This document shows positions 1 through 64,000 of a DNA stretch of 64,000 bases, piece after piece. Origin of the DNA: Pseudomonadota bacterium (lineage in GTDB: Bacteria > Pseudomonadota > Alphaproteobacteria > Sphingomonadales > SMXR01); NCBI GenBank assembly GCA_022566895.1, contig JADFIA010000001.1, positions 1 to 64,000 of the forward strand. The letters are read 5' to 3'. The notes below the pieces were generated by a model. That model was not told where the DNA came from and searched no databases. It saw only the letters and a list, made by a program, of their open reading frames with translations. The translations under genes were made by a program, and so were the position numbers. Positions within the stretch are counted from its first letter, which is position 1. Every line of letters begins with the position of its first letter.

Positions 1-1271
1 CACCAGCCATCCGGCGTGCTGACCCGGACTCCGTCAATTTCGTTGATTTCCGCCCCCGCTTTGACCATTTGAGCCTTGACCTCTTCGACAATATCGAATT
101 TTCGCTCTTCGGGAACCTCAAACCTGATTTCAGGAGTATTGAACAAGCGCGGCAATGATGCACAAATCTCGGAAAGGTTCCCTCCTGAATTTGAGATAAC
201 ATTCATCAACCGCAGGGCCACATAGAGCGCGTCGTCAATCCCGTAATAGCGGTGTTTGAAGAAGATATGGCCGCTCATCTCGCCAGCCAGGGGCGCCTTG
301 AGTTCCTTCATTTTGGTCTTGATCAGCGAATGTCCGGTCTTCCACATGACCGGCCGTCCACCGAGCCGGCGAATCTCATCGAATAGGATATCGGAACATT
401 TTACGTCGGCAACGATTGTCGCTCCGGGCTCGGCCGCCAAAACCTCGCGCGATAGGATGGCCAAGAGTTGATCCCCCCATACAACATTTCCGAGATTGTC
501 GATAACCCCGATCCGGTCGCCGTCACCGTCAAAGCCAACGCCCAGATCAAGGCCGTTCTCCAGAACTGCTTTCTTCAATTGTTCCAGGTTTTCTTCGACC
601 GTAGGATCTGGGTGATGAGAGGGAAAGCTGCCATCGACCTTTTCATTAAGGATCAACTGACGGCCCGGCAGGCGATCGACGACGTTTCTTAATATTGCGC
701 CGGTCGCACCGTTGGCCGGATCCCAGGCGACGTTCAGTGGCTTGCCTTCAAAATCTCTCAAAAGCCGTGCCACGTAGGTCTCAACGATATCAACTTCTTC
801 GGCAGCGCCCTGGCCGGTAGAAAAATCTCCCGCTGCGGCGATCTTGCCCAATTCCTGTATTTGCGAGCCGTAGAGGGCGTCCTGGCCCAGCATCATCTTG
901 AAGCCGTTATGGTCCGGCGGGTTGTGCGAGCCGGTCACCATGATGCCGCCGTCGGTCTCATACTCGAACACCGAGTAATACAGCATAGGCGTCGGCCCGA
1001 GGCCGCATCTTAAGACATCGATGCCGGCCGAGGTCAGGCCCTCGACCAGGGCCGCCTCCAATTGCGGCGAGGTCAGACGACCGTCGTAGGCCACCGATAC
1101 GCGGCTGCCGCCATTTCGCCGGAGCATGGTGGCGTAGGCTCGCCCCAGTGCCCGCGCGTCGGCCTGCCCCAGCGTTTCGCCCACGGTGCCACGGATATCG
1201 TATTCCCTTAAAATAGAGGGGTCAAAGTCATGGTTATTTCCGGAAGGATTTCGTGATGCCCCGGCGGTCAT
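1..1271 (-). CDS. manB: Phosphomannomutase/phosphoglucomutase, C-terminus cut by window edge
   Basis: Interconverts hexose 6-phosphate and hexose 1-phosphate in the cytoplasm, and so supplies mannose-1-phosphate (or glucose-1-phosphate) for nucleotide sugars. I translated this frame by hand because the ORF track omits it. It holds the phosphoserine loop VTGSHNPPDHNG (Ser about residue 115), the metal loop DGDGDR near residue 250 and the sugar-binding GEMSGH. About 423 codons are present and the last part of domain 4 lies beyond base 1. The ATG at 1271 overlaps the manC stop as ATGA, so the two are probably translationally coupled. The family call is firm. The preferred sugar (mannose or glucose) cannot be read from sequence alone, but the manC neighbour favours mannose. 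Confidence 0.93.
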   Translation of the reverse strand, partial: MTAGASRNPSGNNHDFDPSILREYDIRGTVGETLGQADARALGRAYATMLRRNGGSRVSVAYDGRLTSPQLEAALVEGLTSAGIDVLRCGLGPTPMLYYSVFEYETDGGIMVTGSHNPPDHNGFKMMLGQDALYGSQIQELGKIAAAGDFSTGQGAAEEVDIVETYVARLLRDFEGKPLNVAWDPANGATGAILRNVVDRLPGRQLILNEKVDGSFPSHHPDPTVEENLEQLKKAVLENGLDLGVGFDGDGDRIGVIDNLGNVVWGDQLLAILSREVLAAEPGATIVADVKCSDILFDEIRRLGGRPVMWKTGHSLIKTKMKELKAPLAGEMSGHIFFKHRYYGIDDALYVALRLMNVISNSGGNLSEICASLPRLFNTPEIRFEVPEERKFDIVEEVKAQMVKAGAEINEIDGVRVSTPDGW

Positions 1272-2701
1272 TCGTCGACCCGCCCAAAATCATCATCAAA
1301 ACGGATGATGTCGTCCTCGCCCAAATAGGTTCCGGACTGGACCTCAATAATATGAAGCGGTTCGCTGCCCGGGTTTTCAAGCCTGTGTTTGGCGCCCAAA
1401 GGAATAAAAGTAGACTCGTTTTCCCTGAGATCGAAGACCTGATCATCCCTCGTCACGCGCGCCACGCCTTTGACAACGATCCAGTGCTCAGCCCTATGGC
1501 GATGCGCCTGGAGCGACAGTTTCTTGCCGGGTTTGACGATCAGGCGCTTGACCTGAAAATTGTCGCCGGCGTCGGTCCCCTCGAAACTGCCCCAGGGCCG
1601 GTGAACCACCGTATGAAAGAGGTGTTCCTGCCGGCCTTCTTGCTTGATTTTCTCGACCAGCTTTTTGATGTTTTGTGAGGCCGCCTTGGGAGCGACAAGG
1701 ACCATGTCCTTGGTCGTAACGACGATCATATCCTCAATGCCGATGGCAGCGATTCCAGGTCCATCGGATCTCAAGATATTGTTGGAGCTGTCCACGGCGA
1801 TAACATCGCCCGAGATTGTATTTCCGGCTTGGTCCTTGGGCCCCATTTCCCAAAGCGCCGCCCAGGACCCGACGTCATTCCAGCCCATAGAAACCGGAAC
1901 AACCACAGCTCGCTCAGTCTTTTCCATAATCGCATAATCGATAGATTCGGATTTGGAAGACAAAAACGCCTCTTTTTGGGGGCGTTCAAAATCGAGATCC
2001 GATTGCCGCTCCTTAATCGCTCGTCTGGCCAATTTCAGTGTGTCGGGATCAAATCTATCGAACTCCTCAAAAAGGCTCACTAACGGCAACATGAAGATAC
2101 CGCTGTTCCAAAGATAATCCCCGGCCTGGAGATAGCTTTCGGCGGTTTTAGCATCCGGTTTCTCGACAAAATTTGCGACTTTGAAAGCGCCTGAAACCCC
2201 AGGCAATTCGTCGCCCCGCTCGATGTATCCAAACCCCGTCTCCGGGCGCTCGGGAACGATGCCGAAAGTAACCAGAGCGCCTTGTTCGGCGGCCCGGGCG
2301 CCAAGCTCGACAGCCGCGTAAAAAGCGTCAAGATCACCGATCATATGATCCGAAGGCATTACCAGGAGAATTGCGTCCGGGTCTTCCTCTGCAATCCGAG
2401 CTGCTGCGAGCGCGATAGCTGGCGCCGTATTTCGTCCTTCGGGTTCCAGTATGATTACGTAGTCATCGATTCCCAGCCGCTGAAAGGTTTCAGCGACCAA
2501 AAACCGGTGATCGTTGTTACCCACTACAACCGGCCTCCCGAGGTCCGGACGTCCGATGAAGCGCCGCAGGGTCTGTTCGAACAGGGATTCTTCTGATTGA
2601 AGGGGCAGAAACTGCTTGGGGTAGGCGGCCCGTGAGGCCGGCCACAATCGGCTGCCGGCACCTCCAGAAAGAATCACTGGCCAGATGAGTTGGCTTGTCA
2701 T
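1268..2701 (-). CDS. manC: Mannose-1-phosphate guanylyltransferase / mannose-6-phosphate isomerase
   Basis: Bifunctional type II enzyme that makes GDP-mannose from mannose-1-phosphate and GTP and also isomerises mannose-6-phosphate. The N-terminal nucleotidyltransferase opens with the pyrophosphorylase signature GGAGSRLWPAS. The C-terminal cupin isomerase domain carries QAHRHRAEHW. At 477 aa it has the usual length for the family. The track starts at 2776, but the ATG at 2701 is preferred: it follows AGGGG at about 9 nt and begins directly before the catalytic domain, as in homologs. It forms a two-gene operon with the downstream phosphomannomutase, giving GDP-mannose for capsule, exopolysaccharide or LPS, which fits the divergent O-antigen-ligase-like gene. 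Confidence 0.95.
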   Translation of the reverse strand: MTSQLIWPVILSGGAGSRLWPASRAAYPKQFLPLQSEESLFEQTLRRFIGRPDLGRPVVVGNNDHRFLVAETFQRLGIDDYVIILEPEGRNTAPAIALAAARIAEEDPDAILLVMPSDHMIGDLDAFYAAVELGARAAEQGALVTFGIVPERPETGFGYIERGDELPGVSGAFKVANFVEKPDAKTAESYLQAGDYLWNSGIFMLPLVSLFEEFDRFDPDTLKLARRAIKERQSDLDFERPQKEAFLSSKSESIDYAIMEKTERAVVVPVSMGWNDVGSWAALWEMGPKDQAGNTISGDVIAVDSSNNILRSDGPGIAAIGIEDMIVVTTKDMVLVAPKAASQNIKKLVEKIKQEGRQEHLFHTVVHRPWGSFEGTDAGDNFQVKRLIVKPGKKLSLQAHRHRAEHWIVVKGVARVTRDDQVFDLRENESTFIPLGAKHRLENPGSEPLHIIEVQSGTYLGEDDIIRFDDDFGRVDE

Positions 2702-2744
2702 AGATCGGGCCCCTGAACTGGTCAAAGAAATCCAATGCCAAGTG

Positions 2745-2773
2745 GTTATATAAGGGTTGAATAGCAACCGCAA
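2745..2773 (-). promoter_or_regulatory. Candidate sigma-70 promoter for manC
   Basis: On the minus strand TTGCGG is followed, 17 nt later, by TATAAC (five of six matches to the -10 consensus). The predicted start would leave a leader of about 35 nt before the manC ATG. The -35 match is only partial. This is a motif reading without experimental support. Confidence 0.4.
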
Positions 2774-2890
2774 CACAACCAGAACCGCTCAAATTGGAGA
2801 CCGGGTGCTTTCCCGATAATTCGAGCGCGTGCTCCATCCTTGACCCGGGATAAGAAACCTTGAAGATGAGGCTCGACGGGGGTCAGTCGC

Positions 2891-4618
2891 ATGAACGACA
2901 CACAAATTACCGCACCAGCGCCTGAACGGCAAAATCGTTGGGAGTCGGCGGCTTGGTTTTTCTTGGTAGGAGTGGTTCTTTCGCAACCTCTTTTGCGATT
3001 CGTGCTGAGCGCTTTTTTGGAGCGTGGGGCGGCTTTCGTCGTGGTTCACACAATGCCGTTTGTTCTCCAGCTTGGGTTTTGCGCAGCCTTCCTGGCCGCC
3101 CGCAGACAGAGGACGATCACTGTCCCGTTGCTTTCCAGAAATCTCTGGCTGACGATTGCCTTTTGGCTGCTTGTGGCGGCGCTTTCGATTGTCTTCAGCC
3201 CGCATCCATACATCGCTCTCACGCGGCAATTCGTGTGGATTGAGGCGGGCCTTTTCTTGGTCCTGGCCTATGCCTTTTTCAGAGCATTCCCGGCAAGAAA
3301 GGAAATGATCTTGAAGTTGATCTGGATCGGCGGATTGGCCTATGGCCTGCTTCTCCTGGCCTATATGTACCAGATCGGCATCGGGACCTTTGGCGATGAT
3401 CCGCCACGCGCCCCGCCGGGTTTCGGAAACGTCCGGCATTTTGGATACTATCTCTCGATCGTCATAGTGGCCGGCATGGCTCCGACCTTGCGAAGCGAAT
3501 TCAAGTGGAACAGCGCTGCCGGTTGGGCAGTGTTTGCCGGCCTTGTCTTCATTTGGTCGTTGGCCGCCTGGGCCGGCGGACGAGGGCCCTATTTTGCCTT
3601 GGGTCTGGGATTTTTGGTTCTTGTTCTGATGCGTAGATTGCCAAGGCCGGGACTGCTTGCGGGCTTTGCAATTGTTGCCGCCCTTGGAGGCGGTCTTTTG
3701 TCCCTCCTCTTTCCCCTGCCAACTGAGTCGTACGGTTTCTTGCGCATCTTGGGGCTGGAGGGTCCGGGATTCTTTACCGACCTGAATACCCTTTCTACGA
3801 ATCGAATCCTAATGTGGCAAACGGCGTTCCATGTCATAGATCAGCGACCTTTTTACGGCTTCGGACCTGATCTTTTCCCGTTCGAAATAGGGTCATATTT
3901 TTCTGTTTTTGCGCAACCCCATAATTTCGTCGTTCAGTTCGTTTTAGCTTGGGGATTTGTAGGATCTATCGCCATGCTGGTTATTCTCGCCGTCGCTGTG
4001 CGCGGGGCGATCGGCGCCGGAGCCGAAACTCCAGGGGCCGATACTGTCATATGGAAAACGGCCGGAGCAGGCGTAATCGTCCTCATGCTTTTCGGCCTTG
4101 TCGACGGCACCCTCTATCACCAGGTTCCGCTGTCTATGCTCATCGTCTTCCTGGCGCTCGCCGCGTCTGCAAAGGTCCGGCTTCGAGAGCAGCAGCTTCA
4201 GCGACGCGGCTGGCTGATCGGCGCCTTGGCCGCGGTCGGGTTCGTACTCTTCTTCCATGGCCTTTCTATCTATGCATTCCGAACCTCCGGTACGCCTGAG
4301 CCGAACAGCAACAGAATCCATATTATCCAGACATTTCCGTCGTCAATGTGGGCTTTCGACGGGCCATTGGTTTTGGCGCGCTGGGCGGATCGCTGGCGCG
4401 AAGAAAACGAAGAAGATTCCCTCGACCTCTTACGATGGGCGGCCGGCTATGCGCGGAACGAAGAAATTCGACACCTTCTGCTGGCCCGGGTCGACTATAT
4501 CCGAGGCGATGTGGTAGCAGCCCGGCGGCGCTTGAAGCTGGCCGAGGAGTCGCCGCGGGGCTACGTTTTGGGCCTCATTGAGGAAGTGCAGTCGCGTTAC
4601 GATCCGGAATACGAATAG
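2891..4618 (+). CDS. O-antigen ligase/polymerase-like (Wzy_C superfamily) membrane protein
   Basis: Polytopic inner-membrane protein of 575 aa with about ten to twelve hydrophobic segments. It probably transfers or polymerises lipid-linked glycans in the periplasm. Near residues 330-360 it has the FGPDLFPFEIGSYF stretch followed by QPHNFVVQFVLAWGFVG, which matches the H-N-xx-xQ-x(6)-G-xx-G pattern of the Wzy_C/WaaL family. An RGP motif lies in an earlier loop. The last 110 residues are soluble and Trp/Arg-rich and would face the periplasm. The gene diverges from manC-manB, so GDP-mannose-derived polysaccharide is a plausible substrate. Ligase, polymerase and protein O-glycosyltransferase activities cannot be separated within this family by sequence inspection. 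Confidence 0.8.
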   Translation: MNDTQITAPAPERQNRWESAAWFFLVGVVLSQPLLRFVLSAFLERGAAFVVVHTMPFVLQLGFCAAFLAARRQRTITVPLLSRNLWLTIAFWLLVAALSIVFSPHPYIALTRQFVWIEAGLFLVLAYAFFRAFPARKEMILKLIWIGGLAYGLLLLAYMYQIGIGTFGDDPPRAPPGFGNVRHFGYYLSIVIVAGMAPTLRSEFKWNSAAGWAVFAGLVFIWSLAAWAGGRGPYFALGLGFLVLVLMRRLPRPGLLAGFAIVAALGGGLLSLLFPLPTESYGFLRILGLEGPGFFTDLNTLSTNRILMWQTAFHVIDQRPFYGFGPDLFPFEIGSYFSVFAQPHNFVVQFVLAWGFVGSIAMLVILAVAVRGAIGAGAETPGADTVIWKTAGAGVIVLMLFGLVDGTLYHQVPLSMLIVFLALAASAKVRLREQQLQRRGWLIGALAAVGFVLFFHGLSIYAFRTSGTPEPNSNRIHIIQTFPSSMWAFDGPLVLARWADRWREENEEDSLDLLRWAAGYARNEEIRHLLLARVDYIRGDVVAARRRLKLAEESPRGYVLGLIEEVQSRYDPEYE

Positions 4619-4631
4619 AGGATCGATCCGG

Positions 4632-5894
4632 CTAGGGCTTGGCCAGCGACAGCTGCATGACATCGATGCTGCCGCCGCGCAGGCCGCCCTCGCAATAGGA
4701 CAGGTAATAGACCCAGATCCGCCGGAATATCTCGTCGAACTCTTCGGGAAAGACGTTTCGCGACCAGGCGTCCTCAAACCGCTCGTGCCAAGCAGCCAAT
4801 GTGCGGGCATAGTGCTGGCCATAGGTCTTAAAGCTGTCCCAGCCCAGCCCGGCAGAGGTCACGCGCTCTTTTAATTTGGAAATCGACGGCAGCATTCCAC
4901 CCGGAAAAATATAGGCCTGCACAAAATCGACGTCCTGGCGGTAGGTCTCGAACAAATTCTCGTCGATCGTAATGATTTGCAAAGCCGCTTTTCCGCCCGG
5001 CTTGAGACAGCGATAAATGGTCTCGAAAAAGGCCGGCCAGTATTCCTCACCGACGGCCTCGAACATTTCGATCGAGACAACATGATCGAACTCCGCCTCA
5101 ACCTCTCGGTAATCCTTGAAAAGAATCTCGACTTGATCCGTTAGTTGCGCTCCCTCAATGCGCTGGCGTGCAAACTCGAGTTGTTCCTTGGACAATGTAA
5201 TGCCAGTGACCAGGGCACCGCGTTCTTTGGCAGCAGTCTCGGCAAATCCGCCCCAGCCACAACCGATCTCGAGAATTCGTTCGCCTGGTTTGACATCGAT
5301 CAGATCCAGAAGCTTTCTGTATTTGCTGATTTGGGCGGCCTCCAGCGAGTCGTCTCCTTCCTCAAATATGGCCGAGGAATAGGTCATCGAAGGATCTAAC
5401 CAGTGTTTGTAAAACTGATTACCCAAATCGTAATGAAAGGCAATGTTCTGTTTGCTGCCGCCGCGGGTGTTCGCATGTTGCCGGTGCCGGACCCGATTGA
5501 TCATCCGTATCCACGAGGCGCCCCGCAAACCGTTTCCAATGCCTTCCCGATTTGCAGCCCCAAATTCAAAAAACGTTGGCAGGTCGGGAGTATCCCAGTC
5601 GCCGTCAATATAGGATTTAGCGAACCCGACGCTGCCGCCAAGCATCATTCTGCGAAAAGCGCGCCAGCGATGAATGTGCATAAGGGCGCCGGGCCCTTTC
5701 GCGCCGCTTTCAATTGTACGCGTCTTGCCGTCCGGCAGCTCCAGGCGAAGCCGTCCTTTGTCGATGTGACCTTCAAATACCTGAACGAAACGGTCGAGTC
5801 CGGCCCCCGTGATCAGGCCTGCCAGCCATCCGCCGGACGCAATGCGCCCACCTCCCTTATAGAGATTTCCCGGATCGCTCGTGGGTGCATTCAT
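4632..5894 (-). CDS. cfa: Cyclopropane-fatty-acyl-phospholipid synthase
   Basis: SAM-dependent enzyme that methylenates the double bonds of membrane phospholipid acyl chains at the inner-membrane face. The sequence has the SAM-binding motif LEIGCGWGGFAE, the upstream FHYDLGNQFYKHWLD substrate-domain motif and the C-terminal YYLSYCEGGLR typical of this family. The track ORF begins at 6095, but the ATG at 5894 is preferred. It follows AAGGGCGG, gives 420 aa (normal for alphaproteobacterial Cfa), and the extension is low in complexity and unlike the family. The gene ends 13 bp from the convergent ligase-like gene. Related methyltransferases that make other cyclised or branched lipids are possible but less likely. 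Confidence 0.93.
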   Translation of the reverse strand: MNAPTSDPGNLYKGGGRIASGGWLAGLITGAGLDRFVQVFEGHIDKGRLRLELPDGKTRTIESGAKGPGALMHIHRWRAFRRMMLGGSVGFAKSYIDGDWDTPDLPTFFEFGAANREGIGNGLRGASWIRMINRVRHRQHANTRGGSKQNIAFHYDLGNQFYKHWLDPSMTYSSAIFEEGDDSLEAAQISKYRKLLDLIDVKPGERILEIGCGWGGFAETAAKERGALVTGITLSKEQLEFARQRIEGAQLTDQVEILFKDYREVEAEFDHVVSIEMFEAVGEEYWPAFFETIYRCLKPGGKAALQIITIDENLFETYRQDVDFVQAYIFPGGMLPSISKLKERVTSAGLGWDSFKTYGQHYARTLAAWHERFEDAWSRNVFPEEFDEIFRRIWVYYLSYCEGGLRGGSIDVMQLSLAKP

Positions 5895-6065
5895 AAAGCC
5901 GCCCTTGTTCCCCAAGTGCCAACCGATCAAATCCGATGCGTCGATGGCAAATCTAACTCCTTTCGAAGCAAAGGACCAGCCACCTTTCGCCGCTTGGGCT
6001 TCGCCTTGACCCGGCCATGAAGGCATGTCTTGATGCGCTGGTTCGTATCGGGAAGGGACCTCACA

Positions 6066-6941
6066 TTGTCGCGGATCGCCTACGTTAACGGCCAATATTT
6101 ACCGCATTCTGCCGCCTCGATTCACGTCGAGGACAGAGGTTATCAGTTCTCCGACGCTGTCTATGAAGTCATCATGTTCGTCGCTGGATCGCCGCTCGAT
6201 ATGGAGCCGCACCTTGACCGGCTCGACAATTCGCTCGCTGAGTTGGCGATCATCCAGCCAATGGTTCGCTCAGCCCTTCGTCGGGTAATTATGGAGGTCG
6301 TGAGACGCAACCGGCTTCAAAACGGCATTGTCTATCTTCAGGTTTCCCGGGGCGTGGCCCCGCGCGACCACGCGTTTCCTTCGGTAAACGTCGACCCAGC
6401 TTTGGTGATGACAGCGAAACGTTTGGATTTCGCCAAAATCAGGGACCTTCAGAACCGCGGGGTCGGGGTCAAGACGGTTCCCGAAATTCGCTGGCGCCGC
6501 CCCGATATCAAGTCAGTGTCGCTTTTGGGCAACGTTCTAGCCAAGGAGAGCGCCAAGATCGATGGCGCCTATGAGGCCTGGTTTATTGATCAGGCGGGAT
6601 TAGTCACCGAAGGAACCTCAACCAATGCATGGATCGTAACTTCGGACGACACGCTGATTACCCGTCAGCTGGACCAGGCCATTTTGCCAGGAATTACGCG
6701 CGCAGTCCTTTTCTCGGTGGCTGCGGAGCTGGCGCTTAAGGTCAAGGAACAGGCTTTTTCGATCAAGGATGTTTTGTCTGCCAAGGAGGCCTTTCTGACC
6801 AGCTCGACCAATTTTGTGATGCCCGTAATCAGCATCGACGGGTCGCCGATCGGCCGATGCGAGCCGGGCGATGTCTCGAAGAAGCTGGTTGATGCCTATT
6901 GGCGCTATGTCGAATTGACAACTGCGGATAACGCTCGCTAG
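6066..6941 (+). CDS. dat: D-amino-acid transaminase (class IV PLP aminotransferase)
   Basis: PLP enzyme of fold type IV that exchanges amino groups between D-amino acids and 2-oxo acids, usually giving D-alanine or D-glutamate for peptidoglycan. It shows EDRGYQFSDAVYEV near the N-terminus, the catalytic lysine in PDIKSVSLLGN, VTEGTSTN for cofactor phosphate contacts, and TSSTNFVMPV. These agree more closely with Bacillus-type D-amino-acid transaminase than with branched-chain transaminase or ADC lyase. The track starts at TTG 6030. The TTG at 6066 is preferred because GGAAGGGA lies about 9 nt upstream and the protein then begins SRIAYVNG as in homologs; an ATG at 6033 is the alternative. Exact substrate preference remains inferred. 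Confidence 0.85.
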   Translation: MSRIAYVNGQYLPHSAASIHVEDRGYQFSDAVYEVIMFVAGSPLDMEPHLDRLDNSLAELAIIQPMVRSALRRVIMEVVRRNRLQNGIVYLQVSRGVAPRDHAFPSVNVDPALVMTAKRLDFAKIRDLQNRGVGVKTVPEIRWRRPDIKSVSLLGNVLAKESAKIDGAYEAWFIDQAGLVTEGTSTNAWIVTSDDTLITRQLDQAILPGITRAVLFSVAAELALKVKEQAFSIKDVLSAKEAFLTSSTNFVMPVISIDGSPIGRCEPGDVSKKLVDAYWRYVELTTADNAR

Positions 6942-6951
6942 TCAAGCAATC

Positions 6952-7530
6952 CTATTGGGGCTGTTCTCGGCCGTCTTCGTTATTTTCGTCGAACAGATCG
7001 TCGAAGTTCAATTCAATATCACCATCCCGAAATTCCAGGTACCATCGATTTCCGTCGATCCGATTGACCCGACGAACCGGATGTGGATGCCGTAGCCGTT
7101 GCGCCCGAAGAATGCGGCGGCGTTCCATCACATCGACGCCCTTTAGGGCCTCGATCACTGCACCGTGAATGGGTTCCTGGATACGAACCGAAAGTTCACG
7201 CATTTGCTCGTAAACTTGCCTTAAGGCCTCCTCGTTCAACTCCACTTCACCAAGCAGCCGCACCGCGTCGCGTCTGGTCTGGCGATAATCACTGTAAACC
7301 CGACGCAATTCATGGCGACGTTCGTGCATTGCGTCCTCAATCCGCTCCAGCGCTTCACCCCGCAAGCCATCGGGGACGCTCTGAAGATTAAGTGCCACAA
7401 CCGGTCTGACGAGCTGCGATTGCGGCTTCAGCACACGGGCGACGATGAAGCCACCCAGAAAAAGATTGAGGGCCAAGGAGCCCACCAAAACAACTTTTAC
7501 CCAGCCAGCCTGTTTGGTAAACCAGTCCAT
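6952..7530 (-). CDS. Periplasmic heavy-metal-sensor-like (CpxP/ZraP family) membrane-anchored protein
   Basis: A 192-aa protein with an N-terminal membrane anchor (about residues 9-32). The helical periplasmic domain is rich in Arg and Glu (LERIEDAMHERRHELRRVY, then LNEEALRQVYEQM), as in the heavy-metal-resistance/CpxP-like family. The C-terminal 30 residues are strongly acidic. It is the last gene of a trio with an ECF sigma factor and a membrane protein, and its ATG shares base 7530 with the stop of that neighbour. Members of this family bind metal or misfolded protein and modulate signalling. Here it probably feeds into the adjacent sigma switch. No obvious His/Cys metal site is visible, so metal sensing itself is unproven. 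Confidence 0.7.
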   Translation of the reverse strand: MDWFTKQAGWVKVVLVGSLALNLFLGGFIVARVLKPQSQLVRPVVALNLQSVPDGLRGEALERIEDAMHERRHELRRVYSDYRQTRRDAVRLLGEVELNEEALRQVYEQMRELSVRIQEPIHGAVIEALKGVDVMERRRILRAQRLRHPHPVRRVNRIDGNRWYLEFRDGDIELNFDDLFDENNEDGREQPQ

Positions 7531-8027
7531 CAGTCCACAAGCTCAATATCCGCCACAATCGACGGGTTTTCGAACAGATAGGCGCTGGCGTCAATCCGCT
7601 CAATCGATTCCGGCCCGGTCGAAAAATTGGAAAATCCAAGCATCAAACCCAAAATGCCGGCCGCGGCAAGTCCGGTCAATTGTACGGCAAAACCGGTTGG
7701 GCGAAACCAGCTTAGAACCGCTGCCTGGCCATGGTCATCTGATCCGGCGCGCCCGCCTCTTGCGGCCCGCCGGGTTTGATGTCCGCTGATCGCCGGAATC
7801 TCAGCAAGCCGCCTTAAATAAGCATCATCGGCTGGCTGCGGGGCCGGCACCCTGTCGAGCATATGATCAAGCGCCCCGCCGGCTTCGAGCAGATTCTTGG
7901 CATCGGCGCTGGTTTCGATCAACGCCGTCGCGGCATCCCGCTCGGCCTCAGGCCAAGCATCAGAGCGCGCACCATAACTGTCCAGAATGGCCCTAAATCG
8001 CTCAATTTTCATGGTGCTGCGGGTCAT
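7530..8027 (-). CDS. Single-pass membrane protein, candidate anti-sigma factor
   Basis: A 165-aa protein with a cytoplasmic N-terminal part of about 100 residues, one membrane segment near residues 111-132 and a short periplasmic tail. It begins 12 bp after the ECF sigma gene, which is the usual place for a cognate anti-sigma factor. The zinc anti-sigma motif HxxxCxxC is absent, so it is not a ZAS-type protein. The N-terminal helix pattern (FRAILDSYGARSDAWPEAER) recurs, as I recall, in unnamed alphaproteobacterial proteins beside ECF genes. The role is inferred from position and topology. A second possible start is the ATG at 8012. Confidence 0.55.
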   Translation of the reverse strand: MTRSTMKIERFRAILDSYGARSDAWPEAERDAATALIETSADAKNLLEAGGALDHMLDRVPAPQPADDAYLRRLAEIPAISGHQTRRAARGGRAGSDDHGQAAVLSWFRPTGFAVQLTGLAAAGILGLMLGFSNFSTGPESIERIDASAYLFENPSIVADIELVD

Positions 8028-8039
8028 AATTCCATGCCT

Positions 8040-8651
8040 TTAGCTCTTATCCAAATAATTCCGTATTTGATTATTCATCGCTTTCTTCAGCCGCTTTCGC
8101 CCCCTGGTTAGAAGGGATTCCAAAGCTTTGACTCCGAGGCCAAGGATTTCTGCCGCCTCCTTGTTGCTCAGGCCCTCATAATAACACAAAGTAATGGCGT
8201 ATCTCTGCCTTTCCGGCAACTGATCCAACTTTCGTTTGACATAAGATGCGATTTCACCTTCCTCATAAGCGCCTAACGGGTCCTCTCGTTCATCGACACC
8301 GTCGAATCCTTCCGGCAAACTTTCCGGCCGCTTCTTTCGTTTGCGATCGAGGCACTGGTTCAACACCACGCGATAAAACCAGGTCGTAAATTTGGCTGCG
8401 GCCGGATCAAAAGAATTGGCGCGAGACCATAATTTTAAGAACGCTTCCTGTACCGCATCTTCGGCTTCTGCCCTGTCCGCCAACACCCGCTCGGCAAAAG
8501 CAAGATGGCGGTTCGTGTGGCGGGTCACCAGGACTGCATAGGCCGCCTCGTTTCCTTCCGCCACCTGCCTGACCAAGACCCGATCCGATTCAGCAGACAA
8601 GCCGAAACTCGCACGACCGGTTTTCCCCGGCTTCTTCGGTGTGTCGCCCAC
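8040..8651 (-). CDS. ECF-type RNA polymerase sigma-70 factor
   Basis: Directs RNA polymerase to a small stress or envelope regulon. Region 2 is seen around RAEAEDAVQEAFLKLWSRA and TTWFYRVVLNQCLDRKRKK. Region 4, with its helix-turn-helix, is LPERQRYAITLCYYEGLSNKEAAEILG followed by ESLLTRGRKRLKK. Region 3 is missing, as expected of ECF factors. The track ORF begins at 8798, but the GTG at 8651 is preferred: AAGGAG lies 11 nt upstream and the protein becomes a normal 203 aa. It leads a three-gene unit with the candidate anti-sigma and the CpxP-like protein. The target promoter and the inducing signal are unknown. Confidence 0.9.
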   Translation of the reverse strand: MGDTPKKPGKTGRASFGLSAESDRVLVRQVAEGNEAAYAVLVTRHTNRHLAFAERVLADRAEAEDAVQEAFLKLWSRANSFDPAAAKFTTWFYRVVLNQCLDRKRKKRPESLPEGFDGVDEREDPLGAYEEGEIASYVKRKLDQLPERQRYAITLCYYEGLSNKEAAEILGLGVKALESLLTRGRKRLKKAMNNQIRNYLDKS

Positions 8652-8805
8652 GGCGATGGCGTCTCCTTGGCCGCTCCGTACGCAAACGGCTGTCAATATT
8701 GATACGCAATACGGGCGCGCAACCCTTCGTTTCGCACAAAGTAACATTTCACGCGGAAAACCGGAGATTCCAACTCTTTCACCCGGCCTGCTGCTCAATA
8801 CTGGA

Positions 8806-9831
8806 TCAGGTTACCGTCCACGTCCGTCCCTGGCGGATGACTGCATCCAAATCGCCGATCCCGTGCTTTTTAATACTGGCATCTATCTGTTTCATGGCTG
8901 CGGCCTCAAAACTCTCGCTTGGAGCGGCATAAATCACTCCCAGAACGACAGGATAAGCAGGCGCTGTCAGAGACACCAACAGCTGAGCCAATATCGGGTT
9001 GGTCTCGTCATGGACAATAATATCCTTCTCGCCGACACCATCCTCGCCGAGGGTGACCACTTCGAGCCGCAGCTTGTCGGCGTTCAGTCTCAAACCCTTT
9101 TTATTCTCGGACCCGAAGAGCAGGGGCTCGCCGTGAACCGCATAGACCCTGGTTTCGGCTGCATTCGCCTTGTCCGCAAAGTCAGAAAAGACACCGTCGT
9201 TGTATACGATACAGTTCTGGAAGATTTCAACGAAGCTCGCACCCTTGTTTCGATGGGCCCGCTTGAACACATCAGGCATGTGCTTTTGGTCGGTGTCGAT
9301 CGTGCGCGCAACGAATTTGGCGCCAGCCCCCAGCGCGAAGGCGCAGGCAGAGACGGGGTTTTCAAACGATCCCTGAGGTGTCGACGGCGATCGCGTACCT
9401 GGCCTTGAAGTCGGCGAGTACTGGCCTTTGGTCAGGCCATAGATTTCGTTGTTAAAGAGCAGGATATTGAGATCTACATTGCGGCGCAGGACGTGAAGCA
9501 GATGGTTGCCACCTATGGAAAGGCCGTCCCCATCTCCGGTGATCACCCAGACATCCAAATCGGGATTGGCGAGTTTGACCCCTGTGGCGATGGCCGGCGC
9601 CCGACCGTGGATCGTATGAAAACCGTAGGTGGCCATATGATAAGGGAAGCGCGACGAACAGCCGATTCCCGAGACAAAAACCGTATTTTCGGGCCGCGCC
9701 CCAATCTCGGGCAAGGTCCGCTGCATGCATTTGAGGATTGCGTAATCACCGCAACCGGGACACCAGCGAACCTCCTGATCGCTTGTAAAATCCTTAGCAG
9801 TCAATTTTCCGGCTGTTGTGATCTCGTTCAT
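8806..9831 (-). CDS. korB: 2-oxoglutarate:ferredoxin oxidoreductase, beta subunit
   Basis: TPP-binding subunit of the two-subunit 2-oxoacid:acceptor oxidoreductase, which converts 2-oxoglutarate and CoA to succinyl-CoA with reduction of ferredoxin, or the reverse. Visible are the WCPGCGDYAIL and GIGCSSRFPYH cysteine motifs, and the TPP/Mg motif GDGDGLSIGGNH followed by LLFNNEIYGLTKGQ. The last cysteines probably hold the single 4Fe-4S cluster of this type. The length of 341 aa is normal. Its ATG overlaps the korA stop (ATGA), so the subunits are made in step. Substrate (2-oxoglutarate rather than pyruvate) is inferred from similarity to KorB. Confidence 0.9.
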   Translation of the reverse strand: MNEITTAGKLTAKDFTSDQEVRWCPGCGDYAILKCMQRTLPEIGARPENTVFVSGIGCSSRFPYHMATYGFHTIHGRAPAIATGVKLANPDLDVWVITGDGDGLSIGGNHLLHVLRRNVDLNILLFNNEIYGLTKGQYSPTSRPGTRSPSTPQGSFENPVSACAFALGAGAKFVARTIDTDQKHMPDVFKRAHRNKGASFVEIFQNCIVYNDGVFSDFADKANAAETRVYAVHGEPLLFGSENKKGLRLNADKLRLEVVTLGEDGVGEKDIIVHDETNPILAQLLVSLTAPAYPVVLGVIYAAPSESFEAAAMKQIDASIKKHGIGDLDAVIRQGRTWTVT

Positions 9832-11729
9832 GATGCAGCCCCTTTCCCGTTCAGTACATTCGCGATTGCACCCTCAATTTCTCTGATCTTGAACGGCTGA
9901 CCCTCCACTTTGTTGAGCGGCACCGCCTCGAGCAAGAAGCGATCGCGGAGCACCGTCATAAGCTGTCCGGTATTCATCTCCGGTACCAATACTTTCTTGT
10001 AGCTCTTCAATAGACCTTCAAGATTGCTCGGGAAAGGATTGAGGTGCCGCAAGTGAATGTGACTTACATCCAGACCCTTGTCCCGGGCCCGATGGACCGC
10101 CTGGTCGATCGGTCCAAATGTTGATCCCCAGCCAACCACCGCCATCTCGCCTCCCTCGGTGCCCTGAAAGACCTCCTGAGGCGGAATGTCCGCTGCTATG
10201 CCGGCAATTTTGGCCATCCGCGTATCGGTCATCTTCTGGTGGTTATCAGCGTCATAGGAAATGTGCCCGGTCTCGTAGCTTTTCTCGAGACCACCGATCC
10301 GATGCTCCAATCCCGGTGTTCCGGGCTTGGCCCAGGGGCGGGAAAGCGTTTCCGGATCGCGTTCGTAGGGATTAAAATGCTCGCCCTCTTCGGGTGGCGT
10401 CTCAACGATCTGAGTTGGAAATTTCTCCAGCGATTCAAGGTCGGGAAGCTTCCACGGCTCAGCCGCGTTAGCCGTATAACCATCCGACAACAGGATCACC
10501 GGCGTCATATACTTTGTCGCTATGCGAACCGCTTCGATAGCGGTTTCAAAACAGTCGCCCGGGGATCGCGTACCGATCACGGGCAACGGCGAGTCCCCGT
10601 TGCGCCCGTAAATGGCCTGATAGAGATCCGACTGCTCGGTCTTGGTCGGAAGACCCGTTGAGGGTCCGCCGCGCTGCGAATTTACGATGATAAGTGGCAG
10701 TTCCGTGGAAATGGCCAGGCCCATGGCCTCGGTCTTTAAGGCGATGCCCGGTCCGGACGACGAGGTCACTCCCAAAGAGCCGGCGAACGAGGCACCGATT
10801 GCCGCACAGATGGCTGAAATTTCATCTTCCGCCTGGAAGGTCACGATACCGAACTGCTTCATAGCCGCCAGCAAATGCAAAAGCGTCGAGGCCGGGGTAA
10901 TCGGATAGGATCCGAACATCAGCTTCAGACCGGCGCATTGGGCTCCGGCCACTAGACCCCAGGCCAGTGATTGGCTGCCGGTCACGGTCCGGTAGGTGCC
11001 CGGTTCGAGGTGAGCCGGACGAATCTCATAGCGCTTCAGATCACTCGACAGTTCTGCCGTTTCACCAAAGGCGTGGCCGGCGTTAAGAGCGGCAATATTG
11101 CTTTTGGCCACCTCCGGCATTTTTCCGAACTTGGTCTTAAGCCATTCGGTGATTGGCTTTCGCTGGCGCCCGAACATCCAAAGCATCAGCCCCAACGTCC
11201 ACATATTCTTGCAGCGAAGGGCGTCCTTGTTTGACAGTCCGAATTGCTTTACCGCCTCCAGCGTGTACGCCGTAATATCAAGGCGCATGACGCGGTAGCC
11301 CGAAAGAGAATCGTCTTCCAAAGGGTTGCTTTCGTAACCCGCTTTTTTCTGATTGCGGGCCGAAAACGAACCGGTATCCACGACTACCAGGCCGCCTTGT
11401 CGAAGATTGTCAATATTGACCTTTAAGGCGGCCGGGTTCATGGCCACCAGCACGTCGGGTTCGTCGCCGGCGGTCAATACACGGTCCGAGCCGAAATTGA
11501 TCTGAAAGGCCGAAACGCCGAAGGTGGTTCCGGCCGGTGCCCTGATTTCGGCGGGAAAATCGGGGAACGTTGACAGATCATGACCTGCCAGTGCGGTCGA
11601 AGCCGTAAACTGTGCCCCGGTTAGCTGCATGCCGTCGCCGCTATCGCCGGCAAACCTGACGACTACAGATTCAAGCTCGTCCAGCTCTGGCAACGACGGG
11701 TTCGTATTATCATCCACGCGTCTGTCCAT
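9828..11729 (-). CDS. korA: 2-oxoglutarate:ferredoxin oxidoreductase, alpha subunit (gamma-alpha fusion)
   Basis: The N-terminal 200 residues form the gamma (catalytic) domain, with VVRFAGDSGDGMQLTG. The remainder is the alpha/PFOR N-terminal domain, with FGSYPITPASTLLH and AEDEISAICAAIGASFAG. The fused 633-aa form is typical of the KorAB enzymes found in aerobic and microaerobic proteobacteria. It lies 56 bp after the ArsC-like gene and immediately before korB. With acnA elsewhere in the window, it could provide a ferredoxin-linked variant of the oxoglutarate step, running oxidatively or as carbon fixation. The direction cannot be told from sequence. No ferredoxin gene is adjacent. Confidence 0.9.
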   Translation of the reverse strand: MDRRVDDNTNPSLPELDELESVVVRFAGDSGDGMQLTGAQFTASTALAGHDLSTFPDFPAEIRAPAGTTFGVSAFQINFGSDRVLTAGDEPDVLVAMNPAALKVNIDNLRQGGLVVVDTGSFSARNQKKAGYESNPLEDDSLSGYRVMRLDITAYTLEAVKQFGLSNKDALRCKNMWTLGLMLWMFGRQRKPITEWLKTKFGKMPEVAKSNIAALNAGHAFGETAELSSDLKRYEIRPAHLEPGTYRTVTGSQSLAWGLVAGAQCAGLKLMFGSYPITPASTLLHLLAAMKQFGIVTFQAEDEISAICAAIGASFAGSLGVTSSSGPGIALKTEAMGLAISTELPLIIVNSQRGGPSTGLPTKTEQSDLYQAIYGRNGDSPLPVIGTRSPGDCFETAIEAVRIATKYMTPVILLSDGYTANAAEPWKLPDLESLEKFPTQIVETPPEEGEHFNPYERDPETLSRPWAKPGTPGLEHRIGGLEKSYETGHISYDADNHQKMTDTRMAKIAGIAADIPPQEVFQGTEGGEMAVVGWGSTFGPIDQAVHRARDKGLDVSHIHLRHLNPFPSNLEGLLKSYKKVLVPEMNTGQLMTVLRDRFLLEAVPLNKVEGQPFKIREIEGAIANVLNGKGAAS

Positions 11730-11785
11730 ATATCACTCAATATCGGGTTGCCGTATTCTTGGGGCAAGCCCGCTCTGCTCTCTGT

Positions 11786-12133
11786 TCAAAGGATATCCAA
11801 TACCGATTCCGGGGGCCGCCCAACCGCCGCCTGGGCACCATTTATGACAATTGGCCGCTCGATAAGAATGGGATTTTGTGCCATCGCGGCCACCAGCGCG
11901 TCCCGGTCAAGGCCCGGGTCGCCAAGGTTAAGCTCGCTGTATGCAGCCTCGCTTTTGCGTATGACGTCGCGAGGCTTGCGACCCAACAAATTCAGTACAG
12001 AATCGATCACTTCAGCCGAAGGGGGTGTCTCCAGATAAAGGAAAACTTCAGGATCGATTCCCCGCTCAGTGAGAAGGGCCATTGTCTGGCGTGATTTGCT
12101 GCAGCGAGGATTATGCCAGATGGTGACCTGCAT
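11786..12133 (-). CDS. arsC: ArsC-family (arsenate reductase-like) thioredoxin-fold protein
   Basis: Small cytoplasmic glutaredoxin-linked reductase family. At 115 aa it begins with the active-site loop HNPRCSKSRQT (Cys11), followed by the family signature LIERPIVI and AAVGRPPE near the C-terminus. The conserved arginine pattern is consistent with ArsC/YfgD proteins. AAGGGGC precedes the ATG at a suitable distance. No arsR, arsB or acr3 gene is near; it sits between pyrD and korA in a metabolic cluster. Physiological arsenate reduction is therefore unproven, and it could be a YfgD-like oxidoreductase of unknown substrate. Confidence 0.82.
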   Translation of the reverse strand: MQVTIWHNPRCSKSRQTMALLTERGIDPEVFLYLETPPSAEVIDSVLNLLGRKPRDVIRKSEAAYSELNLGDPGLDRDALVAAMAQNPILIERPIVINGAQAAVGRPPESVLDIL

Positions 12134-12235
12134 TCAAGGTGCCCCTTTTTTGGCATTCGGTTCCGATTGAGGACAGGTTTAGGCCGCATCCGCCGTCATG
12201 ACAACGGTTTTTCACAAAGTTCGGAGTGGAGATTG

Positions 12236-13315
12236 TCAGCCGTTGTGATCGGCTCCTACCGCCTCGGCCACCGACCCAAAGCCATCGGCGCTTAGCAATG
12301 CAGCCAGATCCTCATTAATGCGGCCGACCAATCGCGGGCCTTCAAAAATCAGTGCCGTATAGAGCTGAACCAGCGACGCGCCAGCACGAATTTTTTTGTA
12401 GGCGTCTTTGCCGCTGCTGATGCCGCCGACTCCAATTATCGGTATGCGGCCTTCGGTCAGGCGGTAAAGATCAAATAGAACCTGCGTTGAAAGGTCAAAG
12501 AGCGGTGCCCCACTGAGCCCGCCGGATTCGTTCCGATTGGGGGATTCAAGCCCTTGCGGACGCCAAACGGTGGTATTGGCGACGATTAAACCGTCTATTC
12601 CAACCTCGCTGGCGACCCGGGCGATTTGCTCCCTTTCCTCTTCCTCAAGATCTGGCGCGACCTTGACCAGGATCGGCGGGGGCGGGTCGTCGCGGTTTGA
12701 GCGTCCGCCCGCCAAGGCGCCTTTGGCCAATTCCACAACTTGTATTAATTGCGAGGCTGTTTGAAGGTCTCGTAGACCGGGTGTGTTCGGCGATGAAACG
12801 TTGATGACAAAATAATCCGCCAGATTTGCCAGCCGCCGGATCACGGTCGCGTAGTCCGCAATGGGGTCAGATGAGTCCCGGTTGGCGCCTACATTAACGC
12901 CGATGGGCCCCCGCCGATGTCTATTTAGCGCTTCAAGTCGAACCGCGGCCGCTTCGAGGCCGCGATTATTAAAGCCGAGCCGGTTAATGATCGCTTGGTC
13001 TTCGACGAGACGGAACAATCTGGGTGACGGATTGCCCGGCTGTGGAAGCGGTGTGATCGTGCCAACTTCGGCAAAGCCGAAACCAAGCCGCAAAAGGGCC
13101 CTCGGCACTTCGACGTTCTTGTCGAAGCCGGCCGCTATACCGACTGGATTTGAAAATGGAAGGCCCCAAACTGAGGTCGACAGTATCTCGGGATTGCGAG
13201 ACGCCGGCGCAAAGCGGGACAGCCCCATCTTGAGGGCCCTTATCGTCAGGCTGTGAGAGGCCTCGGGCGCCAGCGCGAAAAGTAACGGCCGCGCGATATT
13301 ATATAATCCTGTCAT
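12236..13315 (-). CDS. pyrD: Dihydroorotate dehydrogenase (quinone), class 2
   Basis: Oxidises dihydroorotate to orotate at the inner membrane, passing electrons to quinone in pyrimidine synthesis. The N-terminal helical extension (YNIARPLLFALAPEASH) is the membrane-associating part that marks class 2. The FMN barrel has PVGIAAGFDKN, the substrate loop INRLGFNN, INVSSPNTPGLR with the catalytic serine, and GVGGISSGKDAYKKI. At 359 aa the length is standard. AGGAGG lies upstream of the ATG, although at a rather long distance (about 13 nt). The gene lies upstream of the ArsC-like gene in a run of minus-strand genes. Confidence 0.95.
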   Translation of the reverse strand: MTGLYNIARPLLFALAPEASHSLTIRALKMGLSRFAPASRNPEILSTSVWGLPFSNPVGIAAGFDKNVEVPRALLRLGFGFAEVGTITPLPQPGNPSPRLFRLVEDQAIINRLGFNNRGLEAAAVRLEALNRHRRGPIGVNVGANRDSSDPIADYATVIRRLANLADYFVINVSSPNTPGLRDLQTASQLIQVVELAKGALAGGRSNRDDPPPPILVKVAPDLEEEEREQIARVASEVGIDGLIVANTTVWRPQGLESPNRNESGGLSGAPLFDLSTQVLFDLYRLTEGRIPIIGVGGISSGKDAYKKIRAGASLVQLYTALIFEGPRLVGRINEDLAALLSADGFGSVAEAVGADHNG

Positions 13316-13432
13316 ACGCAGCGACCGTTCCTCCTGATTGAGCGGACCCTGGCCGGCAAATTAAGGAAGAATGGCCGTCTTGCCAACCAGCTTCATCAGT
13401 CTAGTCACCAATAGGATCAAGAAATGAGGCGG

Positions 13433-13804
13433 TCAGCCCGCTTCGGCGGTTGTCTCAATATCTATGATACGGCAAGGCTCGCCGCTTCTAGCGATCAGGA
13501 TATCCCGGCCAACGCAGAGCTGACCCTTTTGGGCGCGAAAGGCGAAGTGGCCGTGAAACTTCAGCTGTGGACAGCTGTTTTCAAGATGCATGCGAAGACG
13601 CCGACCGTCGCGCATCTTTAATGCCACTACAGTATTGGTGAGCACCGAACTATCCTCGATTTCGCTGACCACGATACACGGTCGCGGTGTCTCGGAAGGA
13701 ACTGTGTCGGTCTGCGGCGTGGCCGTTTTAAAAGTCAGCACAAAACCCACCGCAAGCACCACGTGGAGGAAAGCAAGAACGGAAGTCTTTGAACAGTAAT
13801 GCAT
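13433..13804 (-). CDS. Small secreted protein with four cysteines (DUF6491-like pattern)
   Basis: The 123-aa product begins MHYCSKTSVLAFLHVV, a hydrophobic N-terminus that reads as a signal peptide or membrane anchor. The mature part has four cysteines (PRPC, ENSCPQL, GQLCVG, GEPC), enough for two disulfides in the periplasm. The order C...CP-x-L...F...QLC-x(2)-D...C resembles, from memory, the DUF6491 family of small periplasmic proteins; this assignment is tentative. The track ORF runs to 13891, but the ATG at 13804 gives the signal-like start and is preferred, although no strong ribosome site is seen. Function is unknown. It lies between pyrD and a PilZ gene. Confidence 0.55.
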   Translation of the reverse strand: MHYCSKTSVLAFLHVVLAVGFVLTFKTATPQTDTVPSETPRPCIVVSEIEDSSVLTNTVVALKMRDGRRLRMHLENSCPQLKFHGHFAFRAQKGQLCVGRDILIARSGEPCRIIDIETTAEAG

Positions 13805-13897
13805 GAGGGAGCCGCCCGTTATTTTGATGGCCGTCAGACTGTCAGAAAGGGGATGAACGGCGCCTGAACGGCACATCGCCGCGGGATCCATGAGGAC

Positions 13898-14239
13898 CTA
13901 TTCGCCGACCGCTGCGGCTTTGTCGGCATCAGAGGCATCAGCCAGACCGAATCGGGTCGCCGATTCTCCCAATGCTTCCCTGATGAATTTTGGGTCAGCC
14001 TCGAAGCGAATACCCAAGAGTTCCTCATCCGCCCAGGCGACGGTTCCGGAGATCTCGCCAATGCGGTCGAGGTGAAGCTTGAATTTGGTGCCCGGCGGCA
14101 GGGGAAGCCCGGCGTTGATCTTTGCACCGCCCAAGGAAATATTCCGAATCTGGCACTCAAAAGTGAACTCGCCAAACTCCAACTTGCCTTTCCAAAGGAC
14201 CGAGCGACGGGGCGAGCTTCGCTTCGTTTTCGACATCAT
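13898..14239 (-). CDS. PilZ-domain protein (putative c-di-GMP binder)
   Basis: A single PilZ domain of 113 aa, which in this family binds cyclic di-GMP and adjusts motility, polysaccharide or other outputs. The N-terminal RSSPR supplies the RxxxR half of the ligand site and RNISLGGA supplies the (D/N)xSxxG half; both fit the consensus. The beta-barrel strands continue through GTVAWADEELLGIRFE. AAGGTCAAT precedes two adjacent ATG codons (14239 and 14236). The gene diverges from the FKBP gene. The partner protein cannot be told from context. Confidence 0.85.
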   Translation of the reverse strand: MMSKTKRSSPRRSVLWKGKLEFGEFTFECQIRNISLGGAKINAGLPLPPGTKFKLHLDRIGEISGTVAWADEELLGIRFEADPKFIREALGESATRFGLADASDADKAAAVGE

Positions 14240-14417
14240 ATTGACCTTATTCTACCGACTGAACCTTTTACTAGCATAAAAAATCAGCTACTGCACGGTT
14301 GAAAAGCGAACAACCGGGATCCCGAAAAAGCACTTGGTGCGCGTACCTCGGCCCCCTATCATGCCCAGCGATGGAGAACCCCAAGTTCTTATCCCTTTGA
14401 ACGACCGGAGCAGAATA

Positions 14418-14894
14418 GTGATTTTTAGAAACAGAACGCTTGTCGCCAGTCTACTGCTGTTTGGCCTATTGGCCAGCTTGAGTAACGTTGCGCCAACCAA
14501 CGCACAGGCCAGCGCGGACGAGCTCTATTTGACGGAGAATGCCAAGAAGCCGGGGGTTATAATTCGACCGAGCGGGCTGCAGATTAAAGTGATCAGACGC
14601 GGCAAGGGGAGTTTTCCTAACGAATCCTCGGTGGTGCGGGTTAACTACGAGGGCAGGCTGATTGACGGAACAAAATTTGACAGCTCATATGATCGCGGCG
14701 AGCCGTCGGAATTTGAAGTCATAAGAGTGATCGATGGCTGGCAGGAGGCACTGCTCATGATGCAGATTGGCTCGGAGTGGGAGCTCGTGATTCCATCAAA
14801 GCTTGCCTACCAAGAGATAGGCGCCGGGGATGTTGTCCCGCCGGGCGCGACGCTGATATTTCGCGTCGAGCTATTGGCGATTGTCCGCCAGTAG
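14418..14894 (+). CDS. Secreted FKBP-type peptidyl-prolyl cis-trans isomerase
   Basis: A 158-aa periplasmic folding catalyst. The N-terminus IFRNRTLVASLLLFGLLAS is a signal peptide with likely cleavage after NAQA. The FKBP domain (about residues 55-155) contains VVRVNYEGRLIDGTKFDSSYDRG, then GWQEALLMMQIGSEWELVIPS and the end pattern PPGATLIFRVELL. The track start at 14334 adds an unrelated leader. The GTG at 14418 is preferred because GGAG stands 7 nt upstream and the signal peptide then starts at residue 1. It resembles the FkpA/FklB group and lies 38 bp before the AI-2E-family transporter gene on the same strand. Confidence 0.88.
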   Translation: MIFRNRTLVASLLLFGLLASLSNVAPTNAQASADELYLTENAKKPGVIIRPSGLQIKVIRRGKGSFPNESSVVRVNYEGRLIDGTKFDSSYDRGEPSEFEVIRVIDGWQEALLMMQIGSEWELVIPSKLAYQEIGAGDVVPPGATLIFRVELLAIVRQ

Positions 14895-14932
14895 GCACTG
14901 CAGGGCGTGTTTGAGTGAGCCAGGGATGAGAT

Positions 14933-16027
14933 ATGAATGTCGTAAGTGAGTGGTACCGGAGAACCTTTGCGGACCCTCAGGTCGTGCTATTGGTGCTGAT
15001 TCTGATCGGTGCCCTGCTCCTTGTCAATTTCTTCGGCCAGATGCTCGCCCCGGCGATAGCAGCGGTAGTTATCGCCTTCCTGTTGGATGGCCCGGCCGGG
15101 CGGCTGCGGGAAAAGGGCCTTTCGAACTCACTTGCGGTGAGCATAGTCTTCGTGACTTTCCTGGCTCTTGCGGTGGTGGCATTTTTTGCCATCCTGCCGC
15201 CGATCACCGGTCAATTGGGACAATTCTTTCTGCAGCTGCCAAGCATGATGGCCTCGCTGCAGGAAACTGTTGTGGAGCTCTCGAGATCCAATCCTGAATT
15301 TTTCGACGAGACACAAATCGCAGATTTGATCGCCCGCCTGCAGAGTGAACTGATCGCCTTGGGCCCTGCCAATGTAAAGGCCTTGCTGGGCAATCTCGCT
15401 GGGGCGATCAGTCTGGTCGTTTACACGATCCTGGTTCCGGTGATGGTGTTTTTCTTTCTAAAGGACAAGAAACTGATCATGAGCTGGATTGCCGGATACT
15501 TGCCGAATCACAAACCCCTGGTTGACAAGGTCTGGGCCGAGGTGGTGGCAAAAGCCGGCGACTATGCCCGCGGCAAGGTCTACGAGATTTTCATTGTTGG
15601 GTTCGCGGCCTTTGTCGTTTTTTGGGCGATCGATTTGCGTTTTGCCGCCTTTCTGGCGCTGTTGACCGGTTTGTCGGTCATTATTCCCTATTTTGGCGCG
15701 GCGCTGGTAACACTTCCGGTCGCACTCGTGGCCTTTTTCCAATGGGGGATCGGCAGCGAAATGTTGCTCGCGGTGCTGGTCTATTTGGGGCTGCAGGCGG
15801 TCGACGGGAATATCTTGGCGCCGTTGTTATTCTCCGAAGTCGTCAAATTGCACCCTAACGCCATTATTCTTGCCATTCTAATCTTTGGCGGTCTCTGGGG
15901 CTTTTGGGGTGTCTTTTTTGCCATCCCGCTAGCCACCGTGGCGCACGCGGTCATCAAGGGCTGGTCGGAGCACAGATCCTTGGCCGGCGCGGTATCCCAA
16001 GCGGCCGATGATGAAAAAGGGGCTTGA
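14933..16027 (+). CDS. AI-2E/PerM family membrane transporter
   Basis: Inner-membrane protein of 364 aa with seven or eight hydrophobic segments in the usual family order: two at the N-terminus, a soluble loop (residues 90-150), then a C-terminal block. The last part has GLSVIIPYFGAAL, the glycine/proline-rich LGLQAVDGNILAPLLFSEVVKLHPN and FGGLWGFWGVFFAIPLA, all typical of the PF01594 family. Members are linked variously to autoinducer export, Na+/H+ exchange or unknown solutes, so no substrate is assigned. Its TGA stop lies inside the -35 element of the lysis-module promoter. The gene is chromosomal housekeeping, not part of that module. Confidence 0.88.
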   Translation: MNVVSEWYRRTFADPQVVLLVLILIGALLLVNFFGQMLAPAIAAVVIAFLLDGPAGRLREKGLSNSLAVSIVFVTFLALAVVAFFAILPPITGQLGQFFLQLPSMMASLQETVVELSRSNPEFFDETQIADLIARLQSELIALGPANVKALLGNLAGAISLVVYTILVPVMVFFFLKDKKLIMSWIAGYLPNHKPLVDKVWAEVVAKAGDYARGKVYEIFIVGFAAFVVFWAIDLRFAAFLALLTGLSVIIPYFGAALVTLPVALVAFFQWGIGSEMLLAVLVYLGLQAVDGNILAPLLFSEVVKLHPNAIILAILIFGGLWGFWGVFFAIPLATVAHAVIKGWSEHRSLAGAVSQAADDEKGA

Positions 16028-16052
16028 CAAGCGCACGCTTTTATTAGACTAT
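16024..16052 (+). promoter_or_regulatory. Consensus-like sigma-70 promoter of the lysis module
   Basis: A perfect -35 hexamer TTGACA (16024-16029) is followed by a 17-nt spacer and GACTAT as the -10 (16047-16052). The -35 overlaps the stop codon of the upstream transporter gene. The expected start point falls inside the palindrome that follows, about 75 nt before the endolysin ATG. It is the best sigma-70-like promoter I saw in the window, but the call rests on motif reading alone. Confidence 0.6.
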
Positions 16053-16053
16053 T

Positions 16054-16077
16054 TGGTTATAAACAGAATTATAACCA
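16054..16077 (+). promoter_or_regulatory. Operator-like palindrome TGGTTATAA-N6-TTATAACCA
   Basis: Two perfect 9-bp inverted half-sites are separated by ACAGAA and lie immediately after the -10 element, over the predicted transcription start. This is where a dimeric repressor would block initiation or early elongation. It does not resemble the alphaproteobacterial LexA box (GTTC-N7-GTTC). I found no second perfect copy in the window. The protein that binds it is unknown. Confidence 0.5.
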
Positions 16078-16133
16078 CCAATTAGGAAACTTTTGGGCAT
16101 TCGCTTCGGCTTGCTTTCTTTTGGGGAGCTATT

Positions 16134-16607
16134 ATGCACCTCTCACCGCATTTCACACTTTCCGAAATGACCAAATCGCAAATCGCCCTACGTCGCGGCA
16201 TCGGCAATTCACTCGACCCAGGAAATCCAGACGATGCGGAAGTGATCAACAATCTGAGGCTCCTGTGCCTTGAGGTTCTGGAGCCGGTGCGTGAGGCTTT
16301 CGGTATTCCCTTTGCGCCATCGTCCGGTTACCGCTCGCCGGCCCTTAATACGGCGTTGGGCTCCAAGCCCACCTCGCAGCATGTCCTGGGGCAGGCGGTG
16401 GACTTCGAGCTACCGGGAATCCCGAACTTGAAATTGGCACAGTGGGTCCGAGACCATCTTAAATACGACCAGCTCATTCTGGAGTTTCATGAGCCCGGCG
16501 AGCCCGCCAGCGGTTGGGTGCACGTTTCCCTTAAGGAGACGGGCAACCGTCGGCGCGAGCTGACCATCAACCGCAAAGGTGTTTTCCCGGGACTTGGCAA
16601 GGCCTGA
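16134..16607 (+). CDS. Peptidase M15-family phage-type endolysin (D-Ala carboxypeptidase-like)
   Basis: A 157-aa zinc peptidase that should cut peptidoglycan peptides. The M15 signature SQHVLGQAVDFE gives the first His and the Asp ligands and GWVHVS gives the last His; SSGYRSP matches the preceding conserved loop. No signal peptide is present, which points to a cytoplasmic endolysin that needs a holin rather than an exported cell-wall enzyme. GGGGAGC lies 7 nt before the ATG. It is followed by two terminators, a holin-like gene and spanin-like genes, an order found in phage lysis cassettes. No capsid, tail, integrase or repressor gene lies in the window. Confidence 0.85.
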   Translation: MHLSPHFTLSEMTKSQIALRRGIGNSLDPGNPDDAEVINNLRLLCLEVLEPVREAFGIPFAPSSGYRSPALNTALGSKPTSQHVLGQAVDFELPGIPNLKLAQWVRDHLKYDQLILEFHEPGEPASGWVHVSLKETGNRRRELTINRKGVFPGLGKA

Positions 16608-16645
16608 AGGGACGGTTTTGAGGCGCCGGCATTTTGACGGCTCAC

Positions 16646-16671
16646 AGCCCGGAGTAGTCCGGGCTTTTTTT
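16646..16671 (+). terminator. Intrinsic terminator 1 inside the lysis module
   Basis: An 8-bp stem AGCCCGGA/TCCGGGCT closes on the 4-nt loop GTAG and is followed by six T residues. It stands 38 bp after the endolysin stop codon and before the holin-like gene. Confidence 0.85.
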
Positions 16672-16681
16672 ATGAACCAAC

Positions 16682-16708
16682 GGCCCGGGATTTCCCGGGC
16701 CTTTTTTT
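16682..16708 (+). terminator. Intrinsic terminator 2 inside the lysis module
   Basis: An 8-bp all-GC stem GGCCCGGG/CCCGGGCC with loop ATTT is followed by seven T residues. It begins only 10 bp after terminator 1 and ends 17 bp before the holin-like ATG. The tandem pair should strongly separate endolysin transcription from the downstream genes unless it is overcome by antitermination. Confidence 0.85.
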
Positions 16709-16725
16709 GTGGAAAGGAAGAAGAA

Positions 16726-16926
16726 ATGTTATCCAAACTTTTGGAAGGCGGTCTGTTAAGTGGCCGCAAAACCTACCTGGCGGCGGCTGGCGTCGCAATC
16801 TCGGCGGTGATCGCCTACCTGGTCGGCGACGCCGGCCTGATGGACACCCTGACGACCGTTGGCGAGGCTCTCGGGATCGGGTTCCTGCGGGCCGGGGTGG
16901 CCAAATCCGCAACCCCTCAAACCTGA
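16726..16926 (+). CDS. Small holin-like membrane protein
   Basis: A 66-aa protein with a hydrophobic segment YLAAAGVAISAVIAYLVG (residues 17-34) and a second weaker one, TVGEALGIGFLRAGVA, near the C-terminus. Length, charge at the N-terminal end and position between an endolysin and a spanin gene suit a phage holin, which would open the inner membrane for the endolysin. GGAAAGGAAG precedes the ATG. The track ORF from 16579 would read through the terminators and is rejected. Its TGA overlaps the next ATG (TGATG). No specific holin family is recognised, so the call rests mainly on context. Confidence 0.6.
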   Translation: MLSKLLEGGLLSGRKTYLAAAGVAISAVIAYLVGDAGLMDTLTTVGEALGIGFLRAGVAKSATPQT

Positions 16927-17594
16927 TGGGGTTTTTAAAACTCGGTGGCCTCTTGGCCGCCCTGATGCTGATGGCGGCGGTTGGTTTTTTGTGGAAAGCC
17001 AACGAGCGAAAGGCGGCCGAACTTGGCACCCTGCGAGCCAGCCTGGCCGGTGCCGAGGCCACGATTGCCTTTAACGACCGCCTGGCCATTTACAGCCAGA
17101 GGCAAGCGGATGCGCTGGCCGCCCGGGATGCCGCCAACCAGAGAGCCATGGAGGCCCTTACCAATGAACGCAACAGATTGCGGGTCACCGTCGAAAGACG
17201 GGCCCTTGAAGATCCTTATGATTTTGGCGATAGTTTTGAGTTTGAGCTTGCCCGGCTGTTCTGTCTTTTCGAAGCCGGAAGTGATCGCGGTGCCCGCAAA
17301 GCCTGTAATCTTCATTCCCGCGAAGCCTACAAGCCCGAAATCGCCCTTACCCTTACCGTCACGCCCCAACTGGCCGAGCGGTGGGCCGAAGCCTGCGCCG
17401 CCGGAGAAGAACGATCAGAGGACTTCTGCCGTTGGTCGATAACCGGCTTTACAGCGCAAGGCGGGATCACGATCCTCAATCATCTGGAGCGGCTGGCAGC
17501 CTTTGCGCTGGCGCTTGAGGATCGGGCCGGTGTCCTGGAAGCCATGCTTCGCGAGCTGGCGGATCGGCCGCAGGCGGACCAAAAATCCCCTTAA
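16926..17594 (+). CDS. Rz-like inner-membrane spanin (i-spanin) candidate
   Basis: A 222-aa protein with an N-terminal membrane anchor (residues 4-24) followed by a charged, alanine-rich coiled-coil region to about residue 95 ([36 protein letters not shown]). This is the Rz topology. In phage lysis, Rz joins an outer-membrane lipoprotein to fuse the two membranes. The C-terminal 125 residues are longer than in lambda Rz. A candidate Rz1 lipoprotein is wholly nested in the +1 frame. The ATG at 16926 shares bases with the preceding stop. Its own stop overlaps the convergent cysK stop by 4 bp. Confidence 0.65.
17206..17442 (+). CDS. Rz1-like outer-membrane spanin lipoprotein, nested in the Rz-like gene
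   Basis: The frame gives 78 aa starting from TTG at 17206, or 74 from the ATG at 17218. It has a lysine, then a hydrophobic run [16 protein letters not shown] ending in a lipobox-like LPGC (Cys18), then a mature part with about 15 prolines in 61 residues ([20 protein letters not shown]). A short lipoprotein signal plus a proline-rich tail nested in the alternate frame of an Rz gene is the hallmark of Rz1. Against it, Pro at lipobox -2 is unusual and the ribosome site is weak. GC-rich shadow frames can be proline-rich by chance, but a lipobox at this spot is less likely by chance. Confidence 0.55.
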   Translation: MKILMILAIVLSLSLPGCSVFSKPEVIAVPAKPVIFIPAKPTSPKSPLPLPSRPNWPSGGPKPAPPEKNDQRTSAVGR

Positions 17595-18514
17595 GCCTCG
17601 GTCGGCAAGAAGCCTTCGATCGACAGGTAGCGCTCGCCGGAATCATAATTGAAGCCGAGGATGCGCGATCCCTCTGGAAGCTCGGGAATCTTTTTGGCGA
17701 TCGCGGCCAGACAGGCGCCCGAGGAAATTCCGATCAGACAGCCCTCCTCGCGAGCCGCGCGGCGGGCGTACTCCATGGCGTCCTGCTGGTGCACCAGGAT
17801 AACCCCGTCCAAGAGGTCCATAAAAAGGTTGTCCGGAATAAATCCGGCGCCGATCCCCTGGATCATATGCGGGCCGGGCTTGCCGCCGCTGATCACCGGG
17901 GAATGCTCCGGCTCGACCGCAAAAACTTTCAGATCCGGCCATTCTTTTTTCAAAAGCTGGGCGCAGCCGGTGATATGGCCGCCGGTGCCGACGCCGGTGA
18001 TGATACAATCGAGACCCTCGGGAAAATCGGCCAGGATCTCCTGGGCCGTAAAATTCCTGTGCACATCCAGATTGGCCGGATTGTCGAACTGGGAGGGCAT
18101 CCAGGCATTGTCCATGGTTTCAAGGATCTCCTCGGCCTTGGCCACGGCGCCGGGCATGCCCTTTTCCTTGGGGGTGAGGACAAATTCGGCACCATAAGCC
18201 AGCATCAGCCGCCGGCGCTCGATCGACATCGATTCAGGCATGACCAGCAGCAGCCGATACCCTTTCACTGCCGCCACCATGGCCAGGGCAACCCCGGTGT
18301 TGCCGGAAGTGGGCTCGACAATCACGGTGTCTTTGTTAAGGGATCCGTCCGCTTCCGCCGCTTCGATCATCGACAGCCCAATACGGTCCTTGATGCTGCT
18401 GGCGGGATTGACCCGCTCCTGCTTGATCCAGACCTCGTGGGTTGAGGGGAACAGTTTATTCACCCGGATGTGCGGCGTATTGCCGATTGTTTCAAGAATA
18501 TTGTCGGCCCTCAT
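17591..18514 (-). CDS. cysK: Cysteine synthase A (O-acetylserine sulfhydrylase)
   Basis: PLP enzyme that makes L-cysteine from O-acetyl-L-serine and sulfide in the cytoplasm. The PLP lysine sits in [10 protein letters not shown] (Lys42), the substrate loop is [10 protein letters not shown] and the phosphate loop is [10 protein letters not shown]. The C-terminal ISSGACLAA contacts the PLP ring. At 307 aa the length is standard. It follows cysE by 35 bp, so the two steps from serine to cysteine are co-transcribed and the proteins probably form the cysteine synthase complex. The stop overlaps the spanin stop on the other strand. Confidence 0.95.
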
Positions 18515-18549
18515 AAGCTTTCTCCAATGATCGTTCGTCCAGTTTCGAG

Positions 18550-19392
18550 CTAGATGTTCCAGTTCAGCCCGCTTTCGGATTTGTCCGACGATTTGTACAT
18601 GACCCGTGAGTAGGGCAGGATCGAGTGGGTCAGAAATACATTCCCTCCGATGACCGAATCATGCCCGACCACCGTCGCACCGCCGAGGATGGTTGCATTT
18701 GCATAAATGACAACGCCGTCTTCGATCGTCGGATGCCGTTTGCTGTTCTTGTCCTCGCGGTCAACTTTGAGCGCACCGAGTGTGACGCCCTGATAAAGTT
18801 TGACGTGATCACCGATGATCGCGGTCTCGCCGACCACAACGCCGGTGCCGTGATCGACAAAGAACGACGCACCGATTTCGGCGCCCGGATTGATGTCGAT
18901 GCCGGTTTCCATATGAGCGTATTCCCCGATCAGACGTGGCAAGAGCGGAATGTCCCGGACATAAAAGCGATGTGCAATCCGATAGGCGGCGACTGCAAAA
19001 GTCCCGGGATAAGTAACGATAATCTCGCTTAATGAGTTGGCGGCCGGGTCGCCGGCCATTGCCGCTTCGGCGTCCAGACGGATGGCCTCGGCGATTTCCG
19101 GCAATTCCTGCATAAACGAATCCCCAACCCGCCGGCGCTCATCTTCGTCCCGATCCCAGAGGCGAGCCAGTAGGTCGAGCAGCTTGGCGCGCACCTCGCC
19201 CAACTTGCTCTCGATCCCCTTGGCGTCGCGCTCATCCTCGCCGGCAAACTGCGGCAGAAGCACGGCCAGCACGTTACGCAAAAACCGGCCGGCTTCCGAC
19301 ATCGTAACGCTCGGCGGGTCATCATAGGCGGCGTGCCGCGCCAAAAGCACGGCAGCGATTTTCTGAAGACTGGTCTTGTTCTTAGAGGTCAT
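18550..19392 (-). CDS. cysE: Serine O-acetyltransferase (EpsC-type)
   Basis: Acetylates L-serine with acetyl-CoA, the committed step of cysteine synthesis. The 280-aa protein has a long helical N-terminal region and a C-terminal left-handed beta-helix with hexapeptide repeats ([39 protein letters not shown]). It ends in NWNI, and a C-terminal isoleucine is the usual hook for docking into the CysK active site. The N-terminal half is of the long type, distinct from E. coli CysE. It is the first gene of the cysE-cysK operon. Confidence 0.95.
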
Positions 19393-19550
19393 CGCTTGTT
19401 GCCCCGATCCTCGCAGTCCTGGGACCGCCTGCCCACCGGGCTCTATCTTTTGACAAAGCCATCAAAGGCGCAACCCATTTTCGGTCCGGCCAGCATTTAC
19501 CAGTCCACAGATATCACGCATTGGCCCCGGTTGCAGCTTAACACCCCTTA

Positions 19551-20327
19551 TCAAGACCCGGAAATCGGCCCATCGTCAGTTGACGTGGCAGGCTTTTCCC
19601 TAAGTTCCTCGCCAGCGGCGGCCATCGCCTCTTTGGTCAACTCGAAGCTGCGGCCAACGACTCGGCGCCCCAACTCGGCCTGGAACGCGTCTTTGTCGAG
19701 CCCCTGGGGCATCGGCGGGTGGTATTCGAGAATGATCTTGCCTGGCCGCATCCAAAACTCACGAGCCGACCAGAAATAGCCGGCATTGGTAGCCGAAGTG
19801 ATGACCCTAAAGTCGGTTCCGTCCTGAATATGGAAAGCGCCGCTTCTGAGCTTGATCTGCTGCAGTGACTTCACCCGTGTGCCTTCCGGGTAGACCAGAA
19901 GTGGACGCTTGGACTGCCTCAGGAGTTCTCCTATATCCGGCAGATTCTCATGTGCAGTACCCTTGCCACGGTCAATTTTCAGGATCTCCATTTTGCGGAG
20001 CAGCGTCCCGAAAGCCGGAATATAGAACAGCTCGCGCTTACCAAGCCCAGTCGGATAGGGAATAATGCTGGCCGCAAGAAAAGCATCGATCGTACTTTCG
20101 TGCCGTGGGCAAACAATATAGGGACCCTCAGCCGGCAGGTTTTCGAGACCGCGGACTTCGATATCTATCCGCACGATTTTCTTTAGCAGCCAGCGAACAA
20201 AATCGGTCCAATGGCGTATGCCGTGATAGATAGGGCGGTACGTCTTCGCCGGAACCGCCGCTAGCATGCTGATCACCCAAAGCGGTAGGAGCGTGTAGAA
20301 GGTCAATTTGAAGATAATCGTCCGCAT
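19551..20327 (-). CDS. plsC: 1-acyl-sn-glycerol-3-phosphate acyltransferase
   Basis: Adds the second acyl chain to lysophosphatidic acid to give phosphatidic acid at the inner membrane. It has an N-terminal hydrophobic anchor, the catalytic HX4D box RHESTIDAF, the second motif FGTLLRKMEILKIDR and the glycerol-phosphate-binding YPEGTRV. At 258 aa the length is normal. It lies 158 bp from cysE on the same strand with no clear promoter seen between them. Acylation of a related lysolipid cannot be excluded. Confidence 0.92.
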   Translation of the reverse strand: MRTIIFKLTFYTLLPLWVISMLAAVPAKTYRPIYHGIRHWTDFVRWLLKKIVRIDIEVRGLENLPAEGPYIVCPRHESTIDAFLAASIIPYPTGLGKRELFYIPAFGTLLRKMEILKIDRGKGTAHENLPDIGELLRQSKRPLLVYPEGTRVKSLQQIKLRSGAFHIQDGTDFRVITSATNAGYFWSAREFWMRPGKIILEYHPPMPQGLDKDAFQAELGRRVVGRSFELTKEAMAAAGEELREKPATSTDDGPISGS

Positions 20328-20577
20328 CCGTCCCCCTGGTCTTGCTACATGTGTTGTAGGACTTCCGGCGGGAGGTGATCAAGGGTTTGGCGTTCGGCTC
20401 TTGTTCGAAGAGGCAAAGACGAGTAAACAGACAGCCGCTTCTGAAGCGCCTAATTCGACCAGAGCGAAGCACGCTTATGGTGTCTGACGGTCAGGGCATG
20501 GACAAATCTTTCGAGCAATTCCAAGTCATGCTGGGGCTGCGTGACCAAGGGCCGGTGGCCGCGCACTTTGAGGAACG

Positions 20578-21336
20578 ATGAAGTTCAAGGATCATTTTTC
20601 CGATATCGCCCAAGCTTACGCGCGGGCCCGACCCGCTTATCCCCCAGAGCTGTTCAAATTTCTGGCTGAGGTCGCGCCGGCTCGGAAGCGAGCCTGGGAT
20701 TGCGCTACGGGAAGTGGCCAGGCGGCGATTGGTCTGAGCGAATGGTTCGAAGAGGTCCAGGCAACCGACGCCAGCCCGGATCAGATCGCGCAGTCGATTG
20801 GCAGGGAAAACATAACTTACAGCGTGCAACTTGCGGAAAAGACCGAGTTTGCGGACAAATCCTTCGATCTCGTCAATGTTGCGACGGCGCTCCACTGGTT
20901 TGACCTCGATCGATTTTACGGCGAGGTGTACCGTCTCCTAAAGCCGCAAGGAATTTTGGCCATATACAGCCACAAGCAGTTTCACATCAGGGGGCCGGTT
21001 GGGGAGATAATTCGCCAGCTGATCTTCGAGCCAGTGGAGCCCTTTTGGCCGGCTGAAACGAGGCTGATAAGGGCCGAATACAGATCCATTCCTTTCCCGT
21101 TCGACGAAGTACCGGCGCCACAGCTGCGGATGAATCTCGACTGGGATTTCGACGATCTGAAAACTTATTTGGGAACTTGGTCGGCGGTGCGGAATTTCAT
21201 TCGCGAATTCGGACCGCAGCCGATGCAAAGCGCCTTGGAAGAGGTTGCAAAGGCTTGGGGAACTCGGGAAACGAAAAGGCCGGTGACGATGGATATGGTG
21301 GCGCGTATCGGCCGGCTCCGCGGGAACGCGGTCTAA
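20578..21336 (+). CDS. Class I SAM-dependent methyltransferase (UbiE/COQ5-like fold)
   Basis: A 252-aa soluble methyltransferase. The SAM site is AWDCATGSGQAAIGLSEWF (motif I) followed by VQATDASPDQIAQS (motif II) and FDLVNVATALHWFDLDRFY (motif III/IV). The N-terminal FSDIAQAYARARPAYPPEL is typical of the small trans-aconitate/SAM-methyltransferase type. The substrate is unknown. A short upstream frame ends in an ATGA overlap with this ATG, but I see no evidence that it encodes a protein. It stands alone between plsC and the cold-shock gene. Confidence 0.85.
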   Translation: MKFKDHFSDIAQAYARARPAYPPELFKFLAEVAPARKRAWDCATGSGQAAIGLSEWFEEVQATDASPDQIAQSIGRENITYSVQLAEKTEFADKSFDLVNVATALHWFDLDRFYGEVYRLLKPQGILAIYSHKQFHIRGPVGEIIRQLIFEPVEPFWPAETRLIRAEYRSIPFPFDEVPAPQLRMNLDWDFDDLKTYLGTWSAVRNFIREFGPQPMQSALEEVAKAWGTRETKRPVTMDMVARIGRLRGNAV

Positions 21337-21372
21337 GGGCGCAGCTTGGGGCGAAGAAGTTCGGGGAAGAAG

Positions 21373-21398
21373 AAAAAGGGGGGCGATGGATGCCCCCC
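21373..21398 (-). terminator. Intrinsic terminator of the cold-shock gene
   Basis: On the minus strand a 7-bp GC stem GGGGGGC/GCCCCCC with a 7-nt loop is followed by five T residues, 8 bp beyond the cold-shock stop codon. Confidence 0.85.
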
Positions 21399-21405
21399 AA
21401 ATCCT

Positions 21406-21615
21406 TTAGTCAGCCAAAACCAGGCTGTCAGCCGAGACGCGTCCCTGGCGATCTTCCGCCAGTTCATACGTAATCTTTTGACCATCCTGAAGGGTGTTCA
21501 GGCCGGCCCGTTCGACGGCCGAAATATGCACGAATACATCGTTTTCGCTATCGTCCGGCTTGATAAAGCCATAGCCCTTGCTTGGATTGAACCACTTAAC
21601 AGTTCCTGTAGTCAT
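21406..21615 (-). CDS. Cold-shock protein (CspA family)
   Basis: A 69-aa single cold-shock domain that binds single-stranded RNA and DNA and acts as an RNA chaperone. Both RNP motifs are present: KGYGFIKPD (RNP1) and DVFVHISAVE (RNP2). The track ORF extends to 21660, but the ATG at 21615 is preferred: AAGGAAATAGA precedes it and it gives the canonical MTTGTVKWFNPSKGYG start. It is monocistronic, with a strong terminator. The long leader (no gene for 290 bp upstream) would allow cold-responsive mRNA structure, though I could not establish one. Confidence 0.96.
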   Translation of the reverse strand: MTTGTVKWFNPSKGYGFIKPDDSENDVFVHISAVERAGLNTLQDGQKITYELAEDRQGRVSADSLVLAD

Positions 21616-21858
21616 TCTATTTCCTTTCGCGCGAAGCCAGAAGTGGAGACGGGGTAGCACCGCGCGAAACCAAGTCCAGATCTTCGTAAGCTATTGGCAT
21701 TCAAGAAACGATCACAACCAGCCGCCACATTGATGTACCCGGACGGCCGTGGAGAAACTCATCTGTTTAGGGAAGTCACTCAATATCGATTCGAAAATTG
21801 CCAGTTCGTCCAATTACCTTTCGGTGAAATTGCCTCTATAGCAATGGCGGCGGAGTGT

Positions 21859-21893
21859 CAACCGGCCACGGCGGCGCTTGGGCCGTGGCGTTG
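21859..21893 (-). other. Hairpin downstream of tRNA-Arg
   Basis: An 8-bp stem GCCACGGC/GCCGTGGC closes on a 9-nt loop and is extended by CAAC/GTTG past a 2-nt bulge. It begins 13 bp beyond the encoded CCA of the tRNA. It has no T tract, so it may be a processing or protection structure rather than a standard terminator. Confidence 0.35.
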
Positions 21894-21905
21894 AGCCGCG
21901 TGGAT

Positions 21906-21982
21906 TGGTGCACCCGGCGAGATTCGAACTCACGACCTCTGCCTTCGGAGGGCAGCGCTCTATCCAACTGAGCTACGGGTGC
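21906..21982 (-). tRNA. tRNA-Arg (anticodon CCG), CCA encoded
   Basis: The minus strand folds as a complete cloverleaf. The acceptor stem is GCACCCG/CGGGTGC, the D arm holds AGCTCAGTTGGATAGAGC, the anticodon stem-loop is CTGCC-CTCCGAA-GGCAG with anticodon CCG, the T arm contains GTTCGAATC, and the 3' end is ACCA. It decodes CGG arginine codons. No integrated element is seen next to it. Confidence 0.97.
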
Positions 21983-22066
21983 ATCGGCGGCGGCCGGCGC
22001 ATCGAGGCGCCCAAGCCGGGCGCACATTAGTCAATAATCCGCAAATTGGCAAACGCGTTTTGGCGC

Positions 22067-23674
22067 TTATTTCCTTGGCTCTGGTTTGAGAACCGTATTT
22101 TCGGCCTTGGGCAGCAGATCGGGGCAATCGAGCGTGTAATGAAGGCCGCGCGATTCCCGCCGCCGGATCGCCGAGCGGACGATTAGGTCGGCTGCAGTCA
22201 ACAGATTCCGCAACTCCAGAAGGTCCTTGGAGACCCGGAAATTTCCATAGTAGTCATGAACTTCGTGCATCAGCATCTCGAGCCGCCGCTTGGCCCGCTC
22301 GAGCCGCTTGTCGGTTCGTACAATCCCCACGTAGTCCCACATAAAGCGCCGCAGCTCAGCCCAGTTATGAGTCACCACAACTTCCTCGTCGGAATCGGTG
22401 ACCCGGCTTTCGTCCCACGGTCGGGCTTGGCCGAGCAGTTGGCGCGCCGGGGCCGACTCAAGAATGTCCTTGGCCGCCGCCTCGGCAAAGACCAGACATT
22501 CAAGCAGCGAATTGGAAGCCATACGATTGGCGCCGTGCAGGCCCGTATGGGCCGCCTCGCCAATCGTATAGAGGCGGGAAAGGTCGGACCGTCCCCTGAG
22601 GTCGGTCATTACGCCGCCGCAGGTGTAATGGGCCGCTGGCACCACCGGAATCGGCTCCCTGGCCAGGTCAAATCCGAAATCGAGGCAACGGGCATAAATA
22701 TTTGGGAAATGCTCTTTGATGAACGCCTCGCCTTTTTTGCTTATGTCGAGATAAACGCACATCAGGCCCCGGCGCTTCATCTGGTTATCGATCGCCCGGG
22801 CAACGATGTCCCGGGGTGCCAGCTCGGCTCGTGGGTCAAATTGGTCCAGAAACCGCTCGCCGTTTCCCAACAGCAGCTCCGCCCCCTCGCCGCGCAGAGC
22901 CTCGGAGATGAGGTAGGACTTCGCTTGGCGATGATACAGGCAGGTCGGGTGGAACTGGTTGAACTCCATATTGGCGACCCGGCAACCGGCCCGCCAGGCC
23001 ATCGCGATGCCGTCTCCGGTCGATCCGTCCGGGTTCGAGCTGTAGAGGTAGACCCGGCTGGCACCGCCGGTTGCCAACACCGTGGCACCGGCCAACATCG
23101 TTGAAATGGCATTTGCCTTAATATCGAGAATATAGGCGCCGTAACAGGCGCCGCTGTCTCGCGTACCCCGCTCCATGTGCCGACCGGTAATCAGATCGAT
23201 GGCCATATGATTCTCAAGGACTGTAATATTAGGATTTTTCCGGGCCTCCGTTTCAAGGGTGTTCTGGATGGCGCTGCCGGTCGCGTCATCAACATGGATG
23301 ACCCGGCGATGGCTATGCCCACCTTCGCGGGTCAGGTGGAAAGGAAAATCTTCGTCGATCGGCGCGTGCGGCGTAAAAGGGACACCAAGCCCAATCAGAT
23401 CCCGGATCGCCCGCGGACCCGCCTCAACGACAAATTGAACGGTCGCCGGATCGCAAAGCCCGGCCCCTGCGTCGAGCGTATCGTTGACGTGGGATTCAAT
23501 AGAATCCCCAGCCTTAAGCACAGCCGCGATCCCCCCTTGCGCCCAAGCCGTCGAACCAGCAGAGAGCTTGGCCTTTGAAATCACCGCGACCTGCATCGAG
23601 CCGGCCAGCTTCAGGGCCAGCGACAGACCGGCAGCGCCGGAGCCGATCACCAGGCAGTCGAATTCTCTAGTCAT
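22067..23674 (-). CDS. nadB: L-aspartate oxidase
   Basis: FAD enzyme that oxidises L-aspartate to iminoaspartate, the first step of de novo NAD synthesis. It begins with the dinucleotide motif LVIGSGAAGLSLAL and shows KAKLSAGSTAWAQGGIAA, the active-site EGGHSHRRV, HYTCGGVMTDL and GEAAHTGLHGANRMASNSLLE. At 535 aa it is full length. The track start at 23773 adds unrelated residues; the ATG at 23674 is preferred. The start lies 8 bp inside the upstream ABC ATPase gene, so the two are probably co-translated although unrelated in function. No nadA or nadC is in the window. Confidence 0.95.
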   Translation of the reverse strand: MTREFDCLVIGSGAAGLSLALKLAGSMQVAVISKAKLSAGSTAWAQGGIAAVLKAGDSIESHVNDTLDAGAGLCDPATVQFVVEAGPRAIRDLIGLGVPFTPHAPIDEDFPFHLTREGGHSHRRVIHVDDATGSAIQNTLETEARKNPNITVLENHMAIDLITGRHMERGTRDSGACYGAYILDIKANAISTMLAGATVLATGGASRVYLYSSNPDGSTGDGIAMAWRAGCRVANMEFNQFHPTCLYHRQAKSYLISEALRGEGAELLLGNGERFLDQFDPRAELAPRDIVARAIDNQMKRRGLMCVYLDISKKGEAFIKEHFPNIYARCLDFGFDLAREPIPVVPAAHYTCGGVMTDLRGRSDLSRLYTIGEAAHTGLHGANRMASNSLLECLVFAEAAAKDILESAPARQLLGQARPWDESRVTDSDEEVVVTHNWAELRRFMWDYVGIVRTDKRLERAKRRLEMLMHEVHDYYGNFRVSKDLLELRNLLTAADLIVRSAIRRRESRGLHYTLDCPDLLPKAENTVLKPEPRK

Positions 23675-24644
23675 CGACCTGGTCGTCAGAAGGGACCTGA
23701 TCTTCACCCGAACTCGGCCGCGTGAGCTGAAGAAAAACGTCCTCCAGATCGGTCTCGCTGGTCGACAGGTCACGGATTGTTAGCCCAGCCTGGTGGACGC
23801 TTTCGAGAATCTCGCCAACCGTTGTGGTTGACCGGTTGACTTGGATGACCATCCGATCAGGCCGCTCAAGATGCAGATTGTAGCCTTTAAGACCAGCCGG
23901 CACTTCATCTAGCGGCTCCGCCAGGTCAAAAATCATCTCCTTTTCATCGATGCGCGCCAGCAGGACCTCGGTCGGCTCACAGGCCACCAGCTGGCCATGA
24001 TTGATAATCGCGATCGTCTCACAAAGATTTTCAGCCTCCTCCAAATAGTGTGTCGTCAGGACGATTGTGGTGCCCGCGGCATGCAGCTTTCTGATGTTTT
24101 CCCAAAGCTGCTGGCGCAGTTCGACATCCACCCCGGCGGTTGGCTCGTCGAGAATCAGAATCGGCGGCGAGTGAACCATCGCCTTGGCCACAAGCAGGCG
24201 CCGCTTCATGCCGCCGGAAAGGGTCCGCGAATAGGCGTCCGCTTTGTCTTCCAATTGCACCATGCGAAGAATCTCACGGCTTCGCCTTGCACGTTTGGGC
24301 ACCCCGTAAAGACCGGCCTGCATTTCGAGGGTCTCGAATGGTGTGAAAAAGGGGTCGATAAACAGTTCCTGGGGCACTACGCCGATGGAATTGCGAGCAT
24401 TCCGCGGGTACTTATCGAGGTCAAATCCCCAGATCTCGGCGCTGCCCGCCGTCTTTCTGACCAGCCCGGCGAGAATATTGATAAAAGTCGATTTGCCGGC
24501 GCCATTGGGACCCAGAAGTCCGAAAATGGAACCACGTGGGATGGTCAAATCGATACTGTCAAGAGCAAGAACCGGTGCCGTCTTGCCACTACCCCGGTAA
24601 AGCTTTTTAAGCCCTGTGACTTCGATTGCGGCCTCTTGGGTCAC
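23667..24644 (-). CDS. ABC transporter ATP-binding protein (ABC-2/YadG type)
   Basis: A 325-aa ATPase with Walker A GLLGPNGAGKST, Q-loop VVPQELF, signature LSGGMKRRL, Walker B LILDEPTAGVD and switch His in LTTHYLEEA. The layout matches export ATPases such as YadG, with an added C-terminal domain of 90 residues. It starts with GTG after AAGGGATG. No permease gene is adjacent (nadB follows, a divergent gene precedes), so the membrane partner must be encoded elsewhere. The substrate is unknown. Confidence 0.88.
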   Translation of the reverse strand: MTQEAAIEVTGLKKLYRGSGKTAPVLALDSIDLTIPRGSIFGLLGPNGAGKSTFINILAGLVRKTAGSAEIWGFDLDKYPRNARNSIGVVPQELFIDPFFTPFETLEMQAGLYGVPKRARRSREILRMVQLEDKADAYSRTLSGGMKRRLLVAKAMVHSPPILILDEPTAGVDVELRQQLWENIRKLHAAGTTIVLTTHYLEEAENLCETIAIINHGQLVACEPTEVLLARIDEKEMIFDLAEPLDEVPAGLKGYNLHLERPDRMVIQVNRSTTTVGEILESVHQAGLTIRDLSTSETDLEDVFLQLTRPSSGEDQVPSDDQVDD

Positions 24645-24799
24645 GATTGCATCCCTTTTAGATTCTACTCAGCTATCGCTATCATTCCGCTGGTGTGAAG
24701 GTCAATGTATCGCTCGCCTGATAGAGGGAACTGCAAGTCATTGTCTCCTTGTGTGCGCCTCGCTATAACTTGCAGACTGCTAACCGACTGGGCGAGCGC

Positions 24800-24988
24800 A
24801 TGAATATTGAACCTCCTGAGACCATCATGATCGACACAAAAAAAGTGGCCTGTGACGGCGGTGGCGGGACACTTGGTCACCCGCGCGTTTACTTGAGCCT
24901 CGAGGGGCACGGCCAGGTGGAATGCCCCTATTGCGACCGACTGTACATCTTTGAAGATCCGGCCGGGAATCAGGATCGAACCCCCTGA
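24800..24988 (+). CDS. CHCC-type zinc-finger protein (NDUFS6-like)
   Basis: A 62-aa protein with the conserved pattern CDGGGGTLGHPRVYL followed by VECPYCDRLYIF, giving the Cys-His-Cys-Cys zinc ligands of PF10276. The mitochondrial relative NDUFS6 belongs to complex I. Bacterial members are common in alphaproteobacteria. The ATG at 24800 is preferred over the track start at 24749 because homologs begin close to the motif. It ends 51 bp before polA and may share its transcript. A respiratory role is inferred from the family only. Confidence 0.85.
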   Translation: MNIEPPETIMIDTKKVACDGGGGTLGHPRVYLSLEGHGQVECPYCDRLYIFEDPAGNQDRTP

Positions 24989-25039
24989 AATGAGCTTGGC
25001 GCAAGAGCTCGATTACGGATTCTAGGGCATTTCATACTA

Positions 25040-27823
25040 ATGGCGACAAAAAAGAACCAAGCCCTTGAGCACCTCTATCTGATCGATGGATCCGGCTATA
25101 TTTTCCGCGCCTATCATGCGCTGCCGCCTATGCAGAGATCGGACGGTACGCCGATAAATGCGGTGCTGGGGTTTTCCAACATGCTGCTTAAGCTTCTCGA
25201 GGACTTGCTCGAAGGGGAGAAACCCACCCATCTGGCGGTCATTTTCGACCGCAGCCGAAAAACTTTTCGCAATGAAATTTACAAGGATTATAAGGCCAAT
25301 CGCCCGCCGCCGCCCGACGATCTGATCCCGCAGTTTCCATTGATCCGGGAGGCCACCGAGGCGTTTGGCCTGCCGTCGATCGATATGGAGGGTTATGAGG
25401 CGGACGATTTGATTGCGACTTACGCACGCCTGGCTCGCGAGCGCGGCTGGACCACGACGATCGTGTCCTCGGACAAGGATCTGATGCAGTTGGTCGGTGA
25501 TCAGGTGGATATGTTCGACAGCATGAAGAACAAACGCATCGGGACAGCCGAAGTGATTGAAAAATTCGGCGTCGGACCGGAAAAGGTAATCGAGGTCCAG
25601 GCCCTGGCTGGCGACAGTTCCGATAATGTCCCCGGCGTGCCCGGGATTGGTGTCAAGACGGCCGCCCAGTTGATCAATGAATATGGGGATCTCGAGACAC
25701 TGCTTGAAAGAGCGCGGGAGATCAAACAGCCTAAGCGGCGCGAAAATCTGATCGCGCATGCCGACTTGGCACGGATCAGCCTTGATCTGGTGCGGTTGCG
25801 TGATGACGTGCCGGTTGAACATTCCCTCGACACTTTTGTGCTCAAGCCGGTGCCAACCCAGCAGGCGTTGCGTTTCGCCGATGATATGGAGTTCCGATCC
25901 CTGAAGTCCAAGCTTGCGACAAGGCTGGGTGCGGGCATTGGTGACCGCGAAGCATCACCCGAGGCCAAACCCGAAAAGCGCCTGTACGAAACGGTTACCG
26001 ACCTCGAACGGCTGAAATTCTGGGTTGAGGCGGCGACCAGAGAAGGCGTCGTCGCCGTCGACACAGAGACCACCTGCTTAGACGCCATGCAGGCGGAGTT
26101 GGTCGGCGTTTCCCTTTCCATTACCCCGGGCGCTGCCTGCTACATTCCCTTGCGCCATCGCGCGCCCGGCGGCGAAGGCCTTGATCTGGAGGGCGCCGCT
26201 CCGGATCAAATTCCAGTAGATCAGGCGCTGGCACTCCTGAAGCCGCTACTGGAGAATCCGAGTGTCCTCAAGGTCGGGCAGAACATCAAATATGATTTAT
26301 TGATCTTCAAAGGGGAGGGCATCGAGGTCAGCCCGATCGACGACACGATGGCGATCTCCTATGTGCTCGAGTGCGGCCTGCACGGGCACGGTATGGACGA
26401 GCTGTCGATGCTGCATTTCGGGATCAAACCGATTTCCTTCAAAGAGGTGGCGGGTACTGGCAGGGCGCAGGTGACCTTCGACCGGGTGCCCCTGGCAGCG
26501 GCCAGCGAATATGCGGCCGAGGATGCGGACATAACCCTGCGTATCTACCGGGCCCTAAAGCCACGCTTGGCCACGGAAGGACTTCGCACGGTTTATGAAA
26601 CCCTGGAGCGGCCTCTGATTCCGGTCCTCGCGAACATGGAGGCAACGGGGGTGAAAGTGGACCGCGCCACCCTAGCCCGCCTTTCATTGGAATTTGCCGA
26701 AGGAATGGAAGGCTTTGCGTCCGAAATTCACAAGCTAGCCGGCAAGGGGTTTAATATAGCCTCTCCAAAGCAGCTCGGCGAGATTCTGTTCGACGAGATG
26801 GGGCTCGAGGGTGGCAAGAAGGGTAAGACCGGCGCTTATTCCACTGATGCTTCGGTCCTCGAAAGACTGGCCGCCGAAGGTCATCAATTGCCGGCCAGGG
26901 TCCTCGATTGGCGCCTGTTGGCGAAGCTCAAAAACACCTACACAGATACCCTGCAAAAAGAGATTAACCCGGAGACCGGCCGGGTTCACACGTCCTTCTC
27001 GATCGCCGCAACATCAACCGGGCGGCTCGCATCGAGCAATCCCAACCTCCAGAATATTCCGATCCGGACCGAGGAGGGTCGCAAGATCCGCGAAGCCTTT
27101 GTGGCCGAAAAGGGCAACAAGCTATTGGCTGCAGACTACAGTCAGATCGAGTTGCGCCTTTTGGCCGAGATTGCCGAGATTGATGCACTTCGTGAGGCCT
27201 TCGATCAAGGTCTCGATATTCACGCCATGACCGCATCCGAGGTTTTCGGAGTGCCGATCGAAGGCATGGACCGACAAACAAGACGTCAAGCCAAGGCCAT
27301 AAATTTCGGGATTATTTACGGCATTTCGGCCTTCGGGCTGGCCAATCAGCTCGGCATCACTCGGACCGAGGCGCAAGCTTATATGGATCGTTACTTTGAG
27401 CGCTTCCCGGGTATTCGCGACTATATGGAAAAGACCAGGGAAGAAGCGCGAGCGCAGGGCTATGTGACGACACTCTTTGGTCGGCGCTGCCACGTCCGCG
27501 GCATCAAGGATCGTAATCCATCGATGCGCAAATTTGCCGAACGGGCCGCCATTAACGCACCCTTGCAGGGATCGGCCGCGGATATCATCAGGCGAGCCAT
27601 GATCCGCATGCCCGGCGCATTAGAGGAAGCTGGTTTGGATGATGTCAGGATGCTCCTGCAGGTCCACGACGAGTTGATCTTTGAACTGCCGAAAGGGCAG
27701 GTCGAAGCGGCCTCGCAAGTGATCAAGAAAACCATGGAGACGGCGGCCCATCCGGCGGTCGAGATGTCGGTGCCGATCGTTGTCGATTGCGATTTCGGGG
27801 ATAATTGGAATCAGGCGCACTGA
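25040..27823 (+). CDS. polA: DNA polymerase I
   Basis: Repair and Okazaki-fragment polymerase of 927 aa with three domains. The 5'-3' exonuclease (residues 10-300) has EGYEADDLIAT and AGDSSDNVPGVPGIG. The 3'-5' proofreading domain (from about 320) keeps VAVDTETT and later VGQNIKYDLL with EDADITLRIY, so the acidic residues look intact. The polymerase domain has ASSNPNLQNIPIRTEEGRKIREAF, DYSQIELRLLAEI, RRQAKAINFGIIYGIS and the catalytic VHDELIFE. The length is standard. It ends at a hairpin shared with the convergent TonB gene. Confidence 0.97.
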   Translation: MATKKNQALEHLYLIDGSGYIFRAYHALPPMQRSDGTPINAVLGFSNMLLKLLEDLLEGEKPTHLAVIFDRSRKTFRNEIYKDYKANRPPPPDDLIPQFPLIREATEAFGLPSIDMEGYEADDLIATYARLARERGWTTTIVSSDKDLMQLVGDQVDMFDSMKNKRIGTAEVIEKFGVGPEKVIEVQALAGDSSDNVPGVPGIGVKTAAQLINEYGDLETLLERAREIKQPKRRENLIAHADLARISLDLVRLRDDVPVEHSLDTFVLKPVPTQQALRFADDMEFRSLKSKLATRLGAGIGDREASPEAKPEKRLYETVTDLERLKFWVEAATREGVVAVDTETTCLDAMQAELVGVSLSITPGAACYIPLRHRAPGGEGLDLEGAAPDQIPVDQALALLKPLLENPSVLKVGQNIKYDLLIFKGEGIEVSPIDDTMAISYVLECGLHGHGMDELSMLHFGIKPISFKEVAGTGRAQVTFDRVPLAAASEYAAEDADITLRIYRALKPRLATEGLRTVYETLERPLIPVLANMEATGVKVDRATLARLSLEFAEGMEGFASEIHKLAGKGFNIASPKQLGEILFDEMGLEGGKKGKTGAYSTDASVLERLAAEGHQLPARVLDWRLLAKLKNTYTDTLQKEINPETGRVHTSFSIAATSTGRLASSNPNLQNIPIRTEEGRKIREAFVAEKGNKLLAADYSQIELRLLAEIAEIDALREAFDQGLDIHAMTASEVFGVPIEGMDRQTRRQAKAINFGIIYGISAFGLANQLGITRTEAQAYMDRYFERFPGIRDYMEKTREEARAQGYVTTLFGRRCHVRGIKDRNPSMRKFAERAAINAPLQGSAADIIRRAMIRMPGALEEAGLDDVRMLLQVHDELIFELPKGQVEAASQVIKKTMETAAHPAVEMSVPIVVDCDFGDNWNQAH

Positions 27824-27848
27824 ATAATTCGCGTTATCATTCCCATTG

Positions 27849-27874
27849 AAAAGGGCGGCCCGGAGGCCGCCCTT
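27849..27874. terminator. Bidirectional hairpin between polA and the TonB receptor
   Basis: A perfect 10-bp stem AAGGGCGGCC/GGCCGCCCTT with loop CGGA lies between two convergent genes. The short T run (four on the minus strand) suggests it works best for the receptor gene. Confidence 0.65.
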
Positions 27875-27898
27875 CGCTGATTTTGATCCAACCAACCG

Positions 27899-30577
27899 CT
27901 AGAAACCGGTCGTGAGCCTGAAGTACAAGAGACGACCGCGCGGATCGTGAGTGCGCGACTCGAACCCGCCGTTCGTCGGCACAAAGGGCGGCTTCTTGTC
28001 AAAGGCGTTGATCAGGCCAACCGAAAAGGTTGTGCGCTCACCGCCGTCGAACAGGCCTTCCATATTGAAGTTATATTGAACGTCGACGGTGGTCATGGAC
28101 TTGATCTTGCCGTCTACCTGATCGTTCCGCATGCTGTCGATATAGCGCAGGAAGGCATTGATGCTGTGGCCACCCATTCCCCATGCAAATCCGAGGTTGA
28201 TGCGCCATTCGGGGGTCGGCGAACCGAAGTTCGTAAAGTTCCGCCCCCCGGCCCCTTCGACTTCGCCCACCTGGGGATCGATGATGTCATAATTGATCAC
28301 ATATGATGCCTCGACACTCGGACGGAACTGGCCCCAATCCGTCTCCGCGGTGTAGGAAATCGCAAAATCGAAGCCGTCGGTCTTCACAGACGAGGCGTTG
28401 ACGAAATTCACAAAGACCAACAGGATCGAGCCGCCCGGAGAGCGAACGACCCGGGTCGGATCAGCGCCAAACGCGTCGACCACGGCTTGCGAATTTTCGG
28501 CAATAATGACGTTCTTAAAAGAATAGCGCCAATAATCGATACTGATATCCCACTCGGGTGCCGGCTGCCACGACAGGCCGAAGTTCCAGGTGTTCGACGT
28601 CTCCGGCAGCAGATCGCGCTCGCCGTCTGCGTCAAGCAGGCTTCGCACGGCCGCGAAGAAGGTGCTGCCGCCTTCGGTTACCTGTTCAAGCACCGTGCTG
28701 GTCCCGAACTGCTGGAAGATGCTCGGGGCCCTGAAAGAGGTCGAGAATGCACCCCGGAAGGCGATTTCCGGGCTTGGCCGCACCAGCACCGAGACCTTGG
28801 GATCCCAACTGCTGCCAATCGCGCCGCCATAGTCCTCATAACGTAACGATAGCGACAGATCGATAATATCGCTAACCGGCACCGCGGCCTCCGCGAACAG
28901 CGCCCACGGGCTGCGTGAGGCCGAGAAATCGTTATTACCGATCAGGAAGGCAAACCCGTCGGCGTTGGAGATGGCATCATAGGACCGGCCCCATTTTTCA
29001 TCACGGAACTGGAAGCCGAAAGCGAACCCCAGGGGGCCGGCCGGCATATCATACAAATCACCCGTGACGACACCGTCGAAGACCGTTGTTTCGGACTTGG
29101 TATCGATCACCTGGGTGCCGATAATATAGTCCAGGACCTCCTGCGAGTTCGGAGCCGTGGTGAACGACGTTGCAAAGGGATTGAAGAACGCTGGTGTAGC
29201 CACCGAGCCCGGCACGGTCACCGACTGGCCGGCACAATCGGCCTGTCCCACCAATCCGAAGAGGGCGGCCTGGAACCGGCAGGCGACCGTATCCTCGGTG
29301 GCGATCTGGAAATCATTCTGACCGTGGGTTACGGCCAGCTCCCAGTAAATCCCCGAATCGGTCGAACCGGTAAGCTCGGCCGAAATGCGGTAAGTCTCCG
29401 AAGTCGTAGTGTTCGGCGAGACCTCGCCACCGTTTCCGATGGCGCGGCCGAAAAAGACCACGGCTGGTTCGCCGATCGCCGTGAAAAATGCCGGAAACTC
29501 GGGATGGCTGGCTAGCACGACCGTTTGAGCGAGCTGCAAGTTCGGAAAGGTCGGCGAGTTGCCGCGAATGGTTTCGTTATCCGCATAGCTGGCTTCGATG
29601 CGAAACTGCACGTTGGGCGAAAAGTCATAGCTCGCGGTTGCATATCCCAAATAGCGCTCTTCGTCCGGCACCAGATTAAAGAAATCGCCAAAATCGAAAC
29701 CGCAAAAACCAATTCCTGAAGACGGTGGCGGTGCTGTCGGAGAAGCTTGCAGCGGAAAGCCGCCAAAATCCGCGCAGCCGTTGGGGTCGATTAAGGGAGT
29801 GAAGGCCGGAAATAATGCGCCGCTGGTGGTGAAAAATGCACCCGGATTGCCCAGCGCACTGGTGTCGTTCGCCGGTTCGCTCAGCCGGCGTTCGGCGGTG
29901 GTCAAAGGCGTTCTATTGTAATAGCTAAAAGCTCCCATAAAGTGGAACTGGTCGTTGCCCCAACCGACTTTGGCCTGGAGCAGCGTGTCCGAAGCCTTGC
30001 CCTGGTCGGTGACAAACCGGTAATCACCGGAAATCTGTACACCCTCGAAATTATCGTCGGTGATGAAGTTGACAACCCCCGCCACAGCATCCGATCCGTA
30101 GGTCGGCGAGGCGGCGCTTTTTAATATCTCGATATAAGAGACAGCGATCTCCGGCACCAGCGACGATATGTCGATAAAATTCAGGCCGCCGTTGGTAAGG
30201 GCGCCGGACACGACCGCCCGCCGGCTGTTTAAAAGCACGAGAGTCGACGCCACGCCGAGGCCGCGCAGGTTAAAGTTGGATGTGCCCGTTGTGCCGTTTT
30301 GCGTAAAGGCATCCGGATTATTCTGGGCGCCGTTGTTGATGGTCAGGGTCTGCACGATGTCGGCGAAATTAGCGGCGCCTATGGCCTCCATCATTTCCTT
30401 ACCGATAACGGCAATGGGATTGGGGCTGTCGGCCTGCGATTTGCGGCGGATATAGGTGCCCGTGACCACTATTTCCTCGATCTCCTGGCCTTGGGCCAAA
30501 GCCGGGCTTGGTTCGACGGCAAGCGCGCCATAAAAAACGGCGGCAGCACTAGCAAAAAGAATGAATTTGTGTGACAT
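27899..30577 (-). CDS. TonB-dependent outer-membrane receptor
   Basis: An 892-aa outer-membrane active transporter. It has a signal peptide (KFILFASAAAVFYGALA, cleaved near ALAQG), a TonB-box-like EIEEIVVTGTYI, a plug domain (residues 40-190) with NFNLRGLGVASTLVLLNSRR, and a long beta-barrel ending in LYFRLTTGF with a terminal Phe, the expected assembly signal. The ATG at 30577 is preferred because GGGGAGGAAAT stands directly upstream. The type resembles the large receptors of Caulobacter and Sphingomonas rather than siderophore receptors. No FecR/FecI, esterase or catabolic gene is adjacent, so the ligand is unknown. Confidence 0.92.
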   Translation of the reverse strand: MSHKFILFASAAAVFYGALAVEPSPALAQGQEIEEIVVTGTYIRRKSQADSPNPIAVIGKEMMEAIGAANFADIVQTLTINNGAQNNPDAFTQNGTTGTSNFNLRGLGVASTLVLLNSRRAVVSGALTNGGLNFIDISSLVPEIAVSYIEILKSAASPTYGSDAVAGVVNFITDDNFEGVQISGDYRFVTDQGKASDTLLQAKVGWGNDQFHFMGAFSYYNRTPLTTAERRLSEPANDTSALGNPGAFFTTSGALFPAFTPLIDPNGCADFGGFPLQASPTAPPPSSGIGFCGFDFGDFFNLVPDEERYLGYATASYDFSPNVQFRIEASYADNETIRGNSPTFPNLQLAQTVVLASHPEFPAFFTAIGEPAVVFFGRAIGNGGEVSPNTTTSETYRISAELTGSTDSGIYWELAVTHGQNDFQIATEDTVACRFQAALFGLVGQADCAGQSVTVPGSVATPAFFNPFATSFTTAPNSQEVLDYIIGTQVIDTKSETTVFDGVVTGDLYDMPAGPLGFAFGFQFRDEKWGRSYDAISNADGFAFLIGNNDFSASRSPWALFAEAAVPVSDIIDLSLSLRYEDYGGAIGSSWDPKVSVLVRPSPEIAFRGAFSTSFRAPSIFQQFGTSTVLEQVTEGGSTFFAAVRSLLDADGERDLLPETSNTWNFGLSWQPAPEWDISIDYWRYSFKNVIIAENSQAVVDAFGADPTRVVRSPGGSILLVFVNFVNASSVKTDGFDFAISYTAETDWGQFRPSVEASYVINYDIIDPQVGEVEGAGGRNFTNFGSPTPEWRINLGFAWGMGGHSINAFLRYIDSMRNDQVDGKIKSMTTVDVQYNFNMEGLFDGGERTTFSVGLINAFDKKPPFVPTNGGFESRTHDPRGRLLYFRLTTGF

Positions 30578-30890
30578 ATTTCCTCCCCTATCAGCAGAAC
30601 CGACGCCCGACCACGCCCGCCGACACCCCCTCACGGTGAACGACAATCGAACAAGACAATTAAATTCAACTCATTTTTTGCCGAAAGAATGCTGGCGTCA
30701 AGTAAAGCTTGCAATTTTGTTGCATATTCGGATGAACGGGAAATCACCAAATGGACCGGAAATCTCCAAAAACGGTTTTGTTTTGCATTTAGGTGTGCCA
30801 CTGACGCTAGGTCCCCAAGAGCCCGAATTCGGCTTGAGCAGGGGTCATTCTGCGGGTAATTCTGGCAGCGATGCGCGAGGACAAAAGAGA
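30578..30890. other. 313-bp divergent intergenic region
   Basis: The region lies between the TonB receptor and yggT. It is AT-richer than its flanks and carries the candidate receptor promoter described separately. I see no open frame with a good ribosome site, no RNA gene and no clear operator. Confidence 0.6.
30673..30701 (-). promoter_or_regulatory. Candidate promoter of the TonB receptor
   Basis: On the minus strand TTGACG (five of six) is followed by a 17-nt spacer and AAAAAT (four of six). It would give a leader of about 90 nt before the receptor ATG. Motif reading only. Confidence 0.4.
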
Positions 30891-31181
30891 ATGATTGCGT
30901 TTTTTAATCTGATTGACCGCGTTCTTGAGATCTATCAGTTGCTGATCTTCATCTGGGTAATCCTGAGCTGGTTGCGCTCCTTCGGTCACCTGCCTTTGCA
31001 CAATTATTTTCTGGCCCTGATCTGGGACTTTCTTTACCGCATTACAGAGCCGTTTTTATACCGTATCCGGCGGTTTCTGCCGCCGATCGGCGGCCTCGAT
31101 CTCTCGCCGATTGTACTTCTATTGCTGGTCATGTTCCTCCGCGAGTTCCTGAACTACTCCATCCGTCCGATGTTTGTCTGA
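30891..31181 (+). CDS. YggT family membrane protein
   Basis: A 96-aa inner-membrane protein with two hydrophobic blocks (LEIYQLLIFIWVILSW and LSPIVLLLLVMFL) separated by the conserved ITEPFLYRIRRFLPPIGGLDLSP. This is the YggT (PF02325) signature, related to plastid CCB3. The role is uncertain; it has been linked to osmotic tolerance, cell division and cytochrome assembly in different organisms. The ATG at 30891 is preferred to the track start at 30561, which would add 110 unrelated residues. The downstream DUF167 gene begins 9 bp after its stop, and the yggT-yggU order is common in bacteria. Confidence 0.9.
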   Translation: MIAFFNLIDRVLEIYQLLIFIWVILSWLRSFGHLPLHNYFLALIWDFLYRITEPFLYRIRRFLPPIGGLDLSPIVLLLLVMFLREFLNYSIRPMFV

Positions 31182-31190
31182 GGTGGACCC

Positions 31191-31529
31191 ATTTTTTATC
31201 GTCAAACTCCAAAAGGCCTTTATGTCTATGCGGTCCTGAGGCCGAAGGCATCAGCCGACGAGGTGGTGGGCATTGTGGCCGGGGATCTGAGCATTGAGAA
31301 CCGGCTGGTGGTGCGGGTGAGGGCCCTGCCATATAAGGGACAAGCAAATAGCGCGCTTTGTAAGCTGATCGCCAAGACCTTCGGCGTGCCAAAGGGTAAG
31401 GTTGCAATTGCAAGCGGCCATAAATCGCGCCATAAGACGGTGCTGCTGGCCGGGGATTCAAAGGAATTGGCGGCCCACATGGAGAACAAGCTGCGGGAAC
31501 TGCAGATCGGAGCGGCAAAGGGTGAGTGA
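31191..31529 (+). CDS. DUF167 (YggU) family protein, probable AUU start
   Basis: Small cytoplasmic protein of unknown function with the conserved [24 protein letters not shown] and [10 protein letters not shown]. The track begins at GTG 31263, but the in-frame sequence upstream ([19 protein letters not shown]) is the first beta-strand of the family and must be coded. The frame is open back to the yggT TGA and contains no ATG, GTG or TTG there. An ATT at 31191 lies 7 nt after GAGG and gives a product of 112 aa, the family length. I therefore call an AUU start. It overlaps folD by 8 bp. Confidence 0.75.
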
Positions 31530-32418
31530 AGCAAGAATAATCGATGGCCGGGCTCTTGCTGCGAAGCTACGCGAGGGCGTCGCGGCGCGGGTCGAGACCC
31601 TAAAGTCCAAGCACGGCCTGACGCCTGGCCTCGCCGTCGTGATTGTCGGCGAGAACCCGGCCAGTCAGATCTACATCCGCAACAAGGCGCGCATGACGAC
31701 CGAGAGCGGGATGAACTCGTTCGAACACCGACTGCTTGCGACCACCACTCAAGACGAACTTCTTGGTCTGGTCGAAAAGCTGAACGACGATTCAGCGGTG
31801 CACGGGATTCTCGTCCAACTGCCATTGCCGGATCAGATCGACGAGGCGGCGGTCATGGAGGCAATCAATCCTGAAAAGGATGTCGACGGGTTTCACCTCG
31901 TCAACGTCGGGCTCTTGGCGACCGGGGGCGATGGGCTGGTGCCCTGTACGCCGCTCGGCTGTCTTTTGATGCTGCGAGCGGAGGTGGACGAGCTCAAAGG
32001 CAAACGCGCGCTGATCGTCGGGCGCTCGAACATTGTCGGCAAGCCGATGGCTCAGCTCTTGCTGCGCGAACACTGCACCGTCACGATTGCTCATTCGCGG
32101 ACCCGGGATCTGGCCGCAGAATGCCGCAACGCGGATATTCTGGTCGCTGCGGTTGGGGTTGCTCACCTGATCAAGGGCGACTGGATCAAGCCCGGTGCCG
32201 TGGTGATCGACGTTGGCCAGAATGTCGTCCCGGCCCCGGGAAAGGGCGATGGCAAAACGCAGCTGATCGGAGATGTGGAATTCGAAGCCGCAATCAAGAC
32301 AGCTGGGGCCATAACCCCGGTGCCGGGTGGCGTCGGCCCGATGACCATTGCTTGCCTATTGAAAAATACCGTCTCCGCCGCCTGCCGTCAGGCCGGAATC
32401 AACGAACACAGCCTATAG
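31522..32418 (+). CDS. folD: Bifunctional methylenetetrahydrofolate dehydrogenase/cyclohydrolase
   Basis: Interconverts methylene-, methenyl- and formyl-tetrahydrofolate in the cytoplasm, with NADP. The catalytic-lysine motif is [16 protein letters not shown], followed by [10 protein letters not shown], the Rossmann [15 protein letters not shown] and the C-terminal [16 protein letters not shown]. At 298 aa it is full length. The GTG at 31522 is preferred to the track start at 31402: GGAG lies 9 nt upstream and it overlaps the DUF167 stop. It is third in a yggT-yggU-folD transcript and converges on argG with 4 bp between stops. Confidence 0.96.
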
Positions 32419-32422
32419 GCAC

Positions 32423-33634
32423 TTATTTTCTGGTGCTCAACAGCTTCAGTCTCAGCGCCATGAGTTCGATAAAGCCGCTCGCATCGCTTTGATCGTAAAC
32501 CTCGTCGTCCTCGAATGTAGCTAAGGCGGATGAATAGAGCGAATTATCAGAGCGCCGCCCGTCGACGATAACATTTCCCTTGTAAAGCTTCAGACGAACG
32601 GTACCCGAAACATTTTTTTGACTTTCATCGATCAGCGACTGGAGCATTTCGCGCTCCGGCGAAAACCAAAGACCATTGTAAATAAGCTCCGCGTAGCGCG
32701 GCATCAGCTCGTCTTTTAAATGCGCCGCTTGGCGATCAAGGGTAATGCTTTCGATGGCCCGGTGGGCATGGTGCAAGACCGTGCCACCGGGGGTCTCGTA
32801 AACGCTTCGGGATTTCATGCCGACCAAACGGTTCTCGACCATATCAGCCCGCCCGATCCCATTCTGGCCAGCCAGTTCGTTCAGCTGTTCAAGCAGATCT
32901 GCGGGTTCCATGCGAATACGGTCGATGGCGACCGGGTCGCCCTTTTCGAAAGCTATTTCCAGTAACAGCGGCGCATCCGGAGCCGCTTCCGGGGCCACGG
33001 TTCTCGAATAGACATATTCGGGTGGGGCGGCGTCGGGGTCTTCGAGCACCTTCCCCTCGGCGCTGGTGTGAAACAGATTGGCGTCGGTGGAAAACGGCGC
33101 CTGGCCTTTTTTGTCCTTAGGGACCGGAATCTTGTGCGCCTCGGCAAACGCCAGCAATTTGGTGCGCGAAGTCAAATCCCACTCGCGCCATGGAGCGATC
33201 ACCCGGATGTCGGGATCGAGGGCCGCATAGGCGAGCTCGAAGCGCACCTGATCGTTGCCCTTGCCGGTTGCTCCATGGGCCACCGCGTCGGCGCCGGTTT
33301 CTCTGGCGATCTCAATCTGACGTTTGGCGATCAGGGGCCTGGCAATCGCCGTGCCCAGCATGTAAGTCCCTTCGTAAAGGGCATTGGCGCGCAGCATCGG
33401 GAAAACATAGTGGCGCACAAACTGGTCCCGAAGATCTTCGATGAGAATCTCTCTAATGCCCAGTTGCTCAGCCCTGCGCCGTGCCTCATCGAGCTCGGCA
33501 CCCTGTCCGAGATCGGCCGCAAAGGCGACAACCTCGCAGCCGTAGGTCACTTCGAGCCATTTCAGAATGACGCTTGTATCGAGCCCGCCGGAATAGGCCA
33601 ACACGACTTTCTTTGGGTTCGTCGAGATGGCCAT
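32423..33634 (-). CDS. argG: Argininosuccinate synthase
   Basis: Joins citrulline and aspartate with ATP in arginine biosynthesis. The ATP pyrophosphatase loop [15 protein letters not shown] starts at residue 12. [32 protein letters not shown] and [16 protein letters not shown] follow as in other synthases. At 403 aa the length is normal. The track extends to 33823, but the ATG at 33634 is preferred, with AGGAA upstream. It begins 8 bp after rlmN and forms the distal gene of an ialB-rlmN-argG operon. Confidence 0.97.
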
Positions 33635-33642
33635 GCTTTTTC

Positions 33643-34806
33643 CTAGGCCCCCGGGCTCTGCCGTCTTTGTCGTTTGCTGGCCGATCTCAGCTGGCCGCAA
33701 GCCGCCATGATGTCCTGTCCCCGCGGCGTACGCACGGGGGCAGAGATGCCCGCCTCGAAAATGATCGAACTGAAGCGCTTGATCCGCTCCGGTTCCGAAC
33801 ATTCGTACGCCGCGCCGTCCCAAGGATTGAAGGGAATCAGATTGACCTTGACCGGTAGGTCGTACTCCCTAATCAGACGGACCAATTCTCTGGCATCATC
33901 GTCGCTGTCGTTCACGCCCTTGAGCATGACATATTCGAAGGTAATCCGCCGGGCATTGTGGGCGCCCGGGTAGTCCTGACAGGCCTTCAGCAATTCCTTA
34001 AGCGGGTATTTGCGGTTTAGGGGTACGATCTCGCTTCGCACGGCATCGTTTGTAGCGTGGAGAGATACGGCCAGATTGACGCCAATCTCCTGGCCGGCTC
34101 TTTGCATCATCGGCACGACGCCGGCGGTCGAAAGCGTAATCCGGCGGCGCGACATCTGGATACCCTCCTTATCCATGACGATAAGCAGCGCCTTTTTGAC
34201 ATTCTCGAAATTATAAAGCGGCTCGCCCATGCCCATCATGACAATGTTCGTGACCCTGCGCCCGGCGGTCGACGACGGCACCCATTCACCCAAATCGTCA
34301 CGGGCGACCAGGATTTGGGCGACGATCTCGCCGGCTTCAAGATTCCTGACCAGCCGCTGGGTTCCGGTGTAGCAGAAGCGGCAATTGAGTGTGCAGCCAA
34401 CCTGAGACGAAACGCAAAGCGTGCCGCGGTCCTGATCGGGGATGTAGACCATTTCCGCCTCCTTGCCGTCGGCGAACCTCAAAAGATATTTCCTCGTACC
34501 GTCCTTTGAGATTTGAAGGTTCACCACCTCGGGGCGGGATATACGGAAGCGACGGGCCAGATCTTGGCGTAGATTCTTCGCTACATTGGTCATCGAATCG
34601 AAGGATTGGTGACCGTGATGATAAATCCAGCGCCAAAGCTGCGCCGTCCGCATTTTGGCTTGTCGGTCCGGAACGCCGGCGGCGATAAGGGCCTCGCACA
34701 TCTCATCCCGGGACAGTCCCAGGAGATCGATCGGTGCACTGGTATCGGTGGCCCCGGTATCCGGGTCGGTGCCGACGGGGTCGGCCGTCTTAATATCCAT
34801 GGTCAC
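33643..34806 (-). CDS. rlmN: 23S rRNA (adenine-2503-C2)-methyltransferase
   Basis: Radical-SAM enzyme that methylates A2503 of 23S rRNA and A37 of some tRNAs, improving fidelity. The cluster motif is [11 protein letters not shown]. The two catalytic cysteines of the family are expected in the central part and in the C-terminal MAACGQL, which is present. It also has [13 protein letters not shown] and [12 protein letters not shown]. At 387 aa it is full length. GTG at 34806 has GAGG 8 nt upstream; an ATG lies two codons later. It sits between the IalB-like gene (18 bp) and argG (8 bp). Confidence 0.96.
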
Positions 34807-34824
34807 GGGATTAGCCTCAGCTCT

Positions 34825-35406
34825 CTATTCGCAGGCTTTAGTCATGGCACTATAGGCGGCTGTAAAGCCCATGAGCGAGAACCTGTACCGAGTGTTTGTG
34901 CCTCGCGCCGAGGTACTGCGAACAACCATCCTATTACCACGTTTCATACTTGCCACGACCTGACGGTCCTCTCGAGGTGTGGGCATCCAGGCACATCCCC
35001 CCACTCTTTTTTCGTCTAATTTGCATTCCTCGGTAAAAAATCTGTGTTGGGTTGATCCGATAGTTACTGTTGTGGTTGATCCGGGCCGAAACCGGTATCC
35101 AACTACGATGTTGACCTCGTCTTGTATTTTCAAGCGCGGCTTGTGGGTTACAGTGACGTAAATGCTGCCGTGGTTAACGTTTTTCGGAGTCATTTCCTTG
35201 GGAATCGAAATGACATAACAAATTGTATTGCCGTCCTCATTGGCGAGGGTGAAGGCATCCCAATCGCGATAGCTGCCGATCAGATCGTGTTTCTCCTGGG
35301 CCAGCGAAGGTTCGGGGGCCGCGAGAAGCACAATCGCTAGCGCTGCCGAAATGAATGGTACTCGGGAGGTCGCTGAGACGATCCGAATAATTCCACCAAT
35401 ACGCAT
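34825..35406 (-). CDS. Invasion-associated locus B (IalB) family secreted protein
   Basis: A 193-aa exported protein with a signal peptide ending near PSLAQ. The mature domain shows the family run GSYRDWDAFTL, ICYVISIPKEMTP, VTHKPRLKIQDEVNIVVGY and GTNTRYRFSLMGFTAA. IalB was named in Bartonella for erythrocyte invasion, but most members occur in free-living alphaproteobacteria and have no proven role, so pathogenicity should not be inferred. The ATG at 35406 is preferred over the track start because GGAG precedes it and the signal peptide follows. The ialB-rlmN-argG order is a recurring alphaproteobacterial arrangement as I recall it. Confidence 0.88.
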   Translation of the reverse strand: MRIGGIIRIVSATSRVPFISAALAIVLLAAPEPSLAQEKHDLIGSYRDWDAFTLANEDGNTICYVISIPKEMTPKNVNHGSIYVTVTHKPRLKIQDEVNIVVGYRFRPGSTTTVTIGSTQHRFFTEECKLDEKRVGGCAWMPTPREDRQVVASMKRGNRMVVRSTSARGTNTRYRFSLMGFTAAYSAMTKACE

Positions 35407-35647
35407 TTCAATGTGCTCCAATTCTCTCAAGAAACTGCCGGCAAGCCAGTGAACTCCGACACATAGAGCATTAGGTCCCGACCAATGCAAGTTACATCAC
35501 ATCAGCCCTTCGAGTTTCAACCCCAAGGCCCGACTTTGGCGGGATTTTGATCCATAAAATGGCTAGAAATATGGCGGCCCGTCTCTTGACCCGCCGATCC
35601 GCAGGTCCTACACCCGAAATGAGATTTCGGTTCTTCGGGCGGGGCTA

Positions 35648-36346
35648 ATGAAGAAGGTTTACAAGAACGCCGGTGCGGCTCTCGACGGGCTTTTGTTCGA
35701 CGGCATGACGATCATGGCCGGCGGTTTCGGGCTTTGCGGGATTCCCGAAAACTTAATCACCGCGATCAGAGATGCGGGGGTTGGTAATCTGACCGTCATC
35801 AGCAACAATGCGGGCGTCGACGACTTCGGTCTCGGGCTGCTTCTCGAGACACATCAAATCAAGAAAATGGTCTCGTCCTACGTCGGCGAAAACAAGCTTT
35901 TCGAACAGCAGTTCTTGAGCGGCGAGCTTGAACTGGAGTTCAATCCACAGGGCACGCTGGCCGAGCGAATCCGGGCTGGCGGAGCCGGGATACCGGGATT
36001 TTACACCAAGACCGGTGTCGGGACGGTGATCGCCGAGGGCAAACCCCACAAGCAGTTTGACGGCGAAACCCATATCCTCGAGCGCGGGCTTACGGCTGAT
36101 CTTTCGATCATCAAGGCCTGGAAAGGCGACACAGCGGGAAATCTTATTTACCGCAAGACGGCGCGGAATTTTAATCCGATCATGGCGACCGCCGGCAGGG
36201 CCACCGTGGCCGAAGTCGAGGAGATCGTCGAAGTTGGCGCGCTGGAGGCCGATTTTATTCATACGCCAGGTATTTTTGTACAGCGGATATTCAAAGGTGA
36301 GTTCGAAAAGCGGATCGAACAGCGCACAACTAGAGAGAGGGAATAG
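35648..36346 (+). CDS. scoA: 3-oxoacid CoA-transferase, subunit A
   Basis: Alpha subunit of the succinyl-CoA:3-ketoacid (or acetoacetate) CoA-transferase, used to activate ketone bodies. It has [17 protein letters not shown] (family signature 1), [14 protein letters not shown], and [15 protein letters not shown]. At 232 aa the length is right for the two-subunit form. The stop lies 3 bp before the start of subunit B. Related beta-ketoadipate CoA-transferases are the main alternative; the [12 protein letters not shown] pattern favours SCOT. Confidence 0.93.
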
Positions 36347-36349
36347 ATC

Positions 36350-36991
36350 ATGCCTTGGACCCGGCTCCAGATGGCCGAGCGGGCGGCGGCGGAACTGAAA
36401 GACGGTTACTACGTCAACCTTGGCATCGGCATCCCGACGCTGGTCGCCAACTTCATTCCGAGCAATATCGATCTCACCCTGCAAAGCGAAAACGGCATGC
36501 TCGGTATGGGCCCCTTTCCCTATGAGGACGAGGTGGACCCGGATCTTATTAACGCCGGCAAGCAGACGATCACCGAGCTCAAGCGCACCAGCTATTTCTC
36601 GAGCGCTGACAGTTTTGGCATGATCCGCGGCGGCCATATCGATCTCTCGATTCTGGGCGCCATGGAAGTGGCGGAAAACGGCGATTTGGCCAACTGGATG
36701 ATCCCCGGAAAAATGGTCAAGGGCATGGGCGGCGCCATGGATCTGGTGGCCGGTGTCAAGAAGGTTGTCGTGATCATGGACCACAACGCCAAGGACAGCC
36801 GCCCCAAGCTCTTGCACGAGTGCAGTCTGCCGCTGACCGGCGCCGGCGTGGTCGATTTGGTGATTACCGATCTTGGGGTTTTCGTCATCAATGACCGGGG
36901 GCTAAGTCTCGTTGAACTGGCCCCGGACGTTCGCATCGACGAAATAAAGGATCGGACCGAAGCCGATTTCACGGTCGACCTGGCCAGGTGA
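36350..36991 (+). CDS. scoB: 3-oxoacid CoA-transferase, subunit B
   Basis: Beta subunit carrying the catalytic glutamate in LQSENGMLGMGP, which forms the glutamyl-CoA thioester intermediate. It also contains NLGIGIPTLVANFI and RGGHIDLSILGAMEV. At 213 aa the length is standard. With scoA it transfers CoA from succinyl-CoA to acetoacetate, linking ketone and polyhydroxyalkanoate carbon to the TCA cycle. An EamA transporter gene follows at 46 bp and may be co-transcribed without a functional link. Confidence 0.94.
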   Translation: MPWTRLQMAERAAAELKDGYYVNLGIGIPTLVANFIPSNIDLTLQSENGMLGMGPFPYEDEVDPDLINAGKQTITELKRTSYFSSADSFGMIRGGHIDLSILGAMEVAENGDLANWMIPGKMVKGMGGAMDLVAGVKKVVVIMDHNAKDSRPKLLHECSLPLTGAGVVDLVITDLGVFVINDRGLSLVELAPDVRIDEIKDRTEADFTVDLAR

Positions 36992-37037
36992 CGATCTTGT
37001 CGCTATCCCGAGCAGACCGCCGTGGACAGGCCCAGCG

Positions 37038-37925
37038 ATGATCGGCCACTTGCCGCCCAGCACGCGGGCCATGATCCATATGGTCTGGTCGGGAATTCTT
37101 TTCGGCACGCTTTGGGCCCTGATTCGCCACACTTCGGAAACGGTTCATCCCTTCATGATCGTTTTTTACCGGACGCTGTTTGCGCTTTTCGCCTTTGCCC
37201 CGGTGTTTTGGCGGGTCGGAATCAGTTTTTTCAAAACCGAACGGATTGGCTTGCATTTCTTGCGTTCATTGTTCGCAATTAGTGGCACGCTCGGCACCTT
37301 TTACGCGATCGCAAACGCCCCGATGGCGGATGTCGTGGCGATCAGCTACGCGGCGCCGATCTTCGCCGTTATCGGGGCGGCACTTTGGCTCGGTGAACGG
37401 ATCAAGATGCGGCGAATGCTGGCCATCCTGATCGCCTTTGCGGGTGCATTTTTGGTTGTCAGACCCGGTTTTGAGGCAGTCACAATGGGCATCTGGGCGG
37501 CCATAATCGGTGCCGTATCGATCGGGGCATCGATGTTGGTAATCAAGTCGCTGACTTCGACCGACGACCCGCAAGCCATCGCCGCCTATTCATTTCTGCT
37601 GATCCTGCCGGTCGTCTTTCTCGTCGCGTTGAGCGTTTGGCAATGGCTGACACTTGAAGAATTAGGGCTGCTCCTGGTGATCGGGATCATGGTGAGATTC
37701 GCCCATACCGCATTGGGCCGCGCCTTTGCGCTCGGCGAAGCCTCGGCGGTCTTGCCGCTCGATTTTGTGCGCCTGATGTTGGCGACGTTATTTGGCGTCT
37801 ACCTATTTGGCGAGCCGGTGGACATTCTGACCTTGGCCGGAGCGCTGCTTATTCTCGGCTCCACGGTCTATACAGCGCACCGCGAAGCCCAGCTTGGGAA
37901 ACAAACCACGAAGCGGGTACCCTAG
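37038..37925 (+). CDS. EamA/DMT-family transporter
   Basis: Inner-membrane permease of 295 aa with ten hydrophobic segments formed by two EamA repeats (about residues 10-145 and 155-285). The first ends in [27 protein letters not shown], the typical second half of a repeat. Members export metabolites, amino acids or drugs by exchange, but the substrate cannot be predicted. Its stop overlaps the convergent pterin-dehydratase stop by 4 bp. A downstream ATG at 37068 is an alternative start. Confidence 0.88.
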
Positions 37926-38215
37926 GCGCCGGCGAATCGTTCCATGGCCTTGGCAAGCCGTATATCGCGCTCGGTCAAACCGTCCGCATCATGGGTTGAA
38001 AGTGTCACCTCGACCCGGTTGTAGACATTGAACCATTCGGGATGGTGATCCATCTTTTCGGCCACCATAGCGACCCGCGACATAAAGCCGAATGCAGCAT
38101 TGAAATCACCAAACGTGAAGGTCCGCTTAATGGCATCGCGGCCATCCACAAGACCCCAGCCGGGCAGGGCCTCGAGGGCCGCTGCTCTTTCCTCCTCGGT
38201 CAAACGCTCGACCAT
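37922..38215 (-). CDS. phhB: 4a-hydroxytetrahydrobiopterin dehydratase
   Basis: A 97-aa enzyme that dehydrates 4a-hydroxy-tetrahydropterin after aromatic amino acid hydroxylation. It has the catalytic motif [33 protein letters not shown], including the conserved double His and the later THD. The ATG at 38215 is preferred, since AAAGGAAGGAAG precedes it; the track start adds 41 unrelated residues. It follows the sirtuin gene by 19 bp. No phenylalanine hydroxylase gene is in the window, so it may serve other pterin reactions. Confidence 0.93.
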
Positions 38216-38234
38216 GATTTCTTCCTTCCTTTCT

Positions 38235-38948
38235 TTAGGCCTCTCCGGCCAACAGCCGCTCCACAAACTCCGGCACGAGTTTGCTTGCCGGTCCCTGGCG
38301 GGCCTCATTGAAAAGGCTGACGCCTTCGGACGGCTCAAGGTTCAGCTCGATACTGCGGGCTCTCCCCATGGCGCTTACCTGAGCCACGAAGCCGGCCGCC
38401 GGATAGACATTACCAGATGTGCCGATCGAGACAAAAAGATCGCACGATCTTAAAGCCTCGTCGATTTCATACATGCAGAATGGCATCTCGCCGAACCAGA
38501 CGATATGCGGGCGCAGCGAAGGTATCACGCCGCAGTCCGGGCATTCCACCGTCTCGTCGATATCCCCGGACCAATCGAAGACCTCGGCGCACGAGCGGCA
38601 GTGCACCTTTAGCAGCTCGCCGTGCATATGGAGAATATTCCTGCTACCGCCGCGCTCGTGCAGATCATCGATATTTTGGGTGATCACCAGCACTTCGCCA
38701 TCGTGCTCCTGTTCGAGGCGCGCCAAGGCCTTATGGGCAGGATTGGGCCGCACTGTGCCGAGATTGGCCCGGCGCATGTTGTAAAAGCGATGCACAAGCT
38801 CGGGATCGCGGCGAAACGCCTCGGGTGTGGCGACATCTTCGAGCCGGTGATTTTCCCACAGACCATCGTCGCCGCGGAAGGTCGAGAGCCCCGACTCGGC
38901 CGAAATTCCGGCCCCTGTCAGCACGACGATATTTTGGTAATTGGTCAT
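38235..38948 (-). CDS. cobB: NAD-dependent protein deacylase (class III sirtuin)
   Basis: Removes acyl groups from lysines using NAD. It has [27 protein letters not shown], the catalytic His in NILHMHGEL, zinc cysteines in CRSCAEVF and CPDCG, and [10 protein letters not shown]. The FYNMRR stretch holds the Tyr and Arg pair (Y-x-x-R) that in CobB/SIRT5-type enzymes recognises succinyl and malonyl groups, so desuccinylase activity is likely. At 237 aa it is full length. It forms a two-gene unit with phhB. Confidence 0.93.
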
Positions 38949-39050
38949 ATTTAATTCTTGCTCTCTGCCTCAAAATACTGGCGGCTTTCCCTTATCTTTG
39001 CAATTCCCTAAAGTGCCAGTCCCGAAATCAGCGCAGGGAGTGAGCTTTAA

Positions 39051-39542
39051 ATGGTCGGAGTCCTGTTTGTTTGCATGGGCAATATTTGCCGCTCGCCACT
39101 CGCCGAAGGGGCTTTTCGTGATCTCGCTCAGGCCGAGGGTCTGTTCGAGCGGGGCCTGTTTTGTGATTCCGCCGGTACCAGCGCCTATCACATCGGTCAG
39201 GCTCCTGATCCCCGGTCGATCGAAGTTGCAGCAAGGCACGGGATTGACATTAGCGACCAAAGGGCTCGCAGCGTAGACAGCGAGGATTTCGACCGCTTTC
39301 AATATATCCTGGCGATGGATCAGTATAATCTCGACAGCCTTTTGGATCGAGCACCGCCCGGCCTCGGGAACAGGGCCCGGCTCTATCTCTCTTACGCCCC
39401 GCATCTCGGCATCGACGAAGTGCCGGATCCCTATTACGGGGGCAACCGGGGGTTCGAATTGTGCCTCGATTTGGTACGCGAAACGTCGAAAGGTCTGTTG
39501 GAACAGATCGTCCGCGAACATTTTTCCGATCAACGGAAATGA
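39051..39542 (+). CDS. Low-molecular-weight protein tyrosine phosphatase family
   Basis: A 163-aa cytoplasmic phosphatase with the CX5R loop VCMGNICRSPLAEG (Cys8-Arg14) at the N-terminus and the general-acid DPYYGG near residue 127. It is followed, with an ATGA overlap, by a fructosamine-kinase gene. In known bacterial pairs of this kind the LMW phosphatase acts on ribulosamine/erythrulosamine 5-phosphates to make them substrates for the kinase, so sugar-phosphate repair of glycated protein is a likely role. A role as an exopolysaccharide phosphotyrosine phosphatase is the alternative, but no BY-kinase is near. Confidence 0.9.
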   Translation: MVGVLFVCMGNICRSPLAEGAFRDLAQAEGLFERGLFCDSAGTSAYHIGQAPDPRSIEVAARHGIDISDQRARSVDSEDFDRFQYILAMDQYNLDSLLDRAPPGLGNRARLYLSYAPHLGIDEVPDPYYGGNRGFELCLDLVRETSKGLLEQIVREHFSDQRK

Positions 39543-40396
39543 AAAATCTTGATGCCGTTATCGAGGAGTTGATGGGCACGCCGCCTAGCCGCATAAGGCC
39601 CGAATTTACGAGCGACTGGGCCCATGTGGTGCGGGTCGAAATGCCCGACGGATCGGTCCTTGCGGCCAAATATCCAAAGGCCGGGGCCCCTTCGACGACC
39701 AAACTGGAAGCACGAATGCTTGAGTATCTCGGCTCCAAGACCGAGTTGCCAGTACCCGAACTGATGGCCGCGACGCCGGAAATTCTCTTGATGAGTTTTA
39801 TCGAAGGGCGGGGCGGCCTCGATGAGGCGGCACAAAAAGACGCCGCGGTGCATATCGCCAAGCTGCACGAACTTTCATCTGAGTCCTTCGGTTTTCCGTT
39901 CGATACCCTTTATGGTCCGGCCGATCAGCCCAATCCCCGGACGACTTCCTGGGTCGAATTTTTCAGGGATCAGAGGCTCTTGCAGATGGCCCGGGTGACG
40001 GCTGCGGCTGGCCGGATCAGCGGCCGGATGCTGGGGCGGATCGAGGCATTTGCCGGCAAACTGGACGATCTTATCAGCGAACCAGTGGCGCCGTCGCTTT
40101 TGCACGGAGATCTGTGGCAGGGCAATGTCATTGTGAATGAGGGCCGGGTCGCAGCCTTTCTCGACCCGGCGATCTATTTTGGTCATGCCGAAATGGACCT
40201 CGCCTTTTCAACCTTGTTCGGGACCATGACAGAGCCCTTTTTCGAGGTCTACAACTCGTACCGGACCATCGAGCCGGATTTTTTCGAAGTCCGAAAGGAG
40301 ATCTATAATCTTTGGCCGCTTCTGGGGCACGTTCTGTTTTTTGGTGAATCGTATCTTGGACAGGTAGAGGCAGTGCTACGCAGGCACGGCGTTTGA
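39539..40396 (+). CDS. Fructosamine/ribulosamine-3-kinase family protein
   Basis: A 285-aa kinase of the APH-like fold that phosphorylates the third carbon of ketoamines on glycated lysines, which then decompose and release the free amine. The catalytic loop is LLHGDLWQGNVIV (HGDLWxGN) and the metal motif is FLDPAIYFGHAEMDLAF (D-P-A-x-x-x-G-x-x-E-x-D). VLAAKYP near residue 43 holds the ATP lysine. It is coupled to the LMW phosphatase gene. The C-terminus overlaps the end of thpR on the other strand by 21 bp. Bacterial members usually prefer ribulosamines and erythrulosamines. Confidence 0.92.
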   Translation: MKNLDAVIEELMGTPPSRIRPEFTSDWAHVVRVEMPDGSVLAAKYPKAGAPSTTKLEARMLEYLGSKTELPVPELMAATPEILLMSFIEGRGGLDEAAQKDAAVHIAKLHELSSESFGFPFDTLYGPADQPNPRTTSWVEFFRDQRLLQMARVTAAAGRISGRMLGRIEAFAGKLDDLISEPVAPSLLHGDLWQGNVIVNEGRVAAFLDPAIYFGHAEMDLAFSTLFGTMTEPFFEVYNSYRTIEPDFFEVRKEIYNLWPLLGHVLFFGESYLGQVEAVLRRHGV

Positions 40397-40933
40397 CCTG
40401 CCGGGATAGCTTGAAACAACAACGTAATGAGATCCCTGATGACCGAGGTGGCTGCGGTACAACGTCATGGCGTTTGCTTCGAAGGCCGGGCTTTTGTAAC
40501 CCGAATGATACTCAAGATACAATCCGACCCGCCTGGCCTTCCCCTTGAAGCGACCAAGCGTGACATGGGGCACGTATTTTCTTGGGTCGGCTTCTAGACC
40601 GCAGCCCTGCAAGACGCGACCAATCTTGGCGTGGAGATGTTGAAGTTGCTCGATGTTCTCTTGACGTACGCCGGTCCACAGCATCCGTGGGCGCCGGCGG
40701 TGACCGAAGATGTCGACGCCCTCAAGTCTGAGCGCGAAAGGCGCGAAGGGCACAGCGGAAAGCGCCAAGCCAACCTCTGCCGCTTGAGGCTCTGGAACCT
40801 CACCAATAAAATTGAGGGTTAAATGCAACTGATCTTCGCGCTGCCATTTCACCCCTTCAAGACCGGCCATGAGTCCCAAAAGCTCCTGTTTCACCGAGTG
40901 CGGCAGGGTCAGGCCGACGAACAGACGCACCAT
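40376..40933 (-). CDS. thpR: RNA 2',3'-cyclic phosphodiesterase
   Basis: A 185-aa 2H-family phosphoesterase, formerly called 2'-5' RNA ligase. It opens 2',3'-cyclic phosphates and can join RNA halves in vitro. The two HxTx motifs are HLTL (residues 37-40) and HVTL (about 126-129), in a symmetrical layout with FIGEVPE and GRFKGKARR following each. The length is usual for the family. It ends inside the fructosamine-kinase gene on the opposite strand and is followed by a GDSL esterase gene transcribed toward it. Confidence 0.93.
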   Translation of the reverse strand: MVRLFVGLTLPHSVKQELLGLMAGLEGVKWQREDQLHLTLNFIGEVPEPQAAEVGLALSAVPFAPFALRLEGVDIFGHRRRPRMLWTGVRQENIEQLQHLHAKIGRVLQGCGLEADPRKYVPHVTLGRFKGKARRVGLYLEYHSGYKSPAFEANAMTLYRSHLGHQGSHYVVVSSYPGRSNAVPA

Positions 40934-40950
40934 GATTGTTGCCCCTCCGA

Positions 40951-41589
40951 CTATTCGCCGCCCAAAGCTTCGAGAACCAAGGGTCCGATATTCTCAATAA
41001 TCACCCCAATACCCTTCTCGTTCGGATGAATACCGTCGCTAAGATTTAACGCGGGTATCGCCGCCACTCCCTCAAGAAAAAAGGGATAGAAATAAACCCC
41101 ATACTCCTTCGCGAGTTCAGGATACAAACCGTTAAATTCGGCCTCGTATTCGCGACCCATGTTGGGCGGTGCCCGCATACCCGCCAACAGCACCGGGATT
41201 TGCCGCTCTTTGAGAATTTCGATAATTCGGGCAAGGTTGGATCGTGTCAGCGAGGGCTCAAAGCCTCTCAAGGCGTCGTTACCGCCGAACTCAACGATCA
41301 CCAGATCAGGACTACCGCCGGGGTGTTCGCTGATCGACCATTCTACGCGCGCCAGACCGCCAGAAGACGTATCACCGGAGACGGCCGCATTAACCACCTC
41401 AACAGAGGTTCCCTTGGCCGCTAACCAAATTTCAAGCCGGGCCGGGAAGGCGGCGCCAGGCGGCAGATTATAACCGGCCGAGAGGCTGTCCCCCATGACC
41501 ACAATGGTTCGGCTCGCAGGCTCCGTCCCGCCAGCCAAGGCTAAGCCGGTGGCCAGCCACAAAACGGCGATCCACAAATACTTCATCAT
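40951..41589 (-). CDS. tesA: Periplasmic GDSL arylesterase/lysophospholipase (TesA-like)
   Basis: A 212-aa exported hydrolase of the SGNH type. It has a signal peptide (MMKYLWIAVLWLATGLALA), block I VVMGDSLSAGYNL with the catalytic Ser, block III EFGGNDALRG and block V LSDGIHPNEKG with Asp and His. It should hydrolyse acyl thioesters, esters or lysophospholipids in the periplasm. I prefer the ATG at 41589; the track TTG at 41604 has a well-placed GGAAGG and is a real alternative. It diverges from an ABC system, an arrangement that matches the tesA-ybbA-ybbP locus of many proteobacteria. Confidence 0.93.
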   Translation of the reverse strand: MMKYLWIAVLWLATGLALAGGTEPASRTIVVMGDSLSAGYNLPPGAAFPARLEIWLAAKGTSVEVVNAAVSGDTSSGGLARVEWSISEHPGGSPDLVIVEFGGNDALRGFEPSLTRSNLARIIEILKERQIPVLLAGMRAPPNMGREYEAEFNGLYPELAKEYGVYFYPFFLEGVAAIPALNLSDGIHPNEKGIGVIIENIGPLVLEALGGE

Positions 41590-41781
41590 CCTGATCACGT
41601 CCAAGTCTTGCCTTCCGAATCCTCAAGAATCAATTGCTATCTCGGTAATTGACCGCAAATCTGCCTCGGTTGGTCGTGTACGGTCTTCCTCTGATGGCAG
41701 CATCCTTGAATCCCCACCGGTTGGTGACATATTGTTCTGAGTGAACAAACAATCAATATTGCGGCAGCTGGATAAGTTATT

Positions 41782-42510
41782 ATGACCTCAAACTCCCCAA
41801 TTATCGAACTGGAGGATCTCCATCTAACGCTCGAAAGCGCGGCCGGCCCGGTTCATATTTTGCGTGGCGTCAACCTGCGCATAGAACCTGGCGAAGCGGT
41901 CGGAATTGTTGGCCCCTCCGGATCAGGAAAATCGACACTGATGGCGATTATGACCGGACTTGAGCAGGCCAGTTCTGGATCGGTGCGGATCGACGGGCTC
42001 GACTATTCTCAGGAGGACGAGGATGGGCTGGCCCGCCACCGGCGCCGACGGATCGGCATTCTTCTCCAGGCCTTTCACCTCATCCCGACCATGACGGCGC
42101 TTGAGAATGTAGCGGTGCCGCTTGAGTTTGCTGGCGATGCGGCGCCGTTTGACAGGGCGCAGGAAGAACTGGAGTCAGTGGGGCTCGATCATCGGGTCGA
42201 ACATTATCCAGCCCAACTTTCAGGCGGTGAACAACAGCGGGTGGCCCTGGCTCGTGCCCTGGCACCAAATCCAAAACTGCTGTTTGCCGACGAGCCGACC
42301 GGCAATTTGGATCAATCCACAGGCGCGCAGATCATTGATCTCATGTTCGATTTGCACGCCCGCCGGCACACGACGCTGGTTCTGATCACCCACGATCCGG
42401 ATCTAGCCTCGCGATGCGATCGGGTCCTGCACATGGCTGACGGGCGCATATATAAAGCCAGCGGCGCTCTGGAACCGGCGGCCGCCGATCGGACGGAGGC
42501 GGCCTTGTGA
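41782..42510 (+). CDS. ybbA: ABC transporter ATP-binding protein, YbbA/LolD type
   Basis: A 242-aa ATPase with Walker [16 protein letters not shown]-loop [21 protein letters not shown], signature [15 protein letters not shown], Walker [13 protein letters not shown] and [12 protein letters not shown]. This is the MacB/LolD class, which drives mechanotransmission or lipoprotein release rather than simple transport. The next gene, an FtsX-type permease, overlaps it as GTGA. Placement across from tesA agrees with the YbbA-YbbP system, whose substrate is not settled. Confidence 0.93.
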
Positions 42511-45050
42511 GTGCTAGCCGGGCCTTTTCCAACTTGCCGGTTAGTCTGCGCATTGCGCTGCGAGAGCTTCGGGGCGGCCTCAGTGGATTTCGGATTTTTC
42601 TGGCCTGCTTGATCTTGGGGGTTGCGGCGATCGCCGGCGTTGGCTCGCTGACCAAGGCCATCAATACGGGGCTCGAGGAAGAGGGTCGAATTCTCCTCGG
42701 TGGTGACGTTGGGGTGCGGATTCTGCGGCGCGCCGCGACCGCTGAAGAGCTGGCGTTTTTCGAGCAATCAGGCGAGGTCTCGCAGAGCGTGCGCCTTCGC
42801 GCCATGGGGCGGGCTGAGAAATCCGGCGAGCGGACGCTGGTCGAGGTCAAGGCCGTGGACGGACTTTACCCCCTTTACGGCGGCCTCGAATTGGTCCCGG
42901 CCATCGGGCGCAGTGAGGCCTTCGCAAACAAGAACAGCAGATGGGGAGCAGCGATCCCGGCAAATCTGGCCGACCGGCTTGAAGCCAACATTGGAGACCA
43001 GCTGCGGGTTGGCGATGTGTCGTTTGAAGTGAGAAGCATTCTCGAACGTGAGCCCGACCGCTCGAACGAAGGCATACAATGGGGTCCGACGGTGATGATC
43101 GATCTCGCGGCCCTGCCCCAAACCCATCTGATCCAGCCCGGAAGCATGGTCTTTTATCATTACAAGATACGTCTGGCGGGAGGGGCGGATATCGACAATT
43201 GGCTCAACGATCTAAATGAGGCCTTTCCGGAAGCCAACTGGCGGGTTCGTACCCGCAGGAACAGTGCGCCAGGTGTTCGCAACTTTGTTGACAGAATGGG
43301 TATGTTTCTGGCGCTGGTCGGTCTTTCGGCGCTGGTTGTTGGCGGGGTTGGGGTTGGCAATGCGGTGCGCGCCTATATGGACCAAAAGGTCGAGACCATC
43401 GCCACGTTTAAAATCCTCGGTGGGACTGGCGACATGATCTTCCGGATCTATTTATTGCAGGTCATGATCCTGGCCGTGGTTGGGGTGGTGGCGGGGCTCG
43501 GCGTTGGCGTGTTGGTGCCGCCTCTATTGGCCGGCTTCCTGTCCGAGCAAATCCCGGTGGCACCAAGATTTGAAGTGTTCCCGGAGCCCATCATCACAGC
43601 TGCCGTCTACGGATTTTTAATTACCCTCGCCTTTACCATCTGGCCGCTGGCCAAGGCGCGCGATCTGCCCGCTGCGCAATTGTTTCGGAGCCTCGTGGCG
43701 CCCGTAAGGAGGCTGCCCAGATGGCGCTACATTTTCATGGTCGCACTTTCTGGGCTGATCGTAGCCGGCCTTGCGGTGGGGCTATCCGATCTCAAACAAT
43801 TGGCCATTGGGTTCGTGATCGGTGCAGCGTTAAGTTTCCTGATTCTGCGTCTTGCAGGATGGCTAATCCAGGCCGTCGCGCGCCGTCTGCCACGGCCAAA
43901 AAAAGCGATCTTGAGAATGGCGCTGGCCAATCTTCACCGACCCGGGGCGGCGACCGGACCGGTGGTGCTGTCGATCGGCTTGGGCCTGACCCTGTTCGCA
44001 TCCATCGCGCTTGTTGAAGGGAATCTTTCGCAGCGTATCCAGGACCAGATTCCAGATCAAGCCCCAGCCTTTTTTATGATCGATATTCAAAAAAACCAGG
44101 TCGACAGCTTCAGGGCTATTTCGGCTGGACTTGAAGGACTGAATGAACTCCGGATCGTGCCATCGCTACGGGGCACAATCACCGAGATCGACGGTGTGCC
44201 GTCGGCGGAAGTAAAGGCGGCCCCCGAAGCGCGCTGGGTGATCAGCGGTGATCGCAATCTGACCTATAGCGAAACGATCCCACAAGGCAACAGCATCGTG
44301 GCCGGCGAATGGTGGCCCGCGGACTATTCGGGACCGCCCCTCGTATCCTTCTCGGCCGAGGAGGCGCGCGGGCTTGGAATCGAGGTCGGAGACTCGTTAA
44401 AGGTCAACATACTGGGCCGTGAGATCGAAGCCACGGTCGCCAATCTGCGAGAGTTGGAATGGGGTACGCTCAGTTTCAATTTTGTCGTCGTCTTTGCCCC
44501 GGGCACACTTGAAACCGCGCCCCACACCTATATGGCTTCCATCAAGATCGCGCCGGAAGAAGAACAAGCCGCGCACCGCGCGTTGACCGACGCCTTTCCC
44601 AATGTGACGGCGATCCGCATGAAGGAAATTCTGGATACAGTCAACGACATCCTGTCGCAAATTGCCGTAGCGGTGCGGGCCACAGCGGCGGTCGCCATTC
44701 TGGCCGGAATTTTCGTCCTTGCAGGCGCCTTGGCGGCTGGCCACCGGCACCGCATCTATGACGCCGTGGTGATGAAGGTTTTGGGGGCCGAAAGACGTGA
44801 TATTTTGAAGGCCTTTGTGTATGAATATGTCGGTCTGGGACTGATCACCGGTGTCGTTGCCCTAGGCCTTGGCTCATTTATCGGTCGTTTTGTGGTCACC
44901 AATGTGTTGGAGCTCAAGTTCGTCTTCTTGCCCTTGCCGATGATCTTAACGATTCTCTTGAGTATCGCGGTAACCGTCCTTTTCGGTCTATTGGGCACTT
45001 GGCAGGCGCTTGGCGCCAAGCCGAACCGCATATTAAGGCTCCATGACTGA
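42507..45050 (+). CDS. ybbP: FtsX/MacB-type ABC permease (YbbP-like)
   Basis: An 847-aa inner-membrane protein with ten predicted membrane segments. One is at the N-terminus (GFRIFLACLILGVAAIAGVGS), followed by a large periplasmic domain; three lie around residues 260-370; further segments lie in the middle; a second periplasmic domain follows; three close the C-terminus (AVRATAAVAILAGIFVLAG onward). The doubled FtsX domain is the YbbP layout. The start is GTG overlapping the ybbA stop. With YbbA it probably moves or releases an envelope component. Two hairpins follow before the BI-1 gene. Confidence 0.9.
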   Translation: MSASRAFSNLPVSLRIALRELRGGLSGFRIFLACLILGVAAIAGVGSLTKAINTGLEEEGRILLGGDVGVRILRRAATAEELAFFEQSGEVSQSVRLRAMGRAEKSGERTLVEVKAVDGLYPLYGGLELVPAIGRSEAFANKNSRWGAAIPANLADRLEANIGDQLRVGDVSFEVRSILEREPDRSNEGIQWGPTVMIDLAALPQTHLIQPGSMVFYHYKIRLAGGADIDNWLNDLNEAFPEANWRVRTRRNSAPGVRNFVDRMGMFLALVGLSALVVGGVGVGNAVRAYMDQKVETIATFKILGGTGDMIFRIYLLQVMILAVVGVVAGLGVGVLVPPLLAGFLSEQIPVAPRFEVFPEPIITAAVYGFLITLAFTIWPLAKARDLPAAQLFRSLVAPVRRLPRWRYIFMVALSGLIVAGLAVGLSDLKQLAIGFVIGAALSFLILRLAGWLIQAVARRLPRPKKAILRMALANLHRPGAATGPVVLSIGLGLTLFASIALVEGNLSQRIQDQIPDQAPAFFMIDIQKNQVDSFRAISAGLEGLNELRIVPSLRGTITEIDGVPSAEVKAAPEARWVISGDRNLTYSETIPQGNSIVAGEWWPADYSGPPLVSFSAEEARGLGIEVGDSLKVNILGREIEATVANLRELEWGTLSFNFVVVFAPGTLETAPHTYMASIKIAPEEEQAAHRALTDAFPNVTAIRMKEILDTVNDILSQIAVAVRATAAVAILAGIFVLAGALAAGHRHRIYDAVVMKVLGAERRDILKAFVYEYVGLGLITGVVALGLGSFIGRFVVTNVLELKFVFLPLPMILTILLSIAVTVLFGLLGTWQALGAKPNRILRLHD

Positions 45051-45061
45051 TCAAATTCACC

Positions 45062-45089
45062 AGATTTAGGTTGAACCCAACCGAAATCT
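45062..45089 (+). other. Imperfect hairpin A before the BI-1 gene
   Basis: AGATTT/AAATCT and GGTTG/CAACC pair around the loop AACC with one A-G mismatch between the two stem parts. There is no T tract. It begins 11 bp after the permease stop. Confidence 0.4.
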
Positions 45090-45093
45090 CGCC

Positions 45094-45112
45094 AATATCT
45101 GGTGCAGATATT
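45094..45112 (+). other. Hairpin B before the BI-1 gene
   Basis: A perfect 7-bp stem AATATCT/AGATATT with loop GGTGC follows hairpin A by 4 bp and lies 28 bp before the BI-1 start codon. It may form part of a leader structure or a weak processing site. Confidence 0.4.
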
Positions 45113-45140
45113 TACGCAAATATTAAGGGATTGCTTGAAA

Positions 45141-45896
45141 ATGGTTGAGAAACTGGAACCGCACGCCGCTAGACCTCTTGGAGAGACAGGAGTCGTTGCG
45201 CCCGTTGATGAGGGTCTTCGGACCTATATGCTGCGTGTCTATAACTATATGGCATCCGGTGTTTTATTGACCGGCATTATGGCCATGTTGACCTTTGAAT
45301 CGCCGGCCGTCGCATCGCTGCTTTTTCAAATCACCCCCGACGGCCAATACATTACCGGCTATACTGGGCTCGGTTGGGTGGTTGCCTTTTCACCGCTTAT
45401 TTTTGTTTTCGCGATGTCGTTTGGTGCTCATCGGATGCGGGCCAGCACATTGCAAGGTATGTTTTGGGCCTTTGCAGCGGTTATGGGCCTGTCACTGTCC
45501 TCAGTCCTGTTCATATACACCGGCGTCAGCGTCACGCGGATTTTCTTTATCACCGCCGCAGCCTTTGGCACACTGAGCCTTTGGGGTTATACGACCAAGA
45601 AGGATCTGTCGGGATGGGGATCCTTCCTGATCATGGGCGTCTTCGGCATTTTGATTGCCATGGTCGTGAACTGGTTCCTGGCTTCGCCGGCCATCGATTA
45701 CGGCATCTCGATCCTCGGCGTTCTGATCTTCGCAGGATTGACGGCCTACGACACCCAGAAGATCAAACGTATGTATTACGAGGGTGACAGCCACGAAATG
45801 GCTTCTAAAAAGGCGATCATGGGTGCTCTGAGGCTGTATCTTGATTTCATCAATATGTTCCTCTTTATGCTGCGCTTGTTCGGTGGCCGCCGCTAG
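45141..45896 (+). CDS. Bax inhibitor-1/YccA family membrane protein
   Basis: A 251-aa inner-membrane protein with seven hydrophobic segments from about residue 30. It carries LRTYMLRVYNYMASGVLLTGI and the C-terminal conserved AGLTAYDTQKIKRMYY and ALRLYLDFINMFLFMLRLFGGRR, including the family's acidic pair (YDTQ and LDF). Members leak calcium or protons, or bind the FtsH protease. The ATG at 45141 is preferred over the track start at 45102, with AAGGGA upstream. A strong terminator follows. Confidence 0.94.
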   Translation: MVEKLEPHAARPLGETGVVAPVDEGLRTYMLRVYNYMASGVLLTGIMAMLTFESPAVASLLFQITPDGQYITGYTGLGWVVAFSPLIFVFAMSFGAHRMRASTLQGMFWAFAAVMGLSLSSVLFIYTGVSVTRIFFITAAAFGTLSLWGYTTKKDLSGWGSFLIMGVFGILIAMVVNWFLASPAIDYGISILGVLIFAGLTAYDTQKIKRMYYEGDSHEMASKKAIMGALRLYLDFINMFLFMLRLFGGRR

Positions 45897-45920
45897 TACA
45901 GAAAAATATTCAGGCATAAG

Positions 45921-45947
45921 GGCCCGGTCGGTAACGACCGGGCCTTT
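45921..45947 (+). terminator. Intrinsic terminator after the BI-1 gene
   Basis: A perfect 10-bp stem GGCCCGGTCG/CGACCGGGCC with loop GTAA is followed by TTTAATTT, 24 bp beyond the stop codon. Confidence 0.85.
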
Positions 45948-45959
45948 AATTTCGGGTTT

Positions 45960-46316
45960 CTAGTTTACGACTTTAAGAAGCTTGGCCCTGAATGGCCGCA
46001 GGACCTGCGGCAGGCTATGCCCTCGCTTCATGATCTGGCCGTCGCGGCCAAGGACCAAGAACGCCCCTTGCTGTCTGGCCCGGGTAGGCTCCTTGACGAT
46101 ACGGTAGACCGGCACTTCCGAGGCGCGGCGAAAAACCGCAAAGACGGCCCGGTCGGGCCGCATGGCGATCGCATAATCGCGCCACAGACCGGCCGCCACC
46201 ATGAGGCCATAGATATTCAGAATTTCGGACAGCTCAAAACGGTTGAAACAGACCTGCTCAGGCCAGCTTTTCCGGCGCTTTTGAGGAAATTCAACGATCG
46301 ATCCTAACTTCGTCAT
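45960..46316 (-). CDS. DUF2794 family protein
   Basis: A 118-aa soluble protein of unknown function. The family pattern is clear: VCFNRFELSEILNIYGLMVAAGLWRDYAI, DRAVFAVFRRASEVPVYRIVK and GQIMKRGHSLPQVLRPF. The family is, as far as I know, confined to alphaproteobacteria, which supports the taxonomic call. It is monocistronic, convergent with the BI-1 gene and separated from it by that gene's terminator. No ligand or enzymatic motif is visible. Confidence 0.9.
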   Translation of the reverse strand: MTKLGSIVEFPQKRRKSWPEQVCFNRFELSEILNIYGLMVAAGLWRDYAIAMRPDRAVFAVFRRASEVPVYRIVKEPTRARQQGAFLVLGRDGQIMKRGHSLPQVLRPFRAKLLKVVN

Positions 46317-46479
46317 GGCGCTTCATACTGACGTAACGAAAAAATCATGGCAAGTGCGAAGGTTTTTCGCCTTGGTTGGCGTATAGTGATTCAAAGGCCG
46401 GCGAGACAACAATTGAAGGCAAGAGTCCGTCGGGGTAATGGGATTGGATGGTGAGAGTTACTCTGGGGAGGTGGAAGAT

Positions 46480-47130
46480 ATGACTGTAATGATAAAACAC
46501 AGAGCTGTTACGGCCTTGGCACTTCTGGCTACGGTTAGCCTGGGTGGCCAGTCGGCCGTGGCCGCAGAAGCCACCGAGGCACGGGATCTGGATACCTTCA
46601 CGCGCATCGTTATCAAAGGTGCGCTCGATATTTCGATCGTTGCCGGCGAAAAGCAACAGTTGGTCGAGATAACAACTGAGAGCCGTTATCTGGCGCGGGT
46701 CGAGACCGAAGTTGATGGTGACACTCTGATCATCTCCCAAAAGGGGAGAAGGTGGCGCGACCTCGATGTCGAGATCGAGATTTCAATGGTCGCATTGAAC
46801 GGATTCGTGATCGACGGTGCCGCGGACGTCGAAATTAGCGGCGTTGATTCCGAAGAATTCGAGCTGATCGTCAACGGAGCCGGAGATATCGATATCGAGG
46901 GCGTTTGCGGCAGCGCGCACTTCGAAATCAATGGCGCCGCGGATTTAGATGCCAGTGAGTTGAAGTGCAAGGCGGTTGAGGTCGAGATTAACGGTGCCGG
47001 TGACGCTGATGTATACGCTTCGGAATCGATAGTCGCTTTCATAAATGGCGTCGGCGATATCGAGGTTTACGGCAACCCGAGTAGCGTCAGACCGCGCATT
47101 CGGGGCTTCGGCAGCTTCGAAATCAAGTAG
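46480..47130 (+). CDS. GIN-domain (DUF2807) secreted protein, paralog 1
   Basis: A 216-aa exported protein with a signal peptide ending near AVAAE. The mature part is a beta-solenoid of the putative auto-transporter adhesin head GIN type. Its rungs repeat a G-x-G/A-D motif (DGAADVEI, NGAGDIDI, NGAADLDA, NGAGDADV, NGVGDIEV). One Cys pair (EGVCG and ELKCK) may form a disulfide. GGAGG lies 8 nt before the ATG at 46480. It is followed 130 bp later by a paralog. Function is unknown for this family; binding or structural roles in the envelope are guesses. Confidence 0.83.
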   Translation: MTVMIKHRAVTALALLATVSLGGQSAVAAEATEARDLDTFTRIVIKGALDISIVAGEKQQLVEITTESRYLARVETEVDGDTLIISQKGRRWRDLDVEIEISMVALNGFVIDGAADVEISGVDSEEFELIVNGAGDIDIEGVCGSAHFEINGAADLDASELKCKAVEVEINGAGDADVYASESIVAFINGVGDIEVYGNPSSVRPRIRGFGSFEIK

Positions 47131-47260
47131 CAGCACACTAAGAAGTTAGGGTCGGGGCCTTAGGCGGAGATCACATTCACCAAGGCCTCAATCTTTTTTG
47201 GCCAGACTTCCGGGGAAGTTTTGGTCAAGACCTGCAGCCAAGAAAAGAGAGGAAATCGAC

Positions 47261-47914
47261 ATGAGATTATGGCGAGGAATTACACGAACCACGGTGGCCG
47301 TTGGATTTTTGATTGCCGGTGCGGCGATGGCTGCGGAGAGTACGCAGACGTTTGACGTCAAAGGCTTTACAGGGATTGAGGTGGACGGCCATGTGGGGCT
47401 CGATGTGAGCGTCGGCGAAAAATTTGCCGTCAAGGTCTCGGGACGCGAGGCCGACATGGAAAGGCTGCGGGTCGAAGTGCGCGATGGCGTTTTGCACATT
47501 TATAAGGAACGCCGCAAGCGCGGTTCACGGCGCCAAGGTTCGAGGGAACTTCATGCGACCATCGCTCTGCCGAAACTCAACAGCGTCGATATCGACGGGA
47601 TGTCGGACGCCAAGATCAAAAATATCGATAGCGATAACTTTTCATTGTCCGTCGATGGTCACGGCGAACTGATCTTGTCCGGGAAATGCGGAACCTCGGT
47701 GATCGATATCGATGGTCACGCTGAAATCGAAGGTCGCGAATTTAGATGCAAGAACGTGAGTCTGAAAGTAAACGGTCATGGCGAAATCGAACTCTACGCC
47801 AGCGAGACCCTAGCGGTTGACATTAGCGGACATGGCGACGTCGAAATTTACGGCAACCCCCGCATTTCAAAATTCCGCCAAAGCGGCATGGGGCAATTCG
47901 AAATCAAGGATTAA
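47261..47914 (+). CDS. GIN-domain (DUF2807) secreted protein, paralog 2 with histidine ladder
   Basis: A 217-aa exported protein with a signal peptide ending near AAMAAES, similar in order to paralog 1. The rungs read DGHVGLDV, DGMSDAKI, DGHGELIL, DGHAEIEG, NGHGEIEL and SGHGDVEI, so His stands where paralog 1 has Ala or Val. The conserved Cys pair (SGKCG, EFRCK) is kept. A basic patch KERRKRGSRRQGSR lies before the solenoid rungs. AGAGAGGAAAT precedes the ATG at 47261. The two genes are a tandem duplication that has diverged on one solenoid face. Confidence 0.83.
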   Translation: MRLWRGITRTTVAVGFLIAGAAMAAESTQTFDVKGFTGIEVDGHVGLDVSVGEKFAVKVSGREADMERLRVEVRDGVLHIYKERRKRGSRRQGSRELHATIALPKLNSVDIDGMSDAKIKNIDSDNFSLSVDGHGELILSGKCGTSVIDIDGHAEIEGREFRCKNVSLKVNGHGEIELYASETLAVDISGHGDVEIYGNPRISKFRQSGMGQFEIKD

Positions 47915-47958
47915 ACCCGATCAACTGAATCGAAGTCGGGACCAGCACCTCGGGCGGA

Positions 47959-48621
47959 TCAAATCTTGACTGCGAGCGTCAGACCATCGCCGACCGGGAT
48001 TATGGACACGAAGGCCCGCTCCTCAGCTGCCATTTGTATGTTGAACCGTCGGATGGCCTCGGTATCGTCGTTTTTGACCTCCGGATCGATAACGCTCCCG
48101 CCCCACAAGACATTATCGATCAGGACAAGGCCGCCGGGCCTGAGAAGACCCATCGCCGCATCAAAGTAGGCGGGCATGCCTGTCTTGTCGGCGTCGATAA
48201 ACATCATATCCAATTGGCCCGCCAAATCGGTTTCGGCCAGCGCGCCGAGTGTTTCCTTGGCATCGCCAATCATGAGATCGACCTTATGGTCGACTCCCGC
48301 CTGTTGCCAGTATTTCTCGGCAATCGAGGTCCATTCCTCGCTGATGTCGAGGGCGAAGACCTTGCCGTCATCGGGCAGCGAGAGGGCCGCGGCCAGGGCG
48401 CTATATCCAGTGAAGGTGCCGACCTCCAGATAGGTTCTGGCGCCGGTCGCCCGGATCAGGGTCTGCATGAAGCGGCCCTGAACCCAGCCGATCTGCATTA
48501 CGCTGATCCCGCCAAGTGCTACGGTCTCCCGGCGCAATGCTTGGAGCAGCTCAGGTTCTTGAGGCTGATGGTCTTCCAGATAGTCGGCCAAAGCCCTGGT
48601 CAGATGAATATCGCGACCCAT
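47959..48621 (-). CDS. O-methyltransferase family 3 (CCoAMT-like)
   Basis: A 220-aa SAM-dependent O-methyltransferase. It has YLEVGTFTGYSALAAALSL (motif I), VFALDISEEWTSIAEKYW, the metal Asp in MMFIDADKTGMPAYFDAAM and GGLVLIDNVLWGGSV with DNV for metal ligation, as in caffeoyl-CoA and catechol methyltransferases. The start at 48621 (GGAGG upstream) removes a long low-similarity extension in the track. Bacterial substrates in this family vary (catechols, flavonoids, small metabolites). It diverges from a GST gene across a region with a long inverted repeat. Confidence 0.9.
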   Translation of the reverse strand: MGRDIHLTRALADYLEDHQPQEPELLQALRRETVALGGISVMQIGWVQGRFMQTLIRATGARTYLEVGTFTGYSALAAALSLPDDGKVFALDISEEWTSIAEKYWQQAGVDHKVDLMIGDAKETLGALAETDLAGQLDMMFIDADKTGMPAYFDAAMGLLRPGGLVLIDNVLWGGSVIDPEVKNDDTEAIRRFNIQMAAEERAFVSIIPVGDGLTLAVKI

Positions 48622-48927
48622 TACGCACCTCCATCCGGCAAATCTAGCCGCCCACGGTGAAAAGTCTATCCTTGTCACAGAATCGCCCAGATTCGGGCTC
48701 ACTTGCGCCCTAAAGTTGACTGAAGGTTTGATGGTTGGCCTCGTCAAGCCCAAGCGCCGGGGTGGGAAACTTACCCCCCTTTGATTGCCCCCCTCGATTC
48801 CCACCCCGGCGCTGGGTGCTTCCTGAAAAGACAAACTCTTGAATTCGCATTCGTCGGCCCAGAATCATCTGGCAAGGGCGCGACATTTGCGTCACTTTCT
48901 TTTTGAGCAAACAGGGTGATCTTCCAG
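48622..48927. other. 306-bp divergent intergenic region with a long inverted repeat
   Basis: The region separates the O-methyltransferase and GST genes and should hold both promoters. Its main structure is a perfect 16-bp inverted repeat (listed separately). No convincing open frame, RNA gene or clear promoter hexamer pair was found. Confidence 0.6.
48753..48813. repeat. Perfect 16-bp inverted repeat with 29-nt spacer
   Basis: AGCGCCGGGGTGGGAA (48753-48768) is matched exactly by TTCCCACCCCGGCGCT (48798-48813). The spacer contains two C6 runs, each with a T nearby. No T tract follows on either strand, so it is not a standard terminator. I saw no second copy elsewhere in the window. Confidence 0.85.
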
Positions 48928-49632
48928 ATGCGATTGTTCGAACTTGCAGCCGAAGACCGGGAAATCAGGTTCAGTCCCTTTGTCTGGCGCACCAAGCTGG
49001 CGCTGGCCCATAAAGAGTTGGACTACGAGGCTGTGCCTGTCGGGTTTCTGGAAAAGGAGGCCTTTGCGTCCTCTGGATCGCGAACCGTGCCGGTGCTTGA
49101 GGATAATGGCCGGTGGATCGCCCAGTCCTGGGACATTGCCTGCTATCTTGAGGATCGATACAACGATCGCCCGAGCTTGTTTGGTTCGGCTGAGGGTCGG
49201 GCCCTGTGCCGCCATTTGGTCAATACGATTGATATCACCCTTCTGCCGCGGGTCTTTTTGCTGATTGTGGCCGATATCCCTAAGATTCTGAGCGACGCTG
49301 ACGCTGCTTATTTTCGCAAAACCCGCGAGGCGCGAATCGGTTCGCCGCTCGACTCAACCATCGAAAGACGGCCGCGCAATATCGAAAGACTGGCCAAGCT
49401 TTTGGTGCCCTTCGAGCGTACATTTTCAGAGCAACCATTTATCTGCGGAGAAAGGCCGGCCTACGGCGACTATGCTCTTTTCGGTCTGTTTCAGTGGGCC
49501 CGCCTGGTAAGCCCGGTCAAGGTCCTGCCCGAACAAACGATGTTGAGAGAATGGTATCAGCGCATGATAGGTCTATACGATGGCCTGGCGGAGCAGGCCA
49601 AAGGGTTCAGGGACATCAAGCCAGGGAAATGA
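48928..49632 (+). CDS. Glutathione S-transferase family protein
   Basis: A 234-aa cytosolic GST fold. The N-terminal thioredoxin-like domain has FSPFVWRTKLALAHKELDYEAVPVGF, the cis-Pro site SRTVPVLED and the SQSW-like AQSWDIACYLEDRY. The C-terminal helical domain follows, with CGERPAYGDYALFGLFQW. It most resembles the beta-etherase/GST-like group of alphaproteobacteria. The ATG at 48928 is preferred. A track ORF starts 12 bp earlier at GTG. Substrate unknown; glutathione conjugation or reduction of small electrophiles is likely. Confidence 0.85.
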   Translation: MRLFELAAEDREIRFSPFVWRTKLALAHKELDYEAVPVGFLEKEAFASSGSRTVPVLEDNGRWIAQSWDIACYLEDRYNDRPSLFGSAEGRALCRHLVNTIDITLLPRVFLLIVADIPKILSDADAAYFRKTREARIGSPLDSTIERRPRNIERLAKLLVPFERTFSEQPFICGERPAYGDYALFGLFQWARLVSPVKVLPEQTMLREWYQRMIGLYDGLAEQAKGFRDIKPGK

Positions 49633-49709
49633 ATCCTTGAACCGCGGCCAGTGATTTTTTATTTACTTTGACGGCGCGTTGTTATTGCCCTCGGGAAGGA
49701 GTCCGCCAA

Positions 49710-50681
49710 ATGCCGGCCACCCTCGAAGCCAAATCTCTGGTCAAACATTTTGGTGATTTTGTTGCGGTTGAAAATATCTCCTTCAAATTGAAACAAGGGG
49801 AGGTTCTCGGCTTTCTTGGACCCAATGGCGCCGGCAAGACGACGACGATGAAAATGCTGACCGGCTTTCTCGCCCCGACATCGGGCACCGCCTGGGTCAA
49901 CGGGTTCGACATTGGGGAGGCGCCGATCGAGGCCAAACAAAGGATTGGCTATCTTCCCGAAGGGGCACCCATATACGGTGACATGACGCCTTTGGGGTTC
50001 TTGCGCTTTGTCGCCGAGGTCCGCAGGTTCGAAGGGCCGGAAAGGGACGCCGCGGTGGCCAAGGCCGTCGCCACCTTGCATTTGGAGGGCGTTCTCGAGC
50101 AGACGATTGAGACTCTATCGAAAGGCTTTCAGCGCCGGGTCGGATTGGCACAAGCGATTCTTCACGATCCCGAAATTCTGATCCTCGACGAGCCAACCGA
50201 CGGTCTCGATCCAAACCAAAAGCACGAAGTTCGTGATTTGATCCGGAAGATCTCGGCCAACAAAGTCATCGTCATCTCGACCCACATTCTCGAAGAGGTG
50301 GAAGCTGTTTGCACGCGCGCCATGATTATCGATCGGGGCAAGGTGGTGGCAGACGAAACACCGCAGCAGCTCAAGCGGCGCTCGGCTTACCACAATGCGG
50401 TCAAGCTGAGCCTTGAATCGGTCGATCCGCAATCGGTCATACGGGCCTTGGAAGCGGCAAGCGGGGTCCAGCGGGTTGAGGCTCACGACACGGCTGGGCG
50501 CCTGGAGATAACTGCCTTCCCGATGCAGGGTCGGTCAATACTGGATGAGGTGAGAGGGGTCGTCCAGGCGGCGGGTTTGCAAATCCTCGAACTCTCTGTG
50601 GAATCGGGGCGTCTTAAAGACGTATTCCGCGAGCTGACACATTCGGATACCGGAGCGGGCTCGGAAGGTTCGGATCGATGA
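49710..50681 (+). CDS. ABC transporter ATP-binding protein (GldA-like)
   Basis: A 323-aa ATPase with Walker A GFLGPNGAGKTTTM, signature LSKGFQRRVGLAQAI, Walker B LILDEPTDGLD and VIVISTHILEEVEAV. The signature is LSKGF rather than LSGGQ, as in the GldA/CcmA-like ABC-2 ATPases. AAGGAG precedes the ATG at 49710. The stop overlaps the permease start as ATGA. It is the first of four coupled genes: ATPase, ABC-2 permease, GldG-like auxiliary protein and DUF4340 protein. Bacteroidetes GldAFG serves gliding; proteobacterial forms have no settled function. Confidence 0.9.
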   Translation: MPATLEAKSLVKHFGDFVAVENISFKLKQGEVLGFLGPNGAGKTTTMKMLTGFLAPTSGTAWVNGFDIGEAPIEAKQRIGYLPEGAPIYGDMTPLGFLRFVAEVRRFEGPERDAAVAKAVATLHLEGVLEQTIETLSKGFQRRVGLAQAILHDPEILILDEPTDGLDPNQKHEVRDLIRKISANKVIVISTHILEEVEAVCTRAMIIDRGKVVADETPQQLKRRSAYHNAVKLSLESVDPQSVIRALEAASGVQRVEAHDTAGRLEITAFPMQGRSILDEVRGVVQAAGLQILELSVESGRLKDVFRELTHSDTGAGSEGSDR

Positions 50682-51415
50682 GTGGGGTCCTAAGTATTTT
50701 CCGGCGCGAGTTCGGGAGTTATTTCGTGACCCCCGTGGCGGTCGTATTTATTGTCATCTTTCTTATGCTGGCCGGCATTTTCACCTTCTATATTGGCCAG
50801 TTCTACGAACGCGAACAGGCTGATTTGCAAAGCTTTTTCGTCTATCACCCCTGGCTCTATTTGTTTCTTGTGCCGGCGATATCGATGCGCCTGTGGGCCG
50901 AGGAACGCAAGACCGGGACGCTCGAGTTAATCCTTACGCTACCCCTGCCGCTGTGGGCCATTGTCGTAGGCAAGTTTCTGGCCGCTTGGGCTTTTACCGG
51001 GGTTGCTTTGGCACTGACCTTTCCGATCTGGATCACCGTTAATTATCTGGGCCAGCCCGATAATGGCGTGATCGTCGCGAGTTATATGGGTAGCTTTTTG
51101 ATGGCCGGAGGCTATCTCGCGGTTGGGGCTGCGATCTCGGCGACGACAAAAAACCAGATCATCGCCTTCGTGGTTACGGCTTCGGTCTGTTTTTTGTTTT
51201 TGGTCGCGGGACTGCCGATCGTGCTTGACTTCTTCGAGGAATGGGCCGGGACGACGATTTTGGAGACGATCGCCGGGTTTAGCTTCCTGTCCCATTTCGA
51301 TTCCGTCCGTGAGGGCCTTATCGATTTTCGCGATCTGGTATTTTTCGCCAGCTTCATCGGTTTCTGGCTGTTCGTGAATCTGATCATCGTCGAATCCAAT
51401 CGGGAGGCGGGCTGA
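50678..51415 (+). CDS. ABC-2 type permease (GldF-like)
   Basis: A 245-aa inner-membrane permease with six hydrophobic segments. It starts IFRREFGSYFVTPVAVVFIVIFLMLAGIFTF and has the family stretch PWLYLFLVPAISMRLWAEERKTGTLELILTLP, where the amphipathic helix meets the ATPase. The gene overlaps the ATPase gene by 4 bp and ends 3 bp before the GldG-like gene. It is the membrane partner of that ATPase. The solute is unknown. Confidence 0.92.
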   Translation: MSGVLSIFRREFGSYFVTPVAVVFIVIFLMLAGIFTFYIGQFYEREQADLQSFFVYHPWLYLFLVPAISMRLWAEERKTGTLELILTLPLPLWAIVVGKFLAAWAFTGVALALTFPIWITVNYLGQPDNGVIVASYMGSFLMAGGYLAVGAAISATTKNQIIAFVVTASVCFLFLVAGLPIVLDFFEEWAGTTILETIAGFSFLSHFDSVREGLIDFRDLVFFASFIGFWLFVNLIIVESNREAG

Positions 51416-51418
51416 GCC

Positions 51419-53299
51419 ATGGGTCCGATGACGCGCAAGGCAGAGCATGGCGTACTGGCCGTTTTGGCCATCGTCCTTTTGTTTGCGATCAACATTATTG
51501 CCGCCGCCCTGTTCTCGAATTTTCGAATTGATCTAACCGAAGAGGGGTTGTTTACGATTTCGGAGGGCACGCGGAATATACTCGAGGATCTTCAGGACCC
51601 GATTGAGATCAAGCTTTATTTCTCGCGAAAGCACGGCACACCTTATGCGTCGTTCCTGCGCTACGGGAAACGCATTCGGGAATTGCTGGAGGAATACGAA
51701 TCCCTAAGCGGGGGCCATCTCAAGCTTACGACCATCGATCCTCAGCCCTTTACGGAGACCGAAGACGAGGCGATGAGGTACGGTCTTAAAGGGCCGGACA
51801 TCGGGGGCGGCACCAGGCTGTTCCTGGGCCTTGTGGCCAGCGACGCGACCGACCGCGAGAGTGTCATTGCCGATTTTCCAGAAGCGAGAGAGCGTTTTCT
51901 CGAATACGACCTCACGAAAACAATCTATAGCCTGAACGTTGCACAGCGACCCAAACTGTCCTTGCTGAGCAGCCTGCCCCTGCAATTCGGTCCCGGCGGC
52001 CCCCTGGCCATGATCCAGGGACGGGGCCAGCCCTATTTTCTCTACCAACAGCTCGACCAGTTCTTTGACCTTCATGATTTGGGCGCTGATTTTACGAAAA
52101 TACCCGAGGACACGGATGTCCTCTTGGTGGCCCACCCACCGGCTCTTTCCGATGGCCAACTTTATCTGATCGATCAGTTCGTGATGGCCGGCGGCCGGGC
52201 CATTTTGCTGGTAGATCCGTTTTCAGAGGCCGCTGTGGTGGCCGTGGCCACGGCGGCGAATATAGGGGCACCGTCGCCGATTCCAGAAGCGTCCGATCTA
52301 TCGAGACTGACCGAGGCCTGGGGCCTTAAGCTTCACCCAGGCAAGGTGGTGGTCGATTTCCGGCTGGCCCAAGAGGTCGACATGGGCGGCGCCGGGCCGC
52401 GCGGCGTGCGTGACTATCTTCCTTGGCTCGCGGTTTCCCGTGAGTTCATCAACCGTGATGATATTGCCACCGGCAGCCTCAACCAGATAAATCTTGCAAG
52501 CAGCGGCGCCTTTGAATTGGTCGCGGGGACCGGCACCGAGGTCACTCCGTTACTGACCTCTAGCACGGACTCGTCTTTGATCAGTTCGTCCGAAGTCCGG
52601 GGAGATCCGGATCCCGATATATTGATGCGTTTGGCCACGATTGACGACCAAGCCTACATATTGTTTGCAAGAATTTCGGGCCCAGCCCGCTCGGCCTTCG
52701 GCGAGACGCCACCGGAGGGCTCTGATGTCGAACGGCATTTGAGCAGTGCCAAGGGCAGCATCAATGTGATTGTGGGCGCCGACGTTGATCTTTTCGATGA
52801 CCGATTTTGGGTAGAGTTCGGAGAGGCCCACGGGCAGAGATACGCCGCGCCCTTTGCAGATAATGGTGCCTTCTTGATAGGCGCAATTGATCATTTTGCC
52901 GGCTCGACCGACCTCATTCAACTGCGCAGCCGCGGCATCTCCCATCGACCCTTTGATCGGGTCGAGGCCTTGAAACGAAAGGCCGAAGCGCGGTTTCTGG
53001 CCGAAGCGCAGGCGCTTCAGAACAAGGTACGAGCGACCGAGGCGCGCCTTGAGCAATTGCAGGGCGCCGGTGCGACGGGCTCCGATATTCTAAACCCTGC
53101 CCAAGAGACCGAGATTCGGGCCTTTCAGGCTGAACTTCTGGAAACCCGCCGAGCTTTGCGGGGGGTCCAGCGGAACCTGCGGTCCGATATCGAACGGCTG
53201 GGAGCCCGGCTGGCGTTCTTGAATATTGCCGGTGTCCCGATCCTCCTCGGGCTGGGGACGCTAGCAAATGCCTGGTGGCGCCGGAGGCGGCGCGGATGA
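51419..53299 (+). CDS. GldG-like ABC transporter auxiliary protein
   Basis: A 626-aa protein with an N-terminal membrane anchor (residues 13-34), a periplasmic domain of the ABC_transp_aux type starting FRIDLTEEGLFTISEGTRNIL, a central Rossmann-like section (DVLLVAHPPALSDGQLYLIDQFV, GGRAILLVDPF), a coiled coil near residues 510-600 and a final membrane segment (LNIAGVPILLGLGTLANAW) ending in RRRRRG. It is the third gene of the four-gene unit. Homologs of GldG are thought to form the extracytoplasmic part of the transporter complex. The mechanism is unknown. Confidence 0.88.
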   Translation: MGPMTRKAEHGVLAVLAIVLLFAINIIAAALFSNFRIDLTEEGLFTISEGTRNILEDLQDPIEIKLYFSRKHGTPYASFLRYGKRIRELLEEYESLSGGHLKLTTIDPQPFTETEDEAMRYGLKGPDIGGGTRLFLGLVASDATDRESVIADFPEARERFLEYDLTKTIYSLNVAQRPKLSLLSSLPLQFGPGGPLAMIQGRGQPYFLYQQLDQFFDLHDLGADFTKIPEDTDVLLVAHPPALSDGQLYLIDQFVMAGGRAILLVDPFSEAAVVAVATAANIGAPSPIPEASDLSRLTEAWGLKLHPGKVVVDFRLAQEVDMGGAGPRGVRDYLPWLAVSREFINRDDIATGSLNQINLASSGAFELVAGTGTEVTPLLTSSTDSSLISSSEVRGDPDPDILMRLATIDDQAYILFARISGPARSAFGETPPEGSDVERHLSSAKGSINVIVGADVDLFDDRFWVEFGEAHGQRYAAPFADNGAFLIGAIDHFAGSTDLIQLRSRGISHRPFDRVEALKRKAEARFLAEAQALQNKVRATEARLEQLQGAGATGSDILNPAQETEIRAFQAELLETRRALRGVQRNLRSDIERLGARLAFLNIAGVPILLGLGTLANAWWRRRRRG

Positions 53300-54378
53300 T
53301 GAAGCCGGACCAGCTTCGCAACCTGGCTATTGTGACCGCTGTGCTGTTGGTTGGCGCGGTCTGGGTCAGTCTGCGGCCAAACGACGGATCGCCCGATCAA
53401 CTGCGGGAATCTTCGCTCTTGCCTGGACTGAGCGGCCGAATCTCCGACTTGGGCCGGGTGGAATTGAAACGAAAGGACGATCGTGTCACGCTCGTCTTGG
53501 AGGAAGCAGTCTGGGTCGTCAAAAGCTTGGGCAATTATCCGGCGGATTCCTCCAAGATCAGAAACCTGGTGCAAGGACTTGTATTGGCCCGGCGGTTGGC
53601 TCCCAAATCGTCGAACAGGAATCTGTTCGACCGCATGGGGCTGGGTGAGGACGCGACAACGGTTGATCTGTTCAGCACCGACGGGGACCCCATCCTGGCA
53701 CTGGATCTTGGCAAGCGCCGCCTGCGGTCGCAGGAAGGGGAGAGCGAAACCTTCGTCTTTATCGAAACCGACGGTCGGGCCTGGACGGCCAAAGGACTGG
53801 CCGAAGCAAGCACCGATCCGCTGGACTGGGTGGAACGAGTTGTGGCCGCGATCAGCGGGGTAAGGATAAGAGAGGTTTCATTGGCGCCTGCGGACGGTGC
53901 AAGCTTTCTCCTCTTGCGGCCCCAACCAAACGCCGAGACATTGAGCGTAATTACTGCGGATGGTGAGATCAATGACGCCGACGAATTTCGGGCCGAGCGC
54001 CTGATGTCCTGGCTCAGCGAGCTGCAACTTGAGAATCTATTGGCAGCTTCCGAGATTCCCGAACAGGCACTCGAGATCGCTGCCGCGAGTTACACGACCT
54101 TTGACGGGCTGGTGATCAAATTGCGCGTGCTCGAGGTTGCGGGCACAAGCTATGTAAGGCTTGCTGCACATTACGATGAGGCTTTGGTGGCGGCAAAGGC
54201 GGGCGAAGCGGTGCCGGCGGGCTCAAGGCCTGCGGATCAGGAGGCTGATGCTCTTAATCATTTGTGGCAGGGATGGGCCTACAAAATCTCTTCGTCACGC
54301 CTTTCGGACCTGCTGGTGAAGTTGCAGATGCTGGCCCCGCAGTCAATATCGGTACCTGATACCGAGGACGGGGAATGA
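53296..54378 (+). CDS. DUF4340 domain protein, partner of the Gld-like ABC system
   Basis: A 360-aa protein with an N-terminal anchor (LAIVTAVLLVGAVWVSL) and a large periplasmic beta-rich region. Around residues 60-110 it has the family pattern VTLVLEEAVWVVKSLGNYPADSSKIRNLVQGL, repeated later as duplicated DUF4340 units. The start is an ATG overlapping the GldG-like stop, so the four genes are translated together. DUF4340 proteins occur beside GldG-like genes in many Gram-negative bacteria. A role as a periplasmic adaptor is an inference. It converges on the DUF1223 gene. Confidence 0.85.
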   Translation: MMKPDQLRNLAIVTAVLLVGAVWVSLRPNDGSPDQLRESSLLPGLSGRISDLGRVELKRKDDRVTLVLEEAVWVVKSLGNYPADSSKIRNLVQGLVLARRLAPKSSNRNLFDRMGLGEDATTVDLFSTDGDPILALDLGKRRLRSQEGESETFVFIETDGRAWTAKGLAEASTDPLDWVERVVAAISGVRIREVSLAPADGASFLLLRPQPNAETLSVITADGEINDADEFRAERLMSWLSELQLENLLAASEIPEQALEIAAASYTTFDGLVIKLRVLEVAGTSYVRLAAHYDEALVAAKAGEAVPAGSRPADQEADALNHLWQGWAYKISSSRLSDLLVKLQMLAPQSISVPDTEDGE

Positions 54379-54390
54379 TATCCCAAAATT

Positions 54391-55113
54391 TTAGATAACT
54401 GGATCCAGCGCCAGTTTAGCGGCGCCCAGGATCGGGCCGTATTCGCCGTCCTGCACAATGATGGCGACGCAATCGGCACCACTTGCAATAATCGGACCGA
54501 GGTCGATCGGTAGGATCACTTTGTTGCCGTCCCACTGGCCCATAATGTCGGACCCGCGAACGACATTGGAATAACGAAGTGATTTGCCACGGTTGTCGCC
54601 ATTTCGAATGTAGACGATCTCTTCACTTTTGTACCAGATCACTCGGACTACGGCTTTCCCCCTGGGGGCCTCGCCCTCGATCAAAACCTCGAGGTGCGTT
54701 CGATCGCCGCTCAAGGATACTCTCGCCAGATCCTGTTCGGCTCGCGCCCTTTCCACCAGCGCCAGAACATCTTTTTTGCGCGAACCGATGACCTGGTGCC
54801 GACCGTTGATGATCATTTGCGGAGTGTAAACGCCTTTTTGGCCGAATTCTCTATTGTAGTATTCTTGGCGAACAGTGTTTTGGGCGGAGCCGAAGGTATC
54901 CTTCCATCCAAGATAGTCCCAGTAATCAACCGCCCAACTGAGCGCCAGGATGCTATCGTCCTCGGCCAGTTCATTGAGCACCACATCGGCCGGCGGGCAG
55001 GCGATGCAGCCCTGGCTAGTGAATAATTCAACGACCACGGGCGGTTCGTCGGCGTGGGCCGGCAAGGCGACCATGCATGCCGCAAATACAGATAATGCAA
55101 TTTTCCGTATCAT
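54391..55113 (-). CDS. DUF1223 family periplasmic thioredoxin-fold protein
   Basis: A 240-aa exported protein. The signal peptide ends near PAHA, followed by the redox-like VVVELFTSQGCIACPPADVVLNEL, with a C-x-x-C pair in thioredoxin position. YTPQMIINGRHQVIGS follows, typical of the family. A thiol oxidoreductase or copper-related function has been proposed for some members, but none is proven. It commonly lies beside acnA in alphaproteobacteria, as here (113 bp). The ATG at 55113 is preferred over the track start at 55200. Confidence 0.9.
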   Translation of the reverse strand: MIRKIALSVFAACMVALPAHADEPPVVVELFTSQGCIACPPADVVLNELAEDDSILALSWAVDYWDYLGWKDTFGSAQNTVRQEYYNREFGQKGVYTPQMIINGRHQVIGSRKKDVLALVERARAEQDLARVSLSGDRTHLEVLIEGEAPRGKAVVRVIWYKSEEIVYIRNGDNRGKSLRYSNVVRGSDIMGQWDGNKVILPIDLGPIIASGADCVAIIVQDGEYGPILGAAKLALDPVI

Positions 55114-55226
55114 GATGCCTATAATTTTAGGACCATGTGCCCGCCATAACCAATCAACTCGTCTCAAATCCCGATCAACTCCGGTTGAACGCCTCGTCAT
55201 TGGGGGCCGTGGCCAACACTGCCGGA

Positions 55227-57917
55227 CTAACCGTCAGCGGCAAGCCTTCGCAAGACATACTGCAGAATGCCGCCATGGCGGAAATATTCAACTTCGTTTG
55301 ACGTATCGATCCGGCACAATAAATCGATCCTCTGTTGTCGGCCGTCCGAAGTATGAATCGTGCAGGTCACGTCCTGGCCGGGCTCAATATTGCCCGCGAT
55401 GCCAGCGAGGTCGATTACCTCGCTGCCGTCGAGCCCCAATCCCTGCCAGTCGGCACCATCCTTGAACTGCAAAGGCAGCACACCCATGCCAATGAGGTTC
55501 GAGCGGTGAATGCGCTCGAACGACCCGGCGATCACAGCTTTGACGCCGAGCAGCAAGGTACCCTTGGCTGCCCAGTCGCGCGACGATCCGGTGCCATATT
55601 CCTTGCCGGCCAAAACAACCAGGTCCACCCCTTCGTCCCTATACTTCATGGCGGCGTCATAGATCGTCATCTGCTCGCCGTCCGGCATATGCCGGGTCCA
55701 GCCTCCTTCGGTGCCGGGGGCCATGAAATTGCGTAAGCGCAGGTTGGCGAAGGTCCCGCGCATCATCACTTGATGATTGCCGCGCCTCGAGCCGTAGGAA
55801 TTAAAATCCCGACGCTCGACTCCCTGGGAGATCAAATATTGACCCGCTGCGGTGTCCGCCTTTATCGCACCGGCCGGCGAGATGTGGTCGGTCGTGATCG
55901 AATCCCCGAGCAAGGCCAATATGCGGCAGCCCTTGATATCGCACAGATCGCCGACTTCCATGGTCATCGATTCAAAGTAGGGTGGATGCCGAATATAGGT
56001 GCTGGTCTCGCTCCAGCTGTAAGTTAGACCCTGCCCGGCGCCGATAGCCTTCCAAACCTCGTCGCCGCTAAAGACATCAGCGTAGCGCTCCGTGAACATC
56101 TGCGAGGACACTGAGTTGTGGATGGCCTGTGAGACCTCGGCGTTCGACGGCCAAATATCCTTCAGGAACACCGGATTGTCTTGGCTGTCATGGCCCAGAG
56201 GATCGCGGACCAAATCGATATTCATACTGCCGGCAAGCGCGTAGGCGACTACGAGGGGCGGCGATGCGAGATAATTAGCCTTGACGTCGAGGCTGATTCT
56301 CCCCTCGAAATTGCGGTTGCCGGAGAGAACGCTGCAACAAACCAGATCGTTGTCATTGACGGTCTTGGAGATCGCTGGTGCCAGAGGCCCCGAATTCCCG
56401 ATGCAGGTAGTGCAGCCGTAGCCAACAAGATTAAAACCCAGCGCATCGAGATCATCCTGCAGGCCGGCCCGCTCGAGATAGTCGGTGACCACCTTGGATC
56501 CCGGGGCAAGCGAGGTCTTGACCCAGGGCTGAACTTCAAGGCCCTTGGCAAGTGCATTGCGGGCCAATAGCCCGGCGGCCAGCATGACGCTCGGGTTTGA
56601 AGTGTTTGTGCAGCTTGTGATCGCCGCAATGACGACATGACCGTGGGCAAGCTCGTAGGCCTCGCCATCCACTTCAAAAGCACCCGAATCACCCGGATTC
56701 TTACCAAAATCCGTTTCAAGCGAGTCGGCAAAACTTTGAGCGGCCGACGAGAGCAGGACGGTATCCTGGGGCCGCTTAGGGCCGGCGAGACTCGGCTCGA
56801 CGGTTGAAATATCAAGCTCCAATTGATCGCTGAATAGGGGCTCGGACGAATCCGCATGGCGCCACAGGCCCTGTTTCTTGGCGTAGGCCTCGACAAGCTC
56901 CACCGTCGCCTCGTCGCGGCCGGTGAACCGTAAATAGTCGATTGTCGCGCGGTCGATCGGGAAAAATCCGCAGGTGGCTCCATATTCAGGCGCCATATTG
57001 GCGATCGTTGCTTGATCGGCCAGCGACAATTCGTCGACGCCGGATCCAAAAAACTCGACAAACTTTCCGACGACGCCCCGCTTGCGCAACAAATGTGTAA
57101 CCGTCAAGACCAGATCGGTGGCCGTGGTGCCTTCGCGCAAAGCTCCAGTCAGCTTGAAGCCAACGACATCGGGAATCAGCATTGAGATCGGCTGTCCTAG
57201 CATTGCCGCCTCCGCTTCGATGCCGCCGACGCCCCATCCCAGAACACCGAGACCGTTGATCATTGTTGTGTGGCTGTCGGTGCCGACAAGTGTGTCCGGA
57301 TAAGCGTAGGTCTTGCCATTCGATTCCGAAGTCCAGACGGCCTTGGCCAGATACTCGAGATTGACCTGGTGGCAAATGCCGGTGCCGGGGGGCACGACAC
57401 GAAAGTCGTCGAAGGCCTGTTGGCCCCAGCGCAAAAATTCGTAACGCTCGCGGTTGCGCTCCATTTCGAACTGGACATTTTGCCGGAACGAATCAGCAGT
57501 GCCGAACTTGTCGACCATAACCGAATGATCGATCACCAGATCGACCGGGCTTAGCGGGTTGATCCTTGCCGGATCGCCGCCAAGGCTGGCCATGGCGTCG
57601 CGCATCGCGGCCAGGTCAACAACCGCCGGCACGCCTGTGAAATCCTGCATCAAGACCCGAGCCGGCCGGTATCCAATCTCATGGTCCGAGTGTTGCGTGT
57701 CTTGCCAATCGACGATCGCTTGGGCATCGGCGATGGTGACGCTGTCTCCATCTTCATGCCGCAACATATTCTCAAGCAAAACCTTAAGCGAACTGGGAAG
57801 TCGTGAGATGTCACCCAACTGCTCCGCGGCCGCTTTCAGGCTGAAATAACTATAGACCTTGCCGCCGACTTCCATCGTCCGTTCGGTGTTCAGGGAATCT
57901 TGGCTGATGCTGGCCAC
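55227..57917 (-). CDS. acnA: Aconitate hydratase A
   Basis: TCA-cycle enzyme that isomerises citrate to isocitrate with a 4Fe-4S cluster. The cluster cysteines are in [22 protein letters not shown] (first Cys) and [13 protein letters not shown] (two Cys). The C-terminal swivel domain has [15 protein letters not shown] and [20 protein letters not shown]. At 896 aa it is the standard AcnA length. GTG at 57917 follows AAGGAGCGTCC and is preferred to the track start. The gene diverges from the sortase-substrate gene and lies in a region where alphaproteobacteria usually carry ccm genes next. Confidence 0.97.
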
Positions 57918-58082
57918 GGACGCTCCTTCCGGGTTCGACCTCTTATGGCCCTTTTCGACCTCCCATCTCAAGCGAAAAGACCGCTGCCGGAAATCACAAT
58001 ATCGCCGCAATGGTGGCCAAATTCCCCCCCATTTTACTGTTTGAGTGAGTCTTAAGGAAGGGCGATCGGTAGGAGATGTCAA

Positions 58083-60332
58083 ATGTCGTTCTTCCGCAAC
58101 CTTGAACCCCGCAGCCGTCGGATCGTTTTCCTTGCCACGCTCGCATATCTAGCCAGCGTCGTTTTGCTTCTGGTTCTCGCCCGCACCGCGCAGGCTACCC
58201 CCTCAACGTCTCAGACCGCTGGCGCCGTGCGCTCGGAGATTATCATGATCGGTGGCAAAGAGGGTCAGCTGTTCCGAGCGCCTCTGCAATCGACCGAGGT
58301 CGAAATTTTTGTTAGTGGCATGTTGGCCAGAATCCGGGTCCGGCAGACCTATTACAATCCGCTTGATGAGTGGATGGAGGGCGTCTACGTCTATCCGTTG
58401 CCTGAAAAGGCGGCGGTCGACCGGCTGACCATGATCATTGGTGAGCGCAAGGTCCAGGGGGTGATCAAGGAAAAGGAAGCGGCCAGAAGAGCCTACGAAA
58501 GAGCCAAACAGAGCGGCCGGCGCGCCAGCCTGGTATCCCAGGAACGGCCGAATATTTTCACGACCGAAGTGGCAAACATCGGCCCCAAAGACAAGATCGT
58601 TATCGAGATCGAATATCATGAGGTCTTGAAGTTTGATGGTGCATCCTTCGCGTTGCGCTTTCCAATGGTCGTGCGCCCAAGGTTCAACCCCGGTGCGCCG
58701 ATCATAAACCGGTCCCCGTCAGGCACCGGTTGGTCGCCCGATACCACTCAGGTTCCCGACGCCAGCCGTATCACGCCGCCGATCCTCGATCCCGAGCTGG
58801 GACTGATTAATCCGGTTCGCATCAGCGTTTTCCTCGACGCCGGGTTTCCGCTCTCGGAGGTGATCTCGAGCTATCATCCGATTGTTGTGATCAGAGAAGG
58901 CAACGGCAGAGCCGAAATACGACTTAAAGAGGGCGAAGTTCCGGCCGACCGGGATTTTGTGCTGCGTTGGGCCCCGAAGCCCGGCAAGGCGCCCTTCGCC
59001 GGCGCTTTTAGCCAGATAATTGATGACCAAGCCTACCATTTGATCATGATCGTGCCACCAACCAGCATCTCGACGCAGGAAGTCAAAGCCCATATTCCAC
59101 GCGAGCTTGTCTATATTATCGACGTCTCGGGCTCGATGGCTGGCGATGCGATTCGCGAAGCCAGAGCAGCACTTGAATATTCCCTCGATCGGCTGCGGCC
59201 CGGTGATCGCTTTAATATTATCGCCTTTTCAAGCAATGCGCGGGCGCTTTGGGCTGATGCGCGGGCATTCGATGGCAACAGCCTCGCCGAAGCCAAGGGG
59301 TTCATCCAGGCGCTCGAAGCTAACGGCGGCACCAATATGGCCTCGGCGCTTGAGATTGCGCTCAATGGCCGGACCGGTCTAGAGCACCTCAGACAGATCA
59401 TTTTCATCACTGACGGCGCGGTTGGAAACGAAGAGGCATTGTTTCAGATGATCCACCGGGGTCTTGGAGACAGCCGCCTGTTTACGGTTGGCATCAGCGC
59501 TGCCCCGAACAGCTTCTTCATGTCCGAGGCGGCCGAGATCGGCCGTGGCACCTATACATTCATCGGCGCCATGGACGAGGTCGAAGAGCATATGGATGCC
59601 CTGTTCCAGCAGATCGCCTCACCGCTTTTGACCGATATTGAAGTGATCTGGCCGCAGGGCATTGAAGCGGTCGCCTATCCGGACCCGATCCCCGATCTTT
59701 ATGCCGGTGATCCGGTCATTTTTGCAGCCCGCACTCCGGTTGGCGCCATAGGTAAGATCGAATTGAAGGGCCGGACAGCCGGCGCCCCTTGGTCGGCAAC
59801 GGTGACGATTGAGGCTGCCGACCGGGCCGGAGTTGCGAGCCTTTGGGGACGCGCCAAAATCCTCGAGCTGACCCGGGCTGCACGCCGCAATTACACTTAT
59901 GGCGGCTCAGAATTCAAAGCCGCGGTGGTCACGGTTGCCTTGAAGCACCAGCTGGTCAGCCAGTATACGAGCCTGGTGGCAATCGATACCGAAGTGGTGC
60001 GGCCGCCGTCCGAAAAGCTGATTAAGGGCCCGGTACCGACGAATCTGCCATCCGATATGGACCCGGCTTTCCTCAAGGGCCAAATGCCGGATGCCAGCAG
60101 TCTCTTCGACCGGACCCTGATGTCAGCGCCGGTGCTGCAAAAGGAAGCGGCCCTGAGCAGGGCAGCGCGCCTCCGGGCGGCGGTCGGTCGGGCGATTCCA
60201 CAGTTGGCCCTGCCCAGCACGGCGACGGCGTCTGAACTGAAAGTGCGAATCGGTCTGTTGATCATTCTCTTCTCGATGGCGCTGATCATCTGGCTGACCT
60301 GGCGCGGCCAGCGCCGGCGCCGGCGCATATGA
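58083..60332 (+). CDS. VIT/VWA-domain sortase target protein (marine proteobacterial type)
   Basis: A 749-aa exported surface protein. The N-terminal signal region [17 protein letters not shown] is followed by a VIT domain (about residues 55-200; [30 protein letters not shown]), a VWA domain with a MIDAS-type DVSGSMAGD near 345 and [10 protein letters not shown] near 420, and a C-terminal sorting signal. That signal is LPSTAT (residue 710), a hydrophobic helix ([14 protein letters not shown]) and the basic tail RGQRRRRRI. This matches the target proteins of the class GN sortase, whose gene overlaps by ATGA. The sorted product is probably attached to a surface component, although Gram-negative linkage sites are not established. 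Confidence 0.9.
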
Positions 60333-60952
60333 AGCAACAGCCAAATACGAGCCGGGGGCGCAAATTGCGTCCCCGGTATCTCCTAATCTTGCCGGCCTTG
60401 GTTGGTTTCTGGCTTCTCGGCGACGGTCTCTATATCCAGACCAAAGCGGTTGCCGCGCAGGTCCTGTTGGAGAGGGCGTGGGAGCGTAGTATGCGGACTG
60501 GCGAGCCCGCGAAGGCCTGGTCGTGGGCCGATACCTGGCCGGTCGCCCGCCTTAGGGTCGAGCATTTGGGCATCGATTTTGTGGTTCTTGAGGGGGTCAG
60601 TGGCGAGGCGCTGGCCTTTGGTCCGGGGCGGATGGCGGGTCTGGGTCCCGAATATGGCTCGAGCACGACCTTGATCGCTGGCCACAAAGACACCCATTTC
60701 CGATTTCTGCCCAAACTGCGGATCGGCGACGAGATCACCCTCGAGACCCTTCGCGGGCGGAACGAACGCTATCGGGTAATCGGGCAGGAAATCATCGACT
60801 ATAGGGCTGCGAATCTGGAAGATGACCCCCTCCACCCGAAGCTCATTCTGGTCACCTGTTATCCCTTCGAAGCCTTAACGGTAAACGGTCCTTTGCGTTA
60901 CGTGGTCATCGCCGAAAAACTCTTCGATCCCGGGTCAGACGCCGAAAGTTAA
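60329..60952 (+). CDS. Class GN (marine proteobacterial) sortase
   Basis: A 207-aa membrane-anchored cysteine transpeptidase. A single N-terminal membrane segment (YLLILPALVGFWLLGDGLYI) is followed by the sortase beta-barrel. The catalytic triad is visible as His119 in LIAGHKDTHF, Cys177 in LVTCYPF and Arg190 in NGPLRYVVIAE. It would cut LPxT motifs and link the carboxyl end to an amine. The gene overlaps its VIT/VWA target by 4 bp, the one-substrate layout reported for marine proteobacteria. The ccm operon begins 38 bp downstream. Confidence 0.92.
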   Translation: MKQQPNTSRGRKLRPRYLLILPALVGFWLLGDGLYIQTKAVAAQVLLERAWERSMRTGEPAKAWSWADTWPVARLRVEHLGIDFVVLEGVSGEALAFGPGRMAGLGPEYGSSTTLIAGHKDTHFRFLPKLRIGDEITLETLRGRNERYRVIGQEIIDYRAANLEDDPLHPKLILVTCYPFEALTVNGPLRYVVIAEKLFDPGSDAES

Positions 60953-60990
60953 TTCTACCGCTTCAAGTGCGAATTGGTTAGGGTGCCGCG

Positions 60991-61632
60991 ATGCCTGGGG
61001 ACGACGAGCATAAGACGGCGCTTGAAGCCAGAAAACTGACCTGTGTGCGCGGCGGCCGCAGCCTTTTTTCATCGCTTTCCTTTAAGGTCGAGCGCGGTCA
61101 TGCCCTGATCCTGCGCGGCCCAAACGGCAGCGGCAAAACGAGCCTTTTGAGAATCATCGCGGGTTTCCTGACTCCCGACGAGGGCCATTTTTGCTGGGGC
61201 GGTGTCGAAGGAAAGGCAGCAGTCAGCGCATTGCAGGAGAATATCCATCTGATCGGGCATCTCACGGCTTTGAAGCCGATCCTGAGCGTTGCAGAAAATG
61301 TCGCCCTTTGGGCCGCACTGCACGGCGGCAACGGCCAGACCACCGAAGCACTCCATGCCATGGGCCTTGTCGAGTTGGCAGAGCTGCCGGTGCAGTTTCT
61401 CTCAGAAGGCCAAAAGCGCCGCACTGCCCTGGCCCGGTTAATGGCTTTTCAAAAACCGATCTGGTTGCTGGACGAACCCTTGGCGGGACTGGACGCGGCG
61501 TCGGCAGACCGGCTCATGGAGGCGATCACCGGCCACCTTTCAAATGGTGGAATTGCGGTCATCGCAACCCATCAGCTGTTGCAAATGGACGCCGCGCTGC
61601 AGAGCGAGCTTCGGATTGGAGGCCGGCCATGA
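60991..61632 (+). CDS. ccmA: Heme exporter ATP-binding protein CcmA
   Basis: ATPase of the CcmABCD complex, which releases heme-loaded CcmE in System I cytochrome c maturation. It has Walker A LRGPNGSGKTSLLR, signature LSEGQKRRTALARL, Walker B IWLLDEPLAGLD and the switch His in VIATHQLL. At 213 aa the length is standard. The stop overlaps ccmB as ATGA. AGGGTG precedes the ATG. It is the first ccm gene. Confidence 0.96.
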   Translation: MPGDDEHKTALEARKLTCVRGGRSLFSSLSFKVERGHALILRGPNGSGKTSLLRIIAGFLTPDEGHFCWGGVEGKAAVSALQENIHLIGHLTALKPILSVAENVALWAALHGGNGQTTEALHAMGLVELAELPVQFLSEGQKRRTALARLMAFQKPIWLLDEPLAGLDAASADRLMEAITGHLSNGGIAVIATHQLLQMDAALQSELRIGGRP

Positions 61633-62297
61633 GACGGACCGTCGGGATACTGCTTCGACACGAGCTCCATTTGGCCTGGCGTCAGGGCAGCTCGTCCGGC
61701 ATGGCGGTGGCCTTTTTCGTGATTGCTGTGGTGCTATTCCCGCTCGGCGTCGGGCCGGAGTTAAACATCTTGTCGCGGGTCAGTGCCGGAGTGATATGGG
61801 TGGCAGTTCTTTTATCGGCGCTGTTGTCACTCGACCGCTTGTTCCAAGCCGATTTTGAGGACGGCAGCCTGGACCAGTTGGGGCTCATACCCCTGCCTCT
61901 CGAACTTATTGTCGCGGTCAAAGCAGCAGCGCACTGGATCGCGACCTGCCTGCCGATTATTGTCGCGTCTCCAGTCCTGGCGATCCTGATGAACATGGGC
62001 GGTGAGGGCTTCGGCGTCATGCTGTTTTCGCTGTTGATCGGCACGCCTGCTCTGAGTTTTATCGGAGCGATAGGCGCGGCGCTTACCGTAGCCATGCGGC
62101 GCGGTGGTGTTCTGGTGTCGATCCTGGTCCTGCCCTTGTTTATCCCGACCTTGATCTTCGGCGTCTCGGCAATCGATGCTGTGCTTACCCAGACGGTGGC
62201 CGGGCCCAATCTGCTGTTGTTGGGGGCGGTGACGGCATTGGCGATGGCATTGGCGCCTTTTGCTGCCGCCAGCGCCTTGCGTCTGGCGATGGGGTAA
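61629..62297 (+). CDS. ccmB: Heme exporter permease CcmB
   Basis: A 222-aa inner-membrane protein with six hydrophobic segments and the family run VGPELNILSRVSAGVIWVAVLLSALLSLDRLFQADFEDGSLDQL. The ATG at 61629 is preferred; the track start at 61191 reads out of frame through ccmA. With CcmA it powers heme-CcmE release. A 59-bp gap without features separates it from ccmC. Confidence 0.95.
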   Translation: MRRTVGILLRHELHLAWRQGSSSGMAVAFFVIAVVLFPLGVGPELNILSRVSAGVIWVAVLLSALLSLDRLFQADFEDGSLDQLGLIPLPLELIVAVKAAAHWIATCLPIIVASPVLAILMNMGGEGFGVMLFSLLIGTPALSFIGAIGAALTVAMRRGGVLVSILVLPLFIPTLIFGVSAIDAVLTQTVAGPNLLLLGAVTALAMALAPFAAASALRLAMG

Positions 62298-62356
62298 CGG
62301 GAAATTCATTGTAATTTCATGAACGGAAGCTTGCGGCGGGCAAAAGCCGGGATTAG

Positions 62357-63088
62357 ATGATTGCTATGCACAGGTTCGCGAATCCGAGACGATTTCGAAA
62401 GCTGGCCGACGCCATCTTGCCTTGGAGCATGGGGATTATGGCCGCCGCTTTTGCGGTCGGCATATATATGGCGCTGATCACCTCCCCGGCTGACTTCAAG
62501 CAGGGCGAATCGGTCCGCATCATGTATATCCATGTGCCCAGTGCTTGGATGGCGCTGCTGACCTACACGATCATTGCCGTTGCGAGCGGCGTATCGATCA
62601 TTTGGCGGCATCCATTAGCCGACCTTGCGGCCAAGTCTGCGGCACCTGTTGGCCTGGCGTTTACCGGGCTGGCGCTGATTACCGGATCCCTCTGGGGCAA
62701 ACCGATGTGGGGCGACTGGTGGGTTTGGGACGCCCGGTTGACCTCGGTCTTGGTGCTGTTCTTTCTTTATCTCGGTTATATAGCAATCTGGCAGGCCATC
62801 GAGGACCAGAACCAGGCCTCAAGGGCCGCGGCGATTCTGGCTTTAGTCGGGTTCGTCAACGTTCCTATCATTAAGTTTTCGGTCGAATGGTGGAGCACGC
62901 TACATCAGCCGGCGAGTGTGATTCGCTTGGATGGGCCAACCATCGACGGATCGATGTTGGTGCCGCTTCTGGTGATGGTGCTGGCCTTTAAGGCCTATTT
63001 CATTACCGTTCTGTTATGGCGCATGAAAGCCGAACTGGTGGCGCGTAAGCTGCAGGTTTTGCGACTAAAGAAGGCGCAGGGGGCCTGA
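62357..63088 (+). CDS. ccmC: Heme exporter/lyase subunit CcmC
   Basis: A 243-aa inner-membrane protein with six membrane segments and the tryptophan-rich heme-handling motif WGDWWVWDARLTSVLVLFFLYLGY near residue 120. The flanking histidines lie in YIHVPSAWMA and WSTLHQPAS. It attaches heme to CcmE together with CcmD. At 243 aa the length is normal. A second possible start lies at 62366. Confidence 0.95.
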   Translation: MIAMHRFANPRRFRKLADAILPWSMGIMAAAFAVGIYMALITSPADFKQGESVRIMYIHVPSAWMALLTYTIIAVASGVSIIWRHPLADLAAKSAAPVGLAFTGLALITGSLWGKPMWGDWWVWDARLTSVLVLFFLYLGYIAIWQAIEDQNQASRAAAILALVGFVNVPIIKFSVEWWSTLHQPASVIRLDGPTIDGSMLVPLLVMVLAFKAYFITVLLWRMKAELVARKLQVLRLKKAQGA

Positions 63089-63098
63089 GGAAGAGATT

Positions 63099-63287
63099 GT
63101 GGTCGAATTTTTTAACATGGACGGATATGGGGTCTTCATCTGGCCCAGCTATGTTATTGTGTTTGTGGTCTTGATTGGGCTCGGCATTCAAAGCCGGAAA
63201 TGGTTGGCAAATCTGGAAAAGGCGGTGCAGGACTTGCAGCCTGAGGGCGATGCAGAGTCCGAAGGGCCTCAGATTGGCGAACCATGA
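63099..63287 (+). CDS. ccmD: Heme exporter small subunit CcmD
   Basis: A 62-aa single-pass membrane protein with one hydrophobic segment (VFIWPSYVIVFVVLIGLGI), which is the CcmD layout, followed by a basic then acidic cytoplasmic tail. It starts with GTG after GAGGAAGAG, 10 bp after ccmC. It stabilises the CcmC-CcmE complex and is needed for release of heme-loaded CcmE. Its stop overlaps the ccmE start by 4 bp. It has few conserved residues, so position and topology carry the call. Confidence 0.9.
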   Translation: MVEFFNMDGYGVFIWPSYVIVFVVLIGLGIQSRKWLANLEKAVQDLQPEGDAESEGPQIGEP

Positions 63288-63775
63288 GCAAAGGTTCCTT
63301 GAATCCAATGCGGCGACGCAAGCGCCAACGCATCATTGTGGTCCTTACGGCGATGGGCCTTTTGGGGATCGCCGTCGGGCTGATCCTGGTGGCGCTTCAG
63401 GAGAATATTGTCTTCTTTATCGCACCCTCTGAAATCGCCGAGCGCCAGATCGAATCTGGTCAGAGATTTCGCCTGGGGGGTCTGGTGGAGGCCGGTAGCT
63501 TGGAGCAACAACCCAACGATCCCACGATTCACTTCCGGATTACCGACCTCGAAGCCTCCGTACCGGTCCAATATCGAGGATTGTTGCCGGATCTGTTCCG
63601 GGAAGGGGAAGGCGTTGTCGCAGAGGGCCGACTGACTGCCGAGGGAATTTTTGAGGCGGATTCTATTTTGGCCAAACACGACGAGAATTACATGCCCAAG
63701 GAAGTTATCGAAAGCCTCAAAAAATCGGGCCGCTGGCAGCCGCAGGAGGAGCGGCCCAAGGACGAAGACTCTTGA
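63284..63775 (+). CDS. ccmE: Periplasmic heme chaperone CcmE
   Basis: A 163-aa membrane-anchored heme carrier with a basic N-terminus, one membrane segment (residues 17-39) and an OB-fold domain. The covalent heme site is HDENY (His132, Tyr136), in LAKHDENYMP. RLGGLVEAGSL and FRITDLEASVPVQYRG match the family. It passes heme from CcmC to the CcmF/H ligase. The stop overlaps the ccmF start. Confidence 0.97.
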   Translation: MSKGSLNPMRRRKRQRIIVVLTAMGLLGIAVGLILVALQENIVFFIAPSEIAERQIESGQRFRLGGLVEAGSLEQQPNDPTIHFRITDLEASVPVQYRGLLPDLFREGEGVVAEGRLTAEGIFEADSILAKHDENYMPKEVIESLKKSGRWQPQEERPKDEDS

Positions 63776-64000
63776 TCGCCGAAGTTGGACATTTTGCGCT
63801 GTTTTTGGCCCTTGCCATGGCCTTCATTGGGGCCGTATTTCCATCGATTGGGTTGGCCAGACGAGATGGATTTTTAAGCCATTTGGCCGGCCCGGCGGTG
63901 CTGGCGCAGTTTGTCTTCGTGCTCATCGCCTTCTTGGCCCTTCTCTATGGCTATGTTGTCTCCGATTTCTCGATCCTGGCGGTCGCCAACAATTCTCACA
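63772..64000 (+). CDS. ccmF: Cytochrome c heme lyase CcmF, N-terminus only
   Basis: The frame opens with TTG at 63772 (AAGGA upstream, overlapping the ccmE TGA) and runs to the window edge, giving 76 codons. IAEVGHFALFLALAMAFIGAVFPSIG and LLYGYVVSDFSILAVANNSH match the first two membrane segments of CcmF. The full protein should be about 650 aa and ligate heme to apocytochrome c. The remainder lies outside the window. Confidence 0.92.
   Translation, partial: MIAEVGHFALFLALAMAFIGAVFPSIGLARRDGFLSHLAGPAVLAQFVFVLIAFLALLYGYVVSDFSILAVANNSH

Follow-up and report, generated by a model that had tools for sequence, protein, structure and literature searches.

In Caulobacter crescentus, RogA, an HTH repressor of ~200 aa whose C-terminal part is LexA/CI-like but non-catalytic, holds the activator genes of gene transfer agents (GTAs), which are tame DNA carriers resembling viruses, off via inverted repeats in their promoter (PMC9632790). 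The Caulobacter XRE repressor CdxB, a protein of 132 aa that is encoded apart, represses both gafYZ and the lypABC lysis genes (PMC13236601), so the logic of double repression of GTA and lysis is already known. The lysis target of CdxB, LypABC, is an immune-like system and not an endolysin/holin cassette. In the RcGTA system, the cassette rcc00555/rcc00556 contains an endolysin gene distant from the GTA cluster and is co-controlled with it through activation by GafA and CtrA (PMC6363796). Homologues of gafA are annotated as DUF6456 (PMC9638019, PMC9765227).

We analyzed a window of 64,000 nucleotides (the whole stretch of DNA under study) and consider it likely that the palindromic region in front of its M15 peptidase endolysin gene is an operator through which the repressor of a GTA regulon ties lysis to GTA induction. 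Such an operator would probably keep cell lysis silent and in step with the GTA programme. The arrangement is similar to the RcGTA cassette in that a distant endolysin gene would be co-controlled with a GTA cluster; however, its operator is of the repressor type and a CtrA-like site is lacking (TTAA, the half of the CtrA box TTAA-N7-TTAA, does not occur in 16020-16140). By description, the proposed regulator is like RogA, in that an HTH repressor of ~200 aa is associated with inverted repeats at a GTA activator promoter. RogA binds GGAA-N4-TTCC sites, which were not found from perM to the M15 start, at only gafYZ and one other promoter, whereas the motif described here is TTATAACC-N5-GGTTATAA, the regulator gene adjoins gafA, and the sites reach terminase and lysis promoters. 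As with CdxB, a single XRE repressor would join GTA activation with host lysis. Lambda operators are paired dyads bound by CI-type dimers, and at OR1/OR2 the CI repressor occupies such dyads where the promoters of its own gene and of the lytic activator diverge. The GTA heads of the relatives in family f1 likewise combine a Cro/CI-type HTH with paired dyads whose centres lie ~24 bp apart, but the sequence is another one, the element is domesticated and host-encoded, and its targets are dispersed in the chromosome. We found no description of the motif, its three target classes or the gene order in the papers on GTA regulation that we consulted.

The features of the locus are listed in Table 1. 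The endolysin keeps the zinc ligands H83, D90 and H130 (invariant columns). The 65-aa hydrophobic ORF downstream has no family match and differs from the GTA_holin_3TM (PF11351) genes of the relatives. When the pairing of an endolysin with GTA_holin_3TM was looked for, the M15 gene was present and PF11351 was absent genome-wide; in G001-G004, PF11351 occupies the same locus, where the window has this other small hydrophobic ORF. The lipobox ORF is possibly an Rz1 gene nested in the Rz-like ORF. Because the genes examined around the cassette are housekeeping genes, there is no recognizable prophage. In the window the tandem stems follow the endolysin gene, and in G003 (L107) a terminator-like stem stands between operator and holin; such stems may be linked to antitermination, by analogy with Caulobacter GafYZ.

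Table 1. Features of the promoter region and the lysis cassette in the 64,000-nucleotide window
Feature	Position	Strand	Basis or remark
perM-like AI-2E transporter gene	14933..16027	+	PF01594, E=1.2e-63; TGA stop (16025-16027) within the –35 hexamer
–35 hexamer TTGACA	16024..16029	+	sequence; kept in G003 at the orthologous place
Proposed operator site O1, TATTAGAC-TATTT-GGTTATAA	16042..16062	+	left half degenerate, right half consensus
–10 hexamer GACTAT	16047..16052	+	also the degenerate outer part of O1; GACTATTTGGTTA identical in G003
Palindrome TGGTTATAA-ACAGAA-TTATAACCA	16054..16077	+	probably the inner halves of O1 and O2 that face each other; arms 16054-16062 and 16069-16077
Proposed operator half-site O2, TTATAACC-ACCAA-TTAGGAAA	16069..16089	+	half-site matrix; left half consensus, right half lost
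Shine-Dalgarno GGGGAG	16123..16128	+	sequence
M15 peptidase endolysin gene	16134..16607	+	PF08291, 3.4e-16; phrog_894 endolysin, 2.4e-38
Two tandem intrinsic-terminator-like stems	16646..16708	+	interval between endolysin and next gene
65-aa hydrophobic ORF, possible holin	16728..16926	+	position and hydrophobicity only
222-aa ORF, weakly Rz-like spanin	16926..17594	+	phrog_2466/phrog_89, E=0.025-0.036
Out-of-frame ORF, lipobox LPGC and Pro-rich tail	17164..17442	+	translation of ORF 16981-17442
cysK-like gene, conserved right border of cassette	17591..18514	-	PF00291; same order in L003-L005

A preliminary description of this DNA had read the region as a strong promoter, TTGACA-N17-GACTAT, followed at once by a palindrome placed over the predicted start site. 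All of these elements are present, with the 17-bp spacer, although one T separates GACTAT from the palindrome. The start site is expected at about 16058-16060, inside the left arm, as had been proposed. In contrast, the label 'strong' is not borne out, because GACTAT agrees with TATAAT at just 3/6 positions, and a promoter scan of the window did not list it. That the promoter itself is real is supported by a conserved footprint in G003, which belongs to another genus: before the holin gene at the perM junction, G003 has TTGACA-N17-GACTATTTGGTTA...ATAACC, and its perM stop codon likewise lies within TTGACA. The two sequences share 19 identical bases over the –35 hexamer, the –10 hexamer and the first half-site, whereas only 5/17 spacer positions are identical. 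Neither GTTC nor GAAC occurs in 16020-16140, in agreement with the earlier statement that the motif does not indicate SOS control through the alphaproteobacterial LexA box (GTTC-N7-GTTC).

The two 9-bp arms of the palindrome are perfect by direct reading. The pattern TGGTTATAA-N6-TTATAACCA with up to three mismatches occurs once in 64 kb (0.01 expected by shuffling) and is a single copy in the 2.15-Mb genome, so that the genome scan proposed in the preliminary description gave no further site. Among 401 genomes, the exact palindrome was found in the window only, with no copy in 400 relatives, and matches with two mismatches were as numerous as those of a reversed-pattern control; it was therefore rejected as the motif of a regulon. 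Its four matches in viral contigs were scattered and unrelated. Phylogenetic footprinting gave a divided answer, in that the promoter and the half-site GGTTAT/ATAACC are conserved and the exact palindrome is not. The palindrome scan is thus empty elsewhere because the half-site, and not the palindrome, is the conserved part.

We compared the locus with M15 loci of related genomes. Alignment over the genome contigs yielded 61 loci, none of them recognizable as the genus of the window; a search of the genome contigs with a single protein as query had yielded none. The order name used for this set, Sphingomonadales, is indirect and rests on the names of members of f3 (Sphingomonadales) and f8 (Emcibacter). 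The perM-M15-cysK locus of the window is orthologous to the M15/GTA-holin cassettes of f1, in which the order perM-M15 or perM-holin is conserved: perM-M15 is found in G001, G004, G006 and G007, with a GTA_holin_3TM gene after M15 in G001 and G004, and G002 and G003 have GTA_holin_3TM at the perM locus and no M15 gene. In f3, a solitary M15 gene lies between queD and ctaA, and G009 has GTA_holin_3TM there. Two operator sites of the kind described below precede a 179-aa M23 peptidase gene in G002, which lacks M15 (L102:7454-8077, G002:C152), and the encoded protein is a probable replacement GTA endolysin. In the M15 frame of G001 (L061/L006, G001:C171 near 9149), an in-frame TAA stands right behind the apparent start codon; the promoter sites and the holin gene are kept. 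The M15 genes of the Emcibacter-like family f8 (L013-L027) carry a conserved direct repeat, AATAGG-N4-5-AATAGGA, immediately upstream of their start codons.

Solitary M15 genes are repeatedly preceded by an A+T-flanked inverted repeat, ACC-N5-GGT. This element usually comes in pairs across the relatives, and a pattern search found exact copies of it at GTA loci. We trained a half-site matrix only on 15 GTA-head sites, which are not all independent since the training genomes are related, and tested it on lysis promoters outside the training set. By one arrangement or the other, all solitary cassettes in f1 and f3 carry sites. By contrast, M15 copies in prophage-like or other contexts (L056, L057, L059, L065, L066) had matrix sites in 0/5 cases. 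The M15 homologues of f8, f5 and viral contigs were discarded as motif carriers, with no motif before them. In the window, O1 scored 10.6 bits, the top single-site score in 64 kb (P = 0.01 in shuffles), and the everted pair scored 23.1 bits, ranking first over a next best of 14.5 (P ≤ 0.003). Single-site scores were weak in G004 (P = 0.096) and G003 (P = 0.13); for everted pairs the values were P = 0.023 and P = 0.003, respectively. The half-site consensus GGTTATWW is present intact in both orientations in the window, and the facing halves measure 22 bp end to end, compared with 24-26 bp in relatives. These results suggest that the palindrome probably consists of the facing inner halves of two sites with degenerate outer halves. 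Because the outer halves of O1 and O2 are poor, the site in the window keeps only half of the consensus arrangement. The earlier proposal of a repressor-type operator at the endolysin promoter is supported, and the unit is probably ACC-N5-GGT instead of the palindrome.

At the GTA heads, a gene for an XRE/CI-like regulator lies divergent from the DUF6456 gene (gafA), which is followed by terS and terL. The regulator has ~190-200 aa and an HTH_3 domain, and its best solved relatives, for the HTH part only, are lambda-like repressors, DdrO and SinR. It is present and divergent from gafA in 32/32 loci from five families. The exact motif AACC-N5-GGTT occurs in 19 of the 32 regulator/gafA heads, compared with 0-1 for other spacings. 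In two families, half-sites stand at three target classes, namely the regulator/gafA interval, the GTA terminase genes and the solitary M15/GTA-holin cassettes, and they are mostly paired ACC-N5-GGT inverted repeats. Sites in the regulator/gafA interval and upstream of terS were found in G001-G004, G006, G007, G009, G015 and G021. The centres of the paired sites are 24-25 bp apart in most f1 heads, and the sites contain a presumed –35 (TTTACC) and –10 (TATAAC). The promoter footprint, the motif common to three kinds of target and the linkage of the regulator gene to gafA are direct observations.

Repression is indicated because the sites overlap the –35, –10 and start and cover the CI-like gene's own promoter. 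We propose a sigma-70 promoter whose –10/+1 region is covered by two binding sites of a dimeric Cro/CI-type regulator. By blocking RNA polymerase, this regulator would repress gafA, the GTA cluster and the lysis cassette as well as the gene that encodes it. Upon its relief, possibly in stationary phase or under stress, gafA and the endolysin gene would be turned on together. The sequence supports a repressor-type operator, which the preliminary description had assigned to a dimeric repressor; we infer that the sites are bound by this regulator, that its effect is repression and that the organism of the window has kept it. The alternatives named there, a relic phage operator or the site of a host regulator, would merge into one, the regulon of a domesticated prophage (GTA).

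An alternative with some limited plausibility is that the protein bound at these sites is the activator GafA (DUF6456), acting by itself or together with RNA polymerase, and that the promoters are switched on and not off. GafA could be the binder because RcGTA GafA binds the promoters of GTA genes, of gafA and of lysis genes (PMC6363796), the same three target classes as those found here, and in Caulobacter the palindrome used by GafZ lies in the –35/–10 spacer (PMC11150451). However, the regulator's own promoter has such sites too, and the sites overlap –35/–10/+1, which is the usual place of a repressor. Paired ACC-N5-GGT dyads 24 bp apart fit a CI-type dimer, and the –35 hexamer of the window is perfect, unlike that of the activator-dependent Caulobacter promoter.

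Alternatively, the GTA locus and its regulator may have been lost, leaving the palindrome as an operator without a ligand, which we consider rather unlikely. In the 86%-complete genome bin of the window, none of the GTA markers searched for (gafA, the regulator, TerL, TIGR02217 and the GTA holin) was found, the outer half-sites are degenerate, and the GTA clusters of f1 are eroding. However, the essential gene ileS, which lies within 6-17 kb of the GTA head in G001, G003, G004 and G006 (4/4 f1 genomes in which linkage is readable), also has no orthologue in this bin, which makes a missing contig more probable than loss of the locus. The regulator/gafA locus is most likely on an unbinned contig of this organism. 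Furthermore, the –35, –10 and half-site are conserved with G003 and the inner halves are perfect, and in G003 the outer halves are degenerate as in the window, yet the regulator and gafA are kept.

A palindrome that arose by chance, or that is the site of a host regulator of some unrelated kind, would accord with the uniqueness of the exact palindrome in the genome and its absence from 400 relatives apart from control-level two-mismatch matches, but it is very improbable given that half-sites recur with strict N5 spacing before orthologous cassettes and GTA heads and that the orthologous promoter is conserved. Finally, we rejected as extremely improbable that the palindrome works as a hairpin in the RNA, at the 5΄ end of the endolysin transcript. 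For its composition, the sequence in the window has a favourable fold (–7.5 kcal/mol, z –4.3), but the inner segments of orthologous loci are no more foldable than their shuffled versions (z –1.35, 0.17 and –0.74), conservation follows the half-site letters and not pairing, the expected start lies inside the left arm, and all Rfam families score below the gathering score.

We further analyzed the state of the GTA in f1. TIGR02217 (g12) is absent genome-wide in 8/8 genomes. At the GTA locus, terS, terL and a shortened portal gene remain in G004 and G006 (L224, L128), G003 (L225) has a protease remnant besides, and G001 (L223) has a protease gene and the capsid gene, the latter in G001 only. Because these clusters are truncated, particle production by the programme may have ceased. 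Between G006 and G007, a single pair with few changes, dN/dS was 0.12 for gafA, 0.15 for terL, 0.19 for the shortened portal gene and 0.30 for M15, and these genes therefore appear to be maintained. Particle genes are largely gone in f1, yet the regulator and gafA, the operators, and the genes for terminase and lysis persist. It is conceivable, though we regard it as unlikely, that the operator controls a lysis or DNA-processing programme kept after particle loss, for example altruistic lysis or DNA release.

The tie between GTA production and host lysis is known in only two model bacteria, and the authors of the Caulobacter work could not predict a binding motif for GafYZ. An operator common to gafA, terminase and lysis promoters, together with a regulator gene in 32/32 loci, which include finished genomes of the largest family of the order, probably Sphingomonadaceae, offers a direct handle on this tie. 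It predicts a repressor, its regulon and lysis genes that lack annotation, such as the M23 peptidase gene of G002.
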